Below, one piece after another: positions 1-64,000 of a stretch of 64,000 nt of DNA (its first letter is position 1; every line of letters starts with the position of its first letter). The notes beneath the pieces are model-generated. The model did not search any database. It saw only the letters and a list, made by a program, of their open reading frames with translations, and was not told where the DNA came from. Made by a program: the position numbers and the translations under genes. This stretch comes from Parvibaculaceae bacterium Mf 1.05b.01 (GTDB taxonomy: Bacteria; Pseudomonadota; Alphaproteobacteria; Parvibaculales; Parvibaculaceae), in NCBI GenBank assembly GCA_000509225.1, contig BAOK01000001.1, positions 2,012,245-2,076,244 on the forward strand, given 5' to 3'.

Positions 1-137
1 CTACGCCTTGAGCGGCTACAAACCATCTTCACCAAGTCGGCATCCAGATTTGGAAAGATGTCTGCGTTGATTAGCAATACGTCTGCATCAAGCTCCGCCG
101 CAACCTGCTCGAACATTTCATTCTCAGCTGTAGTCAT
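1..137 (-). CDS. N-terminal fragment of a probable SDH-type (Clp/SppA-fold) serine protease-like protein
   Basis: Leftward reading frame open from the ATG at 137 to the window edge: 45 codons plus two bases, so the gene is cut off. A good ribosome binding site (AAGGA) lies about 8 bases upstream. The segment DADVLLINADIFPNLDADL followed by a run of Ser/Arg resembles, from memory, the first strand and helix of the serine dehydrogenase proteinase (SDH_protease) family, in which a line like DVLLINGPI is followed by an Arg/Lys-rich stretch and a glycine-rich catalytic loop. That loop would lie beyond the window, so no catalytic residue is visible. The family call is a recollection from a short fragment. 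It is divergent from nadA. Confidence 0.45.
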   Translation of the reverse strand, partial: MTTAENEMFEQVAAELDADVLLINADIFPNLDADLVKMVCSRSRR

Positions 138-281
138 AGATGTTCCTTCTTGATCATCACGGTAACATAAATATCTCATTTTTTTGGAGCCGAGGATAAC
201 ATTCACACTTACCCAAGTGCGGTACTTTCAATCTCCCCGAACAGCCACTATCAGCCACCAGAAATTTGAGCACAAACTTCC

Positions 282-310
282 TTGACAGGCCTAATACTCA
301 ATTGTAGTAT
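282..310 (+). promoter_or_regulatory. Predicted sigma70-type promoter of the nad operon
   Basis: TTGACA at 282-287 and TAGTAT at 305-310 are separated by exactly 17 bases, giving a perfect -35 box and a 5/6 -10 box. Transcription would start near 317 and leave a leader of about 140 bases before nadA. It is the best promoter match I noticed in the window. Confidence 0.7.
294..310. promoter_or_regulatory. Candidate operator 1 of the nad operon, overlapping the -10 box
   Basis: The 17-base imperfect palindrome ATACTCAATTGTAGTAT has matching outer arms (ATACT / AGTAT) and covers the whole -10 box. It shares ATACTCA with the palindrome at 416-430. A repressor bound here would block RNA polymerase. 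NadQ or NrtR type NAD regulators are known for such operons in this class; which protein acts here is inference. Confidence 0.5.
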
Positions 311-334
311 AAGGGTCAGATTGTTTATTTTGTC

Positions 335-376
335 GCGTTTCCGGACGATGAAGATCGCACCTTCACCTGGAAACGC
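335..376. repeat. Dispersed stem-loop repeat, copy A (nadA leader)
   Basis: Interrupted inverted repeat: outer arms GCGTTTCC (335-342) and GGAAACGC (369-376), an inner arm pair ATGAAG / CTTCAC, a loop around ATCGCAC and an asymmetric bulge GGACG. It shares this architecture with copies at 1544, 13325 and 13386, and more loosely 26524. It lies in the predicted nad leader transcript, between the two candidate operators. Confidence 0.7.
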
Positions 377-415
377 TTCAGCCGGTTCTGCCGGTATCTT
401 TTTAGCCCCTACTTA

Positions 416-430
416 TACTCATTTTGAGTA
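416..430. promoter_or_regulatory. Candidate operator 2 of the nad operon, in the 5' leader
   Basis: TACTCATTTTGAGTA is a 15-base palindrome with 6-base perfect arms (TACTCA / TGAGTA), 26 bases upstream of the nadA ATG. It repeats the ATACTCA half-site of the promoter palindrome about 121 bases away. Two similar palindromes, one on the promoter and one in the leader, suggest a single repressor binding both. Confidence 0.5.
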
Positions 431-456
431 AATGTAGTTGATCAAGGGAGGCGAGT

Positions 457-1533
457 ATGACCGCCGATCTTCAGACCCGAGAAGCTGCACCCAACCATGC
501 AGCCGTTGCGCCTACCAAGTTTAAACCGCTTGAGATGCCGGAGCTGGAATATACGCCCGGCCTCGCGAAAGAGATGGCGCCCATCTATGAGCGCGTCAAA
601 AACGTTATCCCCTCTGTCGAATGGCCCTTCTTCGCGCCTTATGTGAAGGCGATCAATGACCTGAAGAAAGAGCGCGACGCCGTTATCCTTGCGCACAATT
701 ACATGACGCCGGAAATCTTCCATTGTGTGGGCGACATTGTCGGCGACAGCCTTCAGCTCGCCCGTGAAGCGGCAAAAGCGGATGCCGACGTCATCGTCCA
801 GTGCGGTGTGCACTTCATGGCCGAGACAGCAAAACTGTTGAGCCCGGAGAAGACGGTTCTTATTCCTGATGAAAAGGCGGGCTGTTCGCTGGCTGAATCC
901 ATCACCGGTGCGGATATTCGTCGTCTGCGGGAACAATATCCCGGGGTACCTGTTGTCACCTATGTCAACACATCAGCGGATGTGAAGGCAGAGACCGACA
1001 TTTGCTGCACCTCGTCCAATGCGGTGCAAGTTGTAGAAAGTCTTGGTGTGCCGGAAGTGCTCTGCCTGCCAGATGAGTATCTCGCACAGAACATCGCGCG
1101 CCAGACCAATGTGAAAATCATCACCTATGCAGGTCATTGCGAAGTGCATGAGCGCTTCACGCCGGAAGAGCTTCGGGAATATCGCGCAGCCCATCCGGGT
1201 CTCTCTATCATCGCGCATCCTGAATGCCCGCCTGAAGTTGTCGACGAAGCCGACTTCTCCGGCTCAACATCAGGCATGATCAAGTGGGTGAAGGACAACC
1301 ATCCCGACAAGGTCATGATGGTGACCGAATGCTCCATGAGCGACAATGTGGCGGCAGAAGTGCCCGGTACGGATTTCATTCGTCCCTGCAACCTGTGCCC
1401 CCATATGAAGCGGATCACCCTGCCGAAGATCCTCGAAAGCCTTCTCTATATGAAAGATGAAGTTGTCGTGGATCCGGCGATCGCCCCACGGGCGCGGGCT
1501 GCCGTTGAACGCATGATCAATCTGCCGCTCTGA
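457..1533 (+). CDS. nadA: Quinolinate synthase A
   Basis: Condenses iminoaspartate with dihydroxyacetone phosphate to quinolinate, the second step of de novo NAD synthesis, using an oxygen-sensitive [4Fe-4S] cluster in the cytoplasm. The protein is 358 aa, normal for the family. Family landmarks include ILAHNYM (about residues 77-83) and the cysteines expected to hold the cluster: Cys116 ([10 protein letters not shown]), Cys228 (AGHCEVH) and Cys311/Cys314 (RPCNLCPHM). The ATG is preceded by GGGAGG. It is the first gene of nadA-nadB-nadC. Its transcription is probably controlled by the palindromes at 294 and 416. Identification is secure. Confidence 0.96.
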
Positions 1534-1543
1534 TTTTTCCATC

Positions 1544-1586
1544 GCGTTTTCGAACCACAAAAGTCTGCACCTTTTGTTGAAAACGC
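1544..1586. repeat. Dispersed stem-loop repeat, copy D (between nadA and nadB)
   Basis: Outer arms GCGTTTTC (1544-1551) and GAAAACGC (1579-1586), inner arms ACAAAAG / CTTTTGT, loop TCTGCAC, a five-base bulge on the left and a single T bulge on the right. The layout matches copy A upstream of nadA, but both stems carry compensating base changes, so the pairing rather than the sequence is conserved. It lies in the intercistronic gap of the nad operon and could act in its mRNA. Confidence 0.65.
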
Positions 1587-1612
1587 TCTAAACGACACAG
1601 GGAGCTGGGCAG

Positions 1613-3229
1613 ATGAGCACACATACGCTTACCGGCGGACATATTGTCAATGCGGGCGACGTGCTGATTGTGGGGGCGGGCCTTGCCGGTCTTTTCACCG
1701 CTCTGAAACTCAGCCCACGCCCAGTGACAGTGCTTGCTGCAGCACCGATCGGTGACGGAGCATCATCTGCCTGGGCTCAAGGCGGGATCGCTGCCGCCAT
1801 CTCTGAAGGCGACACACCGGAAGAGCATGCAGCCGACACGATCGCTGCAGGCGCCGGGATTGTCGATCCGGAGATTGCGCAGCTCATCGCGTCGGAAGCG
1901 AGTGAGCGCATTCAGGACCTGCTGTCACTCGGTGTTCCTTTTGATCGGGACCTGGAAGGAAAGCTGACAGTTGGCTTAGAAGCCGCCCACAGCCGAAGCC
2001 GCATTGTGCATGTACAGGGCGACCGGGCGGGACATGCGATCATGGAAGCGCTCATTGCAGCTGTGCGCAAGACACCTTCCATTCGCATCCTTGAAGGCTT
2101 CTCAGCCTATGAACTGGCCATGGAAGAAGGAAAGGTTGCCGGTGTTTTTGTCCAACCAACCGGCGACCTGGAACCTTCACCGCTTCTTCTGCGCGCGCGT
2201 TCCGTGGTTCTGGCAAGCGGTGGCGCAGGCGGGCTCTATAAAGTCACAACCAACCCGTTGAGCTCCCGCGGTGACGGCTTTGCCATGGCCGCCCGTGCCG
2301 GTGCCGTCATCGCCGACCCTGAATTTGTTCAGTTTCATCCGACCGCCATAGCCGGTGTGCGAGACCCAGCGCCACTTGCAACAGAGGCATTGCGGGGCGC
2401 AGGCGCGACGCTGATTGATGAAACAGGCACCCGTTTCATGAAGGCCATTCACAAAGACGCAGAGCTCGGGCCCCGCGATGTGGTCGCTCGCTCCATTGCG
2501 CGGGTCATTGCCGAAGGCGGCAAAGTCTATCTCGATGCGCGCGACGCAGTTGGGGCGAATTTTGAACAAGCCTTCCCAACCGTGTTCAAGAATTGTCAGC
2601 GGATGGGCATCGATCCGGTGAGCGAGGCGATTCCTGTTGCGCCCGCCATGCACTACCATATGGGTGGCATCGCCGTTGACGAGCACGGTCGCGCGTCGCT
2701 TCCCGGTCTCTGGGCCTGCGGCGAAGTGGCCTCAACAGGGGCGCATGGCGCCAACCGCCTTGCCAGCAACTCTCTGTTGGAAGCCGTCGTCTTTGGGGCA
2801 CGGATAGCCGAGGATATTCTCAGGTCTGTTGAAACGGGTCCGGCGGCAACGGCTGTTATTCCGGCACTTCGCCCGCGCCGGACGCATCCCGTCTCTATTG
2901 TGCAGGAATTGCGCGACGTGATGACACGCCATGTCGGCGTTGTGCGACATGCCAAAGGCCTCACAGAGGCGCTGCAACAGATCGTTCGCATCGAACGTGC
3001 AGCCGGATCGTCACCTGCGCTCGTGAATATGGTGACAGCTGCCAAACTCATCACGGCAGCGGCTCTTCAGCGGGAAGAAAGTCGAGGCGGTCACTTCCGC
3101 ATTGATCACCCACAGATCGATGCCGCCTGGCAGCACCGCACGTTCATTACCCTGGATGAGGCTGATGCGCTTGGACGAGCAATTGTCACCAATACCGAGC
3201 ACGAAATCAAACGAGGTCACATTCAGTGA
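1613..3229 (+). CDS. nadB: L-aspartate oxidase
   Basis: FAD enzyme that oxidises L-aspartate to iminoaspartate, the first step of de novo NAD synthesis, and passes the unstable product to NadA. The 538-aa length is normal. The N-terminal dinucleotide-binding motif is VLIVGAGLAGLFTA (about residues 18-31). SSAWAQGGIAAA, HYHMGGIAVD and GANRLASNSLLEAVVFG are typical of the fumarate reductase/succinate dehydrogenase flavoprotein fold. The ATG at 1613 follows GGGAGC. It starts 79 bases after nadA, with a stem-loop repeat between, and its TGA overlaps the GTG of nadC, so the two are probably translationally coupled. Confidence 0.96.
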   Translation: MSTHTLTGGHIVNAGDVLIVGAGLAGLFTALKLSPRPVTVLAAAPIGDGASSAWAQGGIAAAISEGDTPEEHAADTIAAGAGIVDPEIAQLIASEASERIQDLLSLGVPFDRDLEGKLTVGLEAAHSRSRIVHVQGDRAGHAIMEALIAAVRKTPSIRILEGFSAYELAMEEGKVAGVFVQPTGDLEPSPLLLRARSVVLASGGAGGLYKVTTNPLSSRGDGFAMAARAGAVIADPEFVQFHPTAIAGVRDPAPLATEALRGAGATLIDETGTRFMKAIHKDAELGPRDVVARSIARVIAEGGKVYLDARDAVGANFEQAFPTVFKNCQRMGIDPVSEAIPVAPAMHYHMGGIAVDEHGRASLPGLWACGEVASTGAHGANRLASNSLLEAVVFGARIAEDILRSVETGPAATAVIPALRPRRTHPVSIVQELRDVMTRHVGVVRHAKGLTEALQQIVRIERAAGSSPALVNMVTAAKLITAAALQREESRGGHFRIDHPQIDAAWQHRTFITLDEADALGRAIVTNTEHEIKRGHIQ

Positions 3230-4098
3230 GCATTCTTTCTGATCTCACACCCCTGCCTTCTGTCATCATCGAAAGTGCCGTTCGCGCGGCGCTGGCTGAA
3301 GACCTGGGTGATGCGGGTGATATCACGAGCCAATCGACGGTTCCGGCAGATACTCGGTCGCGTGTTGTGTTACGCGCCCGTGAACATGGATGTATTGCGG
3401 GCCTTGATGCAGCTCGCGCCGCCTTTAGGGAAATGGACCCGGGTCTTAGGATTTCTGTGCAAACGCCAGATGGCTCTGTCGTTGCGCCTGGGGATGTGAT
3501 TGCCGCCATTGAAGGCAATGCCCGCGCCATCGTCACCGGTGAGCGTGTCGCTCTTAATTTCCTTGGGCACCTGTCAGGCATTGCGACCGCGACGCGAAAA
3601 TTTGTTGATGCGGTTTCGAACACGAATACGCGCATTTGCTGCACCCGAAAAACCACGCCTGGGCTCCGCGCCTTTGAAAAATATGCGGTCCGCGCAGGTG
3701 GCGGCGTAAACCATCGCTTCGGGCTCTATGACGCCATTCTCATCAAGGACAACCATATCGCCATGGCAGGGGGTATCGCGGAAGCCATCAATGGCGCGCG
3801 CGCGAAAGCCGGACACATGGTGCGGATTGAGATCGAGGTCGATACGCTGGATCAGCTGAAGGAAGCCCTCGACATTGGCGTTGAGGCTGTGTTGCTCGAT
3901 AATATGGCCCCCGACGTGCTGAGAGAGGCCGTTGCCATCAATCAGGGCCAGGCGGCGCTTGAAGCATCGGGCGGCATCACCCTCGACACTGCCGCGAGCG
4001 TTGCCGCTACAGGGGTCGACTATATTTCCGTCGGGTGGATCACCCATTCTGCGCCTTGCCTTGATATTGGCCTCGACTACGAAGCCGCCGCAAGTTAG
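3226..4098 (+). CDS. nadC: Nicotinate-nucleotide pyrophosphorylase (quinolinate phosphoribosyltransferase)
   Basis: Decarboxylates quinolinate with PRPP to nicotinate mononucleotide, the third step of the pathway and entry to the common NAD route. It is 290 aa. Motifs seen are RKTTPGLRAFEKYAVRAGGG (Arg/Lys substrate and PRPP site), HRFGLYDAILIKDNH and the C-terminal LEASGGI with SVGWITHSAP, all characteristic. The start is GTG at 3226, sharing bases with the nadB TGA (GTGA overlap), which implies translational coupling. No terminator is evident after it; the next gene starts 78 bases on with its own GGGAGG site. Confidence 0.96.
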   Translation: MSILSDLTPLPSVIIESAVRAALAEDLGDAGDITSQSTVPADTRSRVVLRAREHGCIAGLDAARAAFREMDPGLRISVQTPDGSVVAPGDVIAAIEGNARAIVTGERVALNFLGHLSGIATATRKFVDAVSNTNTRICCTRKTTPGLRAFEKYAVRAGGGVNHRFGLYDAILIKDNHIAMAGGIAEAINGARAKAGHMVRIEIEVDTLDQLKEALDIGVEAVLLDNMAPDVLREAVAINQGQAALEASGGITLDTAASVAATGVDYISVGWITHSAPCLDIGLDYEAAAS

Positions 4099-4176
4099 GC
4101 GCACCCAGGCCTCCCTCGACTTCCTGCCTGCCTGAGCCCTAAGATATGGGATAACAAAATTCTCAGGGAGGTTCTC

Positions 4177-5007
4177 ATGGCAAAGGCCGGAGACAGAAAG
4201 TCTATTTTCATTACAGGCGCTGCGAGCGGCATGGGATTGGAGACCGCCCGTCTCTTCTCTCAGGGCGGCTGGTTTGTTGGCGGCTATGACGTCAACAAAG
4301 ATGGGCTCAGCGCTCTCGAAAAAGAACTGGGTGCGGAGAACTGTCTTGTCCGTTCGCTTGATATCACAGACCGGGCAGACTATGAGACGGCCCTCGCAGA
4401 GTTCGCGGAAGCGACCGGCGGCAAACTTGATCTCCTGTTCAACAATGCAGGGATCGGCAAAGGCGGTTTTTTTGACGAGATGCCGTTTGAAGATGTGTTG
4501 GCTGTGGTCAACGTCAACCTGATTGGCGTGCTGAATGGCATTCATCTGGCGGTTGATCTTTTAAAGGCAACACCCAACTCACTCTGCTTCACCACATCTT
4601 CATCGTCTGCCACCTATGGGATGCCCGGCATCGCCGTCTATTCCGCAACCAAACATGCGGTCAAAGGTCTAACGGAGGCTTTGTCAGTCGAACTCAGCCG
4701 CTTTGGCATTCGGGTTGCTGATACCCTTCCGGGTCTCATCGACACGCCGTTGCTGCCCGATGAAGCGAGACAGAGCGCACCCGCTGAGGGCATGTTCCGT
4801 CTTGTTCCCGCAATGGATGTCGCGAAAGCTGTCTGGTCCTCCTACCATGATGATCCAAAACGACTGCACTGGTTTGTACCGGAAGAGATCGGCGACCTGG
4901 ACAAGGCGTCAGCTCTCGACCCAGAAGGAACACGAGACAGAATCGCATCGGGCGGGCCTATCGGCGCTGCGATCGAAGAAGCGAAAGCGGCTTCTGCCGC
5001 TGAATAA
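4177..5007 (+). CDS. SDR family oxidoreductase
   Basis: Classical short-chain dehydrogenase/reductase of 276 aa: the nucleotide-binding motif TGAASGMG (about residues 14-21), NNAG in the middle, catalytic Ser in TTSSSSATYG and YSATK as the Tyr-x-x-x-Lys pair, followed by a PG loop (LPGLIDTPLLPDEA). The substrate cannot be told from sequence. AGGGAGG lies just before the ATG. It is followed 9 bases later by a paralogue (5017-5817) with the same layout, so the two are almost certainly co-transcribed and arose by duplication. Distance from nadC leaves open read-through from the nad operon. Confidence 0.85.
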   Translation: MAKAGDRKSIFITGAASGMGLETARLFSQGGWFVGGYDVNKDGLSALEKELGAENCLVRSLDITDRADYETALAEFAEATGGKLDLLFNNAGIGKGGFFDEMPFEDVLAVVNVNLIGVLNGIHLAVDLLKATPNSLCFTTSSSSATYGMPGIAVYSATKHAVKGLTEALSVELSRFGIRVADTLPGLIDTPLLPDEARQSAPAEGMFRLVPAMDVAKAVWSSYHDDPKRLHWFVPEEIGDLDKASALDPEGTRDRIASGGPIGAAIEEAKAASAAE

Positions 5008-5016
5008 GGAGCCGTC

Positions 5017-5817
5017 ATGAGCGCACACCGCAGCATCTTTATCACCGGCGCAGCAGCAGGTATCGGGCGCGCCACTGCACGACATTTCGCACGCAGAGAC
5101 TGGTTTGTCGGTCTCTATGATATTGATGGTGCGGGCCTCGCGCAGCTGGCCGATGAACTCCGCGCTGTGCATGGCGCCCCTATGGTTACAACGGGCGAGT
5201 TGGACGTAACTGACCCAGATCAGTTTAACGATGCCGTGCAGGCGTTTCTCGCAGTTTCCGGCGGGCGGATCGATGTGCTGTTCAACAATGCCGGCATCCT
5301 GAAGATGGGGAACTTCGATCAGGTCGATCCGGCGCTTCAGCGCAAAACGATTGATGTGAATGTGAATGGCGTCATCAATGGTGTTGCCGCAGGCCTTGAG
5401 GCGTTAAAAGCCACCGCCGCAAAGTATGGCGACGCACGGATCATCAATACCGCATCTGCCTCGGCGGTTTACGGCATTCCGGAGCTCACCGTGTATTCGG
5501 CCTCAAAGCATGCGGTCCGGGCCATGACAGAAGGGTTTTCCATCGAGTTTGAACCCTATGGCATTCATGTGAGCGACGTCCTGCCTTCCTATGTGGATAC
5601 AGGCATGGTGAAAAATCAGGAACATCAGACGGAAAACTTCAAAGCCACCGGGATTGCGCATACACCAGAAGACATTGCCAAGATCGTTTGGCGCGCTGCT
5701 CATGGTGAGGATATCCATTATTTCGGAAATCCATCGCTCAGCCGCATGGATAAGCTGGCTCGCCTGTTCCCCGGTTATGTTCGCAAAAACATCAAGAAAT
5801 CGTCAGGCTTCGACTGA
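5017..5817 (+). CDS. SDR family oxidoreductase, tandem paralogue
   Basis: 266-aa classical SDR: TGAAAGIG near residue 10, NNAGILKMG, a serine-rich strand TASASAVYG, the YSASK active-site pair and LPSYVDTGMV after it. It resembles its upstream neighbour over the whole length, including the phrase RDWFVGLYDID against GGWFVGGYDVN, supporting tandem duplication. It has GGAG before the ATG and only 9 bases separate it from the first copy. Substrate unknown; the pair could act on related alcohols or form a heteromer, but nothing in the sequence decides this. Confidence 0.85.
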   Translation: MSAHRSIFITGAAAGIGRATARHFARRDWFVGLYDIDGAGLAQLADELRAVHGAPMVTTGELDVTDPDQFNDAVQAFLAVSGGRIDVLFNNAGILKMGNFDQVDPALQRKTIDVNVNGVINGVAAGLEALKATAAKYGDARIINTASASAVYGIPELTVYSASKHAVRAMTEGFSIEFEPYGIHVSDVLPSYVDTGMVKNQEHQTENFKATGIAHTPEDIAKIVWRAAHGEDIHYFGNPSLSRMDKLARLFPGYVRKNIKKSSGFD

Positions 5818-6027
5818 CGCCTTAGGCCCCAACTCGCAATGCGTGGAAATTGGTGATGACGGTCGAAGGCTGGTCCTCGGGGTGGTCGGCCGATGAGCAC
5901 CTGCCTGATGCAATCTTCAAGCGCCTCCGCCGTCATCGTTACCGAGACTGGGGCAGAAGACCTGTGCGATCATTGATCTGCGTCAAAAGACGGCAGAAAC
6001 ACTGGCCTTTTTAGGTAGGTGCGAGGT

Positions 6028-6729
6028 TCAGGACCTAGACCGTGTCCGGGCATAGAAGATATGGCGGCCAATTTTTGCGACCTTGTACATATGCGACGCC
6101 CAAAACGGGTCCACATAATCTGCATGGTAGTGCAGCACGTTCTCAGCAAGCTGCCGCTCGCGGTCATCGCGCATGGTCACCATGCTCGCAACCCGTTGAG
6201 CTTTCCGCCAAGGCTTCAGGTCACGTGGCCGGTCTGATTCCCCATCACAGGTGAAAGAGAACTGACAGCCTGTCTGGCGATAGGACCCCTGGAATACGAC
6301 GCCGCAAATCGTGTTGGGGTAATCCTTTGACGCAACACGGTTCATGATGACGTCGGCGACGGCAACCTGGCCGCTATTGCTTTCGCCCCGGGCTTCAAAG
6401 TAGATGCCAACGGCAAGACAGCGGCGTTCCTGCTCCAAACGACGGGCTCTGTCGCCGAGCGCTCTGACCGGCGTGGCTGCCACTCCTGCACGATGGTCGA
6501 GCTCAGCAAGCTCGGTCAACCGTGTTGGCCGGTCAAGCAGATGAGGGTCTGAGAAGCTGGAGAGAACGAGGCGATTTCCGTCCCGTCCGGAAACCGGATC
6601 GACGGTCACTGTCGCAAGGTTTGCCCAGAAGACAGATCCCAGAACGACAGACACAGCCAGGCCCGCTGCAAGATGCGCAGGTTCCCGGACGTAGTGTCCT
6701 ATATCGAGCCATTGAGCGAGCTTGTTCAT
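6028..6729 (-). CDS. Cell wall hydrolase, SleB-like (Hydrolase_2)
   Basis: 233-aa leftward protein with an N-terminal membrane anchor or uncleaved signal (about residues 18-42, AAGLAVSVVLGSVFWANLA) and a C-terminal SleB-type domain: CLAVGIYFEARGES, VADVIMNRV, TICGVVFQG, CQFSFTCDG and an ending ADYVDPFWASHMYKVAKIGRH without its last residue. The glutamate in YFEARGE is the expected catalytic residue of these peptidoglycan lytic enzymes. Outside spore formers such proteins take part in envelope remodelling; the exact role here is unknown. It stands alone, with the tail-to-tail SDR pair on one side and a long gap on the other. Confidence 0.85.
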   Translation of the reverse strand: MNKLAQWLDIGHYVREPAHLAAGLAVSVVLGSVFWANLATVTVDPVSGRDGNRLVLSSFSDPHLLDRPTRLTELAELDHRAGVAATPVRALGDRARRLEQERRCLAVGIYFEARGESNSGQVAVADVIMNRVASKDYPNTICGVVFQGSYRQTGCQFSFTCDGESDRPRDLKPWRKAQRVASMVTMRDDRERQLAENVLHYHADYVDPFWASHMYKVAKIGRHIFYARTRSRS

Positions 6730-7257
6730 CGCTTTTGGTCCGTTTTCGTCCCGGTCAGGGCCCCATGCCCCTACCTTGGTTGGTCTTCTTGTCTCAGATT
6801 GACCGCCCCTTGCTCTTTGGGTGCGGTCATCCTTTTACTCAGCAATGCCTGTGCCACTTAGTTGGCGACAACATTGGAACTCCCGATTCACACTGACAAA
6901 CCGTCAGAAAGGTTGGCGCGGGAGTATCATAAACTTTTGGGTCCGGCAATGACGCCCCGGCCACACACGCGAGATAAGCCTAAGCGCTTGTTTTTCAATA
7001 GGAATAGGGAATCACAGTCATGGTAAACAGAAGCTTAACGGGCCCTGTCATGGTTAACAGCAGCGGTCATGTGAGAGGAAATATTTACCATAACATGCCT
7101 GCGAAGTGACTGAATCCACTGACTTTTTCCGTTCACCACGGGCTCAAACTCAGGGTGAAATAAGATCCAAATACACAGGCCATCACAGATATGTGCGACA
7201 GCTGGTCACCCCGTGTTTTTAGAAAGCGGTGCCTAATTCCGCCGACTCAGATAGCCG
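6730..7257. other. Long intergenic region with repeated GTCATGGT-AACAG boxes
   Basis: This 528-base gap lies upstream of the leftward cell wall hydrolase and downstream of leftward ppdK. It holds two near-identical 14-base boxes, GTCATGGTAAACAG at 7017-7030 and GTCATGGTTAACAG at 7047-7060, 30 bases apart (about three helical turns), and an inverted partial copy (TTTACCATAAC) near 7084. A 29-codon frame starts inside the first box (7020-7109). No RNA gene or terminator was recognised. Confidence 0.5.
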
Positions 7258-9945
7258 TCACTTGCTTACCTTTTGGGCGACCTTCTGAGCTGCCTGGGCT
7301 GCTGCCAGACGGGCGATAGGCACCCTGTAGGGCGAGCAGGACACATAGTGCAGCCCTGCCCCCTCGCAGAAATGCACGGACGCTGGGTCGCCCCCGTGCT
7401 CCCCGCAAATGCCCAGCTTGATGTCGGGGCGCGTCGCCCTGCCGCGCTCAGCGGCGATCTGAACCAATTCGCCCACCCCTTCCTGGTCAAGCGACACAAA
7501 GGGGTCAGCGGGCACAATGCCTTTGCCCAGATAGTCTTTCAGGAAGTTGGCCGAATCATCCCGGCTGATGCCGTAGGTGGTCTGGGTGAGGTCGTTGGTG
7601 CCAAAAGAGAAAAATTCGGCAGCGTGGGCAATTTCACCTGCTCGGAGGGCCGCTCTGGGCAGTTCAATCATGGTGCCGATCTGATATTCGAGAGGCTTGT
7701 TCTTTTCCGCCGAAACGGAGTCACCAACGGCAATAAGGCGCTCTTTCAGATATTCAAGCTCTGCCTTGGTCGCGACAAGGGGCACCATGACTTCAGGGAT
7801 GACGGCGGCGCCTGTTTCTTCTGCGGCGACCAGTGCGGCCTCAAAAATTGCGCGCGCCTGCATCTCATAGATCTCAGGATAGGTGATACCCAAGCGACAA
7901 CCCCGATGGCCGAGCATTGGATTGGCTTCTGTTAGCTCGATCAGGCGTCGACGCATTTTATCTGCTGAAAGACCGGCGGCCTCGGCGACCTCTGCAATCT
8001 CCTCGTCACTATGGGGCAGGAATTCGTGCAGAGGCGGGTCGAGCAGGCGAATGGTGACCGGCAAGCCCGACATGATCGTGAAAAGCTGACGGAAATCTTC
8101 GCGCTGCATGGGCAGGATTTTGTCCAGCGCCTTGCGTCGACCGGCTTGGTCATCGGCGATGATCATCTCGCGCATGGCGAGAATACGATCGTCAGAAAAG
8201 AACATGTGCTCTGTCCGGCAAAGGCCGATCCCCTCAGCGCCAAACTCGCGCGCAACACGCGCATCATCCGGTGTTTCGGCATTGGCACGTACCGTCATAC
8301 GCCTGCCTTCGTCGGCCCAACCCATCAATGTGTTGAAATCTCCGGAAAGCTCCGGCTGCAACATGGGCATCGCGCCCCTCATGATCTGACCGGTCGAGCC
8401 ATCGACGGTGATCACATCGCCCTTGCTGAACTTCTCTCCCAGGCTTGTCATCGTCTCAGCTGCATAGTCAATTTTGACTGTGCCCGCGCCCGACACGCAA
8501 GGCTTGCCCATGCCGCGTGCGACGACAGCGGCGTGACTTGTCATACCGCCTCTTGAGGTCAGAATCGCCACGGCTGAGTGCATGCCGTGAATGTCTTCCG
8601 GGCTCGTCTCAACACGCACAAGCACGACGTCGCGGCCTTGCGCCTTCAGCGCTCCCGCTTCTTCCGAAGAAAAGACGATCTCGCCAGAGGCCGCGCCGGG
8701 GGACGCTGGCAGGCCAGTTGCCACAACATCGCGCTCTGCATTTGGGTCAATCGTTGGATGGAGAAGCTGATCGAGCGATGCGGGGTCAACCCGGGTTACG
8801 GCTTCCTGCTGGGTGATCAGGCCTTCAGAAGCCATATCGACCGCGATCCTGATTGCAGCCTTGGCGGTACGCTTGCCGCTGCGGGTCTGCAGCATCCAAA
8901 GCTTGCCTTCCTGGACGGTGAACTCCAGGTCCTGCATGTCGCGATAGTGACCTTCAAGGTTTTTGTAGACCTCGACCAGCTCGCCATAGACGCCCGGCAT
9001 CACCTCTTCCATAGAGGGTGCCGTTTCGCCGCTTTCCTCGCGGGCTTGTCTGGTGAGGTGTTGCGGTGTGCGAATGCCCGCGACCACGTCTTCGCCCTGC
9101 GCGTTTACCAGAAACTCGCCATAGAAAGCTTTGTCCCCGGTCGATGGGTTGCGCGTAAAGGCAACACCGGTTGCAGACGTGTCCCCCATATTGCCGAAGA
9201 CCATGGCCTGGATGTTCACCGCTGTGCCCCATTCGTCGGGAATATTGTGGAGACGGCGATAAGTGGCAGCACGGGCGTTCTGCCAGGAGCCAAAGACCGC
9301 GTCGATGGCACCCCAGAGCTGCTCGTTCACATCCTGGGGGAAAGGCTCATCGAGCTCTTCTTCCACCAGCGCCTTATAGCGACCAATCACATCTTTCCAG
9401 TCAGCGGCGTCCAGGTCCGTGTCGAGATAGTACTCATTCTCTTCTTTGTAGATGTCGAGGATTTCCTCGAAATTATGGTGCTCAACCCCCAGCACTACAT
9501 CGGAATACATCTGAATGAAGCGGCGATAGCTGTCATAGGCAAAGCGTTCGTCATTGGCTTTGGCGGCGAGACCAGCGACGGTTGCATCATTGAGACCGAG
9601 GTTCAGTACCGTGTCCATCATGCCGGGCATGGAGGCACGGCCCCCGGAGCGCACGGACACGAGAAGCGGGTTTTCAGGCTTGCCGAAATCGGCGCCCACA
9701 ATTTTTGAAACCTCTGCGAGCGCAGTCTCGACCTGGGCCTTCATGCCCTCAGGATAGGAACGATCATTCTTATAGAATGCCGTGCAGACCTCCGTGGTGA
9801 TGGTGAAGCCTGGCGGAACTGGGAGCCCCAGGTTCGCCATTTCGGCGAGATTGGCGCCCTTGCCGCCGAGAAGTTCGCGCAAACTTGCGTCGCCCTCAGC
9901 GCTACCGCCGCCAAACCCATACACCCACTTCGTCGAACCGGTCAT
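7258..9945 (-). CDS. ppdK: Pyruvate, phosphate dikinase
   Basis: Interconverts ATP, phosphate and pyruvate with AMP, diphosphate and PEP, linking glycolysis and gluconeogenesis. The 895-aa length is full size. Order of domains: N-terminal ATP-grasp domain (LLGGKGANLAEM near residue 26, SVRSGGRASMPGMMDTVLN near 97), central phosphohistidine domain with TSRGGMTSHAAVVARG (catalytic His about residue 471), and a C-terminal PEP/pyruvate TIM barrel with the LCRTEHMFF motif and the GICGEHGGDP catalytic cysteine region. It sits 79 bases downstream of glyS on the same strand, an arrangement common in this class. No clear terminator is seen downstream. Confidence 0.96.
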   Translation of the reverse strand: MTGSTKWVYGFGGGSAEGDASLRELLGGKGANLAEMANLGLPVPPGFTITTEVCTAFYKNDRSYPEGMKAQVETALAEVSKIVGADFGKPENPLLVSVRSGGRASMPGMMDTVLNLGLNDATVAGLAAKANDERFAYDSYRRFIQMYSDVVLGVEHHNFEEILDIYKEENEYYLDTDLDAADWKDVIGRYKALVEEELDEPFPQDVNEQLWGAIDAVFGSWQNARAATYRRLHNIPDEWGTAVNIQAMVFGNMGDTSATGVAFTRNPSTGDKAFYGEFLVNAQGEDVVAGIRTPQHLTRQAREESGETAPSMEEVMPGVYGELVEVYKNLEGHYRDMQDLEFTVQEGKLWMLQTRSGKRTAKAAIRIAVDMASEGLITQQEAVTRVDPASLDQLLHPTIDPNAERDVVATGLPASPGAASGEIVFSSEEAGALKAQGRDVVLVRVETSPEDIHGMHSAVAILTSRGGMTSHAAVVARGMGKPCVSGAGTVKIDYAAETMTSLGEKFSKGDVITVDGSTGQIMRGAMPMLQPELSGDFNTLMGWADEGRRMTVRANAETPDDARVAREFGAEGIGLCRTEHMFFSDDRILAMREMIIADDQAGRRKALDKILPMQREDFRQLFTIMSGLPVTIRLLDPPLHEFLPHSDEEIAEVAEAAGLSADKMRRRLIELTEANPMLGHRGCRLGITYPEIYEMQARAIFEAALVAAEETGAAVIPEVMVPLVATKAELEYLKERLIAVGDSVSAEKNKPLEYQIGTMIELPRAALRAGEIAHAAEFFSFGTNDLTQTTYGISRDDSANFLKDYLGKGIVPADPFVSLDQEGVGELVQIAAERGRATRPDIKLGICGEHGGDPASVHFCEGAGLHYVSCSPYRVPIARLAAAQAAQKVAQKVSK

Positions 9946-10024
9946 GCGTATCGCTTTCCGTTTGGCCTCACATGCAGGAGGCAGAAGAGTTCAAGTCGAA
10001 GGATGCGCGAAAAAGCCCTGCAGA

Positions 10025-12346
10025 TCACCCTTCGATTTTGGAGAAATCGGCCACGCCGTGAAGGGCGGTTCTGATTTCTGCGAGGAGCTTTAAGCGGTTT
10101 TCGCGGACTTTGTCATCCTCTGCGTTCACCGTGACCTTTTCGAAAAAACCGTCGACGGGACCGCGCAACTTTGCAAGCGCTGCCATGGCACCGGCGAAAT
10201 CTTCTTTCGCAACGGCTTTTGCGGCTGCATCGCGGGCAACATTGATTTCAGCTGCCAAGGTCTTTTCGTCGTCCGATTCGAAGAGCGATGTGTCCGGCGT
10301 GCCCGAATAGGTCGCCTTGTCCTTCTTCTCTTCGATACGCAGGATGTTGGCCGCGCGTTTGGCACCCGCCAACAGGTTCGCGCCATCATCTGTTGCAAGA
10401 AACGCCGCTAAAGCTTCGACACGGCGTTTTACAAGTAAAAGATCGTCCTGATCGGGGAGTGCGAAGACCGCGTCCACCAAGTCATGTTTGACCCCTTGGT
10501 CACGAAGGTAAATCTTCAATCGATCCGCAAAGAAGGAAAGCAAAGATTGTGTGAGGGTGATGTGGTTTTCAAACTCAAAGTTGATCTGCGGCTCAACGTC
10601 CATGAAGAGTCGTTCCCAACCGTCTCCGAGGGGATCAACGACATCGTAGGCAATTGCCGCTTTTTCAACCCAATTACTTCCGCAGAATTTCAAACTCCTG
10701 ACCGCGCCACTCTCGTCGATGCTCTCACCATGAGTATCAGCGAACTTCTCACGCTCTTTGCGCAACTTCGCAATCAAGGTTTCGTCAAAAACCTCTTCCA
10801 ACAATACGCTATTTCCTCGCGTTGCCATACTGTCAATGTGGTTTCCCCCAACAGCTAGCAGCACTTCTCGTAGGGGCAGCCTTAAGTCAGAGTCTAGGAT
10901 CACACGAATGATGCCAAGAGCGGCACGGCGGAGCGCAAACGGGTCTTTGGAGCCGGTTGGTTTTTCGTCGATGCCCCAGAAGCCGACAAGCGTGTCGAGC
11001 TTGTCGGCGAGGGCCACAGCCTGGGCTACGGGTCCTTCAGGTACATCGTCTGAGGGTCCCTGCGGCTGATAATGCTGGGCAATAGCGTCGGCGACGTCCG
11101 CGTCCAGACCGTCTGCCAGCGCGTAATACTGCCCCATGATGCCCTGCAGATCCGGGAACTCGTAGACCATGCCGGAAACGAGGTCGGCTTTGCAAAGGCG
11201 ACCAGCGAGTTCCGCTTTTGCCATGTCAGCACCCGTCACGCTTGCGAGCTCGCCTGCCAGCTTGGAGATGCGCTCAGCTTTTTCAGCAACCGTTCCGAGT
11301 TTCGCGTGGAAGACAACCTGGTCGAGCTTCTTCGCGAAATCTTCCAGCGAATGTTTCTTGTCCTGATCCCAGAGGAAGCGGGCATCGGCAAAGCGGGCAC
11401 GCAGCACGCGTTCATTGCCGTTGATCACCGCTGCGCCGCCGTCTTCCGGCTCAATGTTTGACACCACGATGAAGCGCGGGGCGAAATTCCCCGTCTTCGG
11501 GTCTCTGAGTGCCAGATATTTCTGGTTCGCGCGCATGGTGGAGGTGAGCACTTCCTGCGGGATTTCCATGAACTCATCATCAATGGCGCCCATGAGCGCC
11601 GTCGGCCATTCCACAAGGCCCGCCACTTCGTGCAGCAGCGCCTCGTCATCAATCAGTTCCAGGTTCTGAGCATGCGCCAGGTTCTTGGCGTCTTCCAGAA
11701 TGTGGGCGGCGCGGGCTTGCGGGTCGAGCATGACCTTCTGGCGTTCCAGCTTCTCCACATAATCATCAAAGGTGCGCACCTTGATCGCGTCCGGCCCCAT
11801 GAAGCGGTGGCCATAGGTCACATCGCCTGACTGGATGCCGTCAATCTCAAAGGGTACAACCTCACCGTCCAGAGTGCAGACAATGGAATGGAGCGGACGC
11901 ACCCAGCGCAGCGACCCGGAGCCCCAACGCATCGACTTCGGCCAGGGGAAGTTGCGGACCATTTCGGGTACAATTTCGGCGATCAGCTCATCAGTGCCAC
12001 GGCCTGTCTTTTCAATGACGGCGACGTAATACTCGCCCTTTTTGTCTTCGCGGGTCTCGCACTGCTCCAGCGTCAGGCCGGTCGACTTCAAGAAGCCTTC
12101 CATGGCCTTTTCAGGCGCGCCGACGCGGGGCCCTTTGCGTTCTTCTTTACGGTCCTGCTGGCGGACAGGCAGACCGGAGATCGCAAGCGTCAAACGGCGG
12201 GGTGTTGCGAAGGCCCGCGCGCCCTCCCCAAAGACTTCTTCTTTGGCCAGCGCATCGGTGACCAGTTTCTGCAGGTCTTCCGACGCCCGCTTTTGCATGC
12301 GGGCTGGAATTTCTTCTGAGAAGAGTTCAAGAAGGAGATCAGCCAT
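10025..12346 (-). CDS. glyS: Glycine--tRNA ligase beta subunit
   Basis: Beta subunit of the alpha2beta2 bacterial glycyl-tRNA synthetase, which binds tRNA(Gly) while the alpha subunit activates glycine. It is 773 aa, slightly longer than the common size near 690 aa. The start [18 protein letters not shown] is diagnostic, as are [18 protein letters not shown]-like (here [18 protein letters not shown]), [12 protein letters not shown]-like ([12 protein letters not shown]), ANILRIEE and a C-terminal anticodon-binding-like helical region. It begins two bases after the glyQ stop, so the two are translationally coupled. Confidence 0.95.
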
Positions 12347-12348
12347 CT

Positions 12349-13278
12349 TTACGCCTCCCCTTCTGCAGGCGCGCCAGCTTGCGGTGTCTTGAGGTAGGCC
12401 TTACAGCAGGCTTTGGCGAGCGTGCGGACACGCCCTATATAAGCTTGACGTTCAGTCACAGAGATCACGCCCCGCGCGTCGAGCAAGTTAAATGCATGAC
12501 TTGCCTTGATGCACTGGTCATAAGCGGGTTGCGCCAATGGTGGATCATATTCCAGAAGTGCCGCGCACTCCTTTTCCGCATCTTCGAAATGCCGGAAGAG
12601 AATGTCCGTGTTCGCCGCATTAAAGTTGTAGTGGGAGAACTGAACTTCGTTCTGATGGAAGACATCACCATAGGTGACCTTCTTATCGCCTTCCTGGCCG
12701 TTGAAGTTCAGCTCATAGCCATTGTCGACGCCCTGCACATACATGGCGAGGCGTTCCAGCCCATAGGTGAGCTCACCCGCGACAGGCGAGCAGTCAAAGC
12801 CGCCGACCTGCTGGAAGTAAGTAAACTGGGAGACTTCCATGCCATCGCACCAGACTTCCCAACCAAGCCCCCAGGCGCCGAGCGTCGGGCTTTCCCAGTC
12901 GTCTTCCACAAAACGGATGTCATGGTTCTTTGGATCGATGCCAAGCGCATAGAGACTTTCCAGGTACAGCTCCTGAATGTTCTCCGGGCTCGGCTTCAGC
13001 ATGACCTGAAACTGATAATAGTGCTGAAAGCGGTTGGGGTTGTCGCCATAGCGTCCGTCTGTCGGGCGCCGGGACGGCTGCACATAGGCTGCGTTCCAGT
13101 GCTTTGGTCCGAGCGAACGGAGTGTCGTCGCCGGATGAAAAGTTCCTGCGCCCATTTCCACATCATAGGGCTGCAGGATCACGCAACCGTAATCCGCCCA
13201 GTAGTTCTGCAGGGTCAGAATGAGCGACTGAAAAGACGTGTTCCGGGTCTTGTCGGCGGAACCGGCTGGGCTGGACAT
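12349..13278 (-). CDS. glyQ: Glycine--tRNA ligase alpha subunit
   Basis: Catalytic subunit of the tetrameric glycyl-tRNA synthetase, forming glycyl-adenylate. At 309 aa it is typical. Motifs: [20 protein letters not shown] at the N terminus, [39 protein letters not shown] and the class II pieces [17 protein letters not shown] and [10 protein letters not shown]-like ([11 protein letters not shown]). It is the first gene of glyQ-glyS, with ppdK following. Its upstream region carries a tandem pair of dispersed stem-loop repeats (13311-13431), so its promoter probably lies within or beyond them. Confidence 0.96.
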
Positions 13279-13310
13279 GACATACTCTCAGAAAGTGGCG
13301 GAAATACCCT

Positions 13311-13431
13311 GACTCGTGCTTGGCGCATTTCCGGACGGTGAAGTCGTGCAACTTCACCTGGAAATGCTTGGACTCTTGCTTTGGCGCATTTCCGGACGGT
13401 GAAGTCGTGCAACATCACCTGGAAATGCTCT
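13311..13431. repeat. Tandem pair of dispersed stem-loop repeats, copies B and C
   Basis: Two consecutive near-identical units, 13311-13370 and 13371-13431 (60 and 61 bases). Each starts with GACTC, a GANTC methylation site, and contains a stem-loop with outer arms GCATTTCC / GGAAATGC (13325-13367 and 13386-13428) and inner arms GTGAAGT / ACTTCAC, the latter with one mismatch in copy C. The units differ at only a few positions, which points to a recent tandem duplication. They lie between glyQ and the SDR at 13553, both leftward. Confidence 0.8.
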
Positions 13432-13476
13432 AACCCCCAGAATCTAAAGGAAAACCCTGAAAGCGGGCGCAAAGTA

Positions 13477-13497
13477 ACCGGGTGGGGCTCACCCGGT
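13477..13497. other. Short perfect stem-loop downstream of the SDR gene
   Basis: ACCGGGTG (13477-13484) and CACCCGGT (13490-13497) can pair around a five-base loop. It lies about 55 bases past the stop of the leftward SDR, where a terminator would be, but no run of T follows on either strand. It may be a processing or pause structure; its function is unknown. Confidence 0.35.
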
Positions 13498-13552
13498 CAA
13501 GCTGGGGGTCCTCAGGGCAAAAGCCACAAATTGCAATCTCTGGCCAGCCCGG

Positions 13553-14341
13553 TCAGATCAGCGTCGTGCCACCATCTACGGTGATGATCTCGCCGGTGAT
13601 GAAAGCACCAGCACGGCTCGCAAGCAGCAACGCAATCCCCATAATGTCTTCATCATGCCCCCAACGGTGAAGTGGGATGGCGCGCTTCTCAGCCTCAAAC
13701 TGCTTTGTGTTGTTTTCAAAGACTTCGGTCATCTTGGAATGGAAGCGTCCCGGTGCAATGGCGTTCACCCGGACCTTATCGTCGGCGAGGGCAAAGGCCA
13801 TGTTCCGGGTCAGCTGATGGACAGCTGCTTTGGACGTCGCATAGCTAAAGGTGTTTGAGCTGTCGCCCTTGATACCGGCGATCGATCCGGTGTTGATGAC
13901 GCACGCATCTCCTTTGGCGGCGGCTGCGGCTTTCAGCTGTGGCAGGAGCTTCTGTGTCAGGAAGAAAGGTGTTTTGGTGTTGAGATCCAGGACCTTGTCC
14001 CAGCCATTCTCCGGAAACTGGTCCATCGGTGCTTCCCAGGCAGTACCGGCATTGTTGACCAGAACGTCTAATGCCTGTTCGCGCTCGGCAATGGCATCGC
14101 CGAAACGCGCAATCTCTTCTGTTGCGCTCAAATTGCAGGGGATGGCAACGCACTCGCCCTGTTCAGCCACGCTTGAGAGTTCTTCCGCGGCCTGCTCGCA
14201 GGCCTCGGCCTTGCGCGCTGTGATGTAGATCCGGGCTGCGCCAGCTTGGAGAAAAGCCTCTGCCATGGCCCGGCCTAACCCACGTGAGCCGCCGGTGACA
14301 ACGCACACTTTGTCTTTCATTGAAAACAGATTGTCTAACAT
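13553..14341 (-). CDS. SDR family oxidoreductase, RhlG/FabG-like
   Basis: 262-aa classical SDR: TGGSRGLG near residue 17, NNAG, catalytic Ser in INTGSIAG, YATSK as the Tyr/Lys pair, and the C-terminal ITGEIITVDGGTTLI typical of 3-oxoacyl-ACP or acetoacetyl-CoA reductase-like members. The phrases NTKTPFFLTQKLLP and VRVNAIAPGRF resemble the RhlG group. It is not closely similar to the SDR pair at 4177-5817. The actual substrate is unknown. It is leftward and stands apart from glyQ by a repeat-containing gap. Confidence 0.85.
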   Translation of the reverse strand: MLDNLFSMKDKVCVVTGGSRGLGRAMAEAFLQAGAARIYITARKAEACEQAAEELSSVAEQGECVAIPCNLSATEEIARFGDAIAEREQALDVLVNNAGTAWEAPMDQFPENGWDKVLDLNTKTPFFLTQKLLPQLKAAAAAKGDACVINTGSIAGIKGDSSNTFSYATSKAAVHQLTRNMAFALADDKVRVNAIAPGRFHSKMTEVFENNTKQFEAEKRAIPLHRWGHDEDIMGIALLLASRAGAFITGEIITVDGGTTLI

Positions 14342-14404
14342 GCGGCTTCCTTACCTAAATGTTGGGATCTCAGCCGCCCATGCAGCTTTGCGTGGTAATT
14401 CTTT

Positions 14405-14599
14405 TCAGCGTGATTGTTCAGGCGCAAAACTGCCATCTGGTGTCCGTTCAAGCGTCCCGAGATTGCGAGGCTCCTGAGGCTTCGGGCCCCGCGCTTGCTC
14501 TTCAATGCGCGCGCGCGCTTTTTCCCGGTATTTTTTCACAAGCTTCGAGATGCCATAGACACCTGCCATAATGAGCCCGGTGACCACAATATCATTCAT
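14405..14599 (-). CDS. Small single-span membrane protein, unrecognised
   Basis: 64-aa leftward frame with ATG at 14599 preceded by CGGAG at a normal distance. It has one predicted membrane span at residues 4-20 (IVVTGLIMAGVYGISKL) followed by a strongly basic stretch (KKYREKARARIEEQARG) and a Pro/Gly-rich tail. That basic segment suggests the tail is cytoplasmic. I do not recognise a family. Support for it being real is the ribosome binding site, the absence of a better frame and the coherent hydrophobic/basic layout; it could still be spurious. Confidence 0.5.
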   Translation of the reverse strand: MNDIVVTGLIMAGVYGISKLVKKYREKARARIEEQARGPKPQEPRNLGTLERTPDGSFAPEQSR

Positions 14600-14715
14600 T
14601 GTTTTGGCTCCGACAGTTGTTAGCGCTTGAGGGCGGGTGAAAGGTTGCGTGCCTATTTCAGCTTTCTATCTTAGTCTTTCACAGCAGATAAGGCCAAATT
14701 GGGGCGGAGGCGCAA

Positions 14716-15123
14716 ATGTTCAAATTTCAGGTCGGAAGTCTGATCACAGGAGCCGCTCTTGGGGTTCTGGCTGTCTGGCTGCTCATTTCCGCGCCTGACT
14801 GGGCCACACGTTACCTCGCCAACGCGGACGCGCACCCCACAGGCATTGATAGTTTCCGTTTTGTCGGAAGCTGGATGGTGATCGTCGCTCTTTTGCTTTT
14901 GGCGGCTGGGATTGTCCCGCCGACCCCATCCTCTCAACGGATGCTTGCGCTTGCGATGACGCTCGGGCTTGCCGTCGTCACCGCGGTCCATGTTCAGGTG
15001 CAGCTCAGCGAGGGGACTGCCGAGCGCTGGTTGCCACCGCTCAAAATGGATACGGCTTTCTTCACGGCCCTCACACTTTACTGGACGGTTGTGACTTGGG
15101 TCACCTGGCGGGCTGCGGAATAG
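14716..15123 (+). CDS. Four-span integral membrane protein, unrecognised
   Basis: 135-aa rightward frame with GGAGG 10 bases before its ATG. Hydrophobic segments lie at about residues 8-26 (LITGAALGVLAVWLLISA), 52-69 (WMVIVALLLLAAGIVP), 78-95 and 112-130, giving four predicted spans with short loops. No family was recognised. It is the only rightward gene in a long leftward stretch (7.3-17.8 kb) and is convergent with the S49 peptidase gene, whose stop lies 9 bases away. Confidence 0.65.
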   Translation: MFKFQVGSLITGAALGVLAVWLLISAPDWATRYLANADAHPTGIDSFRFVGSWMVIVALLLLAAGIVPPTPSSQRMLALAMTLGLAVVTAVHVQVQLSEGTAERWLPPLKMDTAFFTALTLYWTVVTWVTWRAAE

Positions 15124-15132
15124 CGACGGTTT

Positions 15133-16029
15133 TTAGAGACCAAACCGTGACCAAAGCGAGCGTGCTTCGACAGCGCCCAGCAGGTCTGTTGCGAAATTTC
15201 CCCCACCAGAAAGGCTTGCGTCCGGCATCTGCCCTGCAATGCCTGGCCTGCGGCGCCACCAGGGACGGGGACCGCCGATCAGCCTTAGGCGCACCTTCTC
15301 ACCGTATTTCTCGCGGGTGACGGCACGAAGATCGCCGATGCCATCTACCAACCCATATTTAATGCCATGGGTCGCGACCCAGAACTCACCTGAGAAGAGT
15401 TGTTTTTCGTCGCCCTCAAGCTTGTCCCCGCGAGCTTTGCGCACGAGATCTTTGAAGCCCTTGTGGACCTCCTCCTGCAACGCCTCAAGACGTTCGACCT
15501 CTTCCGGGTCTTCCGGTTTGAACGGGTCCAGCATGGCCTTGCTCTCGCCAGCGGTATGAACGCGGCGCTCTACGCCCAGCTTCTCGATCAGTTTGGAGAA
15601 ACCGAAACCGGCGCTCACAACGCCGATGGATCCCACCACGGAATGCTCATCTGCGAAGATTTCATCTGCGGCGCAGGCAATCATGTATCCACCTGAGGCG
15701 GCCACATCTTCCACAAATGCCAGGACAGGAAGCTCATGTTCTTCTGCGAGTGCCCGGATGCGTTTGAAGATCAGTGATGATTGAACAGGCGATCCTCCGG
15801 GAGAATTAATGACCAAGGCAACGGCTTTGGCGTCCCGGGTCTTAAAGGCCGCATCGAGGTCGCCTGCAACACCGGACAGATTAAGACCGTCGCGCAAAGG
15901 CCCCGAGGAGGCGATCACACCGGTGAGGCGGACCACGGGCACAACAGAGACATCAGGGTCGATCCGGTCAAGCAGACGTTCGCGGAGACCTTTGTGGGGG
16001 ATAGCATTGATGAGTGTTTTTTTGACCAT
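15133..16029 (-). CDS. Peptidase S49 family protein (SppA/SohB-like)
   Basis: 298-aa member of the signal peptide peptidase A group, short form. VALVINSPGGSPVQSSLIF (about residues 71-89) and AFVEDVAASGGYMIACAADE (residues about 105-124) contain the substrate-binding glycine strand and the catalytic Ser of SGGY; SVVGSIGVVSAGFG follows. No clear N-terminal membrane span is seen, so it may be cytoplasmic or peripheral. In this family cleaved signal peptides are degraded. It lies 30 bases after the methyltransferase gene on the same strand and probably closes the operon that begins at 17773. Confidence 0.85.
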   Translation of the reverse strand: MVKKTLINAIPHKGLRERLLDRIDPDVSVVPVVRLTGVIASSGPLRDGLNLSGVAGDLDAAFKTRDAKAVALVINSPGGSPVQSSLIFKRIRALAEEHELPVLAFVEDVAASGGYMIACAADEIFADEHSVVGSIGVVSAGFGFSKLIEKLGVERRVHTAGESKAMLDPFKPEDPEEVERLEALQEEVHKGFKDLVRKARGDKLEGDEKQLFSGEFWVATHGIKYGLVDGIGDLRAVTREKYGEKVRLRLIGGPRPWWRRRPGIAGQMPDASLSGGGNFATDLLGAVEARSLWSRFGL

Positions 16030-16059
16030 GGGCTCTACATAAGGTTTTTTTGGGTTTTC

Positions 16060-16845
16060 TCAAGCAGAACCAAGGTTCAAGGGGGCGCCGGCCCGCAAGA
16101 TCACGTCTGCGTTGGTGGTAAATCCGCCTTGCTCATCATGCAAGACCAGACCACTGGCGAGCTTAAACGGTGCGCGCGAGCCTTTGACCCCTTGAAGCAG
16201 GACCCGGCTCGCCTCTTTTCCAGCACTAGGCCATAGCGGATAGGCAACCAGCCCGCCAAGCTTGCCTTCGACACCGTTGAGGAGGTCAGGCAGCGCATCT
16301 ACCCGATGGATGATGGTCACAGTGCCTTTGGGTTTTGCCATGGCACAGGTGACGCGGAGCCATTCCTCCAACGACACATCCTCAAGCGCATGGGCTGTCG
16401 CTTTGCTGCTGTTCGGGGAGTCCCAAATCTTATCCTGTTCGTAGAAAGGCGGGTTGGTCATGACATGATTGAAACTGCCATAGGCCACATCCTTGTCGGC
16501 CAAAGCTGCTGCTTTCTCCGCAACTGATCCTTCGACAATATTTGCGCGGGCATTCAGATCGTTGCGTTCGGTGTTTTTTTGTGCCGCAAGAACCAAGCTT
16601 GCCTGAACCTCAAGGCCGGTGACTTTCGCCTCAGAACATCTCGACGCAAGGCAAAGCGACGCCACGCCTACGCCTGCTCCAACGTCGAGAACATGATCAC
16701 CGGCTTTGGCCGGTATGGAGGCCGCCAGCATCACAGCGTCTATGCCCGCTCGGTAGCCCTTCTCCGGCTGCAAAACCTGCAGCCGCCCGCCCAGAAATCC
16801 ATCATCGCTGAAGCCGGAATGTGTTGAGATCGCCATAGGGGGCAT
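16060..16845 (-). CDS. tRNA1(Val) A37 N6-methyltransferase-like protein (COG4123)
   Basis: 261-aa SAM-dependent methyltransferase. The SAM-binding motif is VLDVGAGVGVASLCLA (about residues 55-70) and the catalytic motif NPPFYEQ (about residues 132-138) is the N-P-P-F signature of exocyclic-amino adenine methylation. The N-terminal GFLGGRLQVLQPEKGYRAGI is typical of alphaproteobacterial relatives of TrmN6/YfiC. The exact target nucleotide is inferred. Start chosen at 16845; a second ATG at 16836 is possible. It follows the cysteine-rich gene by 23 bases and precedes the S49 peptidase. Confidence 0.8.
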   Translation of the reverse strand: MPPMAISTHSGFSDDGFLGGRLQVLQPEKGYRAGIDAVMLAASIPAKAGDHVLDVGAGVGVASLCLASRCSEAKVTGLEVQASLVLAAQKNTERNDLNARANIVEGSVAEKAAALADKDVAYGSFNHVMTNPPFYEQDKIWDSPNSSKATAHALEDVSLEEWLRVTCAMAKPKGTVTIIHRVDALPDLLNGVEGKLGGLVAYPLWPSAGKEASRVLLQGVKGSRAPFKLASGLVLHDEQGGFTTNADVILRAGAPLNLGSA

Positions 16846-16868
16846 GGAGACCTATCGCTTGAGGAACG

Positions 16869-17477
16869 TCAAGTCCCGCGGGACAAGAGGCTCGCCGCCA
16901 ACGCGCGCAGCGATGTCGGGAGGCGGTAGGCTATTGTTTGCACATCTTCTCTCAACAATTCGAGCGTCCTGGGGCCGTCCTCATCTTTTTCCAAACGTGG
17001 CTCAATCGAATAGACGGATGTCAGCCCCCGTTCGACTGGCACCAGGCGGAGCACCCAGTCCGAGCAATGTAAGCTTTCCCGCAGGTCGAAGAGGGCAATC
17101 GACAACAGCTGGGCCGCGACACCATCCTCGGCGCTAAACCAAACTTGCGGGGTTTTCCATAGTTCTGCACCTGACGGCTGCAAATGGCCCTCGCACGACC
17201 AGATGGTCTGAATGATGCCCGTGTCCGCCAGAACGTAAACCAGCGGCACGATACCTGCCTCGATTGGATATTTGTCGGGTTCGGATGACAACATCTGCGC
17301 TGCATCAGGGCATCTGGCGGAACATTGACACCGACATGTTGTCGATCCGCAAATCTGGCAAGTTTTCGCACAGCCCTTGCAGGGCCTTACGTTTGACTTC
17401 GCCGCCAGGCTTCCCAAAGCCTCGCGAACACTCGCCTGCAAAATCTTTGTCCCGGCTGAAGGTACCGCGATACGCAT
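16869..17477 (-). CDS. Cysteine-rich protein of unknown function
   Basis: 202-aa leftward gene. The start is placed at the ATG at 17477 because GGAGAGG lies 4-5 bases before it; an ATG six codons upstream lacks such a site. Near residues 33-55 there is a dense cluster: CKGCAKTCQICG, then CRCQCSARC, nine cysteines in about 24 residues with spacing C-x2-C-x3-C-x2-C-x5-C-x-C-x-C-x3-C or close to it. This would suit zinc or an iron-sulfur centre. Further on are SCEGHL and RESLHCSDW. The C-terminal half reads as a soluble alpha/beta domain. I do not recognise a named family and assign no function. It sits between the DUF2007 gene and the methyltransferase. Confidence 0.75.
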   Translation of the reverse strand: MRIAVPSAGTKILQASVREALGSLAAKSNVRPCKGCAKTCQICGSTTCRCQCSARCPDAAQMLSSEPDKYPIEAGIVPLVYVLADTGIIQTIWSCEGHLQPSGAELWKTPQVWFSAEDGVAAQLLSIALFDLRESLHCSDWVLRLVPVERGLTSVYSIEPRLEKDEDGPRTLELLREDVQTIAYRLPTSLRALAASLLSRGT

Positions 17478-17554
17478 CGCACCTCTCCAACCCATTACTC
17501 AAAATACTGCGGTAAGACTAGGGAACATCCATTTCCATAAAATTAATATGGAAA

Positions 17555-17773
17555 TCATTGTTGCTCTGATTCCCTTTGAGCAGCCGCAACAATGCTGCCT
17601 GCTTGCTCGAAATCCTCGTCAATGACCATCAAGCGGCGGGGCAAAATGCCAATGGAGCCCTCAACGATGCTCGCATTCATATCCAGTATGAAAGGCTCAA
17701 TCCCCTCTCCTTTAAGGCGTGCCTCCAGGAAGGATAGAAGAACTACATCATTTGTTCGTAGAAGCTCTTTCAA
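17555..17773 (-). CDS. DUF2007 domain protein
   Basis: 72-aa protein matching the small DUF2007 family from memory: MKELLRTNDVVLLSFLEARL, then EGIEPFILDMNASIVEGSIG and a C-terminal RRLMVIDEDFEQA. The family is thought to be a small signal-transducing or regulatory domain related to the PII-like fold, with no proven role. It is the first gene of the leftward set that continues through the cysteine-rich gene, the methyltransferase and the S49 peptidase, and it is divergent from the polyprenyl synthase. This neighbourhood is familiar in alphaproteobacteria. Confidence 0.8.
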   Translation of the reverse strand: MKELLRTNDVVLLSFLEARLKGEGIEPFILDMNASIVEGSIGILPRRLMVIDEDFEQAGSIVAAAQRESEQQ

Positions 17774-17939
17774 TGTCTCGTTCCTCAGCCCTGGGTTATC
17801 ACTCTTCAGGGAGCGGCGCTGGGACGCACTTGCCGCTCGGTGTCCGGCCTCCTATTGTGACACATGTATAGGCAATTGAGCTGTTTGACGGGGTCTTTTG
17901 AACCGTTTTCTCGGCCAAAATTGAGAACTGGGGATCCCG

Positions 17940-18959
17940 TTGGGTGTTGTCGTTCCGCTCGAAGGTGAGCGTAAAAACAGTGAAGAAGCGGTTCGGACGC
18001 TTCAGCGGCTTGTCGCTGAAGATATGGAAGCTGTAAACGAGCTAATTCGGGACCGAATGGGTTCTGATGTGGACATGATTCCCGAGCTTGCCAATCATCT
18101 GATCGAATCTGGCGGCAAACGGTTGCGCCCCATGTTGACGCTCACCTGCGCGCGCATGTGCGGCTATACGGGCAGCGATCATGTGCGCTTGGCAGCGTCT
18201 GTTGAGTTCATGCACACCGCAACGCTCCTTCATGATGATGTTGTGGACGAGAGCGATATGCGCCGAGGGCAGACCACAGCCCGTCTCATCTGGGGCAATC
18301 AGGCGAGCGTCCTGGTTGGCGATTTTCTTCTTGGGCGTGCCTTTAAGTTGATGGTGGAAACCAAATCTCTTCGCGCTCTGGAAATTTTGAGCGAGGCTGC
18401 CTCGGTGATCGCTGAGGGCGAGGTCATGCAGTTAGCCACAGCGAAAGACACGAGCACAACAGAAGACGCCTATCTCAAGGTCATTAGCGCCAAGACTGCA
18501 GCCCTTTTCGCGGCGGCGACCGAAATCGGGGCCGTGGTGGCGAGCCAGAACGGCGAACAGGCTGCCGCGCTTGAATCCTATGGGCGCAATCTCGGCATTG
18601 CTTTCCAGCTTGTTGACGACGCGCTTGACTACAATGGCAAGGCAGCGACGCTTGGCAAGAATGTCGGCGACGATTTCCGTGAAGGAAAGATCACACTGCC
18701 GGTTGTTCTCGCGTTTCGGCGAGGCGATGATGAGGAGCGCGCATTCTGGCGTCGCACGCTACAGGATGGGGACCAACAAGAAGGCGACCTGGAACGGGCC
18801 TTCGAGATCATGAGCAACCACAACGCGATCGAAGATACGGTCACGCGCGCGCGCCACTATGGCGAAATGGCCCGCGATGCTCTTGGTATCTTTCCCTCAT
18901 CGGAGCGCCGTGACGCATTGAGCGGCCTTGTAGATTTCTGCATCAGCCGGGCTTACTGA
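17940..18959 (+). CDS. ispB: Polyprenyl (octaprenyl/decaprenyl) diphosphate synthase
   Basis: Elongates farnesyl diphosphate with isopentenyl diphosphate to make the side chain of ubiquinone. It is 339 aa, of the expected size. Both aspartate-rich motifs are present: LLHDDVVDESDMRRG (first, about residues 97-111) and FQLVDDALDYNG (second), with GGKRLRPMLTL near residue 57 for pyrophosphate binding. The start is TTG at 17940, chosen because the extended N terminus VVVPLEGE is family-like; the first in-frame ATG would remove about 30 residues. Its 3' end overlaps that of convergent ispE by 7 bases. Chain length cannot be read directly. Confidence 0.9.
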   Translation: MGVVVPLEGERKNSEEAVRTLQRLVAEDMEAVNELIRDRMGSDVDMIPELANHLIESGGKRLRPMLTLTCARMCGYTGSDHVRLAASVEFMHTATLLHDDVVDESDMRRGQTTARLIWGNQASVLVGDFLLGRAFKLMVETKSLRALEILSEAASVIAEGEVMQLATAKDTSTTEDAYLKVISAKTAALFAAATEIGAVVASQNGEQAAALESYGRNLGIAFQLVDDALDYNGKAATLGKNVGDDFREGKITLPVVLAFRRGDDEERAFWRRTLQDGDQQEGDLERAFEIMSNHNAIEDTVTRARHYGEMARDALGIFPSSERRDALSGLVDFCISRAY

Positions 18960-19825
18960 GACCCCAGAAACCTGGTGGCTGTCACCCACCAATCGCTGTG
19001 TTTGTCTTTGAGTGCGGCGGCGGCTTCAGCTGAATCGAATGGATTGTCATAGAGCGCAAAACAGGTAGCACCGCTGCCGCTCATGCGCGCGAGACGACAC
19101 CCCGCTGTTGCACGAAGATCGTTGATCACCGTCTGAATGTCCGGCGCAATATCCTTTGCGGGTGCTTCAAGGTCATTTCCGTTTTCCTCAAGCCACGCGA
19201 TCAACCTATCAAGCGTCTCGACACCTGGCAGAAGCGGCAACCGCTCTGGTCCTTCAACGGGACCGGCTTGCAGGCGATGAAACACGTCAGCGGTTGATAT
19301 GCCGATGCCAGGGTTCGCAAGGACCGCATAAATTTCTGGAAGGCGAGGAACTGCCCGAAGGTCTTCGCCCACACCAGTCATGAAGCTTGGACGTTTCCGC
19401 ACGCAGACAGGGACATCTGCGCCAAGCTGCAACGCGAGGCCGTCAATTGAACCGGCTGGATCACCCCACAGACGCATCATGGCTCGAAGTGCGGCTGCGG
19501 CATCTGCGGAACCACCGCCAATTCCTGACGCGATCGGGAGGTTCTTTTCCAGCTCAAAATTGACCGTTGGTTCACGCCCAAGTGCCCCTGCAAACACACG
19601 GGCTGCTTTGAGGATGAGATTGTTTTTCTCGTCCGCCAATTGATCTGCGAACGGACCGGACGTCTCCAGGCCCAGAGCATCAGCGTCTTTGCAGGTGACA
19701 CGATCGGCCACACTCGCGAACACCACCAGGCTTTCTAGTTGATGATAGCCATTGGGCAGACGCCCCTTGACCTTAAGAGACAGGTTTATCTTCGCATTGG
19801 CGACTTCAAGGATGCCAGCGGACAT
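18953..19825 (-). CDS. ispE: 4-diphosphocytidyl-2-C-methyl-D-erythritol kinase
   Basis: GHMP kinase of the MEP pathway that phosphorylates CDP-methylerythritol on the way to isopentenyl diphosphate, the building block used by the convergent IspB. It is 290 aa. Motifs: NAKINLSLKV near the N terminus, PIASGIGGGSADAAAALRAM (GHMP ATP-binding loop, about residues 91-110), and ARMSGSGATCFALY near the C terminus. It follows the TPR lipoprotein gene with an ATGA overlap at 19825, so the two are translationally coupled. IspH, the last MEP enzyme, is encoded at 51210. Confidence 0.95.
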   Translation of the reverse strand: MSAGILEVANAKINLSLKVKGRLPNGYHQLESLVVFASVADRVTCKDADALGLETSGPFADQLADEKNNLILKAARVFAGALGREPTVNFELEKNLPIASGIGGGSADAAAALRAMMRLWGDPAGSIDGLALQLGADVPVCVRKRPSFMTGVGEDLRAVPRLPEIYAVLANPGIGISTADVFHRLQAGPVEGPERLPLLPGVETLDRLIAWLEENGNDLEAPAKDIAPDIQTVINDLRATAGCRLARMSGSGATCFALYDNPFDSAEAAAALKDKHSDWWVTATRFLGSQ

Positions 19826-21543
19826 CAGGACCCTGCGTCGGCGCTCATTTCGACGTCGGCGTCCTCCAGCCCGTTTTTGAGCTTTTCTTTTATTGCGATT
19901 TCCTGCTCTTCGTCAGGCTCCAGCTCCAAGGCATGTTGCCATTGAAAACGCGCCTCAATCTTTCGACCGACCCGCCAGAACGCATCTCCAAGATGATCAT
20001 TTATTGTGACATCGTCCGGCTGCAATTGAACGGCGCGCTCAAGATGGATGACAGCGTTTTCGTAGTCCCCGATGCTAAAATAGGCCCAACCAAGACTATC
20101 AACGATGTAACCGTCGTCGGGCCGCAGCTCCACTGCGCGGCGGATCATCGCCATGGCCTCTTCCAGAAATATTTTCTGCTCTATCCAGGAATAGCCCAGA
20201 TAGTTCAACACAAGGGGATGATCACCGGAGAGTTCCAGCGCCAGCTTGAGATCCTTCTCGGCGCTCGGCCAGAGCTTCAACCGTTCGTAACACATGCCGC
20301 GGGCGTAATAGACCGTCCAGAACCGTTCATTGGGCTCGCCAATGAGCGCAATTGCTTTTGAGTACTCACTTGCGGCCGCTGCATAATCTTTGCGACCGCG
20401 CAAAATATCGCCGAGCGCCGTCAGCGGCTCAACGGCATCGGGATATTGACGAATGAGTGTGCGGAGCCGCGCAATCGCTTCTTTCGACCTGTCCAGGCGG
20501 TCCATATCAACAGCTATCTGGATTTGAGCGTTTTGATAGAGCGGAGATGTGCGTGCGATCCCCCCATAAGCGGCAATCGCATCTTCCAGGCGGTCGCCGC
20601 GCTCATAGAGGTCTGCGAGCAGAGTGCGTGCGACATCAAAATCCGGTCGCAGATAAAGCGACAGCTGAGTGTACAGAATTGAAATATCAATCCCGCTTTC
20701 CTGTGCCAACGCGGAAGCCAACCCGTAGAGAGCTTCTGCCAATCCCTCTGCTGGCGTTTTCACCAGCGGTGGCGGAGCCACGCCTCTCTCCAATCGCGCA
20801 AGCGCGTTGGCAATGATCGGATGGTCTGGCGCCAGGCGGCCATAATTGTTGTACACCTCACGGGCAAGCTCGGTGTCATCTTGTCTTTCAAGAAACCGGC
20901 CATAGGCCTGGATGATCCGCAGACTTGCCCCACCACTTGCACCCTGCGCGGCAACGTAACCGGTTCGGGCCCGTGCCGCATCGCCTAAGTAATCCGCAAT
21001 TAATGCACCATGTAAGATCCGAAAAAGGTCAAACGCTGGTCGATCCTGAAAAGAATCCAGCGCCGCATAGGCCTGTTCCGCATCTTGTTTGCCCGCCATG
21101 GCCCAGGCCTTGGCAAGTGTTCCGACAAGGGCTGTGAAGGGTCCTGGTGCCGCTGCATCGATTTCACCGATGGCGCGGTCATAGTCAGTTGCTTTGAGAG
21201 CGGAAAGCGCGCGCACCAGACGTGCTGTCCGATTGTCAGGGTCGCGCTCAATGATCTCCGATGAAAGATTGAGACCTTCTGAAACATTCCCCGCTGTCAC
21301 CGACAAAAGAAATGCGCGCTCAACGATCACCGGATTACCGGGGTCCTCAGACAGCGCCTGAGCATAGTATCGCGCGGCAGCATCCATATCGCGGACGGTG
21401 CCCGCGTGACGTGCAGCCAGGTAATTTCCATACAAGGAATCCGGGTTTCTCTGGCTCAATCCAAAACCAGACCCCGCACAGGCGCCCAGCATTGCCGCTA
21501 TCGCAACAATACCCAGACCACGTGTCAGTAACCGCAATCCCAC
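19825..21543 (-). CDS. TPR-repeat lipoprotein
   Basis: 572-aa protein with a lipoprotein signal: GIVAIAAMLGAC with the lipid-attachment cysteine at about residue 22. The remainder is helical with many tetratricopeptide-type repeats, the last ones very regular (WAYFSIGDYENAVIHLERAV, then WRVGRKIEARFQWQHALELE near residues 485-550). TPR proteins are scaffolds; in alphaproteobacteria this gene is often found just before ispE, and its role, probably in outer membrane or envelope assembly, is not established. The stop overlaps the ispE start. A terminator of the preceding gene lies at 21581-21615. Confidence 0.85.
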   Translation of the reverse strand: MGLRLLTRGLGIVAIAAMLGACAGSGFGLSQRNPDSLYGNYLAARHAGTVRDMDAAARYYAQALSEDPGNPVIVERAFLLSVTAGNVSEGLNLSSEIIERDPDNRTARLVRALSALKATDYDRAIGEIDAAAPGPFTALVGTLAKAWAMAGKQDAEQAYAALDSFQDRPAFDLFRILHGALIADYLGDAARARTGYVAAQGASGGASLRIIQAYGRFLERQDDTELAREVYNNYGRLAPDHPIIANALARLERGVAPPPLVKTPAEGLAEALYGLASALAQESGIDISILYTQLSLYLRPDFDVARTLLADLYERGDRLEDAIAAYGGIARTSPLYQNAQIQIAVDMDRLDRSKEAIARLRTLIRQYPDAVEPLTALGDILRGRKDYAAAASEYSKAIALIGEPNERFWTVYYARGMCYERLKLWPSAEKDLKLALELSGDHPLVLNYLGYSWIEQKIFLEEAMAMIRRAVELRPDDGYIVDSLGWAYFSIGDYENAVIHLERAVQLQPDDVTINDHLGDAFWRVGRKIEARFQWQHALELEPDEEQEIAIKEKLKNGLEDADVEMSADAGS

Positions 21544-21580
21544 TTAAGGCCTTACCCTTTCACTGATCTCGCCGACTCAG

Positions 21581-21615
21581 AAAAATAGGGTCGACCGTTT
21601 AAGGGGTCGACCCTA
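21581..21615 (-). terminator. Rho-independent terminator of the ETF-QO gene
   Basis: On the minus strand, TAGGGTCGACC (21605-21615) pairs with GGTCGACCCTA (21586-21596) through 11 perfect base pairs around an eight-base loop, followed by TTTTT. It lies about 75 bases after the stop of the leftward ETF-QO gene and before the TPR gene, so the latter must have its own promoter in the remaining gap. Confidence 0.85.
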
Positions 21616-21690
21616 CCGCAATTTCTTTGCCTTTGCCTTCTAAAGACCGGCGATTAGGCGATAAATCACCTCAAAATCGGTCTTCCCCGA

Positions 21691-23370
21691 TCACATGTTC
21701 GGGTAATTAGGTCCGCCACCACCCTCAGGCACAGTCCAGTTAATGTTCTGGGTCGGGTCCTTGATGTCGCATGTCTTACAGTGCACGCAGTTTTGCGCAT
21801 TGATGACAAAGCGCGGATCGGATCCGTCATCTTCCCGCATAACTTCATACACGCCAGCCGGGCAGTACCGCTGCGCAGGCTCGTCATACATCGGCAGATT
21901 GTGCGCAATCGGCACGGTGTCATCTGTCAGTCGAAGATGGACCGGCTGGTCTTCTTCGTGGTTTGTCGCCGACAAGAAGACTGACGAGAGACGGTCGAAG
22001 GAAATCTTCCCGTCCGGTTTCGGATAGTCGATCGGTTTGTGTTGGTCAGCTGGCTCGGTGGCCGCATGATCTGGCTTGCCATGTTTCAACGTGAATGGCA
22101 GGCCGATCCCCAACTGGTTCATCCACATGTCGATACCACCAAGGCCGACACCGAAAATTGTGCCCAGCTTGGACCAGAGCGGCTTCACATTGCGAACCCG
22201 TTTCAGATCTTTCTCGACATGGCTGCCGACATAAGCGTCGTCATACGCACTCAATACGTCTGACTGGCGGCCATCTTTTACTGCTTCGAACGCCGCATTG
22301 GCGGCCATCATGCCCGTTGCCATGGCGTTGTGGCTGCCTTTGATGCGCGGCACGTTTACGAATCCTGCAGAGCAGCCGATCAGAGCCCCACCAGGGAAGG
22401 TGAGTTTTGGTACGGACTGGAAGCCGCCTTCCGTAATCGCGCGGGCGCCGTAGGAAATGCGCTTTCCGCCTTCAAATGTTTCGCGAATAGACGGGTGGGT
22501 CTTGAAGCGCTGAAACTCTTCAAACGGCGACAAGTGCGGGTTCTTGTAATTCAGGTGCACCACAAAGCCGACAGACACAAGATTGTCGTCAAAGTGATAA
22601 AGGAACGACCCGCCGCCAGTATTGGCTTTCAAGGGCCACCCGAAGGAGTGCTGAATCAGTCCCTTTTTGTGTTTCTTGGGGTCAACTTCCCATAGCTCTT
22701 TAATGCCGATCCCGAATTTCTGGGGCTCACGACCTTCATCCAGATTGAATTTGCGGATCAGTTCCTTGGAAAGAGAACCTCGGACACCTTCACCAAAGAG
22801 CGTGTACTTGCCGCGCAGTTCCATGCCGCGCATGTACGTGTCTTTCTGGTCGCCCTCTTTGCCAACGCCCATATCACCGGTTGCAACACCGCGGACAGAG
22901 CCGTCTTCATTGTAGAGAACTTCTGCGCCTGCAAAACCTGGATAGATTTCCACGCCCATTTCTTCAGCAATGCCCGCAAGCCAGCGGCACATATTGCCGA
23001 GACTTCCAATATAGTTGCCGTGATTGCTCATGAGCGGCGGCATGATGAAGTTTGGAAGGCGGATCCCACCGGACGGCCCGAGGAAGAGGAAGTGATCCTT
23101 CTCAACTTCGGTCTTGAGAGGTGCGTCCCGGTCTTTCCAGTCAGGCAGAAGCTCATTCAGTGCAATCGGGTCAATGACTGCACCTGAGAGAATGTGCGCT
23201 CCGATTTCGGAGCCTTTTTCAATCACGCAGACAGAGAGGTCAAAATCCTCTTCTGCAGCGAGTTGCCGAAGCCGGATAGCTGCAGAAAGACCTGCAGGAC
23301 CGCCGCCAACAATGACGACGTCATATTCCATGTATTCGCGCTCAGCCAGCGCTCCGGTATCTTCGCTCAT
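21691..23370 (-). CDS. Electron transfer flavoprotein-ubiquinone oxidoreductase
   Basis: Membrane-associated FAD and [4Fe-4S] enzyme that passes electrons from electron transfer flavoprotein to ubiquinone during fatty acid and amino acid oxidation. The 559 aa start with the FAD-binding motif VVIVGGGPAGLSAAIRL (about residues 18-34). The C-terminal domain has YCPAGVYEV and NCVHCKTCDIKDP, giving the four cluster cysteines. It is similar to the mitochondrial enzyme ETFDH. GAGAGAG precedes the ATG, a candidate promoter lies at 23485-23513 and it ends in its own terminator, so it is monocistronic. Confidence 0.95.
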   Translation of the reverse strand: MSEDTGALAEREYMEYDVVIVGGGPAGLSAAIRLRQLAAEEDFDLSVCVIEKGSEIGAHILSGAVIDPIALNELLPDWKDRDAPLKTEVEKDHFLFLGPSGGIRLPNFIMPPLMSNHGNYIGSLGNMCRWLAGIAEEMGVEIYPGFAGAEVLYNEDGSVRGVATGDMGVGKEGDQKDTYMRGMELRGKYTLFGEGVRGSLSKELIRKFNLDEGREPQKFGIGIKELWEVDPKKHKKGLIQHSFGWPLKANTGGGSFLYHFDDNLVSVGFVVHLNYKNPHLSPFEEFQRFKTHPSIRETFEGGKRISYGARAITEGGFQSVPKLTFPGGALIGCSAGFVNVPRIKGSHNAMATGMMAANAAFEAVKDGRQSDVLSAYDDAYVGSHVEKDLKRVRNVKPLWSKLGTIFGVGLGGIDMWMNQLGIGLPFTLKHGKPDHAATEPADQHKPIDYPKPDGKISFDRLSSVFLSATNHEEDQPVHLRLTDDTVPIAHNLPMYDEPAQRYCPAGVYEVMREDDGSDPRFVINAQNCVHCKTCDIKDPTQNINWTVPEGGGGPNYPNM

Positions 23371-23726
23371 ATCTCTCTCCTCATCCGACGCGGGATGGCC
23401 TTTGAGATCCGCGACAGACTATTTGGCCCTAGGTTTTCAGCTTCATCCTGAAACAACCTGATTGGGCACTGAAATTTGGCCCCTCTTATGGTGTTTTGAC
23501 GATGAGAGGTCAACCAATGTGACTGGGGGCCTGTTGGACTACCAGCTGGACAACCTCCGGAATCGCGTGACGCGGGAGCGTAAGGGGGGCAAAATGCGAC
23601 CACTTCCCGAGTCTAGAGGGATCGGTGGGGCGTTCAATGCCTCAAAGGTCGCACCTGCCGCAGGGGAAGTGCCGATTTTGCGAAAAAACAGAGACAAAGC
23701 CTGCGATTGTGAACGCTCTTGAGGAT
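23371..23726. other. Divergent intergenic region between ETF-QO and uracil-DNA glycosylase
   Basis: 356 bases once the glycosylase start is placed at 23727. One promoter-like element for the leftward gene is visible (23485-23513). The open frame that extends the glycosylase to 23625 has no ribosome binding site and no family match. No RNA gene, repeat or terminator was recognised. Confidence 0.5.
23485..23513 (-). promoter_or_regulatory. Candidate promoter of the ETF-QO gene
   Basis: On the minus strand TTGACC (23508-23513) and CATAAG (23485-23490) are separated by 17 bases. The -10 box is weak (4 of 6). It is about 115 bases upstream of the ATG. No regulator site was recognised. Confidence 0.35.
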
Positions 23727-24560
23727 ATGACCGCATTTGAAGCGGCCGCGCTGCTCCGCTTCTATGTCGACGCGGGTGTGAGTGATGGGCTCTCCGATGA
23801 GCCTGTAGACCGCTATGCGCTCAATGCTCGGGCGGCTCAGCCGGCAAATGAGGCCCCTGCCTCAACCGGACCAAGAACACTGCCCGGTGAACGCCCAACT
23901 TTCTCTTCATCTGCGCCGCAAGCCACATCGTCTCCTGCAGCGATTCCCCTCGACACAGTCGAACAAGCGGGTGAAGCCAAAGCAATTGCTGCGTCCTGCA
24001 GCTCGCTTGAGGAGCTCCGGGCTGCATTGGAAAAATTCGACGCATGCCCGCTAAAGCATACGGCCAAGAACCTGGTCTTTGCGGATGGCAATCCGGAGGC
24101 AGACATTATGCTGGTGGGAGAAGCGCCTGGGCGGGATGAGGATATTCAAGGCCTGCCGTTTGTCGGGAGGTCTGGCCAATTGCTGGATAGGATGCTCGCT
24201 GCCATTGGCCTGGATCGAACAAATGTCTATATCACCAATGTTCTGCCCTGGCGGCCGCCCGGCAATCGTCAGCCTACGCCCGTTGAGCAAGCGATGTGCG
24301 CACCCTTTATCGAAAAGCATATTGAGCTGGTCGCACCAAAACACCTGATGCTGGTTGGTGGTGTCTCTGCCAAACAGATGCTCGGCACAACGTCGGGCAT
24401 TATGAAATTGCGGGGCAAGTGGGGCTCTGTTACGGTCGGTGATCTCACCATTCCCGCATTACCCGTTTTTCACCCCGCCTATCTGCTGCGCCAGCCCGCC
24501 CAGAAACGCCTGGCCTGGCGGGACCTTCTGGACTTTAAAACCAAGGTTGAGGGCGGATAA
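23727..24560 (+). CDS. Uracil-DNA glycosylase, family 4
   Basis: Removes uracil from DNA and contains a [4Fe-4S] cluster in characterised members. The domain occupies about residues 115-277: FDACPLKHTAKNLVF (cluster cysteine region), MLVGEAPGRDEDIQG (active-site loop GEAPG), FVGRSGQLLDRML, YITNVLPWRPPGNR, and HPAYLLRQPAQKR (C-terminal catalytic histidine loop). The N-terminal 100 residues are Pro/Ala/Ser-rich and probably disordered. I start at the ATG at 23727, which follows TTGAGG; the frame is open further to 23625 but those 34 codons have no site or family resemblance. The protein is then 277 aa. Confidence 0.9.
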   Translation: MTAFEAAALLRFYVDAGVSDGLSDEPVDRYALNARAAQPANEAPASTGPRTLPGERPTFSSSAPQATSSPAAIPLDTVEQAGEAKAIAASCSSLEELRAALEKFDACPLKHTAKNLVFADGNPEADIMLVGEAPGRDEDIQGLPFVGRSGQLLDRMLAAIGLDRTNVYITNVLPWRPPGNRQPTPVEQAMCAPFIEKHIELVAPKHLMLVGGVSAKQMLGTTSGIMKLRGKWGSVTVGDLTIPALPVFHPAYLLRQPAQKRLAWRDLLDFKTKVEGG

Positions 24561-24664
24561 GTCCCATTAACCAGAGCGGAAATTAAGTTCCCGAAATCAC
24601 GCAGCTGCAACTTGTTGGCAGGCTTTAGCCGTGTAGAATGTCCCCGCTGGTTGGGGGATGTTAA

Positions 24665-26461
24665 GTGCGTAAACAGTTGAAATCTTTCAGAAATTTCTGC
24701 GCGGCCGGATTGCTGGCTGGCTTGGCGCTGGTCTATGGACCTGTCCATGCGGCTGATTTGGTCGATTACCAGACCGCCCCCAACACAATTTCCTATCTGA
24801 GCCAGGATGATCGGGACCGATATACGCGGATTTTCTCGGTCCAGACCCGGGGGGACTGGCGCACGGCAGACAGGCTCATCGGTCAGCTGGAGAATGACAT
24901 ATTGATGGGTCATGTGCTCTATCAGCGCTACATGCACCCGACGGCCTATCGCTCCCGCTATAACGAGCTTCGCGATTGGCTTGCCAACTATGCGGACCAC
25001 CCGGAAGCCTCAAAAATTCATAAATTAGCGCTGCGCCGCAAACCGTCTGGTGCCGCCGCGCCGCGCCGTCCAATGCCGCGCTCCTATCGCCAGGTTTCCC
25101 ACCAGCAATATGCGGTTGCTGAAGGGCCGCGCCGGGATTTCTCGCGCAACTTCCGAAACGCAGCCCGCAAAGTTCGCTCGCTGTTGCGCCGTGAACGTCC
25201 GACCCAGGCGCTCAACCATATATCGCAATCGTCTATTCGTCGGGGTCTGAAAGCGGTTGAGTTCGACACACTGCTCTCTCGGATTGCGGTCTCCTATTAC
25301 ATTGAACATCGCGACGACCGGGCGCTTGAAGAAGCAGACCGGGCTGCACGCCGCAGCCGCGACGGCGTGCCTCTCGCTGACTGGACGGCGGGACTTTCCG
25401 CCTGGCGGCTTGGAAAGTTCGCGCTCGCCGCAGAGCATTTCTCCTATCTTGCCGCTGCGCCCAATGCGAGCGACTGGACGCGGGCAGCGGGCGGTTTCTG
25501 GGCAGCGCGCGCTTACATTGCTGATCGCAGACCTGACCATGCCGCACCCATGCTGGAACTTGCCGCAGACACAGGGGCAACCTTCTACGGCATGCTCGCG
25601 GCGGAACAGCTGGGCCGCGACATTGATTTCCAATGGGTGCAACCGCCACTTGATCAGGCGGGTCTCAGCCTGCTGCTCTCCAATGACACAGTTGCACGCG
25701 CTGTGGCTCTCACGGAAATCGGACGGCGTGACCTGGCGGAAGGCGAACTCACACGTGGCCACGGGCGCATTGATGCATCGCTTGATCACGCGCTGATTGC
25801 CCTTGCTGAACGGCTCGATCTGCCCGCCACGCAGATGCAGGTCGCCAACGCAGCGTACGTACCTTCGAGCTACGGACCGGAACGCTATGTAATGAATGCG
25901 GGCCTTTTCCCCGTGCCTGACTATACGCCGCAGGATGGGTTCCGTGTGGATCGGGCTCTGGTCTTTGCCTTCATGCGTCAGGAGAGCAAGTTCAAGCCTT
26001 TGGCGCGCTCTCGTGCAGGTGCCCGCGGCCTTATGCAGATCATGCCGGCGACGGCGAGCCATATCACCCGTGACCGGTCCTTGCGCCGCACAGGGGCGCA
26101 AGGCCGCGATCGTCTGTTTGATCCGGCCTTCAACATGAAGCTCGGACAGCAATATATCGAAGAGCTGATGGGGAGCGGCGAACCCTATGGCAATCTCTAT
26201 CAGCTGATGGTTGCCTATAATGGCGGCCCGGGGAATCTCAGCCGGTGGCTGCGCAACACGGACTATCGCAATGATCCGCTTCTCTTCATTGAGAGCATTC
26301 CGGCACCTGAAACCCGTGGCTATATTGAACGGGTGCTCACCAATTTCTGGATCTACCGGGATCGCTTGGGGCAGGAGACACCATCGCTCGGCGTTGCGGC
26401 AGCAGGCGACTGGCCAGTTTATCAGTCCCTTGAGCGCGGAAACTCTCTCGCGCAGCGGTGA
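24665..26461 (+). CDS. Soluble lytic murein transglycosylase (Slt-like)
   Basis: 598-aa periplasmic enzyme that cleaves peptidoglycan glycan strands with formation of 1,6-anhydromuramic acid. A signal peptide (AAGLLAGLALVYGPVHAADL, cut near residue 29-30) leads to a long helical superhelix domain and a C-terminal SLT domain: VFAFMRQESKFKPLARS (catalytic Glu), GARGLMQIMPATA, and LYQLMVAYNGGPGNLSRW. The start is GTG at 24665 with GGGGGATG upstream. It begins 104 bases after the glycosylase gene and ends before a stem-loop repeat. Confidence 0.92.
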   Translation: MRKQLKSFRNFCAAGLLAGLALVYGPVHAADLVDYQTAPNTISYLSQDDRDRYTRIFSVQTRGDWRTADRLIGQLENDILMGHVLYQRYMHPTAYRSRYNELRDWLANYADHPEASKIHKLALRRKPSGAAAPRRPMPRSYRQVSHQQYAVAEGPRRDFSRNFRNAARKVRSLLRRERPTQALNHISQSSIRRGLKAVEFDTLLSRIAVSYYIEHRDDRALEEADRAARRSRDGVPLADWTAGLSAWRLGKFALAAEHFSYLAAAPNASDWTRAAGGFWAARAYIADRRPDHAAPMLELAADTGATFYGMLAAEQLGRDIDFQWVQPPLDQAGLSLLLSNDTVARAVALTEIGRRDLAEGELTRGHGRIDASLDHALIALAERLDLPATQMQVANAAYVPSSYGPERYVMNAGLFPVPDYTPQDGFRVDRALVFAFMRQESKFKPLARSRAGARGLMQIMPATASHITRDRSLRRTGAQGRDRLFDPAFNMKLGQQYIEELMGSGEPYGNLYQLMVAYNGGPGNLSRWLRNTDYRNDPLLFIESIPAPETRGYIERVLTNFWIYRDRLGQETPSLGVAAAGDWPVYQSLERGNSLAQR

Positions 26462-26523
26462 CAACCCACAATAGTGACTGGACTTTCTCGTCAGGATACC
26501 CAAGTGTTCCGCGCAAAACAAAA

Positions 26524-26579
26524 GCGTTTCCAGCAAAAGTGTGAGGCGGTTTTGCGCCAGAACTAATAGGCGGAAACGC
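26524..26579. repeat. Dispersed stem-loop repeat, variant copy E
   Basis: Outer arms GCGTTTCC (26524-26531) and GGAAACGC (26572-26579) are the same as those of copy A upstream of nadA. The inner part differs: CAAAA pairs with TTTTG around a short loop, followed by extra bases (about 26560-26571) before the right outer arm. Looks like the same family with an insertion. It lies just upstream of moaB. Confidence 0.5.
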
Positions 26580-26604
26580 GCTATGTAAGAACGATGGAGC
26601 CCCC

Positions 26605-27144
26605 ATGCCCGGCATTGATGAATCACGTGAGTTTGTTCCCGTCCGCATTGCGGTGATGACTGTTTCCGACACGCGGGGGCTTGATGAAGATACATCCGGC
26701 GACACGCTTGTTGCTCGTCTGGAAGAGGCGGGGCACACGCTCGCCGACCGCGTGATCGTGAAAGACGATGTGACGACCATTACGGGCAAGCTCGCGGAAT
26801 GGATTGCCGATAAAGAGATTGACGTTGTGATCTCCACCGGGGGCACCGGCCTTACGGGCCGTGACGTCACACCTGAAGCGTTTCACTCGGTCTATGAAAA
26901 AGAGATTGAAGGCTTTGCCGCGCTCTTCCATCAGGTTAGTTTTGCGAAGATCGGCACGTCGACCATCCAGTCGCGCGCCACTGCTGGCGTCGCAGGCGGG
27001 ACCTATCTCTTTGCCCTTCCCGGCTCAACCGGCGCGGTGAAAGACGGGTGGGATGAAATTCTCAAGTTCCAGCTCGACATTCGCTACCGGCCCTGCAATT
27101 TCGTGGAAATCATGCCGCGGCTCGAAGAGCATAAGAGGAAGTAG
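26605..27144 (+). CDS. moaB: Molybdenum cofactor biosynthesis protein B
   Basis: MoaB/MogA family protein of 179 aa, binding molybdopterin and implicated in its adenylylation before molybdenum insertion. Motifs: MTVSDTRGLDEDTSGD (about residues 14-29), VISTGGTGLTGRDVTPE (about residues 73-89) and LFALPGSTGAVKDGWDEIL. The ATG follows GGAGC at a short distance. No other molybdenum cofactor gene is in the window, so it is a detached member of the pathway. A repeat of the stem-loop family precedes it and a MITE-like palindromic element follows it. Confidence 0.92.
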   Translation: MPGIDESREFVPVRIAVMTVSDTRGLDEDTSGDTLVARLEEAGHTLADRVIVKDDVTTITGKLAEWIADKEIDVVISTGGTGLTGRDVTPEAFHSVYEKEIEGFAALFHQVSFAKIGTSTIQSRATAGVAGGTYLFALPGSTGAVKDGWDEILKFQLDIRYRPCNFVEIMPRLEEHKRK

Positions 27145-27162
27145 TTGCTTCCTCCTCCCAAA

Positions 27163-27242
27163 TGTCATGCTCGGGCTTGACCCGAGCATCCAGTGAGAGT
27201 GGACGGGCAGCATGGACCCTCGGATCAAGTCCGAGGGTGTCA
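27163..27242. repeat. MITE-like double-hairpin repeat, copy 1
   Basis: About 80 bases: a first perfect hairpin with arms ATGCTCGGG / CCCGAGCAT around the loop CTTGA, and a second with arms ACCCTCGGA / TCCGAGGGT around TCAAG, the reverse complement of the first loop. The two ends (TGTCA and its inverted counterpart) therefore form a terminal inverted repeat. A related element lies at 42868-42954. Similar palindromic elements are common between genes in alphaproteobacteria (from general knowledge). Confidence 0.75.
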
Positions 27243-27267
27243 GTGTTGGGGTTGCATCGAGGTTTCA

Positions 27268-27480
27268 ATGCGGGCGATTCTGAGAAAAAAGATCATCGAG
27301 GTTTGCGACAAGAAAATCGCAGCCAAGGGGCCTGATGTGGGCCTCTCCTTCTATGCCTTCTTCGCCAATAAGAATGATGATCCAGAATTACTCATGGAGG
27401 CGGCAACCTGGTGGATCGAGACCCACAAGCTTAATCACTTTGAGAAGGCTGTGAAAATTAGGGCGATGGTTGAGGGATAG
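27268..27480 (+). CDS. Small conserved protein, possibly DUF6500 family
   Basis: 70-aa protein with a helical, charged sequence: MRAILRKKIIEVCDKKIA, then GLSFYAFFANKNDDPELL and NHFEKAVKIRAMVEG. I start at the ATG at 27268, which follows GAGG at about 7 bases; the longer frame from 27193 runs back into the palindromic element and would be spurious. From memory it resembles the uncharacterised DUF6500 family, where SFYAFFANKNDDPELL is strongly conserved. The function is unknown. It is convergent with the methyltransferase gene, with 11 bases between the stops. Confidence 0.7.
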   Translation: MRAILRKKIIEVCDKKIAAKGPDVGLSFYAFFANKNDDPELLMEAATWWIETHKLNHFEKAVKIRAMVEG

Positions 27481-27491
27481 AACGTCTCAAC

Positions 27492-28250
27492 TCAGGCGCG
27501 CTTCCGCAACACATAAAACGCATAGCCATAGTCCGCCGCGTGGCGCTCATAGAGGCGGATTTCTGTTTCTTCCTCGTCCAGCATGGCCTGAACACCTGCA
27601 TCACCCGCGTGCGCTTCTCGCACGGCGGCGATCTGGGGAATGAGCGGCTGATAATATTCCGTCCACCACTCTTCTTCCGGCAGCACGTGGGTTGAGAGAA
27701 GTTCAAACCCAGCACGTTTTGCCCGCTCAACGTTTTCGGCGAGCGTGCCCATGATCGGGTAGGCCTTGTCCCAAAAGAGACGGGCTTCCGCACTGGGTGT
27801 GTCGGTGAGCCATGTGCATTCAGACACCACCGCAAGGCCGCCGGGTTTGAGATATTTAGCCCACGCCTTCAACCCCTCTTCAAAGCCGAGCGTATAGATC
27901 GCGCCTTCCGACCAGATGAGATCGAAAATGCCGTCGGGCAGGTCGAGCGCTTCAAAGTCGGAACAGACGGTGCGCAACCGCTCGCCGGAAATGCCCGCGA
28001 CTTCTGCCTTGGCTTCAAGCTTTGCCAGAAAAGGTTTCAGCATGTCGACGGCGGTGGCGCGGCCCTTTGAACAGCGTAGCAGTTCCAGAACATCGTTCCC
28101 CTGACCGCAGCCCATAAAGAGCATTTCGGGTTCTTGGGGCAGACCCTCCAGACTTTCGAACATGGTGCGGGTCATGGTGTTGCTGCCCGGCGCATTGCGC
28201 GGGAGCTTCATCTGCATTTCCAGGAATACGCGAAACGGATCAGCGTCCAT
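27492..28250 (-). CDS. Class I SAM-dependent methyltransferase
   Basis: 252-aa protein with a Rossmann SAM-binding motif MLFMGCGQGNDVLELL (about residues 42-57) and the acidic loop ATAVDMLKPFL, followed by DFEALDLPDGIFDLIWSEGAIY. There is no DNA- or rRNA-specific signature, so a small-molecule substrate is likely. The start is put at the ATG at 28250: the frame is open far upstream but those codons lie inside the next gene. It overlaps the transferase gene at 28240-28854 by 11 bases, so the genes are translationally coupled. It is the last of a three-gene leftward operon. Confidence 0.8.
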   Translation of the reverse strand: MDADPFRVFLEMQMKLPRNAPGSNTMTRTMFESLEGLPQEPEMLFMGCGQGNDVLELLRCSKGRATAVDMLKPFLAKLEAKAEVAGISGERLRTVCSDFEALDLPDGIFDLIWSEGAIYTLGFEEGLKAWAKYLKPGGLAVVSECTWLTDTPSAEARLFWDKAYPIMGTLAENVERAKRAGFELLSTHVLPEEEWWTEYYQPLIPQIAAVREAHAGDAGVQAMLDEEETEIRLYERHAADYGYAFYVLRKRA

Positions 28251-28854
28251 GTGATTGCTTCCAACGCGCATAGTCATCGCCAGTATCAATATCGGGCAGT
28301 GTTTCGAGCTGCGCCACGCGGGCTCCCTCCAAATTCGCCCGTGTGTCAGCGAGTGCGTGGTCGGTTGACCAGCGCACATTGCCGAAAACGGAGGGCACGC
28401 GGGGAAAGCGCTTGAGGCCGACCAGCCAATAGCCGCCATCTTCCGCCGGGCCAAAGACGGCGTCGTGATTGCCGAGCGCATCAAAGGCTTCCGCGATGCG
28501 GGTGTCCGTGACGTCTGGGATGTCACAGCCGATGAGAACAACGGGTCCGGGTGGCATTGTCTTCATCACCCGGTCCATGCGCGTGCCGAGGTCACCCTCG
28601 CCCTGCGGAATGCGCGGCATCTCACCGGGCCAAAAGCCTGTCTCAGGTGCTGCGACATCGGGGGCCGCCGCAATCACACATGTCCAGCGCGGATCGTCGC
28701 CGACATTTCTCAAAAGACTTTTTGTGTTTGTTTTGTAGAAGCGCAGCGCTTCCGCCGCCCCAATGTCGCGGGCAAGTCGTGTCTTCACGCGCCCCATGCG
28801 CGGCGCCTTGGACATGACGACAAGCCAGTTGGTGCGACCGCGGTCCGGAATCAT
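28240..28854 (-). CDS. rSAM/selenodomain-associated transferase 1 (TIGR04282/DUF2064)
   Basis: 204-aa nucleotidyltransferase/glycosyltransferase-A fold protein. The N-terminal VMSKAPRMGRVKTRLARDIG is the family hallmark, and the central VVLIGCDIPDVTDTRIAEAF and AVFGPAEDGGYWLVGLK are the metal and sugar-nucleotide binding segments. Relatives are found with a TIGR04283 partner, often beside radical SAM genes for arsenosugar or similar products; the true substrate is unknown. It overlaps both neighbours (four bases with the upstream gene and 11 with the methyltransferase), giving a tight operon. Confidence 0.85.
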   Translation of the reverse strand: MIPDRGRTNWLVVMSKAPRMGRVKTRLARDIGAAEALRFYKTNTKSLLRNVGDDPRWTCVIAAAPDVAAPETGFWPGEMPRIPQGEGDLGTRMDRVMKTMPPGPVVLIGCDIPDVTDTRIAEAFDALGNHDAVFGPAEDGGYWLVGLKRFPRVPSVFGNVRWSTDHALADTRANLEGARVAQLETLPDIDTGDDYARWKQSHGR

Positions 28855-29546
28855 CCGTAAAGCCGCGCCAGAATGCGTGGCGGCACCCGCAGGAAATAAA
28901 GCGAAAGGAGCCCCAGATTGGAAAGCGAGCGCTTTAAATATCCATCGCGGTGATAGCGCGCGGGGCTGGTGACGGCTTCAGAGCGCAAAAGCACCGTGCG
29001 TCGCCAGCCAATGCGGCGGACGAGGCTTACATCTTCCATTAAAGGCGCGTCGGGATAACCGCCGAGCTTTTTGTAGAAATTCTTGTGAATGAGCAGACCC
29101 TGATCCCCATAAGGCAGCCGGAAAAGCGCACAACGGAGGCCCACCACCCATTCCAGCCACCTTGCAGCAGGCCCAAAATCATCGAGCGCAAAGCGGAAGG
29201 CAGCAGCAACCTCTTTCCCGCGAAAGCGTCCCTGCTCCACCTGTTCCAGGAACTTGGCGACTTCGTCTTCCCAACCGGGCGACAAGACCGTGTCTGCATG
29301 GAGAAAGAGCAACCAATCCCCCTTCGCGTGTTTCGCGCCTGTCTGAAGCTGGGTGCCCCTGCCTTTTGGCGCTGTCACCAGAGTGGCGCCTGCGGCGTCA
29401 CAGATTTCCGCTGTGGCATCGGTCGAGCCGCCATCGACAATCACCACTTCCCGCACGAGCCCGCGCACCGTCGCCTGGATCAGTGCATTCAGACATTGAG
29501 GCAGGCCTTCTTCGGCATTCAAAGTTGGAATTACGACGCTCAGCAT
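28851..29546 (-). CDS. rSAM/selenodomain-associated transferase 2 (TIGR04283), family 2 glycosyltransferase
   Basis: 231-aa family 2 glycosyltransferase. MLSVVIPTLNAEEGLPQCL opens the nucleotide-sugar binding domain, VVIVDGGSTDAT is the DGGS motif, LLFLHADTVLSP carries the metal-binding HADT, and DQGLLIHKNFY and MEDVSLVRRIG are characteristic of the TIGR04283 group. It is the first gene of the operon with the TIGR04282 partner and a methyltransferase. The operon is divergent from a radical SAM gene with an 86-base gap, so both promoters must lie there. Confidence 0.87.
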   Translation of the reverse strand: MLSVVIPTLNAEEGLPQCLNALIQATVRGLVREVVIVDGGSTDATAEICDAAGATLVTAPKGRGTQLQTGAKHAKGDWLLFLHADTVLSPGWEDEVAKFLEQVEQGRFRGKEVAAAFRFALDDFGPAARWLEWVVGLRCALFRLPYGDQGLLIHKNFYKKLGGYPDAPLMEDVSLVRRIGWRRTVLLRSEAVTSPARYHRDGYLKRSLSNLGLLSLYFLRVPPRILARLYG

Positions 29547-29632
29547 GGGCGCAATCTATAGCGCTAGAAAAAAAATGGCGAGAACGCATAAATGTTCTTG
29601 TTTTGTTCTGAATAAATTCCTATCTTCTTCTC

Positions 29633-30853
29633 ATGGACATTCACTTCGAAAACGCGCGTCCCGGATCAACCGCTTCCCCCCGAGCGGTCTCCCGGCCTTC
29701 CATCCCCAAGGCGGCGCCACACACCAGGACACCGGATGCCCCCTCGTCCCCCGTGTCCTCCGTGGTGCCCCCAACTGGCCGGCGTGGCCGGGGCGCGCGC
29801 TCCAATTCTTCTGGTCGGTTTGAGCCCCTCTCCTATGCCGCGTTTGATGATGGCTGGGAGACGATTGAAGAACAGTCAGCCCTTAAGACGGAGGTGACCG
29901 ATGAAGCTCCCCGCAAGATCATCACGCGCAACCAGTCTCCAGACATTCCTTTTGATCGCTCGATCAATCCTTACCGCGGCTGTGAGCATGGCTGTGTCTA
30001 TTGTTTCGCGCGGCCGACACATGCCTATATGGGCCTCTCTCCCGGACTTGATTTTGAAAGCCGTCTGTTCGCGAAGCCGAATGCGGCAGCGCTTCTGGAA
30101 CGGGAACTTTCCAAACCAAACTATGTTGTCCGCCCCATCGCCATCGGCACCAACACAGATCCCTATCAGCCCATAGAGCGGCGCTACCGGATCATGCGCC
30201 AAGTGCTCGACGTGCTCGACCGGTACAATCATCCGGTGACCATTGTCACCAAGTCAGCGCTTATCACGCGGGACATCGACATTCTGTCCTCTATGGCAAA
30301 GCGGAACCTGGTTCGCGTGGCGCTCTCCATCACGACGCTGGACAAGGAACTCGCGCGCGCCATGGAACCCCGCGCCAGCGCCCCAACCCGTCGCATGGCG
30401 GCACTGGAGCTTTTATCTGCTGCGGGCATTCCGACTGGCGTGATGGTGGCACCAGTCATTCCGGGTCTTAATGATCATGAGATTGAGCGCATTCTGCGCG
30501 GGGCCCATTATGCAGGTGTGGAACAGGCAGGCTTTATTCTGTTGCGCCTGCCCCATGAAATCAAAGACCTGTTCAAGGAATGGCTTGGTGACACAGCCCC
30601 TGATAAAGCCAAAAAGGTGATGAAGCTCATCCGCGATACGCGTGGCGGCAAAGAATATGATGCGGAATGGGGCAAGCGCATGCGCGGTGACGGGCCTTAT
30701 GCCTGGACCATCAAGCGCCGGTTTGATCTCGCCGCTGAAAAGCTCGGCATTCGTACGAGCAAGAGCTCCCACACCCATGCGCTAAATGGTGGGCTTGATT
30801 GCTCAGCATTTAAAGTGCCGGAGAAAGCGGGCGATCAGCTGGCTCTTTTTTAG
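29633..30853 (+). CDS. PA0069-family radical SAM protein
   Basis: 406-aa radical SAM protein. The cluster motif is CEHGCVYC in INPYRGCEHGCVYCFARPTH (about residues 108-127), where the three cysteines bind the [4Fe-4S] cluster that reduces SAM. The N-terminal GRRGRGARSNSSGRFEPL, with a Gly/Arg-rich patch before N-x-x-x-R-F, is the hallmark of the PA0069/Rv2578c group of unknown function. About 60 N-terminal residues are Pro/Ser-rich and probably disordered. The ATG at 29633 has no good ribosome binding site and the start is uncertain. It is divergent from the transferase operon. Confidence 0.85.
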   Translation: MDIHFENARPGSTASPRAVSRPSIPKAAPHTRTPDAPSSPVSSVVPPTGRRGRGARSNSSGRFEPLSYAAFDDGWETIEEQSALKTEVTDEAPRKIITRNQSPDIPFDRSINPYRGCEHGCVYCFARPTHAYMGLSPGLDFESRLFAKPNAAALLERELSKPNYVVRPIAIGTNTDPYQPIERRYRIMRQVLDVLDRYNHPVTIVTKSALITRDIDILSSMAKRNLVRVALSITTLDKELARAMEPRASAPTRRMAALELLSAAGIPTGVMVAPVIPGLNDHEIERILRGAHYAGVEQAGFILLRLPHEIKDLFKEWLGDTAPDKAKKVMKLIRDTRGGKEYDAEWGKRMRGDGPYAWTIKRRFDLAAEKLGIRTSKSSHTHALNGGLDCSAFKVPEKAGDQLALF

Positions 30854-30889
30854 GTCCAGTTTGACTCCCGTATGCTGCGGCTGATTGGT

Positions 30890-31750
30890 CTATTGCAAGA
30901 ATTCGGTCTGATTGGGATAGAGCGTCTTGATTGCAGCACACCGCATCTGACGTGCCAGCGGATCATCAAAAACCTCTAGTGCGTGTCCAGCCTGTTGCGG
31001 TGTAAGCCAGCCATTCGACAATCTCCAGCGACGGAAGAATATCCAATCCAGTTCCCGTTTTCTCAAAGAAATCAAGCTTGAGCGTATCTGCTCAGGAGTT
31101 TTCGATTGACCCAGCGATGACCGCGTTCCATGTTTTTTTCGCCACTCTTCTTCTGCGATTTTCTGCACAGCAATCGCCGTGTCCACATCTGACTCAGTTA
31201 TGGTCACCAATAGATCGATCTCTTCCCTAATATCTGCGGGAAGAGTATCAACAGCAATCTGCACACCGTCCAAAAAGCGCGGATCTCTGGTCACATCCAT
31301 TTGCCACTCGTGTGGTTGCTCACGCCAGAGCACAATATCTGCTTGTTTTGACCAACACCCATCATCAATCAACCCGAGGCTGGAGAGAACGGACAGCGCG
31401 GCTGGCTGCGCAATAGCGGCGCCTAACGTGCCCGCTGACCCAATGTTGGGCTTCGACTGTCTGCTGTCGACCGCGCAATAGATCAAGGATCGTTCTTGAT
31501 GAGCCAGCCTCAGGACGGCGAGGCCGATATCATCCCACCTCGGAAGAGTGTCTGGAATAACAGGATTTAGCGTTGGAACGGCGCAACGACCGGACCTTTC
31601 TGCTTGTCCAAGCGCCACAATTGCGTCACAGCCAATCTGATAAGGGGTTGAGGCCATGTCATCCCATCCGCCATTTTCGACGCTGCCAGGGAGGTTGCTT
31701 GCCAGGAACGTAACAACTTCCTGCGCCCATCCCGATACCGGTACATTCAT
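30890..31750 (-). CDS. Protein of unknown function (orphan)
   Basis: 286-aa leftward gene with AGG upstream of its ATG at 31750. No signal peptide or membrane span is seen. The N-terminal half contains short hydrophobic strands and a Gly/Ala-rich segment (NIGSAGTLGAAIAQPAALSVL), the middle is acidic (PADIREEIDLLVTITESD), and the C-terminal half is basic and helical (LRKRELDWIFFRRWRLSNG). I recognise no family, motif or catalytic triad. It is flanked by the radical SAM gene (convergent) and rnhB (divergent), neither of which suggests a role. By eye it is less GC-rich than its neighbours, so recent acquisition is possible. Confidence 0.7.
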   Translation of the reverse strand: MNVPVSGWAQEVVTFLASNLPGSVENGGWDDMASTPYQIGCDAIVALGQAERSGRCAVPTLNPVIPDTLPRWDDIGLAVLRLAHQERSLIYCAVDSRQSKPNIGSAGTLGAAIAQPAALSVLSSLGLIDDGCWSKQADIVLWREQPHEWQMDVTRDPRFLDGVQIAVDTLPADIREEIDLLVTITESDVDTAIAVQKIAEEEWRKKHGTRSSLGQSKTPEQIRSSLISLRKRELDWIFFRRWRLSNGWLTPQQAGHALEVFDDPLARQMRCAAIKTLYPNQTEFLQ

Positions 31751-31895
31751 TTAGTTACCTGCCTTCGACCTCTTTGGCTTATTAAATAGATGGTCTATCG
31801 ATCTTAAACCTCTTCATTGTAGGGGAAAAATCAAGCCATCTGCCAGCTTACCTGACTGTTTGTCTCTGCCTGCTCGCCAGTGCACACTGGCTCCC

Positions 31896-32525
31896 ATGAG
31901 CGAGAAGACATCTCTTTTTGGTGGACCGGATTTCAGCCTGGAACGTGCGGCGGGTGCGCCCAAACTCCGCATTGCCGGGATTGATGAAGCAGGCCGCGGT
32001 GCCTGGGCGGGGCCTGTTGTAGCCGCTGCCGTGGTGCTTGACCCGGCCCATATTCCCGAAGGGCTTGACGACAGCAAAAAACTGTCGCCCAAGAAACGCG
32101 ATGCCCTCTATGACGTGATCATGGAACAGGCAGATGTGGGCATTGGCTATGGCAGTGTCGAACAGGTGGAAGTGCGCAATGTGCTGAACGCCACCATGGA
32201 TGCCATGCGTGATGCAGTTGCAGACCTCGCGACACAGCCTGACATCGCACTCGTCGATGGCAATAAGTGTCCTCTGCTTCCCTGCAAGACGCAAGCCGTG
32301 ATCGGTGGTGATGGACGCTCTGTGTCCATCGCGGCAGCCTCCATCATTGCCAAGGTGACCCGGGACCGCTTGATGCATGCGCTCGATAAAGAGTTCCCTG
32401 GCTATGGCTGGGACACCAATGTGGGCTACGGCACGGCTGTGCATAAGTCCGGCATCGAACGGCTGGGTGTTAATGAACATCACCGGCGTTCCTACAAGCC
32501 CATACGCAACATGTTGAGCACTTGA
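31896..32525 (+). CDS. rnhB: Ribonuclease HII
   Basis: Cleaves RNA in RNA-DNA hybrids, in particular single ribonucleotides embedded in DNA. The catalytic acidic residues are in IAGIDEAGRGAWAGPVV (DE, about residues 29-30) and ALVDGNKCPLLPCK, with AASIIAKVTRDRLM and GTAVHKSGI further on. I place the start at the ATG at 31896 (209 aa); the frame continues to a TTG at 31860 but the added residues are not family-like. The stop overlaps the first of the GANTC sites of the ccrM promoter region. RNase HI is encoded at 53160. Confidence 0.9.
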   Translation: MSEKTSLFGGPDFSLERAAGAPKLRIAGIDEAGRGAWAGPVVAAAVVLDPAHIPEGLDDSKKLSPKKRDALYDVIMEQADVGIGYGSVEQVEVRNVLNATMDAMRDAVADLATQPDIALVDGNKCPLLPCKTQAVIGGDGRSVSIAAASIIAKVTRDRLMHALDKEFPGYGWDTNVGYGTAVHKSGIERLGVNEHHRRSYKPIRNMLST

Positions 32526-32647
32526 GTCCAAGACAGACTCTATTTGGTGGGTTGCTCCCTTAAGCCCTTGATTCCTAAAATGATTCACCAGAATTAACTG
32601 GGGGTTAACCATGGAGACTCATGATTCCCCCAACACTTTCATGAATC
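32524..32647. promoter_or_regulatory. ccrM promoter region: seven GANTC sites
   Basis: GANTC occurs at 32524, 32536, 32570, 32582, 32616, 32623 and 32643: seven sites in 124 bases, where about 0.5 is expected by chance (one per 256 bases). GANTC is the sequence that CcrM methylates, so the promoter can report the methylation state of its own locus. A CtrA box (32594-32609) lies among them. In Caulobacter GANTC sites in the ccrM promoter region are known to feed back on its expression. Confidence 0.8.
32594..32609. promoter_or_regulatory. CtrA binding box upstream of ccrM
   Basis: TTAA (32594-32597), seven bases, then TTAAC (32605-32609) matches the full CtrA consensus TTAA-N7-TTAAC without a mismatch. 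CtrA activates ccrM transcription late in the cell cycle in Caulobacter. The match and the gene downstream support the same wiring here. Confidence 0.75.
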
Positions 32648-32694
32648 AATTTACGCGTGTCCGACCAATTGAGACGCGCGCACGGGGGCAGTAA

Positions 32695-33798
<1,104 letters not shown>

Positions 33799-33817
33799 TT
33801 TCCTTCTGAATTGTGCA

Positions 33818-34909
33818 CTACCGACGCCGGGTTGCTTTAAAGAGCCGCCCGGCGTTTTCATTTTCTTCCGAGAGCGCCAACGCCACCACCTTCTTCATGA
33901 CGGTTGGCAAAGCGTGGTCGCCGAGATTTTCCGGTAAGACCCATTCGCCATCGGCTTTGGCCTTCAAGGGCACTGATGCCTCATAAAGATCCAGCTCCAG
34001 ATGAAAATGGGTGAAGGTGTGACGCACCTGCCCCACCCGTTTTTTCCATTTTGGCTTTGCAAGCGGTGCTTCTGAGAGAAGCGTTGCTTCTTCACGTGTC
34101 TCCTCAACCCACTGTGTTGAGGGCACTTCCATCATGCCGCCGAGCAGGCCTTTGGGCGGACGTTTGCGAAGGAGGATGGCTCCATCTTTGCGCACCGTCC
34201 AGAAGGCGGCGCCCTTCCGCGTCGGCTTTTGTTTCTTGGGCGCTTTCACCGGCAGCGTTTCCGGATCGCCTGCTTTCAACGCCTGACAGGATTTGTGCCA
34301 GGGGCACCGGTCACAAGACGGGCGGCGCGGCGTGCAGATGGTGGCACCAAGATCCATCATGGCCTGAGCAAAATCGCCGGGACGTTTTTTCGGCGTGAGC
34401 GTTGCCGTCATTTCCTTGATGGGTTTCTTCGCGCCAGGCAGCGGCTCGCGAATGTCGAAGATGCGCGCGATCACCCGCTCCACATTGCCATCGACCACGA
34501 CAGCGGGCCGATCAAAGGCAATGGAGGCGACGGCGGCAGCTGTATAGGGGCCGATGCCCGGCAAGGCCGCGAGACCTTCCTCCGTATCGGGGAAAACACC
34601 CTTATGCTCGTCAGCCACCTGTTTCGCACAGGCATGCAGGTTGCGGGCGCGGCTGTAATAGCCAAGCCCCGCCCAGGCATGCATGACCTCATCTATGTCA
34701 GCAGCCGCCAGATCGCCGACGCGGGGCCACTTGGCGAGGAACTTCTGGAAATAGGGCCCGACAGTTGCCACCGTCGTTTGCTGCAACATGATTTCCGACA
34801 ACCAGACCGCATAAGGATCTGCGGTCTCGCCGGGCAGCGCGCGCCAGGGCAGGCGCCGGGCGTGGACGTCGTACCAGGTCAACAGCTCTGACGCTTTTGG
34901 CGGCTTCAC
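33818..34909 (-). CDS. mutY: A/G-specific adenine glycosylase
   Basis: Removes adenine mispaired with 8-oxoguanine. The 363-aa protein has an N-terminal helix-hairpin-helix domain: LSEIMLQQTTVATVGPYF, AALPGIGPYTAAAVASIAF and the DGNVERVIARIF loop with its catalytic Asp, then CTPRRPSCDRCPWHKSC-type cysteines for the [4Fe-4S] cluster, and a C-terminal NUDIX-like domain that recognises 8-oxoG (LLRKRPPKGLLGGMMEVP). The start is the GTG at 34909 (AAGGA before it); the long open frame up to 35431 runs antisense through the DUF721 gene and is not used. Confidence 0.93.
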   Translation of the reverse strand: MKPPKASELLTWYDVHARRLPWRALPGETADPYAVWLSEIMLQQTTVATVGPYFQKFLAKWPRVGDLAAADIDEVMHAWAGLGYYSRARNLHACAKQVADEHKGVFPDTEEGLAALPGIGPYTAAAVASIAFDRPAVVVDGNVERVIARIFDIREPLPGAKKPIKEMTATLTPKKRPGDFAQAMMDLGATICTPRRPSCDRCPWHKSCQALKAGDPETLPVKAPKKQKPTRKGAAFWTVRKDGAILLRKRPPKGLLGGMMEVPSTQWVEETREEATLLSEAPLAKPKWKKRVGQVRHTFTHFHLELDLYEASVPLKAKADGEWVLPENLGDHALPTVMKKVVALALSEENENAGRLFKATRRR

Positions 34910-34987
34910 ATCCTTAATCCTCTTCCTTCTGCAATCAGGACAGTTCGTCCCATCGCGCTCCCCCACAAAATGGGGCACACTGGCTCC

Positions 34988-35530
34988 ATGTCTACCTTCC
35001 GACCACCCCGTCGCGCCAGAGTGCCGTTGCCTGTTGCCAAACAGATTGCAGCGACCGCCCGAAATGTGTTCAAGGCGCGCGGGTTCCAGCAGGACCATAT
35101 TGTCCGCCATTGGCCGGAGATTGTGGGGGTATCCCTGTCTGGCCTCTCTATGCCGGAAAAGCTCGCGTTCCCGCGCACTAAGTCGAATGAAAGTCCCAGA
35201 CGGTCGGAGGGGGCTACCCTCACGGTGAGGGTCGATGGACCCGGGGCCCTGGAGTTTGCCCATCAGGAGCCGCAGATCCTTGAACGGATCAACTCCTATT
35301 ATGGCTACCAGGCGGTGACGCGGATCAAACTGGTGCAGGCGCCGCTCCCCCTGCCAAAACCCAATCGAAAACGGCAGATTGCCACATTGTCGCCTAGCCA
35401 AGAGGCGACTCTGCAATCGGAAACGGCGCAAATCCAGTCAGATGCACTCCGCGCCTCCCTGGAAGAGCTTGGACGCCGGGTGCTTGGCTCCCAGAAACGG
35501 CCCAACCGGCCGGGCACCAGACGGCGCTAA
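34988..35530 (+). CDS. DUF721 (DciA-like) protein
   Basis: 180-aa protein whose N-terminal domain matches DUF721: a basic helix, then FKARGFQQDHIVRHWPEIVG and TLTVRVDGPGALEFAHQEPQ (about residues 32-105), followed by a low-complexity basic tail. DciA proteins of this family load or recruit the replicative helicase DnaB in bacteria that lack DnaC/DnaI. Whether this short member does so is inference from the domain. The ATG at 34988 is preferred over one six codons upstream. The genes continue with dsbA and smc, an order common in alphaproteobacteria. Confidence 0.8.
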   Translation: MSTFRPPRRARVPLPVAKQIAATARNVFKARGFQQDHIVRHWPEIVGVSLSGLSMPEKLAFPRTKSNESPRRSEGATLTVRVDGPGALEFAHQEPQILERINSYYGYQAVTRIKLVQAPLPLPKPNRKRQIATLSPSQEATLQSETAQIQSDALRASLEELGRRVLGSQKRPNRPGTRRR

Positions 35531-35624
35531 GTCCCGATTCTCTGCCGTTTGCAAGCGAAAGGATCGGTTGAGAGACCGGACAAGAAGCCTATAATCACGC
35601 AACATCTAGTAGGGATATTTAAAA

Positions 35625-36299
35625 TTGGAACAAAATAAGCGCAATTTGCTGATCGGGGGCGGTGCCCTGCTGGTCCTCATTCTGGCGGCCTTCGCCTTCA
35701 TGAATTCCAACGGGAACGGGGCTGGCGCCGCGGCAACCGGCGACCCTGAGATAACCGACGCTTTGGCGGTCGCGGGACCAATGGGGGATTACACACTCGG
35801 TGCGGACGACGCGCCTGTCACGGTCTATGAATATGCGTCGCTTACCTGCAATCATTGTGCAGCGTTTCACCTGCAGAGCTTTCCGGAGATCAAAGAGAAA
35901 TATATTGAAACCGGAAAAGTGCGCTGGGTGATCCGGGCCTTCCCGTTTGATCCTGCCGCCACAGCCGCTGTGATGCTGGCCCGCTGCTCCGGCGAAGACC
36001 GTTATTACAAGTTCCTGGATGTTCTGTTTGAGCAACAACCACAATGGGCGTTCCAGGGAAATCCTGGGGAGAATCTTGAAGCCATCGCGAAGCAAGGTGG
36101 TTTTTCAGGTGAAGCCTATGAAGCGTGCATCCAGAACGAAGAGATTTTCGCACATGTAAGAGACGTCCAGGCGCGGGGCCAGGAAGTTCATGGCGTGCGT
36201 TCAACACCTTCCTTCTTTGTAAACGGCGAAAAAGTTGAAGGCGCGTTGCCATTCTCCGAATTCGAAGAGGTTTTGCTTAAGTACCTACCCGAATCGTGA
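35625..36299 (+). CDS. DsbA-family thiol:disulfide oxidoreductase
   Basis: 224-aa periplasmic protein, anchored or secreted by an N-terminal hydrophobic segment (LLIGGGALLVLILAAFAFM, about residues 8-26). The thioredoxin-fold domain has the redox motif CNHC in YASLTCNHCAAFH (about residues 71-83) and the cis-Pro loop RSTPSFFVNG, with typical insertion of helices between. Enzymes of this kind introduce disulfides into exported proteins. It starts with TTG at 35625 (AGGGAT upstream). It follows the DciA-like gene by 94 bases and precedes smc. Confidence 0.88.
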   Translation: MEQNKRNLLIGGGALLVLILAAFAFMNSNGNGAGAAATGDPEITDALAVAGPMGDYTLGADDAPVTVYEYASLTCNHCAAFHLQSFPEIKEKYIETGKVRWVIRAFPFDPAATAAVMLARCSGEDRYYKFLDVLFEQQPQWAFQGNPGENLEAIAKQGGFSGEAYEACIQNEEIFAHVRDVQARGQEVHGVRSTPSFFVNGEKVEGALPFSEFEEVLLKYLPES

Positions 36300-36419
36300 T
36301 CCATTGCTTTGAGGTTCTGACGGACCCTATTTAGCCACAGGGGGGCCCTTGTTAGTCATCGCAGGGGAGGTTCGTCAGATCGCAAAGGGGCTTAAACCAC
36401 TAATATAACGGACACTGTC

Positions 36420-39400
36420 TTGAAGTTCTCTCGTCTGCGTCTTTCTGGATTCAAATCATTTGTCGATACAACAGACCTGTTGATCGAACCTGGCCTTACG
36501 GGCGTTGTCGGCCCGAACGGGTGCGGCAAGTCCAACCTGTTGGAAGCCATGCGCTGGGTTATGGGCGAGAACTCGTTCAAAAACATGCGCGGGTCGGGCA
36601 TGGAAGACGTGATCTTCGCAGGGACCGCCGGACGTCCGGCGCGGAACAATGCGGAAGTTGTTCTGACGATCGACAATACAGATCGCAGTGCGCCAGCGGC
36701 CTATAACGAGTCAGATGTACTGGAAGTCTCACGACGTATTGAGAAAGACGCGGGCTCACAATATCGCATTAATGGCAAAGACGTTCGCGCACGCGATGTG
36801 CAGCTTCTATTTGCAGACGCCTCCACCGGCTCCCACTCCCCGGCACTGGTTCGCCAAGGACAAATTGGACAGCTGATTGCGTCTAAACCCGTGAACCGTC
36901 GCCGAATTCTGGAAGAAGCCGCTGGCATTACCGGCCTCCATACACGTCGTCATGAGGCGGAGTTGCGGCTCAAAGCTGCAGAGACAAATCTCACCCGTCT
37001 TGATGATGTGGTGGTGCAGATTGAAACGCAGCTGGCAGGCCTTAAGCGCCAGGCGCGGCAGGCAACGCGGTATCGGAACCTGTCCGGGCACATTCGTCGG
37101 GCAGAAGCCACTGTGCTTCACATGAAATGGGCAAACGCCACTGAAACACTTGGTGAAGAAGAAAAGCGACTGACGGAAACAGACGCACGGGTTGCGGAGC
37201 TGACCCAATTGGCGGCAGCGGCATCGACGGCACAGGCGCAGGCTTCAGAAAAATTGCCGGAATTGCGCGACGCTGAAGCCCATGCGGCTGCAGGTCTTCA
37301 TCGTCTGACTGTTGCCCGGGAGAATCTCGACGCAGAAGAAGCCCGCGCCAAAGAACAGGCCGCACAGCTTGTTGCCCGTCTTGAACAGATCACGCAGGAC
37401 ATTGCACGCGAACGTGAGCTTATGAGCGACACGAGTGAAGCTCTTGAGAAACTTGCTGCTGAAGAAGCTGAGCTCAAGTCCCAGGACGCTTCACAGGCTG
37501 AAGCGCATGAGGTGGCACGCACCAAAGTCACAGAGACAAGCGAAGCGCTGCAGACTCGGGAAAACGAGCTGGATACGCTTTCCCAGGAAGCTGCTGCTTT
37601 GGCAGCGGAACGTCAAAGCCTGGAGCGCTCTATTCAGCAAGGCGAGCAACGGATTGAAAAACTCGCCTCTCAGCTGAGCGATATTGCGACGGAGCGGGCA
37701 ACGCTCGCGGACGCAGAAGAAAAGAAAGCCGCGATTGCGCAACAAGGGGCAGAGCTCGAAGAAGCCATGGCCCGCGCTGAGGAAGCGGAGAAGGTCGCCC
37801 TTGCGGCTGAAGAAGCCCTGCGTGCAGCCCGCGCCGATGAAGCAGAAAAGCGCGAGCCTCTTCAAGGGGCAGAACGGGAACTTGAAGGCCTGTCAGCGGA
37901 AGCCAAAACACTGGCGGATATGCTGGCGGTTGATGAGGGTGGGCTGTGGCCACCGCTGATCGATGCCGTCACCGTCGAGCCAGGCTATGAGAAGGCCCTT
38001 GGTGCTGCGTTGGGGGATGACCTTTCCGTTCCTACAGACAGCGCCGCGCCGATCCACTGGGATCTTGTGGAAGCACACGGCGATGCAGCGCTTCCCGAAG
38101 CAGCGCGTCCTTTGTCATCTGTTGTCCGTGGACCGGCTGCCTTTGCCAGACGCCTTGGACAAATTGGTCTCGTTTCGGCTGAGCAAGGCAAAGCTCTGCA
38201 GGCTCAGTTGAAGCCAGGTCAACGTTTGGTCTCTGTTGCAGGTGATTTGTGGCGCTGGGACGGGTACACAGCTGCGGCCGATGCACCAACCTCTGCTGCG
38301 AAACGCCTTGAGCAACGCAACCGTCTTGCGGATCTCGAAGCAGAGATAGAAACCGCGCGCGCCACCATGCGGGATCTGCGTGATGCCTATGAAGCAGCAC
38401 GCGTCAAAGTAGAAGAGGCAGCCTCGCGCGAGCGGGAAAGCCGGCAGGCTCTCAGGGAAGCGCAATCCGCAGAAGCCAATCTCCGCAAAGCTCTTAGCGA
38501 TGCAGAACGGCAGGCATCTGCGCAGCTGAACCGTTTGGCTGCTTTGACAGAAGCTGAAGAGCGTCTTACCGGTGACCTCACAGATGTAAAACGCGCATTG
38601 GAAGAAAGCCGCGCCTCTTTTGAAGGTTTGCGGCCGGGCGATGAGCTTCAGGAGCGGGTCAATGCCGCCCGTGAAGATGTTGGCAAACTGCGTCTTGCTC
38701 TGTCGGAAGCTCGCGCGGCGCTCGAAGGTCTTAACCGCGACGCGCAGGCACGTCAGCGCCGCCTGCAAGCCATTGGTGAGGAACGGTCCGCCTGGGAATT
38801 GCGCTCTACCAATGCAACACGCCAAATCGAGACGCTTGAAACACGCAATACCGAGACAGCGGCTCAAGTGGAGGAACTGAAGAAGGTTCCAGCCCAGATT
38901 GAAGAGAAGCGCGGTGCGCTCCTCACGCAAATCTCAGAGGCGGAAGCGACCCGTACACAAGCTGCAGATGCACTTGCCGCTGCAGAGAACAATCTTGCCG
39001 AATGCGACAAGATTGCGCGCGAAACCCAAACGGCTTTGTCTGGGGCTCGGGAAGATCGTGCTCGGATCGATGGCCTGGTTGACGGCGCTCGGGAACGCAA
39101 ATCTGACGCAGAGGCCCGCATCCGGGAAGTATTGGAATGCGAGCCCGAAGATGCACTTGCCCTCGTTGAACTCAAAGAGGGCGATGAACTGCCAGATCTT
39201 GAGCAGATTGAGACCAAGCTAGAAAAACTGAAGCGTGAGCGGGAAAATCTCGGCGGCGTAAACCTTCGCGCAGACGAAGAAGCCCAGGAGCTCACCGAAC
39301 AACTCGATACGATGATGCGCGAGCGCGAAGACCTGGAAGCTGCGATTGCGCGGCTTCGTCAGGGCATCTCCAGTCTCAACAAAGAAGGGCGCCAGCGGAT

Positions 39401-39875
39401 GCTGGAAGCCTTTGATACGGTGAATGAAAACTTCACCCGGCTCTTTACTCACCTCTTTGGCGGCGGCACAGCCCATCTGAAGCTCACAGAATCAGATGAT
39501 CCTCTGGAAGCGGGCCTGGAAATCATGGCCCGGCCTCCTGGCAAACGCCTTCAGGTCATGTCGCTGCTCTCCGGTGGTGAGCAGGCTCTGACCGCGATGT
39601 CGCTGATTTTCGCCGTCTTCCTGACCAACCCCTCACCGATTTGCGTCCTCGATGAGGTCGACGCACCGCTTGATGACGCAAATGTCGAGCGTTTCTGCGA
39701 TTTGATGGAAGAAATGGTGCGAACAACCGATACACGCTTCCTGATCATCACTCACCACGCCCTCTCCATGGCGCGTATGAGCCGCCTCTTCGGCGTAACC
39801 ATGCAGGAACGCGGTGTATCGACCCTCGTGTCGGTTGATCTGGAAGCTGCAGAGCGCATTCGCGAGGCTGTTTAG
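36420..39875 (+). CDS. smc: Chromosome segregation protein SMC
   Basis: ATPase of the SMC-ScpAB condensin, which organises and separates chromosomes. The 1151 aa have the full architecture: N-terminal ATP-binding domain with VVGPNGCGKSNLLEAMRW (Walker A, about residues 27-44), LVRQGQIGQ, two long coiled-coil arms rich in Ala, Glu and Arg (about residues 170-500 and 640-990), a hinge near residues 505-620 (LWPPLIDAVTVEPGYEKALG), and a C-terminal domain with LLSGGEQALTAMSLIFAVF (ABC signature) and ICVLDEVDAPLDD (Walker B). It starts with TTG at 36420. Partner genes scpA and scpB are not in the window. Confidence 0.97.
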   Translation: MKFSRLRLSGFKSFVDTTDLLIEPGLTGVVGPNGCGKSNLLEAMRWVMGENSFKNMRGSGMEDVIFAGTAGRPARNNAEVVLTIDNTDRSAPAAYNESDVLEVSRRIEKDAGSQYRINGKDVRARDVQLLFADASTGSHSPALVRQGQIGQLIASKPVNRRRILEEAAGITGLHTRRHEAELRLKAAETNLTRLDDVVVQIETQLAGLKRQARQATRYRNLSGHIRRAEATVLHMKWANATETLGEEEKRLTETDARVAELTQLAAAASTAQAQASEKLPELRDAEAHAAAGLHRLTVARENLDAEEARAKEQAAQLVARLEQITQDIARERELMSDTSEALEKLAAEEAELKSQDASQAEAHEVARTKVTETSEALQTRENELDTLSQEAAALAAERQSLERSIQQGEQRIEKLASQLSDIATERATLADAEEKKAAIAQQGAELEEAMARAEEAEKVALAAEEALRAARADEAEKREPLQGAERELEGLSAEAKTLADMLAVDEGGLWPPLIDAVTVEPGYEKALGAALGDDLSVPTDSAAPIHWDLVEAHGDAALPEAARPLSSVVRGPAAFARRLGQIGLVSAEQGKALQAQLKPGQRLVSVAGDLWRWDGYTAAADAPTSAAKRLEQRNRLADLEAEIETARATMRDLRDAYEAARVKVEEAASRERESRQALREAQSAEANLRKALSDAERQASAQLNRLAALTEAEERLTGDLTDVKRALEESRASFEGLRPGDELQERVNAAREDVGKLRLALSEARAALEGLNRDAQARQRRLQAIGEERSAWELRSTNATRQIETLETRNTETAAQVEELKKVPAQIEEKRGALLTQISEAEATRTQAADALAAAENNLAECDKIARETQTALSGAREDRARIDGLVDGARERKSDAEARIREVLECEPEDALALVELKEGDELPDLEQIETKLEKLKRERENLGGVNLRADEEAQELTEQLDTMMREREDLEAAIARLRQGISSLNKEGRQRMLEAFDTVNENFTRLFTHLFGGGTAHLKLTESDDPLEAGLEIMARPPGKRLQVMSLLSGGEQALTAMSLIFAVFLTNPSPICVLDEVDAPLDDANVERFCDLMEEMVRTTDTRFLIITHHALSMARMSRLFGVTMQERGVSTLVSVDLEAAERIREAV

Positions 39876-40029
39876 ACCTTTCCAGGGCCATTCAGACGAC
39901 CTTATTCGGTGCTTGGCTCCCTCTGGCGTTTCATAGGGAATCAGGGCGCCTGGGAGGCCAATTGACGCACCTGCGAAAAGCTCTGATTTGCTGTTGTTTT
40001 TCAAGCACTTGGGGGCCTCTCAGACTTCC

Positions 40030-40058
40030 TTGACAGGGTTCGGGTGCCCAAGTAGGGT
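40030..40058 (+). promoter_or_regulatory. Predicted promoter of the F0 ATP synthase operon
   Basis: TTGACA (40030-40035) and TAGGGT (40053-40058) are separated by 17 bases. The -35 box is perfect and the -10 box has 4 of 6 consensus bases. It is about 70 bases upstream of the atpI start, in the gap after smc, and would give the operon a promoter independent of smc. Confidence 0.55.
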
Positions 40059-40130
40059 GCGCCCGGCTTGAGGCGAAATTCTGCAGTTTTGCAGGGGTTT
40101 CGTGAGGAACGCGGAGGTTCGGTCGGTGCC

Positions 40131-40517
40131 ATGAAGACCCCGACAGAACGTAACGGCGATACAGGCGACGTGAGTGCGGACAATAAGTCTGATCTTGCGG
40201 CGCTCGACGCCAAAATCCGCGCCCACACGAAAGCCCATCGGCAGAAAAACCCCGAGCCGGCCGAGACTGGAAGACGAAGTACCGCCATCGGCATGGCATT
40301 TAGACTTTCGACCGAAATGGTTGCAGGGCTGGTTGCCGGGGGCGTTATCGGATGGATCATTGATGATCTGTTGGGCACAAAGCCGTGGGGCTTGCTCACC
40401 TTCTTCTTCCTAGGAATGGCCGCAGGAATTTTAAATGTGTTTCGCACGGCCCAGAAACTGGCGGCCGATGCAGCGGAACAGATGGGCAAGTCGGACGATC
40501 TGTCCGGTGACAAGTAA
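40131..40517 (+). CDS. atpI: ATP synthase protein I (AtpI)
   Basis: 128-aa small membrane protein encoded at the head of F0 operons; it assists assembly of the c-ring and is not part of the finished enzyme. Two membrane spans occur near residues 57-75 (MVAGLVAGGVIGWIIDDL) and 80-98 (LLTFFFLGMAAGILNVF), preceded by a charged N-terminal region (DAKIRAHTKAHRQ). I start at the ATG at 40131; the open frame reaches 40068 but those codons are upstream of the likely start. Its stop is 11 bases before the atpB GTG. Confidence 0.85.
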   Translation: MKTPTERNGDTGDVSADNKSDLAALDAKIRAHTKAHRQKNPEPAETGRRSTAIGMAFRLSTEMVAGLVAGGVIGWIIDDLLGTKPWGLLTFFFLGMAAGILNVFRTAQKLAADAAEQMGKSDDLSGDK

Positions 40518-40528
40518 GGGCAAATAGC

Positions 40529-41305
40529 GTGTCAGCAGCAGACCAAGAAAGCGGCGGCCTCGGCATTGATCCGATGCACCAGTTTGAAGTGACGCCGATT
40601 ATTCCAATCCATTTCGGTGGCATTGACGCGTCTTTCACCAACGCCTCTATGTGGATGGTGTTTGCAGCGATCGGTATTATCAGCCTGACTGTGTTCGCCA
40701 TGAGCGGACGTGCCATGGTGCCGGGTCGCTGGCAATCAATTGCAGAGCTTTCCTACGAATTCGTTGCAAATATGGTGCGCGACAATGTGGGCAAAGCGGG
40801 TCAGAGCTACTTCCCCTTCATTTTCACGCTTTTCATGTTTGTGCTCTTCTCAAACATGCTGGGCATGCTTCCCTACTCTTTCACCACCACCAGCCACATC
40901 ATTGTGACGTTTGCGCTGGCGCTCTTCATCTTCATCGGTGTAACGCTTATTGGTGTTGTGAAGCATGGCTTCCACTTCCTCTCACTCTTCGTGCCGAAAG
41001 GCCTGCCGGCTGTTCTGTTGCCGCTGATTGTTGTGATTGAAGTTATTTCCTATCTCTCCCGCCCGATCAGCCTTTCTGTTCGTCTCTTCGCCAACATGAT
41101 GGCCGGACATACGATGCTGAAAGTGTTCGCGGGATTTGTGATCGGCTTTCTTGGCGCCGGGGGCCTGTTTACAGGTCTTGCGATTGCGCCGATCGCCTTC
41201 ATGGTGGCCTTTACCGGTCTCGAAATTCTGGTGGCATTCCTGCAAGCCTATGTGTTTGCCATCCTTACCTGCATCTATCTCAATGACGCGTTGCACTTAC
41301 ACTAG
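40529..41305 (+). CDS. atpB: ATP synthase F0 subunit a
   Basis: Membrane subunit that forms the proton half-channels with the c-ring. The 258 aa contain five to six spans. The essential arginine lies in ISLSVRLFANMMAGHTML (about residues 184-201), and EILVAFLQAYVFAILTCIYL near the C terminus holds the conserved Glu-Gln helix. HFGGIDASFTNASMW opens the protein, as in alphaproteobacterial homologues. The start is GTG at 40529. It is in the operon atpI-atpB-atpE-atpF'-atpF; atpE follows after a 113-base gap. Confidence 0.96.
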   Translation: MSAADQESGGLGIDPMHQFEVTPIIPIHFGGIDASFTNASMWMVFAAIGIISLTVFAMSGRAMVPGRWQSIAELSYEFVANMVRDNVGKAGQSYFPFIFTLFMFVLFSNMLGMLPYSFTTTSHIIVTFALALFIFIGVTLIGVVKHGFHFLSLFVPKGLPAVLLPLIVVIEVISYLSRPISLSVRLFANMMAGHTMLKVFAGFVIGFLGAGGLFTGLAIAPIAFMVAFTGLEILVAFLQAYVFAILTCIYLNDALHLH

Positions 41306-41418
41306 GGCTTTGGCACCAAGGAACAGCGCGTATTCACTTTTTGAACGGGGCTTTGTGCCCCATAAGTTAACTGAAAGAGGGCCGGGACAATCCGGACCCG
41401 CATTACGGAGACACGGAC

Positions 41419-41646
41419 ATGGAACCTGAAGCAGCAAAGCTCATTGGCGCTGGTATCGCTTGTATCGCCCTTGCAGGCGCTGGTGTTGGCATCGGCCACA
41501 TCTTTGGTAACTACCTGGCAGGCGCACTGCGGAACCCAGCTGCTGCACCAGCACAGTTCCCTAACCTGCTTCTGGGCTTCGCCCTTGCTGAAGCAACAGG
41601 CCTCTTCGGTCTTGTTGTTGCACTGATCCTGCTCTTCGTTCTTTAA
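41419..41646 (+). CDS. atpE: ATP synthase F0 subunit c
   Basis: 75-aa proteolipid, the rotor ring subunit. It consists of two membrane helices: [20 protein letters not shown] (about residues 6-25) and [20 protein letters not shown] (about residues 50-69), joined by the polar loop RNPA. The proton-binding carboxylate is the Glu in LAEATG. The gene needs much higher expression than its neighbours; GGAG lies 9 bases before the ATG, and stem-loops follow at 41679-41740. Confidence 0.97.
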
Positions 41647-41678
41647 GTAGACCTCGAAGACAGTCCTCTTTCGCATGT

Positions 41679-41740
41679 CACCGGTGGCTTTCGGGTCACC
41701 GGTGTCCGCGAAACGCCTCAATGCCTTCCTTCAAGGAAGG
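41679..41740 (+). other. Intercistronic stem-loop structures after atpE
   Basis: Two copies of the palindrome CACCGGTG (41679-41686 and 41697-41704) can pair with each other around a ten-base loop, and CCTTCCTT-c-AAGGAAGG (41724-41740) forms a second hairpin. There is no run of T after them, so they are not terminators. In the gap between atpE and atpF' they may protect the 3' end of the atpE part of the mRNA. Confidence 0.5.
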
Positions 41741-41766
41741 ATGATTGAGTCTCAGGAGACAGGCAT

Positions 41767-42246
41767 ATGCCTCAGTTAGATTTTGCCACCTTCGCGCCTC
41801 AGCTCATTTGGTTGACGCTCGTCTTTGGCGTTCTCTACCTCGTCATGGCGCGGGTCGCCCTGCCGCGGATTGCGACCGTTATTGAAGAACGCCGCGACCG
41901 TGTTGCAGACGATCTCGACACGGCTGCTCAGCTCAAAAGCGATACAGATGACGCCATCGCGTCCTACGAAACCGCTCTGGCTGAAGCCCGCACCAAAGCT
42001 CATTCGATTGCGCAGGAAACGCGGGATCGCCTGACAGCGGAAACAGACGCGCACCGCGCCGACCTGGAAGGTCAGCTGGCCGCGCGCATCGCAGATGCTG
42101 AAAAACGGATTGATGCCACGAAAACCCAGGCGCTCACCAACGTTCGGGACGTGGCGGTTGATGTTGCCGATGCAATCACACAGCAATTGCTGGGCGATAG
42201 CGATCGGGCGGCTGCAGAACGCGCCGTCGACGGCGAACTCACTTAA
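41767..42246 (+). CDS. atpG: ATP synthase F0 subunit b'
   Basis: 159-aa peripheral stalk subunit of the b' type, found where two different b subunits form the stator (alphaproteobacteria and photosynthetic organisms). One N-terminal membrane span (FAPQLIWLTLVFGVLYLVMA, about residues 8-27) is followed by a long charged coiled coil (VADDLDTAAQLKSDTDDAIA and on). The name varies between atpG, atpF2 and atpX. It starts at the ATG at 41767 after AGGAGA. atpF follows 14 bases later. Confidence 0.93.
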   Translation: MPQLDFATFAPQLIWLTLVFGVLYLVMARVALPRIATVIEERRDRVADDLDTAAQLKSDTDDAIASYETALAEARTKAHSIAQETRDRLTAETDAHRADLEGQLAARIADAEKRIDATKTQALTNVRDVAVDVADAITQQLLGDSDRAAAERAVDGELT

Positions 42247-42260
42247 GGGGATCTAGACAG

Positions 42261-42746
42261 ATGCTACAAGATGCAAATTTCTGGGTTCTAGTGAGCTTCA
42301 GTATCTTTGTGGGCCTGCTTTTCTATTTCGGCGTTCCCGGAATGGTGACAGCTGCACTCGATAAGAGAGCCGACGACATCAAGAACGAGCTCGATGAAGC
42401 CCGCAAGCTCCGCGAAGAAGCACAACAGGTTCTTGCCAGCTATCAGCGCAAACAGCGCGACGCTGAAAAAGAAGCCGAAGCCATTGTCGAACAGGCACGG
42501 GCAGAAGCTGAGCGCCTCGCTGTCGAGACCAAGGAAAACCTGGCTCAACAGGTGGAACGTCGGACGCAGTTGGCCGAAGACAAGATTGGCCAGGCAGAAG
42601 CGCAGGCCCTTCAGGAAGTGCGCGCTGTGGCTGCTGACATTGCTGTCTCTGCTGCTCGCAAGATCATTGAAGAGAAACTTGATGGCGACCAGGCCGCCCA
42701 GTTGGTTGATAAATCAATTGCTGAGGTTAAAGACAAGCTGCACTAA
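42261..42746 (+). CDS. atpF: ATP synthase F0 subunit b
   Basis: 161-aa stator subunit with a membrane span (FWVLVSFSIFVGLLFYFGVP, about residues 7-26) and a long alanine/glutamate/arginine-rich coiled coil (REEAQQVLASYQRKQRDAEK and on). It pairs with b' in the peripheral stalk linking F0 to F1. Last gene of the operon; a strong terminator follows 20 bases after the stop. The F1 genes are elsewhere, as usual in this class. Confidence 0.95.
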   Translation: MLQDANFWVLVSFSIFVGLLFYFGVPGMVTAALDKRADDIKNELDEARKLREEAQQVLASYQRKQRDAEKEAEAIVEQARAEAERLAVETKENLAQQVERRTQLAEDKIGQAEAQALQEVRAVAADIAVSAARKIIEEKLDGDQAAQLVDKSIAEVKDKLH

Positions 42747-42765
42747 GCTCTGTCACCAAAATCAG

Positions 42766-42803
42766 AAAACCCCGCGTGGCTTCAAGCTCCGCGGGGTTTT
42801 TTT
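42766..42803 (+). terminator. Rho-independent terminator of the F0 operon
   Basis: AACCCCGCG (from 42768) pairs with CGCGGGGTT (ending near 42798) around a loop of about 12 bases, followed by a run of seven T. It lies 20 bases after the atpF stop on the plus strand. Confidence 0.92.
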
Positions 42804-42867
42804 GTGATTTCAGTAGGCTTGAGCAGCTTTGGTGGTTTCAGGACAAATCGTCGGAACTAAGCTCTGA

Positions 42868-42954
42868 TGTCATCCCGCACTTGATGCGGGATCCATAAGG
42901 CCCATCGCCAGGCACCAACTCAACATGGACCCCGGATCAGGTCCGGGGTGACAG
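42868..42954. repeat. MITE-like double-hairpin repeat, copy 2
   Basis: First hairpin ATCCCGCA / TGCGGGAT around CTTGA, second ACCCCGGA / TCCGGGGT around TCAGG, bounded by TGTCA at the left and TGACA at the right. This is the layout of the element at 27163-27242, with the same loop sequence but changed stems, so both arms have co-varied. It lies downstream of the F0 operon terminator. Confidence 0.75.
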
Positions 42955-42984
42955 GCCTGGGAAATCGCGAAGACAGCGCATAAC

Positions 42985-43548
42985 TCACGCAGCCTCAATG
43001 CTGAGTTCCGGCCAGAACTGTTTCCAGCGGGCGCACTTTTCATCGTAGCGCTCTTTGACGAAGTTCCCTGCCCGGTTGGGACGGATGCGCATCGCGGCCA
43101 TGTCCGCGAGGCCGGGCACGTAGAAGCGTCTGCCGCCACTCTTCAGCGGTTGAATGGCGACCATATTGCCAATGGCAAGGAAGCGATCAATGCCCTCGCA
43201 GGAGGTCTTCAATGGCGGATAGGAGATGTTGTGCTTCTCTTCGTACCAGAGATGAACCCGGGCCTGATTCCTGAACTCAATATCGACACCGAGATCTGCA
43301 TAGAGCGCTTCTGCCCGCTTGATCACCACATCTTCTGCCTCCCAGGATGTGTCAGCCTCAAAATAGAAGATGTCATAGTCTTTGATGCCGTGGGTGAGCG
43401 GCCGGTCGGTTGCCACATTCCAGACCGTCTGGAATAGGCTGCCTGAGACCAGCCAGGCATCGTCGAGCCCCAGTTCTGGAAGGCGCTCAAGGATCACATT
43501 GTTGTTCTCGTTCCGGCAGGCAATCTCCAGAAACTCAGCTTCAGTCAC
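42985..43548 (-). CDS. Nucleotidyltransferase-like protein (COG3575)
   Basis: 187-aa leftward gene. The nucleotidyltransferase-like core is LVSGSLFQTVWNVATDRPLTHGIKDYDIFYFEADTS, written here in parts: LVSGSLFQTVWN, then IKDYDIFYFEAD, with the DYD-type acidic pair near residues 59-61, and GRRFYVPGLADMAAMRIRPN later. The family is uncharacterised. The start is the GTG at 43548 (GGGGG upstream); a further ATG at 43599 would start inside the terminator of the preceding gene. It lies between that terminator and the MITE-like repeat, so it must use a promoter within about 20 bases or rely on read-through. Confidence 0.75.
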   Translation of the reverse strand: MTEAEFLEIACRNENNNVILERLPELGLDDAWLVSGSLFQTVWNVATDRPLTHGIKDYDIFYFEADTSWEAEDVVIKRAEALYADLGVDIEFRNQARVHLWYEEKHNISYPPLKTSCEGIDRFLAIGNMVAIQPLKSGGRRFYVPGLADMAAMRIRPNRAGNFVKERYDEKCARWKQFWPELSIEAA

Positions 43549-43560
43549 ACGACCCCCACG

Positions 43561-43592
43561 AAAAAGGCACCTCCCGGGAATGAGAGGTGCCT
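43561..43592 (-). terminator. Rho-independent terminator of the serine hydrolase gene
   Basis: On the minus strand AGGCACCTC (43584-43592) pairs with GAGGTGCCT (43565-43573) around a ten-base loop, followed by TTTTT. It lies about 30 bases after the stop of the leftward serine hydrolase gene and close to the GTG of the next gene. Confidence 0.85.
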
Positions 43593-43622
43593 GATCCACG
43601 TTATGCGATTCGGTCAGCCCAA

Positions 43623-44834
43623 TTAAAGCTGATCTGCAATTGCTCGGAACATTTCAAATGTCTCCATCTCGCGATAAGCGCTTTCATCCAATGACGTCGC
43701 ATAGTCGCTGTTGGCGGACAGCTTGACGATCACTAGGTTCCGGGTCGGGTTCACGTAGATGAACTGGTTGTAGACCCCAATGGCGGAATATTCGCCTTCC
43801 GTACTGGCCGGCACCCACCATTGGTATCCATATCCGACAGGGAAAGGGTCGTCGGCTTTCGCTTCCGGGGTGAGGTGCGGCGCATCTGGCGTGACAGAGG
43901 CGCTTACCCAATCAGCAGGGACGATCTGCTCGCCATTCCACTTGCCGCCCAGGCGATAAAGTTCGCCCAGCTTGGCATAGTCGCGGGCGGTTGCATTCAA
44001 GCCGCCAAAGACCATCTCCATATTCTCGCTATCGATCAGCCAATAGCCGTCTGATTCCATCCCCAAGGGTGTCCAGAGTTTCTCCGTCATGTAATCTGTG
44101 ACCGTACGGCCCGTTGCTCTGGTCAGAAGCAGACCCAACACCTGCGTGTCCGTTGAGTTATAGTGGTTATAAGTGCCAGGCTCGCGTTCCCGTTTCAGGG
44201 TGGCGGCAAACTCGTTCAGCGAACCACCAAGGGCCAGTATCTCCCCGAACTTATTGATGTCTGAATCTGGATCGCTGTAATCCTCGTTCCAGGCCGCGCC
44301 TGAAGACATTTGCAGGATGTCTTTGATGCGCACGCCATCATATGCGGACCCTGCCAAAGATGGGGCGTAGGCCGTAACCGGCTCTTCAATGCTTTTGATA
44401 TGGCCTTCCTCCACTGCGATCCCGATGGCAGCGGAGACAAAGCTCTTGGCAACGGACATAGACATCCAATTCACATCGCGGCCACCGGTCAGCATGTAGC
44501 GCTCCAAGCGCACCTCACCATTTTGAATGACAAGCAGCGCGCTCGTATCTGTTTCACTGAGAAAGGTCTCCGTCGACACCTCTTTCCCTTTGTAGGTAAA
44601 GGTGCCGGGCAGTTCTATGCTCTCACCCTCACCAAACTGGAATGGTGTTGCCGCTGCGGGCATGGTTCCCACTGGGAACATATCTGCCATGCGGTTGAAG
44701 TTTTCATACTGCTCTGCGCCGCTGAAAAGTGAGGCTGCAAAAGAGGCGCGATCAATCTCGCGCTTGAAGTAGAGACCAGCACCAGCTGCGGCAACAACAA
44801 CAAAGGCCAGACAGCCCAGAATTACCTTTTTCAT
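43623..44834 (-). CDS. Serine hydrolase, beta-lactamase family (class C/EstB-like)
   Basis: 403-aa protein with an N-terminal membrane anchor (VILGCLAFVVVAAAGAGLYF, about residues 4-23) and an extracytoplasmic serine hydrolase domain. The catalytic S-x-x-K is SVAK in WMSMSVAKSFVSAAIG (about residues 127-142), and YNHYNSTDTQVLG gives the Y-x-N. It belongs to the penicillin-binding protein/esterase superfamily, so antibiotic hydrolysis should not be assumed. It lies 24 bases downstream of a TetR gene on the same strand and is probably controlled by it. Confidence 0.88.
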   Translation of the reverse strand: MKKVILGCLAFVVVAAAGAGLYFKREIDRASFAASLFSGAEQYENFNRMADMFPVGTMPAAATPFQFGEGESIELPGTFTYKGKEVSTETFLSETDTSALLVIQNGEVRLERYMLTGGRDVNWMSMSVAKSFVSAAIGIAVEEGHIKSIEEPVTAYAPSLAGSAYDGVRIKDILQMSSGAAWNEDYSDPDSDINKFGEILALGGSLNEFAATLKREREPGTYNHYNSTDTQVLGLLLTRATGRTVTDYMTEKLWTPLGMESDGYWLIDSENMEMVFGGLNATARDYAKLGELYRLGGKWNGEQIVPADWVSASVTPDAPHLTPEAKADDPFPVGYGYQWWVPASTEGEYSAIGVYNQFIYVNPTRNLVIVKLSANSDYATSLDESAYREMETFEMFRAIADQL

Positions 44835-44858
44835 TATGTTTCCTTTCTGAAACAGGTG

Positions 44859-45449
44859 TCATATTTCCGAAGCACCGGCGAGCTCTCTCACAAGAGCATC
44901 AGCCAACTGCCTGGTGGAAATTGAATTTGGTTTGGAGAGTCCAATGTCGGTAAAACTTGCTTCGCCGTAGGCGAGAGAGAGCAAAGCATGCGCCGCATCT
45001 TGTCGCGCTGCCATATCTGGACCAATCTCCTCAATGGTCATCTGTGTGACGAGAGCATCTGTGATCCGGCCATACATTTCTGCCAATCTGGACCTGATCG
45101 CCCCATCGCGTTGCGCCAGGTACCAGAGTTCGCCAACAACATTGTTTGATGTTTCGTCACCGAAGGTTCTGTCAAAAACCGTATCGATGAGGTCGCCGAG
45201 GGTGTTTGCCCTGCCCGCCTGCTGCGCGTCGGCAAGGGTTGCCTCCCCCCGCTCAATCATGCGCGTGATCAGCAGATCGACCATGGAATCCCGGTTGCCA
45301 ACAAAGTATCGAACAAGGCTTCTCGGCAGACCGGCTTCATCAGCCACTTTTTGGAGGGTGGTTTTCGCCAGACCATGACGGATCACACAAGCCTCAAAGG
45401 CCTTAAGGATCTGTTCCTTGCGTTCATCTTCAATCTTTGCACGGGCCAT
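44859..45449 (-). CDS. TetR family transcriptional regulator
   Basis: 196-aa repressor-type protein. The helix-turn-helix is at about residues 14-47: VIRHGLAKTTLQKVADEAGL then PRSLVRYFVGNRDSM. The C-terminal ligand-binding half is variable and gives no ligand clue. The start is put at the ATG at 45449: a frame open to 45479 would start inside the palindrome at 45455-45488. Two palindromic operators lie just upstream, which indicates autoregulation. The serine hydrolase gene follows after 24 bases and is its likely target. Confidence 0.88.
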   Translation of the reverse strand: MARAKIEDERKEQILKAFEACVIRHGLAKTTLQKVADEAGLPRSLVRYFVGNRDSMVDLLITRMIERGEATLADAQQAGRANTLGDLIDTVFDRTFGDETSNNVVGELWYLAQRDGAIRSRLAEMYGRITDALVTQMTIEEIGPDMAARQDAAHALLSLAYGEASFTDIGLSKPNSISTRQLADALVRELAGASEI

Positions 45450-45454
45450 GAGGC

Positions 45455-45488
45455 ACCCCATTCTTGTCACCTTTGACAAGAATGGGGT
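45455..45488. promoter_or_regulatory. Operator 1 of the TetR gene: 34-base perfect palindrome
   Basis: Arms of 15 bases (ACCCCATTCTTGTCA at 45455-45469 and its exact reverse complement at 45474-45488) around CCTT. Core CTTGTCA-N4-TGACAAG recurs at 45500-45517. Such size and symmetry suit a TetR dimer. The element ends six bases before the chosen start codon and includes the only G-rich stretch that could serve as ribosome binding site. Confidence 0.75.
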
Positions 45489-45499
45489 CTGGCGCTAAA

Positions 45500-45517
45500 C
45501 TTGTCAAGAGTGACAAG
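45500..45517. promoter_or_regulatory. Operator 2 of the TetR gene
   Basis: CTTGTCA (45500-45506), four bases, TGACAAG (45511-45517): the same core as operator 1, with centres 37 bases apart (about 3.5 helical turns). It sits further upstream in the same promoter region. Confidence 0.7.
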
Positions 45518-45527
45518 AATAAGATCT

Positions 45528-45556
45528 AAAAAAGGCCCGAGAAACCGGGCCTTTTT
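45528..45556 (-). terminator. Rho-independent terminator of the gcv operon
   Basis: On the minus strand GGCCCGG/CCGGGCC-type arms (GGCCCG at 45534-45539 and CGGGCC at 45546-45551) close a six-base loop and are followed by TTTTTT. It lies 24 bases after the gcvPB stop and separates the gcv operon from the TetR gene. Confidence 0.88.
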
Positions 45557-45579
45557 CGTTTTAGAATTACGCCACGGTC

Positions 45580-47150
45580 TTATTCAGCAGCCTGGGCAGG
45601 AGCTGGTGGCGACCAGGTGAGGACCGGCTTACGTGCCGCTTGTGTCTCGTCCAGACGTCGCATGGGGGCGAGATAAGGCGCCCCGGAGAAACGGTCCACC
45701 TCCCCCTGCTTTGCACTCTTTGCAAGGTCCGCCAGCGTGTCGATGAAGAGATCGAGGCTCGCCTTGGATTCACTCTCCGTTGGTTCCACAAGCATGGCCC
45801 CATGCACCACCAACGGGAAGTACATGGTCATCGGGTGATAGCCTTCATCGATCATGGCTTTCGCAAAGTCGAGCGTTTCAACACCGGTATCCTTCAAGAA
45901 GGCATCATCGAAGAGGGCTTCGTGCATGCAGGGACCTTCGAACGGTGCTGACATGGTGTCTTTCAAGGACGCCAGCACATAGTTGGCGGAAAGCACCGCG
46001 TCTTCTGCCGCCTGTCGCAGGCCATCTGAGCCATGGCTCAACATGTAGGCTGCTGCTCGCAAAAACATGCCCATCTGGCCGTGGAAGGCTGTCATACGAC
46101 CAAAACTGCTGCCACCGACTTCTTCCACCTGCTCGGGCACATCTGCAAATTTCAGACGGCCATTACGCTCAATAATCCAGGGAAGCGGCGCGAAAGGTGC
46201 CAAAGCGTCTGACAGGACAACTGGACCCGCACCGGGGCCCCCGCCACCGTGAGGTGTCGAGAACGTCTTGTGCAGGTTGATGTGCATCGCATCAACACCA
46301 AGATCTCCCGGCCGGACACGCCCCACAATGGCGTTGAAGTTCGCACCATCGCAATAGAAATACCCGCCAACATCATGAAGCGCATCCGCGATCTCCTTAA
46401 TGTCTTTCTCAAAGAGGCCGCATGTGTTCGGGTTGGTGAGCATAATCGCGGCCACATCAGGCCCGAGCTTTGCCTTGAATGCTGCTACATCCACACGCCC
46501 ATCTTCTGTCGCCGGGATGGAATCCACGGTGTAGCCCAAGAGTGCTGCCGTCGCCGGATTGGTGCCATGCGCACTTTCGGGCACAAGAACACGTGTCCGG
46601 GTGTCGCCTTCACCGCGAGCTTCCAGGGCTGCATGAATGGCCATCATGCCGCAGAGTTCCCCATGAGCACCAGCTTTGGGTGACATGGCAACGGCAGGCA
46701 TGCCGGTGAGAACCTTCAACCAATGGGCAACAAGCTCAATAAGCTCAAGCGCGCCCTGTGCTGTTTTGGTTGGTTGCAGTGGGTGCACGTCGGCAAATCC
46801 CGGAAGCCGCGCAATCTTTTCGTTAAGCCGTGGATTGTGCTTCATGGTGCACGACCCCAAAGGATAGAGCCCCGCATCGATCGCGTAGTTCTTCTGGGAG
46901 AGGCGCACATAGTGGCGCATCACGTCAGGTTCGGAGAGACCGGGAAGCCCGACGCTACCTTTACGACGATTACCACCCAGGCGGTCTTCAAACGCATTAG
47001 GTTCATCCAGGTCCACGCCGCAGGCACCACTGTCACGTTCAAAAATCAGAAGCTCTTCCTGCGCCAACCCACGATTTCCCGTGAATGTTTTGCGGCCAGC
47101 GTCGCCAAGCTCGCCGACACCTGTTGGACGGCCTTGTTTGTTCATGCCGC

Positions 47151-47154
<4 letters not shown>
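45580..47154 (-). CDS. gcvPB: Glycine dehydrogenase (decarboxylating) subunit 2
   Basis: C-terminal half of the P-protein of the glycine cleavage system, here a separate 524-aa polypeptide. It binds PLP through the lysine of [19 protein letters not shown] (HKTF). Other landmarks are [13 protein letters not shown]-like ([14 protein letters not shown]), [10 protein letters not shown] and [20 protein letters not shown] near residue 200. It decarboxylates glycine and transfers the aminomethyl group to GcvH lipoate. The P-protein is split into two subunits, as in many alphaproteobacteria and Gram-positives. It overlaps the gcvPA stop by four bases and is the last gene of the operon. Confidence 0.95.
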
Positions 47155-48497
<1,343 letters not shown>

Positions 48498-48501
48498 GTG
48501 T

Positions 48502-48879
48502 TCAGTCCAATCCTGCAGTGAAGGTGTTGTAAGCGGCTTCGTCCATCAGCTCTTCTAGTTCGCTTGCGTCGCTCAGTTTCATCTTGACGAACCAGCCCGC
48601 GCCTTCTGCGTCTTCGTTCACCTTGGCAGGTGTCTCGTCCAGCGCATCATTGGTCTCAACAATTTCGCCGGAGATCGGTGCATAGACTTCACTTGCGGCT
48701 TTGACGGATTCAACAACGGCTGCTTCGTCGCCCTTAGCCACTTCCCGTCCCACTTCCGGCAGTTCGACAAAAACCACGTCACCCAATTGTTCCTGTGCGT
48801 AGTTGCTGATGCCGATGGTTGCGATATCTCCCTCAATGAGAACCCATTCATGGTCTTCGGTAAATTTGACTGTGCTCAT
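48502..48879 (-). CDS. gcvH: Glycine cleavage system H protein
   Basis: 125-aa lipoyl carrier protein that shuttles the aminomethyl group between P and T proteins. [17 protein letters not shown] opens it, and the lipoylated lysine is in [18 protein letters not shown] (about residue 62). The start is set at the ATG at 48879; a TTG three codons upstream is also open. GGGGA precedes. It is the second gene of gcvT-gcvH-gcvPA-gcvPB. Confidence 0.95.
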
Positions 48880-48927
48880 AATTCTCAATCCCCATTATCA
48901 ATACTCACGTGCCTCTTTGGGCACATT

Positions 48928-50076
48928 CTATTTGCGATATCTCTTTTCGATGAAAGGCATGGCCGCCACCTCTGCCGCCCGCAGCTTACCGCGCACCATC
49001 AGCGTGAGCGGCGTTCCCTTCTTTGCGAATTCCTTGGCCACATAGCCCATGGCGACAGGTGCGTTGGCTGTGGGTCCGAAGCCGCCACTTGTTACGGTGC
49101 CGATCACCTTCCCATCTGCGTCATGGATTTCTGTACCTTCCCGCGCCGGGCCTTTTCCTTCCGGACGGATGCCGACGCGCTTACGCGGCGCGCCATCTGC
49201 TATCTGCCCCAGGATTTTTTTTGCGCCTGGAAAGTTGGCTTCCTCACGGCGGCGTTTTCCGACTGACCATGTAAGCGCAGCCTCAATGGGCGTTGTGGTC
49301 TCGTCAATGTCGTGACCATAGAGACAAAGCCCTGCTTCAAGACGAAGTGAATCCCGCGCTCCAAGGCCAATCGGTTCGACATCATCATGGCTAAGGAGCG
49401 CACGCGCCATCTCTTCGGCTTTGCGTGCCGGGACAGAGATCTCGCAGCCATCTTCGCCGGTATAGCCGGACCTGCTGACATGACATGGTATGTCGTCAAA
49501 GAAGGTCGGCTTGCCTGTCATGAAGACCAGGTCAGCAGCTTCCGGACACCAGTTAGCCAGGATGTCCACAGCACCTGGCCCCTGCAGCGCCAGGAGCGCC
49601 AGATCATCGCGAACTTCCAGAGACACACTCTCCGGCAGATTGGCGTTCATATAGTCATAGTCACCGTGTTTGCAGGCTGCATTCACAACGAGCAACAATT
49701 TCCCTTCGTCCTCGGCATCGGCAGGACGGGTCACCATCAGGTCGTCAATAATGCCGCCTTCCGGATTCAGCAGCTGGGTGTAGCGCATCGCGCCACGCTC
49801 CAGGCTTACAAGATCAGCCGCGACAAGTGTTTCAAGCGCCCGCGCTGTTGTTTCATGGTCCGAGCCGACGAGCACTGCCTGGCCCATATGAGACACATCA
49901 AACAGGCCCGCTTTTTCCCGCGTGTGAAGATGCTCCCCAAGCACGCCCAGCTTGTACTGAACAGGCATGTCATATCCGGCGAACGGCACCATCTTTGCGC
50001 CAAGTTCCACATGAAGGCCGTGCAACGGCGTCTTCAACAAGTCTTCTGTCGTTTGGGTCCCCATGGACACTTTCAT
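48928..50076 (-). CDS. gcvT: Aminomethyltransferase (glycine cleavage system T protein)
   Basis: 382-aa folate enzyme that releases ammonia and makes methylenetetrahydrofolate from the aminomethyl group on GcvH. The start contains TPLHGLHVELGAKMVPFAGY; VFDVSHMGQAVL-like (LFDVSHMGQAVLVG) and SRSGYTGEDGCEISVP are typical, with GLGARDSLRLEAGLCLYGHD further on. First gene of the operon, downstream of a tandem glycine riboswitch. The ATG at 50076 has no clear ribosome binding site, and the ATG four codons later (50064) is an alternative. Confidence 0.95.
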   Translation of the reverse strand: MKVSMGTQTTEDLLKTPLHGLHVELGAKMVPFAGYDMPVQYKLGVLGEHLHTREKAGLFDVSHMGQAVLVGSDHETTARALETLVAADLVSLERGAMRYTQLLNPEGGIIDDLMVTRPADAEDEGKLLLVVNAACKHGDYDYMNANLPESVSLEVRDDLALLALQGPGAVDILANWCPEAADLVFMTGKPTFFDDIPCHVSRSGYTGEDGCEISVPARKAEEMARALLSHDDVEPIGLGARDSLRLEAGLCLYGHDIDETTTPIEAALTWSVGKRRREEANFPGAKKILGQIADGAPRKRVGIRPEGKGPAREGTEIHDADGKVIGTVTSGGFGPTANAPVAMGYVAKEFAKKGTPLTLMVRGKLRAAEVAAMPFIEKRYRK

Positions 50077-50120
50077 TCAACACGATTCGTCAGCGGCCAG
50101 CCGGCGCAATGTGCACCGCT

Positions 50121-50325
50121 CGCGCCCCCTCTGTCGTGTGAACCTGAGAGATTTCACCGGGCCAAAACGTTTGGCTGGCTTATCCCCTTGGGTGAGACCC
50201 ACATCGCTGCGTGCCTACTTTCCAGAGTGTCCTCGTCTCGCGGTCCGGCTGCCTGAGAGTTTCCGGGGCGGTTGCTCCTTCGGCGTCAGAACTGCCAATT
50301 GGCATCCTGCACTCTCCCGCGAGGG
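50121..50325 (-). ncRNA. Tandem glycine riboswitch of the gcv operon
   Basis: On the minus strand the leader of gcvT reads GGGAGAGTGCAGG, then CGCCGAAGGAGCAA, GAAACTCTCAGGCA, and ACTCTGGAAAG (first aptamer), followed by CACCCAAGGGGATAAG, GGTGAAATCTCTCAGG and GACAGAGGGGG (second aptamer). These are the conserved landmarks of the two-aptamer glycine riboswitch. Glycine binding would switch on expression of glycine degradation. Only about 44 bases separate the second aptamer from the gcvT ATG, so the expression platform overlaps the translation start region; control of translation or early termination are both possible. Confidence 0.92.
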
Positions 50326-50446
50326 TCGTTGGTGATAGGGATAATAGGTTGAGGCGGGTGAGAGTCAATCGCCGCGCGCGCAAGAAAAAGAGCTGGGTAT
50401 CAGCCCAAATTCCCTAAAGATTCCAAATGGATAGGCTAGTGCCGTC

Positions 50447-51028
50447 TCAGCGATCCCGGTTATTGTAGGCGAGTTCCTCTGGCGTCAGCTGAAATCCAAC
50501 AAGAATCTCATAGGCCGATCCGTCGATCCGCGCGACATAGGGCACCTTGGTTTCTTCAATCGTGTGAATGAAGCTCGTCGTGCGCTGATTGCCTTCAAAG
50601 GTCAAAGGCAGAAGAAACGTATCTTTTCGCAGGACCCTGGAATTGATCTCCGTCAGAGCGATAAACATCGGCACTGTGACCTCACGACTTGTTGCTGCCG
50701 GGCCGACTTCCGCTACGCCCCGAATGGCGAGATCCACATAGATGATGCCGTCGTCAATGTCATATTCGCACCGGCTGACAACGCGCTCTAATTCAGCAGT
50801 AAGAGCGATATCGGTAATATCGTTTCCTGCGCCTGAGAAGGATGTCAGGTTTTCTGTTCCGCCCAGAATGCCTACACCCGGGCAGGGCAGTGCGCGCTGA
50901 AGGTCGATCTCGGCTTCCGACGTACAGGCAGATAACAGCCCAACCACGCCCATGCCCACAATCAAAACTTTAAGTCCCTGGAAAATCTCTTGTGTGGCCC
51001 GCATCATTGATTCGACTGCTCCTGGCAT
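50447..51028 (-). CDS. Predicted lipoprotein of unknown function
   Basis: 193-aa exported lipoprotein: a hydrophobic segment VLIVGMGVVGLLSAC ends in the lipobox LSAC with the cysteine near residue 35. The mature part has mixed beta structure with segments ALPCPGVGILGGTENLTSF, CEYDIDDGIIYVDLAI, and EILVGFQLTPEELAYNN. I do not recognise a named family, although similar lipoproteins occur in other alphaproteobacteria. The start may be the ATG seven or eight codons downstream (MMRATQEIF), which gives a more usual signal length. It is divergent from ispH and convergent with nothing. Confidence 0.7.
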   Translation of the reverse strand: MPGAVESMMRATQEIFQGLKVLIVGMGVVGLLSACTSEAEIDLQRALPCPGVGILGGTENLTSFSGAGNDITDIALTAELERVVSRCEYDIDDGIIYVDLAIRGVAEVGPAATSREVTVPMFIALTEINSRVLRKDTFLLPLTFEGNQRTTSFIHTIEETKVPYVARIDGSAYEILVGFQLTPEELAYNNRDR

Positions 51029-51209
51029 GGCAGAGGTCCATGCTCAGGCCTCCGTCTTGACTTTACATGGCGCGCATCCTTTATTACCGGCTAACTGACC
51101 GACACGCGCCTGACCCCACAGAATCCCTTGAAATCAAAGGGTTGTGAGACTTTGGGCACTCTAGCGAACCGCCCGCGCGGCCACAAGCGCCGCCTCACAA
51201 GAAAGCAGA

Positions 51210-52187
51210 TTGAAAGACGTGAGTGCAGCCCCAGATAGTCCCCTCAGACCGCTGACAGTGCTTGTCGCGGAGCCGCGCGGCTTCTGCGCCGGTGTTGACC
51301 GCGCGATCCAAATCGTGGAGCGGGCACTGGAGAAATATGGCGCGCCGGTCTATGTGCGGCATGAAATTGTTCATAACCGCTTTGTTGTTGAAAATCTCGA
51401 GGAGCAAGGGGCTATTTTCATCGAAGAATTGGACGAAGTGCCTGACGACGCTCATGTGATCTTCTCGGCTCACGGTGTTCCGAAGTCTGTCCCGGCCAAT
51501 GCGGAAACACGTGGACTTTCTTACTTCGATGCCACCTGCCCTCTCGTATCAAAGGTACATGTGGAAGCGGAGCGGCATTTCGAGGCAAACCGCGAGATCC
51601 TTCTTATCGGCCATGCAGGGCATCCTGAAGTCATCGGCACGATGGGTCAGCTGCCGGACGGCGCCGTAACCTTGATCGAGACAGTTGCAGATGCCGAGGC
51701 GCTCACCCCAACAGACGCAGACCGATTGGCTTTCATCACCCAGACAACACTGTCGGTCGATGACACGGCAGCCATTGTTGCCGTGCTTACCCGCCGGTTC
51801 CCGTCAATTGCCAGTCCACATAAGGAAGATATTTGCTACGCCACCACCAATCGGCAGGCCGCAGTCAAGGCCATTGCGCCAGACAGCGACGCTGTCATTG
51901 TGATCGGCGCGCCAAACTCCTCCAACTCCATGCGGCTGGTTGAGGTCGCCGAGCGGGCGGGATGTGCCAAGTCTTTTCTGGTTCAACGCGCGGACGAGAT
52001 TGATTGGAAAGCGTTGGAGGGTGTCGCAAGTGTCGGCGTCACTGCCGGGGCCTCCGCCCCTGAAGTTTTGGTAGATGAGGTGATTGAGGCTTTTAGGTCG
52101 CGCTATGCGGTGACGGTGAAACCCGTTACCGTCAGCCGCGAGCGCGTTCAATTTAAACTGCCCCGCGCTTTAAGTGAGCAGGCATAG
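51210..52187 (+). CDS. ispH: 4-hydroxy-3-methylbut-2-enyl diphosphate reductase
   Basis: Last enzyme of the MEP pathway, an iron-sulfur protein giving isopentenyl and dimethylallyl diphosphate. The 325 aa contain the three cluster cysteines: [12 protein letters not shown] (about residue 27), [12 protein letters not shown] (about residue 111) and [10 protein letters not shown] (about residue 209), plus [12 protein letters not shown] and [13 protein letters not shown]. The start is a TTG at 51210; a GTG three codons later is nearly as good. thrB starts three bases after the stop and rnhA follows, an order common in alphaproteobacteria. Confidence 0.95.
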
Positions 52188-52190
52188 ATC

Positions 52191-53156
52191 ATGGCTGTTT
52201 ACACAGAAGTCGATGATCAAGCGTTGTCAACGTTTCTCGAACTCTATGACATTGGTGGTCTTCTCTCCTTCAAAGGCATTGCGGAGGGCGTTGAGAACTC
52301 CAACTATCTGCTCCATACAGAAGCAGGCAGCTATATCCTGACGCTCTATGAGAAACGCACAAATGTCGAAGACCTGCCGTTTTTTCTGGGACTGATGAAC
52401 CATCTGGCGGCGCAGGATTTCCCCTGCCCGACACCGATCCTTCAAAAATCCGGTGACATGCTCGGAACGCTGGCTGGTCGTCCCGCCGCGATTGTTTCCT
52501 TTCTCGAAGGTATCTGGCCGCGCAAACCGCAACCCAAACATTGCGGTGAGCTGGGCGCTGGTCTTGCGCGCATGCACCTTGCCGGCAACAGTTTTGAACT
52601 GACGCGCCCGAATGCTCTTTCTGTCTCAGGGTGGCGCCCACTCTACGAAACCTGTGAGGGACGCGCAGATGAAGCAATTCCCGGCCTCGCCCAGGAGATA
52701 GAACGCGAGCTCGATTTTTTTGATGCGAACTGGCCGTCGAACTTGCCGTCTGGCATTATCCACGCGGATCTGTTTCCCGATAATGTCTTTTTCCTGCACA
52801 ACAAACTGTCGGGCTTTATCGACTTCTATTTCGCCTGCAATGACGCGCTGGTCTATGACCTGGCGATCTGCCTGAATGCCTGGTGTTTTGAATATGACGG
52901 CGCATTCAATATCTCAAAGGCGCGGGCCATGCTGCAATCCTACACGCGCGTACGCCCCCTTAATGCTGATGAACTCGCCGCATTACCGATCATGGCCCGT
53001 GGCAGCGCCCTCCGGTTCTTGCTGACACGGACCTATGACTGGATCAACACGCCAGAGGGTGCCTTGGTCCAACCTAAAAATCCAAAGGAATGTCTGACAC
53101 AGATGCGGTTTCACCAAGACGTCACCTCGCCTGCAGCTTACGGGCTGGATGTGTAA
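52191..53156 (+). CDS. thrB: Homoserine kinase, ThrB II (APH/choline kinase-like)
   Basis: Phosphorylates homoserine in threonine synthesis; ThrC at 60716 acts next. This 321-aa protein belongs to the aminoglycoside phosphotransferase-like fold rather than the GHMP kinase type of enterobacteria: [20 protein letters not shown] (nucleotide-binding strand), [37 protein letters not shown] (catalytic HADLFPDN) and [18 protein letters not shown]. Three bases separate it from ispH and three from rnhA. Confidence 0.93.
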
Positions 53157-53159
53157 GTC

Positions 53160-53606
53160 ATGACCACCTCCATGACCGTTGATATCTACACTGATGGCGC
53201 CTGCTCGGGAAATCCCGGACCTGGCGGTTGGGGTGCCTTGATGCTTTGCAATGGCGAAGAGAAGGAACTCTGCGGCGGCGAAGTCGAGACAACCAATAAC
53301 CGTATGGAAATGCTTGCGGCAGTCCAGGCATTTCAGGCGCTCAAAAAACCGACCAAGGTTCGCCTTCACACAGACTCAACCTACCTGAAAGACGGCATCA
53401 CCAAGTGGATTAACAATTGGAAGCGGAACGGTTGGCGCACCGCGGCTAAGAAGCCCGTCAAGAACGCAGACCTTTGGCAGCTGCTTGAAGAGGTTATGAA
53501 ACCCCATGATGTTGAATGGCATTGGGTGAAGGGTCATAGCGGCCACCCGGAAAATGAGCGCGCCGACGAGCTCGCCCGGCAAGGCATGGCTCCCTACAAG
53601 CCTTGA
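53160..53606 (+). CDS. rnhA: Ribonuclease HI
   Basis: 148-aa enzyme that degrades RNA in RNA-DNA hybrids. The DEDD active site is visible: [16 protein letters not shown] (Asp), [13 protein letters not shown] (Glu), [12 protein letters not shown] (Asp) and [12 protein letters not shown] (Asp). It closes the ispH-thrB-rnhA run. A bidirectional terminator follows 13 bases after the stop. Confidence 0.95.
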
Positions 53607-53618
53607 GAGTAGGTCCAC

Positions 53619-53650
53619 AAAAAAAGCCGCTGTTAACAGCGGCTTTTCTT
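53619..53650. terminator. Bidirectional terminator between rnhA and the peroxiredoxin gene
   Basis: The perfect palindrome GCCGCTGTTAACAGCGGC (53626-53643) is flanked by A-rich and T-rich runs on both sides, so it can end rnhA transcripts to the right and peroxiredoxin transcripts to the left. Confidence 0.9.
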
Positions 53651-53672
53651 TCTCACTCTTCCTGTCTGAGTT

Positions 53673-54158
53673 TCAGACGAGGGTCAACATATGATCCGCG
53701 CCGGAGACTTTCGCCTCACCGGGATTTTCTTCCTGGTTCAGAGACTTGAGGACTCCATCTTCAATCAGCATTGAATACCGCAAGCTGCGTGTTCCCATGC
53801 CAAAACCTGATCCGTCAAAACCAAGACCAACAGCTTCTGTGAAATCACCATTGCCGTCGCCCAGCATCAGCACCTTGTCATCAGCCCCTTGGGATTTTCC
53901 CCAAGCGTCCATCACAAATGCATCGTTGACCGAGAGGCAGGCAATGAGATCAACACCTTTGCTTCCAAGGTCGCCGGCCTTCTGGACAAAGCCCGGGAGA
54001 TGCTGATTTGAGCAGGTTGGTGTGAAGGCGCCTGGAAGTGCGAAAAGCACAACTTTTTTGCCCGCAAAAAGCTCTGATGTTTTTACAGGCGTTGGGCCTT
54101 TATCTGTCATGTGCATCAGGGTTGCGTCAGGCAGCTTATCGCCAACTTTGATTGTCAT
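53673..54158 (-). CDS. Peroxiredoxin, Prx5/redoxin type
   Basis: 161-aa thiol peroxidase reducing hydroperoxides. FALPGAFTPTCSNQHLPGFV (about residues 37-56) holds the peroxidatic cysteine in the family context TPTCS. ACLSVNDAFVMDAWGKSQ and GTRSLRYSMLIEDGV are typical of the Prx5/AhpE-like group (glutaredoxin- or thioredoxin-dependent). The start is the ATG at 54158; a longer frame exists to 54212 but the ribosome binding site and family start favour this one. It ends at the bidirectional terminator. Confidence 0.93.
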   Translation of the reverse strand: MTIKVGDKLPDATLMHMTDKGPTPVKTSELFAGKKVVLFALPGAFTPTCSNQHLPGFVQKAGDLGSKGVDLIACLSVNDAFVMDAWGKSQGADDKVLMLGDGNGDFTEAVGLGFDGSGFGMGTRSLRYSMLIEDGVLKSLNQEENPGEAKVSGADHMLTLV

Positions 54159-54255
54159 GATATCTCCATCTGTCCGGTTTTGAACGAGCGATTTCCGCCC
54201 TTGTTGGGGCACATTAAAGCGCGGCGGCGCAGAAAGTGCCAGCGCCAGCCACGTC

Positions 54256-55113
54256 TTACTCGATTAAAAATGCGCCCTCGACGCCAGGCGTCCCATCTTC
54301 GTAAAGGAACAGCAGATTGACCGGCTTTCCCCTAAGCTTTTCAGGGTCATTTGCCTCAAGTGACACCATCAAACTGTTTTCCTCGTAGGGGTGCGACGCA
54401 CCGAGATACACACCTTTCAGCCCCGAGGCGATAATGGTGGACGGTATTGGGTCCGCATCAAACAGTGCCACCTCGAGCTCCGCCCGATATCCTTTGATAT
54501 TCAGGAGACGCACTCCGCCGCGCAGGTTAGCCTCGCTGGCCTGGACCGGCACTTGATTGATGGCGACCTCAATCCCCTCGGCATGCGCGGTGATCCCGGC
54601 TTCTCCTGCAGGGATACTCAGACTGCTTCTGATGCTGGTGGGAATGCACACGTCTGAACAAACTCCGAAGTCGAGTTTGAGAGACAGTTCTATCGCTTGA
54701 TTGGGATCTTGGGCGATTATGCGCAGCGGCCAACGTATGTCGCCCTTGTAGCCATAGAAGCGCTCACCGAGCTCGTCAAAAGCTCTAGGTGTCGGCCATA
54801 GCAGTTCGATCGACTGAACATTTTTTGAGCCGGACCAATCGAACATCGGCGCCAAGCCGCTATCGCCGGGCACCCGCCAATAGGTTTTCCATCCAGGCTC
54901 GAGGGTCATATGGAGTGCTGCAGAGACACGACCATCACCGACCGCGGATTGCGCACTTTCAAGGCGCGTTGCGACGGACACACCCGTGTTCCAATCACCA
55001 GCAAGCTCGGACAAAGGACCAGAGGGCTCGCGTTGGCCCAGAAAAAACACCACAGCCGCCAGCCCTAAAAAGGCCAGTACACCTGTCACAATCCATGGGG
55101 ATCGCTGCCGCAC
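54256..55113 (-). CDS. DsbD N-terminal domain protein
   Basis: 285-aa protein with an N-terminal signal or anchor (IVTGVLAFLGLAAVVFFLG, about residues 8-26). The rest is the DsbD N-terminal fold: LEPGWKTYWRVPGDSGLAP (about residues 71-89), VQSIELLWPTPRAFDELG and FGVCSDVCIPTSI with the two cysteines of the redox pair, then a second domain ending in NLLFLYEDGTPG. The membrane and thioredoxin domains of full DsbD/ScsB are absent, so it is a stand-alone periplasmic relative. The partner that reduces it is not in the window. Role is inferred, e.g. copper or cytochrome-related thiol chemistry. Confidence 0.82.
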   Translation of the reverse strand: MRQRSPWIVTGVLAFLGLAAVVFFLGQREPSGPLSELAGDWNTGVSVATRLESAQSAVGDGRVSAALHMTLEPGWKTYWRVPGDSGLAPMFDWSGSKNVQSIELLWPTPRAFDELGERFYGYKGDIRWPLRIIAQDPNQAIELSLKLDFGVCSDVCIPTSIRSSLSIPAGEAGITAHAEGIEVAINQVPVQASEANLRGGVRLLNIKGYRAELEVALFDADPIPSTIIASGLKGVYLGASHPYEENSLMVSLEANDPEKLRGKPVNLLFLYEDGTPGVEGAFLIE

Positions 55114-55279
55114 TCTTTCGCTCCTGGTTACCGTTTTCCGCCATCAATCATACTGATGAAGTTTGGATCAGATAGAGGCTTCTTCGCTCTCGTCCCAGAC
55201 ACTTTAGCGTGACCTCAAAGCGGTCCGTCTATGCGCTAGGCACTTGAGGTAATGGTCCCTGAACAAGTAGCATATAGGT

Positions 55280-55906
55280 ATGACACCGGAAACCGACCCG
55301 CCAACACCACCTCCAAGTGGATCTGACGCCGACCAGTATCTGGAGGGCAAAATGCTCATCGCTATGCCAACGATGGGGGACGATCGTTTTGCACGCACTC
55401 TGATCTATATGTGCGCTCATAGTGATGAAGGCGCCATGGGACTTGTGGTCAATAAGGTGGCTCCTTCAATCGAGTTTCCAGAGTTGCTGGAACAGTTAGA
55501 TATCCAGAATACTGGCAGCCTTGGTGAAGGCGCACGCGCGCCTACTGTCCCTGTGCTTCAGGGCGGGCCTGTCGAAGCCGGGCGGGGCTTTGTGCTCCAT
55601 AGCCACGATTACCATCAAGACAATGCCACCCTCCCAATTTCTGACCATATTTCCATGACGGCAACCGTGGATGTCTTAAAGGCAATCGCTCGTGGCGCTG
55701 GTCCAAGCAAGGCGATGCTGGCCCTTGGGTATGCCGGCTGGGCGGCTGGTCAGTTGGAACACGAAATCCAGGCAAATGGCTGGCTACATTGTGAGGCCGA
55801 TGACGACCTGCTTTTCGGAGACGACCTTGATGCAAAATATGATCAGGCGCTCGCAAAACTTGGGGTCGATATTTCATTCCTGTCGGGAGATGCCGGGCAC
55901 GCCTGA
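55280..55906 (+). CDS. YqgE/AlgH family protein
   Basis: 208-aa member of the UPF0301 family: [20 protein letters not shown] (about residues 17-36), [30 protein letters not shown] and [20 protein letters not shown] are diagnostic. Biochemical function is unproven; the name AlgH comes from a gene linked with alginate regulation in Pseudomonas. It is divergent from the DsbD N-domain gene and its 3' end faces the GGDEF-EAL gene. Confidence 0.92.
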
Positions 55907-55932
55907 GGGCCCGCGGCAAAGCTCGTGCGATT

Positions 55933-58821
55933 TTAGTCCTGCCAATGGTGGGCAATAAATTCCAGCGTGTCCTCTGCTGTCATTGGTTGGCCAAAGACGT
56001 AGCCCTGCCCATAGTCACAGCCCATCTTCTTCAGCTCTTCAACTTGTTCAGGTGTTTCTGCGCCCTCAGCGACAACCATCTTCCCTAGGTCCTGTGACAT
56101 GGTGACGATTGAGCGCACGATCACAGGTGGCTCCTCCCCCTTGCCCATATCGTCGACAAAGCTCTTATCAATCTTGATGGTGTCGACCGGGAACTGGCGA
56201 AGATAGGACAGGCTGGAATGTCCCGTGCCAAAATCATCGAGAGAGATGCCTGCACCCAAGTCGCGAATGCGCGCCAGGATGCGGGATGCCAGTTCCGGAT
56301 TCGCCATAATGAGAGACTCAGTTACCTCCAAACGGAGCGAACCTTCCGCAACCTCTGTTTCTTTCAGTGCCCGTTCCACATCCTCGATCAAGTCATGGCG
56401 CAGAAGTTGCCGGCTGGAAACATTGACGCTCGCAAAAAGAGGTTTGCGCAGGGGGAAGAGGTTTTGCCAGACAGCCAGGTTCTCCGAGGCTGTCGTCAGG
56501 GCATACCGACCGAGCAAGACGATGAGTTCAGACTCTTCGGCGAGAGGAATAAATTCGTCTGGTGTCAGGAAGCCTTGCTCAGGATGTTCCCACCGGAGAA
56601 GGGCCTCAAAACCGGCAACACGTCCGTCTTTGAGCGACATAATCGGTTGGTAGAAAAGTTTCAATTCATCACGTTCGATGGCCCGTCGGAGGTCTGACTC
56701 AATGGGCAACCGATTGTCTGCTTCTTGACGCATGGTGGGTTCAAAAATCTCAACCCGCGCCTTGCCCAGCCGCTTGGCCCGATACATGGCGATTTCTGCT
56801 TCTTTCAACAGATCGGTTGGCCGTTCGTGACTGTCTTCGCAAATAGCGACGCCAATGCTGGCGGAGGGGAAAACCTCCTGGCCGTTAATATCGACAGGCT
56901 GCGAGAGGATGTCATTGATCGCCGCCGCCATTGACTCAACGTCATCTGGTTCTGTCTTTTCCGTCAGCAGAACTGAAAACTCATCACTCCCCAGACGCGC
57001 GACCGTTTCTACTCTCGGAACGACCTGCTCCAGACGGCGAGCGATCGCTGTCAGCAGACCATCCCCTGCCGCATGGCCGAGACTGTCATTCACCGCCTTG
57101 AAGCGATCCATGTCGATCATCATCAATGCCGCGCGCGGACGGCCTTGTGGTGCCGGACGCGCAATTGCCCTCCCCAGACGGTCAAGCAACAAAGGCCGGT
57201 TGGGCAATCCGGTCAGGCTATCGTGAACCGTGTCATGAAGCAGACGCTCTTCTGAGCGTTTTCGGTCTGTAATGTCACGCACAACCCCAACGCACCGCAC
57301 AGCAAAACCTTCCGCACCAGCAAGGCAGCTGGCGCGCAAATTAAACCAACGGTAGGTCGCATCATTGTGCTGGAGGCGGAATTCCAGTGCGAAGGAGATT
57401 GTTCCGCGTCCAATGTAGGCATTGAGCGCCGTCCGGTATGTCTCCCGGTCTTCCGGGTGCATCCGCTCGCGCCAGGACACTTCCGGCCCACAGATATCTC
57501 CAGCCGACAGACCAAGTGATGCCTCAAGCAATGGAGAGACATAGAGATGGTCCTGTAAGATGTCCCAGTCCCAGATAGCCTGATGAGCCCCTGCCAGGGC
57601 AAAGGCGTGTCGTTGTTCCCGTCGTAATGCATCCACGTCTGTGCTCGCCGCCGCCATCTGCACCTGGCGCGTTACCACAGCAGCAATCATGACCTGTGCG
57701 GCCAGCAACAGGGTGGAAATCCAGATTGGCGCTGACAAGGCACCGGCGCCGCTGCCGATGACGGTCATGAAACCAGTGACAAGGGTCGCGCCGAGGAGGA
57801 CGGTCGCGCCAAGGTGGCGAACAGCAAGGCGGCCACCCTGAAGAGCGAGAGCGAGTGTGATTCCGATGCCGCCGAAGAACATCACTGTTGCGATGATATT
57901 CAGCAGGAAGCCTGCAAATGAATGGCTGAAAACGGCAAGAAAACCTGAGGCGATTGCCAAATAGGCAAGAATGACAGCAGCATCACCTGCCTGAGGCATC
58001 AAGCTTTCTGGTTCAATTGCGCGCCGCCAATAGTGCAATCCGGCAGCAAAGGTTGCGCCCAACAGGATCAAAGCCAGCGCGCCGCTCCAATGGGCGCTGA
58101 GGCCAATGTTCCCGGCCAGAAGCCCTAAATTTGACAGGACCATGCCAAAAGAAGCTGCCGCAAAAATGAGCGCGCGCTTTGCCAGCTCCGTCCGTCCCAG
58201 CATGAAAAGCCCAGCCAGATAGATACAGAGGAGTGCAGCCGTCCCAACAAGAATGCCGGTGACAAGTGCGGAATTCTCACTGTACCGCGCGTGCGACTCT
58301 CGCTCCCACAGGACCACCCTGTGCGGCCCGCCAGACGGCAGACGAATGGCGAGCGTGACTTCCTGCTTAGGTGGCAAAGTCACCGAAAAAACATTTCGTC
58401 CGTCCGCTGCCATGCGCAAGGGTACCGGCCCGCCAGAGGCGAGTATGCGATGCACCGGTTCGGGTGCAGCCGTAGGCCAGAGATATCCGCGACCCTCTAA
58501 ACCCGATGTGAGGGTCAAAATCCGGGGTAGCGGAATCTCTGCCTCATTTTGAAGAACAAGCACGGCCCAGACGGCTTCTGAGTCCTTCGTGCCATCAAAG
58601 AGCACCATCTCTTGCGGGTCGCTGCCGTCGGTTTGATCAATTTCCAAAGCGAGCCGCCCCGCCTTTTCTGGAAGGGTCAGGATGAGGTCCGTGACGTCCA
58701 GGCGTTCGGATGTCAGATCAACACGTCCCACTTCCAGCGCAGAGACGGAAGACAACAGAACCAAACTCAAAAACATTGCTGCACACACGGATGCGACGCC
58801 TCTTGCCCAAATAGTCGTCAT
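55933..58821 (-). CDS. Membrane GGDEF-EAL protein with PAS domain
   Basis: 962-aa protein of cyclic di-GMP signalling. Order: signal peptide (about residues 1-28), a periplasmic sensor-like region (about 30-185), seven or eight membrane spans (about 190-385), a PAS domain (about 405-525, ending [16 protein letters not shown]), a GGDEF domain (about 535-690) with GSDEF in place of GGDEF ([13 protein letters not shown]), and an EAL domain (about 710-955) with [14 protein letters not shown] and [14 protein letters not shown] intact. It is therefore probably a phosphodiesterase whose GGDEF may bind GTP or be weakly active. It starts in an ATGA overlap with the GNAT gene. Confidence 0.9.
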
Positions 58822-59405
58822 GGGCGGGGGTCACCTGTCAGCAGGCCAAAAACAATATGGTCCCGCCATGCACCATTGATGCGAAGATATCCCCGGGCGA
58901 TCCCCTCTTGTGTAAAGCCACATTTTTTCAAGACGGCTTGGGACCTTTCATTTTCTGGCAGACAGGCAGCTTGTATCCGGTGCAACTGAAGCTCATCAAA
59001 AATGAAGCTGGAAAGTGCGCGAACAGCTTCTGTTGTATAACCATTGCCAGCGTAAATCTCACCTGCCCAATATCCCAAAGTGCAGGACTGCTGCACCCCT
59101 CTATGAATGTTGGAAACTGTCATCCCACCAATCAGTGCATCGTCGTCCTCTCGGAAAACGAAAAAGGGATAAGCAAGGTCTTCTCTAACATCGCGCATGT
59201 AGCGGCGCAGGCGCCGGCGGAAAGCTGCTCTGGTCAGATCATCGGGCGGCCAGGTTGGTTCCCATGGCGTGAGATAGGCGCGGCTTCGGGTCCGGAGCTC
59301 CGCCCACTCGGCATAGTCACCCATTGTCGGCCCCCGAAGATAGACTCCGGTGCCAATTACCAGCGGCGCCACTTCCGGGCGCGTTATGGATCGTAGAAAT
59401 GCCAT
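58818..59405 (-). CDS. GNAT family N-acetyltransferase (RimJ-like)
   Basis: 195-aa acetyl-CoA-dependent acyltransferase of the RimJ/RimL type: [20 protein letters not shown] (about residues 18-37), [41 protein letters not shown] (acetyl-CoA loop) and [17 protein letters not shown]. The substrate may be a ribosomal protein or another amino group. It lies 51 bases after the M16 peptidase gene and overlaps the GGDEF-EAL gene by four bases, making it part of the run from coxC. Confidence 0.88.
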
Positions 59406-59456
59406 AGACCCCTGCTTGTCCCCTTCAGGGTCTTCCTCTCAAAGACCCCAAATCGC

Positions 59457-60713
59457 TCATGTGAATCTTGCCGCGATCCGGTCATAAGATTCAAGGCCGC
59501 TCAAGGGGCCAACGGCCGCAATTGCTGGTTTAGAGCCAGTAATTCGGGCAGCAAAACGTCGCAGGGCTGCAGCATTGACCGCATCCACCCGCTCGGTGAT
59601 CTCTTCAACGCTCAAGGGACGCCCAAAGATCATCTGCTGGCGCGCCAGCTGTTCCACTCTGGAAGCCGATGATTCGAGCCCCATCAGCATGCCGGCCTTT
59701 AATTGCGTTCTTGCCCGGGCTGCTTCTTCCTCAGATGCGTCCACAGCCAGCCGGTTAAGCTCTGCAGCCACAACAGGCACAAGTTCAGCCACGTCTTCTT
59801 CTGCCGTTCCAGCATAGATGCCAAAAAGCCCCGTATCATCGAAGGACCAGTTGAAGGAATAGACGGAATAACAAAGGCCGCGCTTTTCGCGAACCTCCTG
59901 GAAGAGCCTGGACGACATACCGCCGCCTAGGATCGAGGAAAACACCTGGGCGGTGTAGTAGTCTGGGTCAGCATAGTCGACACCCTCAAAAGCGAGTGTC
60001 AGGTGGACTTGCTCAAGGTCCTTGTCTTGTCTGCGCTCGCTCGCGTTGAACTCAGCTATGCCCGCCTCATCAAACTCTGATGTTGGCAGCGCATTAAACA
60101 GCTCTTCGCCCATCTCCTTCAGCGACGCATGCTCAACAGCGCCTGCGCCTGCCAGAACCAGCTGAGGGCCTGAATATTTCGATGCCATGTAAGACTTAAG
60201 CCGCGTGCCGTCAAAAGACTTTACAGATTCTGGCGTTCCCAGGATTGATCGGCCGAGCGGTTGATCGGGAAAGGATGCTTCAAGCAAGAGGTCAAACACC
60301 AGATCATCGGGCGTATCGGCCGCCTGCCCGATCTCTTGAACAATGACACCTTGCTCGCGTTCAACTTCTTCGGGCTCAAAAGTCGAGAACTGCAAAATGT
60401 CTGCAAGGATATCTGCGCCTAAAGGCACATCGTCCTTTAAGAGCCGCACATAATAGGCCGTCGCCTCATGGGTGGTATGGGCGTTGAGGTGTCCCCCCAC
60501 CGCTTCAATCTCTTCCACAACAGCGCGCGCAGACCGGCGCTCGGTACCTTTGAATGCCATATGCTCCAACATGTGGGATATACCGTTGTCGGCCAGGGCT
60601 TCATGTCGGGAGCCCGCATTGACCCACACACCAACTGAGGCGCTTTGAAGATGCGCCATCTCATCGGTCACTACGGTCATGCCATTGGAAAGTTTCGAAA
60701 CAGTGGCTGTCAT
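59457..60713 (-). CDS. M16 family zinc metallopeptidase, mitochondrial processing peptidase-like
   Basis: 418-aa peptidase of the pitrilysin family. GISHMLEHMAFKGTERRSA (about residues 44-62) has the inverted zinc motif H-x-x-E-H, with the distant zinc ligand in REQGVIVQEIGQAADTPDD (about residues 119-137). The C-terminal VEDGSIP-type half has the usual duplicated fold. Alphaproteobacterial members are the closest bacterial relatives of the beta subunit of mitochondrial processing peptidase; the substrate here is unknown. It starts two bases before the thrC stop, in a tight leftward operon. Confidence 0.92.
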   Translation of the reverse strand: MTATVSKLSNGMTVVTDEMAHLQSASVGVWVNAGSRHEALADNGISHMLEHMAFKGTERRSARAVVEEIEAVGGHLNAHTTHEATAYYVRLLKDDVPLGADILADILQFSTFEPEEVEREQGVIVQEIGQAADTPDDLVFDLLLEASFPDQPLGRSILGTPESVKSFDGTRLKSYMASKYSGPQLVLAGAGAVEHASLKEMGEELFNALPTSEFDEAGIAEFNASERRQDKDLEQVHLTLAFEGVDYADPDYYTAQVFSSILGGGMSSRLFQEVREKRGLCYSVYSFNWSFDDTGLFGIYAGTAEEDVAELVPVVAAELNRLAVDASEEEAARARTQLKAGMLMGLESSASRVEQLARQQMIFGRPLSVEEITERVDAVNAAALRRFAARITGSKPAIAAVGPLSGLESYDRIAARFT

Positions 60714-60715
60714 GA

Positions 60716-62143
60716 TCAGGCCGCCGCTACACGGCTGCGGGCCCGAATGAAATCTTCAATCGCTTTGAGATCATTCGCACACTCGTCCAAACGTTCTTCC
60801 CTCTCAAAAAGATCTGCCATGCGCGGCGGAAGCGCTGGCGTGAGACCGCTGGCTGCTTCAACTGCCGCCGGGAACTTGGCCGGATGCGCCGTCGCCAGCG
60901 TCACCATGGGAATGGATGCATCGCCGCGATGGCGCTCTGCGACCGCGAGACCCACTGCTGTATGTGGATCGACGAGTTCACCGGTCGTTTCATTTGCACG
61001 ACGTATCATGGCGTTGGTTTCTGCCTCATCTGCGCGGTCTGCGGCAAAACAGGTCCGGGCTTTTGTCAGGGCGCCCTCAGGAATGCCAAAGCCGCCGGAT
61101 TGCTGCAGCTGCTGCATCATGCGTTCAACACCCGGTCCGTCCCTGTCACACACATCAAACAACAGACGTTCAAAGTTGCTCGACACCTGGATGTCCATGC
61201 TGGGGCTGATGGTCGGCGTTACCGTGCCGACATCGTACCGGCCTGAATTGAGCGCGCGAGCCAGAATGTCATTCACATTGGTTGCGACGATGAGCTTGTC
61301 GATGGGTAGGCCCATTTCGCGCGCGACATAGCCCGCAAAAATATCACCAAAATTCCCGGTAGGAACAGAATAGCTTACCGGTCGGGCCGGGCCGCCCAGC
61401 GCCACGGCAGATGTGAAATAGTAGACGATCTGAGCCATCACACGGCCCCAATTGATCGAGTTCACACCAGCCAGGCCAACCTCGTCGCGGAAGGTCATGT
61501 CGTTAAACATGGCTTTCACAAGTGCCTGGCAATCATCGAAACTTCCATCCACCGCTATGTTATGGACATTGTCATCGAGCACCGTCGTCATTTGGCGGCG
61601 CTGAACTTCCGACACACGGCCTTTGGGATGCAAAATAAAAATGTCGATGGCATCCCGACCACGGAAGGCCTCAATGGCTGCCGACCCTGTATCACCCGAC
61701 GTAGCGCCCACAATCGTAAGACGCCGCCCCTTACCCTTGAGTGCATGGTCAAAAAGCCTCGCCAGGATCTGCATGGCGACGTCTTTAAAGGCGAGCGTGG
61801 GCCCGTGAAACAGCTCCAGGAGCCAATCATTGTCGCCCATCTGCTTGAGCGGTGTGACAGCCCGGTGCCCGAAGGACGCATAGGCCTCCGCCAACATCGC
61901 CTTTAGCTCTTCAGCACTGATGGCGCCTTCCACGAAGGGCGTCATGACCGCCTGGGCAACGTCGACATAAGATTTCCCGGCAAAGCCTGCGATTTCGTCC
62001 TGAGACAGGCGCGGCCAGGATGCAGGCACATAAAGGCCGCCGTCTCGGGCAAGCCCGGTCAGCAATGCCTCTTCAAAATCAAGCTCGGGGGCCTGGCCCC
62101 TGGTGCTCACATATTTCACGCCTGTCTCCTGAAATTCGGCCAC
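60716..62143 (-). CDS. thrC: Threonine synthase
   Basis: PLP enzyme converting O-phosphohomoserine, the product of ThrB, into threonine. The 475 aa include the PLP lysine in LFHGPTLAFKDVAMQILARL (about residue 112), TIVGATSGDTGSAAIEAFRG, SINWGRVMAQIVYYF and PTGNFGDIFAGYVAREMGLP. This is the long form typical of Proteobacteria. It is 30 bases downstream of the SURF1 gene and two bases before the M16 gene. Confidence 0.95.
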   Translation of the reverse strand: MAEFQETGVKYVSTRGQAPELDFEEALLTGLARDGGLYVPASWPRLSQDEIAGFAGKSYVDVAQAVMTPFVEGAISAEELKAMLAEAYASFGHRAVTPLKQMGDNDWLLELFHGPTLAFKDVAMQILARLFDHALKGKGRRLTIVGATSGDTGSAAIEAFRGRDAIDIFILHPKGRVSEVQRRQMTTVLDDNVHNIAVDGSFDDCQALVKAMFNDMTFRDEVGLAGVNSINWGRVMAQIVYYFTSAVALGGPARPVSYSVPTGNFGDIFAGYVAREMGLPIDKLIVATNVNDILARALNSGRYDVGTVTPTISPSMDIQVSSNFERLLFDVCDRDGPGVERMMQQLQQSGGFGIPEGALTKARTCFAADRADEAETNAMIRRANETTGELVDPHTAVGLAVAERHRGDASIPMVTLATAHPAKFPAAVEAASGLTPALPPRMADLFEREERLDECANDLKAIEDFIRARSRVAAA

Positions 62144-62173
62144 ACACTATCCGCGCCGACGCTGCGCCACAAG

Positions 62174-62899
62174 TCACTCTATTGGGCGGCCCAATCTGCC
62201 CTGAGACCGGTGAAAAACGAGGTAAATCACCACCAACACAAGCGCCAGCCCATACCATGTCAGGGCATAGTCCAGGTGATTGTTGACCAAGGTGACCTTT
62301 GCAGCTCCTGGTTTAGGCCAAACCTCCTCTGGCACAACGCCTGCTTTCTCCAGATAGATGGGGAGATAACGGCCGCCGCCTGCCAGAGCGGCCATGGCAG
62401 CAATGTCTCTTGTGAACCAGATATTGGCGGCAAGATCATTGGTCGCATCAAGCGCACCCGGTGTTTCCGGCACGCGGGCAATGGCCTCAAACGCCTCTCT
62501 GCCGCCCCGCCTGTCATCCAGGGCCTCTTTCAGCGGCGATGGGACAAATCCCCTGTTCACAATGACCTTGCGACCATCCTCCAGGGTCAAAGGGCTAAAG
62601 ATCAGGTAGCCAATTCCATAGGTCTCTGATGTGGCAAGCCAGTGGAATTCAGTGGCCTCATCAAACGTGCCAGACACACGGTACCGGCGAAACTCATCAT
62701 CGACACCCGGATTGACGTCTTCTATGGCAATCGCCGGCGCATCCAAACGTGCCTCCATCTGCTCAACCAGTCCAAGCTTCCACTCCAATCTCTGTAGCTG
62801 CCAGGTGCCAAGCCAAAGCAGAATCGGCAAGGACGCGATCAAAAAAAGAGTGGGCCAAAGGCTTGGGCGAAAATAGGAGTTGCTCTCAAGGAATTGCAT
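62174..62899 (-). CDS. SURF1 family cytochrome oxidase assembly protein
   Basis: 241-aa protein needed for assembly of the heme-copper oxidase, relative of mitochondrial SURF1. It has an N-terminal span (PTLFLIASLPILLWLGTWQL, about residues 15-34) with the family phrase LGTWQLQRLEWK, a periplasmic domain with NRGFVPSPLKEAL, and a C-terminal span (YALTWYGLALVLVVIYLVF). The start is at the ATG at 62899, because the longer frame runs through the DUF983 gene. It starts a few bases after the DUF983 stop with GGAGG upstream, so they are coupled. Confidence 0.92.
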   Translation of the reverse strand: MQFLESNSYFRPSLWPTLFLIASLPILLWLGTWQLQRLEWKLGLVEQMEARLDAPAIAIEDVNPGVDDEFRRYRVSGTFDEATEFHWLATSETYGIGYLIFSPLTLEDGRKVIVNRGFVPSPLKEALDDRRGGREAFEAIARVPETPGALDATNDLAANIWFTRDIAAMAALAGGGRYLPIYLEKAGVVPEEVWPKPGAAKVTLVNNHLDYALTWYGLALVLVVIYLVFHRSQGRLGRPIE

Positions 62900-62903
62900 G
62901 TAC

Positions 62904-63287
62904 CTAATCCTCCCGCCGACCTTCACGGGCCTTGTGTCGAAACATTTGGGCCACGAGCCAGGCTTTGAGTATAGGAAGCAAGACGAGTGGCAGCGCGACC
63001 GACAGGGGCAACCACAAAATTGCATGCACCCAATAGTCTGGACGGAAGGCCACTTCGACATAGAGCACCAGCCCCACAATTACGAAGCCGGTGATCATGA
63101 TGATGAAAACTGCTGGACCATCGCCGGAATCAAACTCAGAAAAGTCCAGGTCGCATCGATCACACTTATCGGCAATCGTCAGAAAGCTCTTATAGAGCCT
63201 GCCCTCCCCACAGCGCGGACAGCGGCGTTTGAGACCCAAGCTGATCGATGATTGCTGTTGAAAACTGCTGTCATCCATTCCGAGCAT
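62904..63287 (-). CDS. DUF983 membrane protein
   Basis: 127-aa protein: a zinc-ribbon-like N terminus (LKRRCPRCGEGRLYKSFLTI with Cys pair, then DKCDRCDLDFSEFDSGDGPA) followed by two membrane spans (FIIMITGFVIVGLVLYVEV and LPLSVALPLVLLPILKAWLV). It is found beside cytochrome oxidase genes in alphaproteobacteria, where it is thought to help assembly, but no function is proven. The start is set at the ATG at 63287 with GGAAAG before it; an ATG three codons later is also possible. Confidence 0.87.
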   Translation of the reverse strand: MLGMDDSSFQQQSSISLGLKRRCPRCGEGRLYKSFLTIADKCDRCDLDFSEFDSGDGPAVFIIMITGFVIVGLVLYVEVAFRPDYWVHAILWLPLSVALPLVLLPILKAWLVAQMFRHKAREGRRED

Positions 63288-63404
63288 TCTTTCCGTATTG
63301 CCTGAGGGCATAGATGGCGAGTCCAAAATTGAAGAGGGCGGCCAACCGCTCACACGGTGCCGCCCCCCAAGATGATTTTCTGTGTCCCTGATCAGGATTG
63401 CTGA

Positions 63405-64000
63405 TCAGTGTGCTGGACCCGCGCCCCAGACGTAGATTGAGACAAACAGGAACAACCAGACCACGTCAACAAAGTGCCAGTACCAGGCAGCTGCTTCGAA
63501 GCCAAAGTGGTGCTTCTCAGTGAAGTGACCGCTATAGGCGCGTCCAAGACATACAGCCAGGAAGATGGTTCCGATGATCACGTGGAAGCCATGGAATCCA
63601 GTCGCCATGAAGAAGGTTGCACCATAAATGCTTCCGGAGAAGCCGAAGGCCGCATGGGAATACTCATAGGCCTGGAGAGCGGTAAAGATCATTCCCAGGA
63701 TTACCGTGAGCCAGAGGCCTTGCTTCAGACCTTTGCGGTCGCCGTGCTGCAGCGCATGGTGCGCCCAGGTGGCCGTCGTGCCAGAAGTGAGCAGGATCAC
63801 GGTGTTGATGAATGGCAGGTGCCAGGGATCAAAGGTCTCGATACCCACTGGCGGCCAAACACCACCGGTTGCTTCCGTGCGCTGGAACATAATGTCATTG
63901 CCCGGAAACAAGCTCGCATCAAAGTAAGCCCAGAACCATGCGACGAAGAACATCACTTCAGACGCGATGAACATGATCATGCCATAGCGCAGGTGCAGTT
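63405..64000 (-). CDS. coxC: Cytochrome c oxidase subunit III, partial
   Basis: Leftward gene whose 5' end lies beyond the window. The 198 codons present cover most of the protein: [60 protein letters not shown] and [19 protein letters not shown] are diagnostic of subunit III of the aa3-type oxidase. About 70 N-terminal residues are missing. Several membrane spans are visible. It heads the run to DUF983, SURF1, thrC, M16, GNAT and GGDEF-EAL; the genes coxAB and ctaG expected upstream are outside the window. Confidence 0.95.

Follow-up and report, generated by a model that had tools for sequence, protein, structure and literature searches.

The window analysed here is a 64,000-nucleotide stretch of the genome of Parvibaculaceae bacterium Mf 1.05b.01, in which the ribonuclease HII gene is followed on the same strand by ccrM, an adenine methyltransferase gene (Table 1). 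The product of the latter carries an N6/N4 methyltransferase domain (4.7e-68, Pfam) and a C-terminal RAMA domain (1.3e-19); on these domains the open reading frame is assigned to CcrM, as in the sequence-only reading that preceded this analysis, and its product is predicted to methylate GANTC. Judging from conservation, translation appears to start at the GTG at 32698, and the ATG at 32716 is also a possible start. The genome contains a ctrA gene (426 bits with the CtrA profile, curated cut-off 350), and a gcrA gene was found in 27 of 27 good-quality genomes of the family. In both single-contig relatives the distance from parB to ccrM, measured on the coordinates, is about 25% of the genome; assuming that parB lies near the origin, ccrM would sit roughly midway on a replication arm.

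Table 1. Genes, GANTC sites and predicted promoter elements between rnhB and ccrM (positions in the window; genus conservation among seven aligned genomes).
Feature	Position	Strand	Basis or remarks
rnhB (ribonuclease HII), upstream neighbour	31860..32525	+	open reading frame; Pfam RNase_HII, 1.8e-41
GANTC site 1 (GAGTC)	32524..32528	.	private to this genome
GANTC site 2 (GACTC)	32536..32540	.	7/7 genus genomes; TATTTGGTG-like sequence follows
GANTC site 3 (GATTC)	32570..32574	.	5/7 genus genomes
GANTC site 4 (GATTC)	32582..32586	.	7/7 genus genomes; upstream of -35
CtrA box TTAACTGGGGGTTAAC	32594..32609	+	exact match, predicted; overlies -35 region
Predicted -35 hexamer CTGGGG	32598..32603	+	alignment; TTGACC in relatives G003 and G004
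GANTC site 5 (GACTC)	32616..32620	.	-16 to -12; position conserved class-wide
Predicted -10 hexamer CATGAT	32620..32625	+	inferred from class-wide TTGAC-N14-GANTC-A---T layout
GANTC site 6 (GATTC)	32623..32627	.	-9 to -5; 5/7 genus genomes
GANTC site 7 (GAATC)	32643..32647	.	predicted leader; variable in genus, 3/7
ccrM, adenine methyltransferase	32698..33798	+	Pfam N6_N4_Mtase and RAMA; orthologues

Seven GANTC sites lie within 124 bases ahead of ccrM, the first of them overlapping the stop codon of rnhB. A recount reproduced the number and positions given by the sequence-only reading, whereas its expectation of about 0.5 sites per 124 bases is too high, since it presupposes an even base composition. 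GANTC is depleted about threefold in the window (97 observed versus about 289 expected from dinucleotide shuffles), which lowers the local expectation to 0.19 per 124 bases; under a Poisson model, one given stretch of this length would hold seven sites with a probability of about 1.4e-9. A search of the 3.82-Mb genome for chained sites (GANTC-N0-30-GANTC-N0-30-GANTC) returned 41 places, among which the ccrM cluster is the largest and densest chain. The runners-up hold six sites each: one spans 90 bases of the ftsB promoter, the other 86 bases at the mutS 3′ end (G000:C1:107816-107901; L097, about 1017-1102). The density, earlier described as unusually high, is indeed at the top of its own genome, but it is typical of ccrM promoters across the class.

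Relative to the predicted promoter elements, the sites occupy particular positions. The two hexamers are separated by a 16-base spacer, transcription is predicted to start at about 32632, and a leader of 66 nt would extend to the GTG. The C of site 5 is the first base of the predicted -10 hexamer and site 6 overlaps its 3′ half; with the last base of site 5 at -12 and the first base of site 6 at -9, the -10 element is flanked on both sides by methylatable sites. The -35 hexamer of this genome deviates from TTGAC and is covered by a full TTAA-N7-TTAAC box; this match, announced by the sequence-only reading, was confirmed as exact and is the sole one in the window. Its 5′ base lies at about -38, counted from the predicted start; the activating position of CtrA in Caulobacter is -39 (PMC4287350). 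The idea of a CtrA site in the ccrM promoter thus gains from a box that appears well placed over the -35 region and is kept in all seven genus genomes. Further upstream, at 32536-32552, GACTC is followed by TATTTGGTG, and other genera of the family have a similar GACTC-(G/T)AT-T-GT sequence at the corresponding place; it may represent either a binding site or a further promoter upstream of the first.

Conservation was followed in an alignment of the seven genus genomes with three genomes from other genera of the family. All seven genus genomes share the CtrA box, found also in G010, and sites 2, 4 and 5, while the remaining sites are present in part of it (Table 1); site 1 is unscorable in G005, where a long insertion cuts off the upstream part of the row. 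The number seven, to which the earlier reading gave weight, is therefore real but includes one private and one patchy site. In two relatives the box over the -35 reads TTAATTGACCGTTAAC and contains TTGACC; the same stretch is TTAATTGATCGTTAAC in G010 and TTAATTGACCTGTAAC in the Tepidicaulis-like genomes, and the exact CtrA box at ccrM is limited to the genus and G010. In the G005 locus (L099), whose CcrM is nearly identical, an insertion of about 100 bases lies between the promoter core and ccrM.

To cover the class Alphaproteobacteria, we used 80 named loci of about 10 kb (813 kb) fetched by the CcrM protein, and 100 ccrM upstream regions of 350 nt each from a class-wide genome sample. Within 400 nt upstream of ccrM, at least five GANTC per 124 nt are found in 46 of the 80 named loci, and elsewhere in the same locus such a density is reached in one of the 80; the clustering is hardly matched elsewhere in these loci, and GANTC sites are kept before ccrM orthologues. 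The 100 regions contain 387 GANTC, against an average of about 99 for each of the seven other palindromes that likewise combine one strong base with one weak base; these counts are not independent events because the set, mostly better-scoring orthologues, includes some families twice or more and shares a few members with the named loci. An origin of the cluster by chance or by intergenic base composition might be sought in the fact that GANTC is better tolerated in intergenic than in coding DNA (PMC3973325); considering the control palindromes, the off-target regions and the gap statistics given below, we regard it as hardly credible. The GANTC sites of the ccrM promoter appear instead to be under strong selection, as their conservation suggests.

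The distance between the sites and the promoter elements is more constant than their number. A layout in which TTGAC is followed after 14 bases by GANTC was first suggested by eye on the named loci and then tested on the 100 regions, where the gap is 14 in 45 loci and 15 in six, while any other gap between 6 and 40 occurs in at most six. Shorter gaps of 3, 4 and 5 bases (23, 17 and 13 loci) correspond to a second GANTC within the spacer. In the 80 named loci the gap-14 layout marks 37 ccrM promoters and is found twice, the chance level, in the rest of the 813 kb on both strands. All 38 full-length gap-14 sequences have an A at -11 and a T at -7, neither of which was required by the search. With its TTGAC -35 and 17-base spacer, this arrangement is, from its sequence features, a sigma-70 promoter in which the C of GANTC replaces the T at -12. 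Among the 51 core promoters (gap 14 or 15), GANTC is present in the spacer in 42, no more than 30 nt upstream of the -35 in 45, and just downstream in 6. The best cluster per region, by comparison, ranges from 0 to 9 sites. One conserved register together with so variable a cluster size implies that position counts for more than number; what seems most strongly conserved is the position of the site with respect to the -10 and -35. The same layout supports the earlier identification of the region in the window as the ccrM promoter.

A sequence of the TGACTCA type at -17 to -11 could also be read as such by sigma or by another protein, GANTC being a by-product. The bases around the -12 site are indeed restricted (T or C before it in 43 of 51 promoters, A after it in 50 of 51); however, the middle base at -14 alternates on the coding strand mainly between C and A (26 C, 11 A, 1 T and 0 G in the 38 gap-14 sequences) while GANTC stays. 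Moreover, the extra GANTC sites move between lineages and remain numerous, which one fixed motif fails to explain. We therefore consider this explanation improbable.

Several extensions of the pattern were rejected. Over the class as a whole, ccrM upstream regions show no enrichment of the exact CtrA box, and in the 100 regions the N7 spacing is not commoner than other spacings; a class-wide CtrA box at ccrM was accordingly dismissed, and, the box being lineage-specific, CtrA control would not be the ancestral part of the arrangement. Nor does the ccrM layout define a genome-wide regulon: TTGAC-N14/15-GANTC-A---T occurs 0-4 times per family genome, often only at ccrM, and in the genome studied here loose TTGAC-GANTC pairing does not exceed the reversed-pattern control. 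Helical phasing of GANTC was likewise abandoned, since pairs of sites peak at 9-11 bp, with smaller peaks at about 24 and 34 bp, and show no clean 10.5-bp period; these peaks derive from the fixed sites at the -10, in the spacer and upstream of the -35. A second TTGAC-N14-GANTC-A---T site (TTGACGCG...GGATTCACGCT) recurs in Parvibaculum-like genomes, for example at L292, 1501-1529; it lies downstream of a YihY-like gene and gave no Rfam match.

Methylation-sensitive cell-cycle promoters and the self-regulation of ccrM in Caulobacter are already known, and the original work on the Caulobacter ccrM promoter is reportedly that of Stephens et al. Our window shares with several of these systems the presence of GANTC in the promoter and differs in its details. 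The ccrM promoter of Caulobacter crescentus carries GANTC and is linked to CtrA, which activates it only from the hemimethylated chromosome; it is reported to be coupled to replication and shut down by methylation (PMC2217572). However, the sampled ccrM loci of Caulobacteraceae mostly have 1-3 GANTC and are without the TTGAC-N14-GANTC core, whereas seven sites precede ccrM in the window and two of these overlap the -10. GANTC sites are also clustered before another gene, gcrA of Agrobacterium tumefaciens, where six lie in 250 bp and methylation lowers promoter activity, in E. coli as well (PMC11514494). In our genome only one GANTC, at -200, lies in the 350 nt before gcrA, and gcrA was discarded as a second clustered promoter in the family, where copies in the right orientation mostly have 0-1 sites. 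The ctrA P1 promoter of Caulobacter also has a GANTC and is active when hemimethylated (PMC2217572, PMC4287350), but the site is a single one near -29 and the promoter is activated by GcrA and repressed by CtrA.

We lean slightly towards the view that the ccrM promoter in the window is a CtrA-activated promoter of the sigma-70 type, active while hemimethylated and shut by full methylation, so that the gene would be under delayed negative feedback. Phosphorylated CtrA would bind the box over the weak -35 and recruit RNA polymerase, and the GANTC sites at both sides of the -10 could carry 6-methyladenine. Passage of the replication fork would leave the promoter hemimethylated and permissive; newly made CcrM would then remethylate the cluster, and full methylation would weaken either the contact of sigma with the -10 or its melting, turning the gene off. 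The outcome would be a delayed negative feedback tied to replication. What the sequence itself shows is where the GANTC sites lie, how they are conserved, selection on their positions, and that ctrA and gcrA are encoded; we infer the promoter, its activation by CtrA and its repression by full methylation. For the sign of the methylation effect we rely on the analogy with Caulobacter ccrM and Agrobacterium gcrA. A 6-methyladenine between -16 and -12 would adjoin the bases that sigma reads or melts, and would fit a direct effect on the polymerase. The target sites shared across the class in the promoter core point to an old feedback loop in which ccrM senses its own methylation state. The CcrM sites might also act as a graded sensor, several of them sharpening the response, as the sequence-only reading proposed.

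The main rival, and a serious one, is positive feedback through GcrA, in which the methylated GANTC at -16 to -12, together with those of the spacer, would recruit GcrA and the sigma-70 polymerase, the methylated promoter being the active one. GcrA binds methylated GANTC and domain 2 of sigma (PMC7403470; PMC3667746), its gene accompanies all the family genomes mentioned above, and the strand bias at -14 to C or A (37 of 38) is not needed by CcrM itself. Site 5 fits the GcrA motif YGAKTCK on the other strand, although it is the only one of the seven window sites to match. Our preferred reading is weakened by the deviant -35 of this genome and by cases of activation: CcrM is reported to activate ftsZ and mipZ in Caulobacter (PMC3708114), and GANTC between the -10 and -35 accompanies activation at 40-60 min in that organism (PMC4287350). 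Like ccrM, the GcrA/CcrM-dependent promoters of Caulobacter (mipZ, podJ, tipF, ftsZ) have GANTC inside the promoter; they differ in being activated by methylation, and YGAKTCK is not enriched at ccrM. Indeed, it is found in 39 of 149 core, spacer and upstream sites (26%) versus 26% of background GANTC, so that GcrA motif enrichment across the class promoters was rejected overall. Among the spacer sites alone the proportion is 43%, and the motif itself, defined in Caulobacter and Brevundimonas, may differ elsewhere (PMC7987155). Considering also the reported expression of Caulobacter ccrM from the hemimethylated chromosome under CtrA (PMC2217572), we find GcrA-dependent activation rather unlikely.

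Alternatively, CcrM could itself sit on the clustered sites and block RNA polymerase, as on an operator, methylation being of minor importance. CcrM is reported to open a bubble at GANTC (PMC6787082), and the conserved GANTC abuts the start of polymerase melting; on the other hand, we found in the literature no evidence for lasting CcrM binding, and the Agrobacterium gcrA promoter, studied in E. coli, is weaker when CcrM is active than when a catalytically inactive variant takes its place (PMC11514494). Such a block is therefore quite doubtful, and repression by full methylation remains the reading that we prefer.

For the fixed register between the -35 and GANTC at ccrM we found no report among the open papers covered by the search. 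Brilli 2010 (PMC2877005) counted GANTC before cell-cycle genes, and the conclusion of that comparative study was that such counts do not reveal control. Anchoring on the -35 and -10 rather than counting brings out a fixed register in roughly half of the sampled class. This matters in that CcrM self-limitation is known mainly from Caulobacter, whose relatives are without the ccrM layout described here, and a loose idea of methylation feedback becomes a base-level prediction on one site.

A second case is the ftsB promoter (G000:C2:1250377-1250466; L096, 978-1067; L314), the 90-base runner-up of the chain search. Its layout, TTGACC-N4-GAATC-N7-GATTC, is kept in the genus, in Tepidicaulis-like genomes and in most Parvibaculum-like genomes. 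In a gene-blind search, the pattern TTGAC-N5-GANTC-N7-GANTC occurred once each in 23 of 204 class genomes, while the reversed-pattern control matched in only a few; for 20 of these 23 genomes, an FtsB profile made from family sequences matches an open reading frame close downstream. Tentatively, the -10 would here begin with the five bases of GANTC. It is conceivable, although we would not count on it, that ccrM and ftsB are anciently conserved members of a core-promoter class with no dedicated methylation reader: the CcrM site would belong to the -10, and its exact register would set the effect of methylation. If so, methyltransferase supply and cell division would be coupled directly to the replication state. 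The two promoters differ in register: at ccrM the GANTC ends at -12, whereas at ftsB it would start at about -12 and a second site lies 12 bp upstream.
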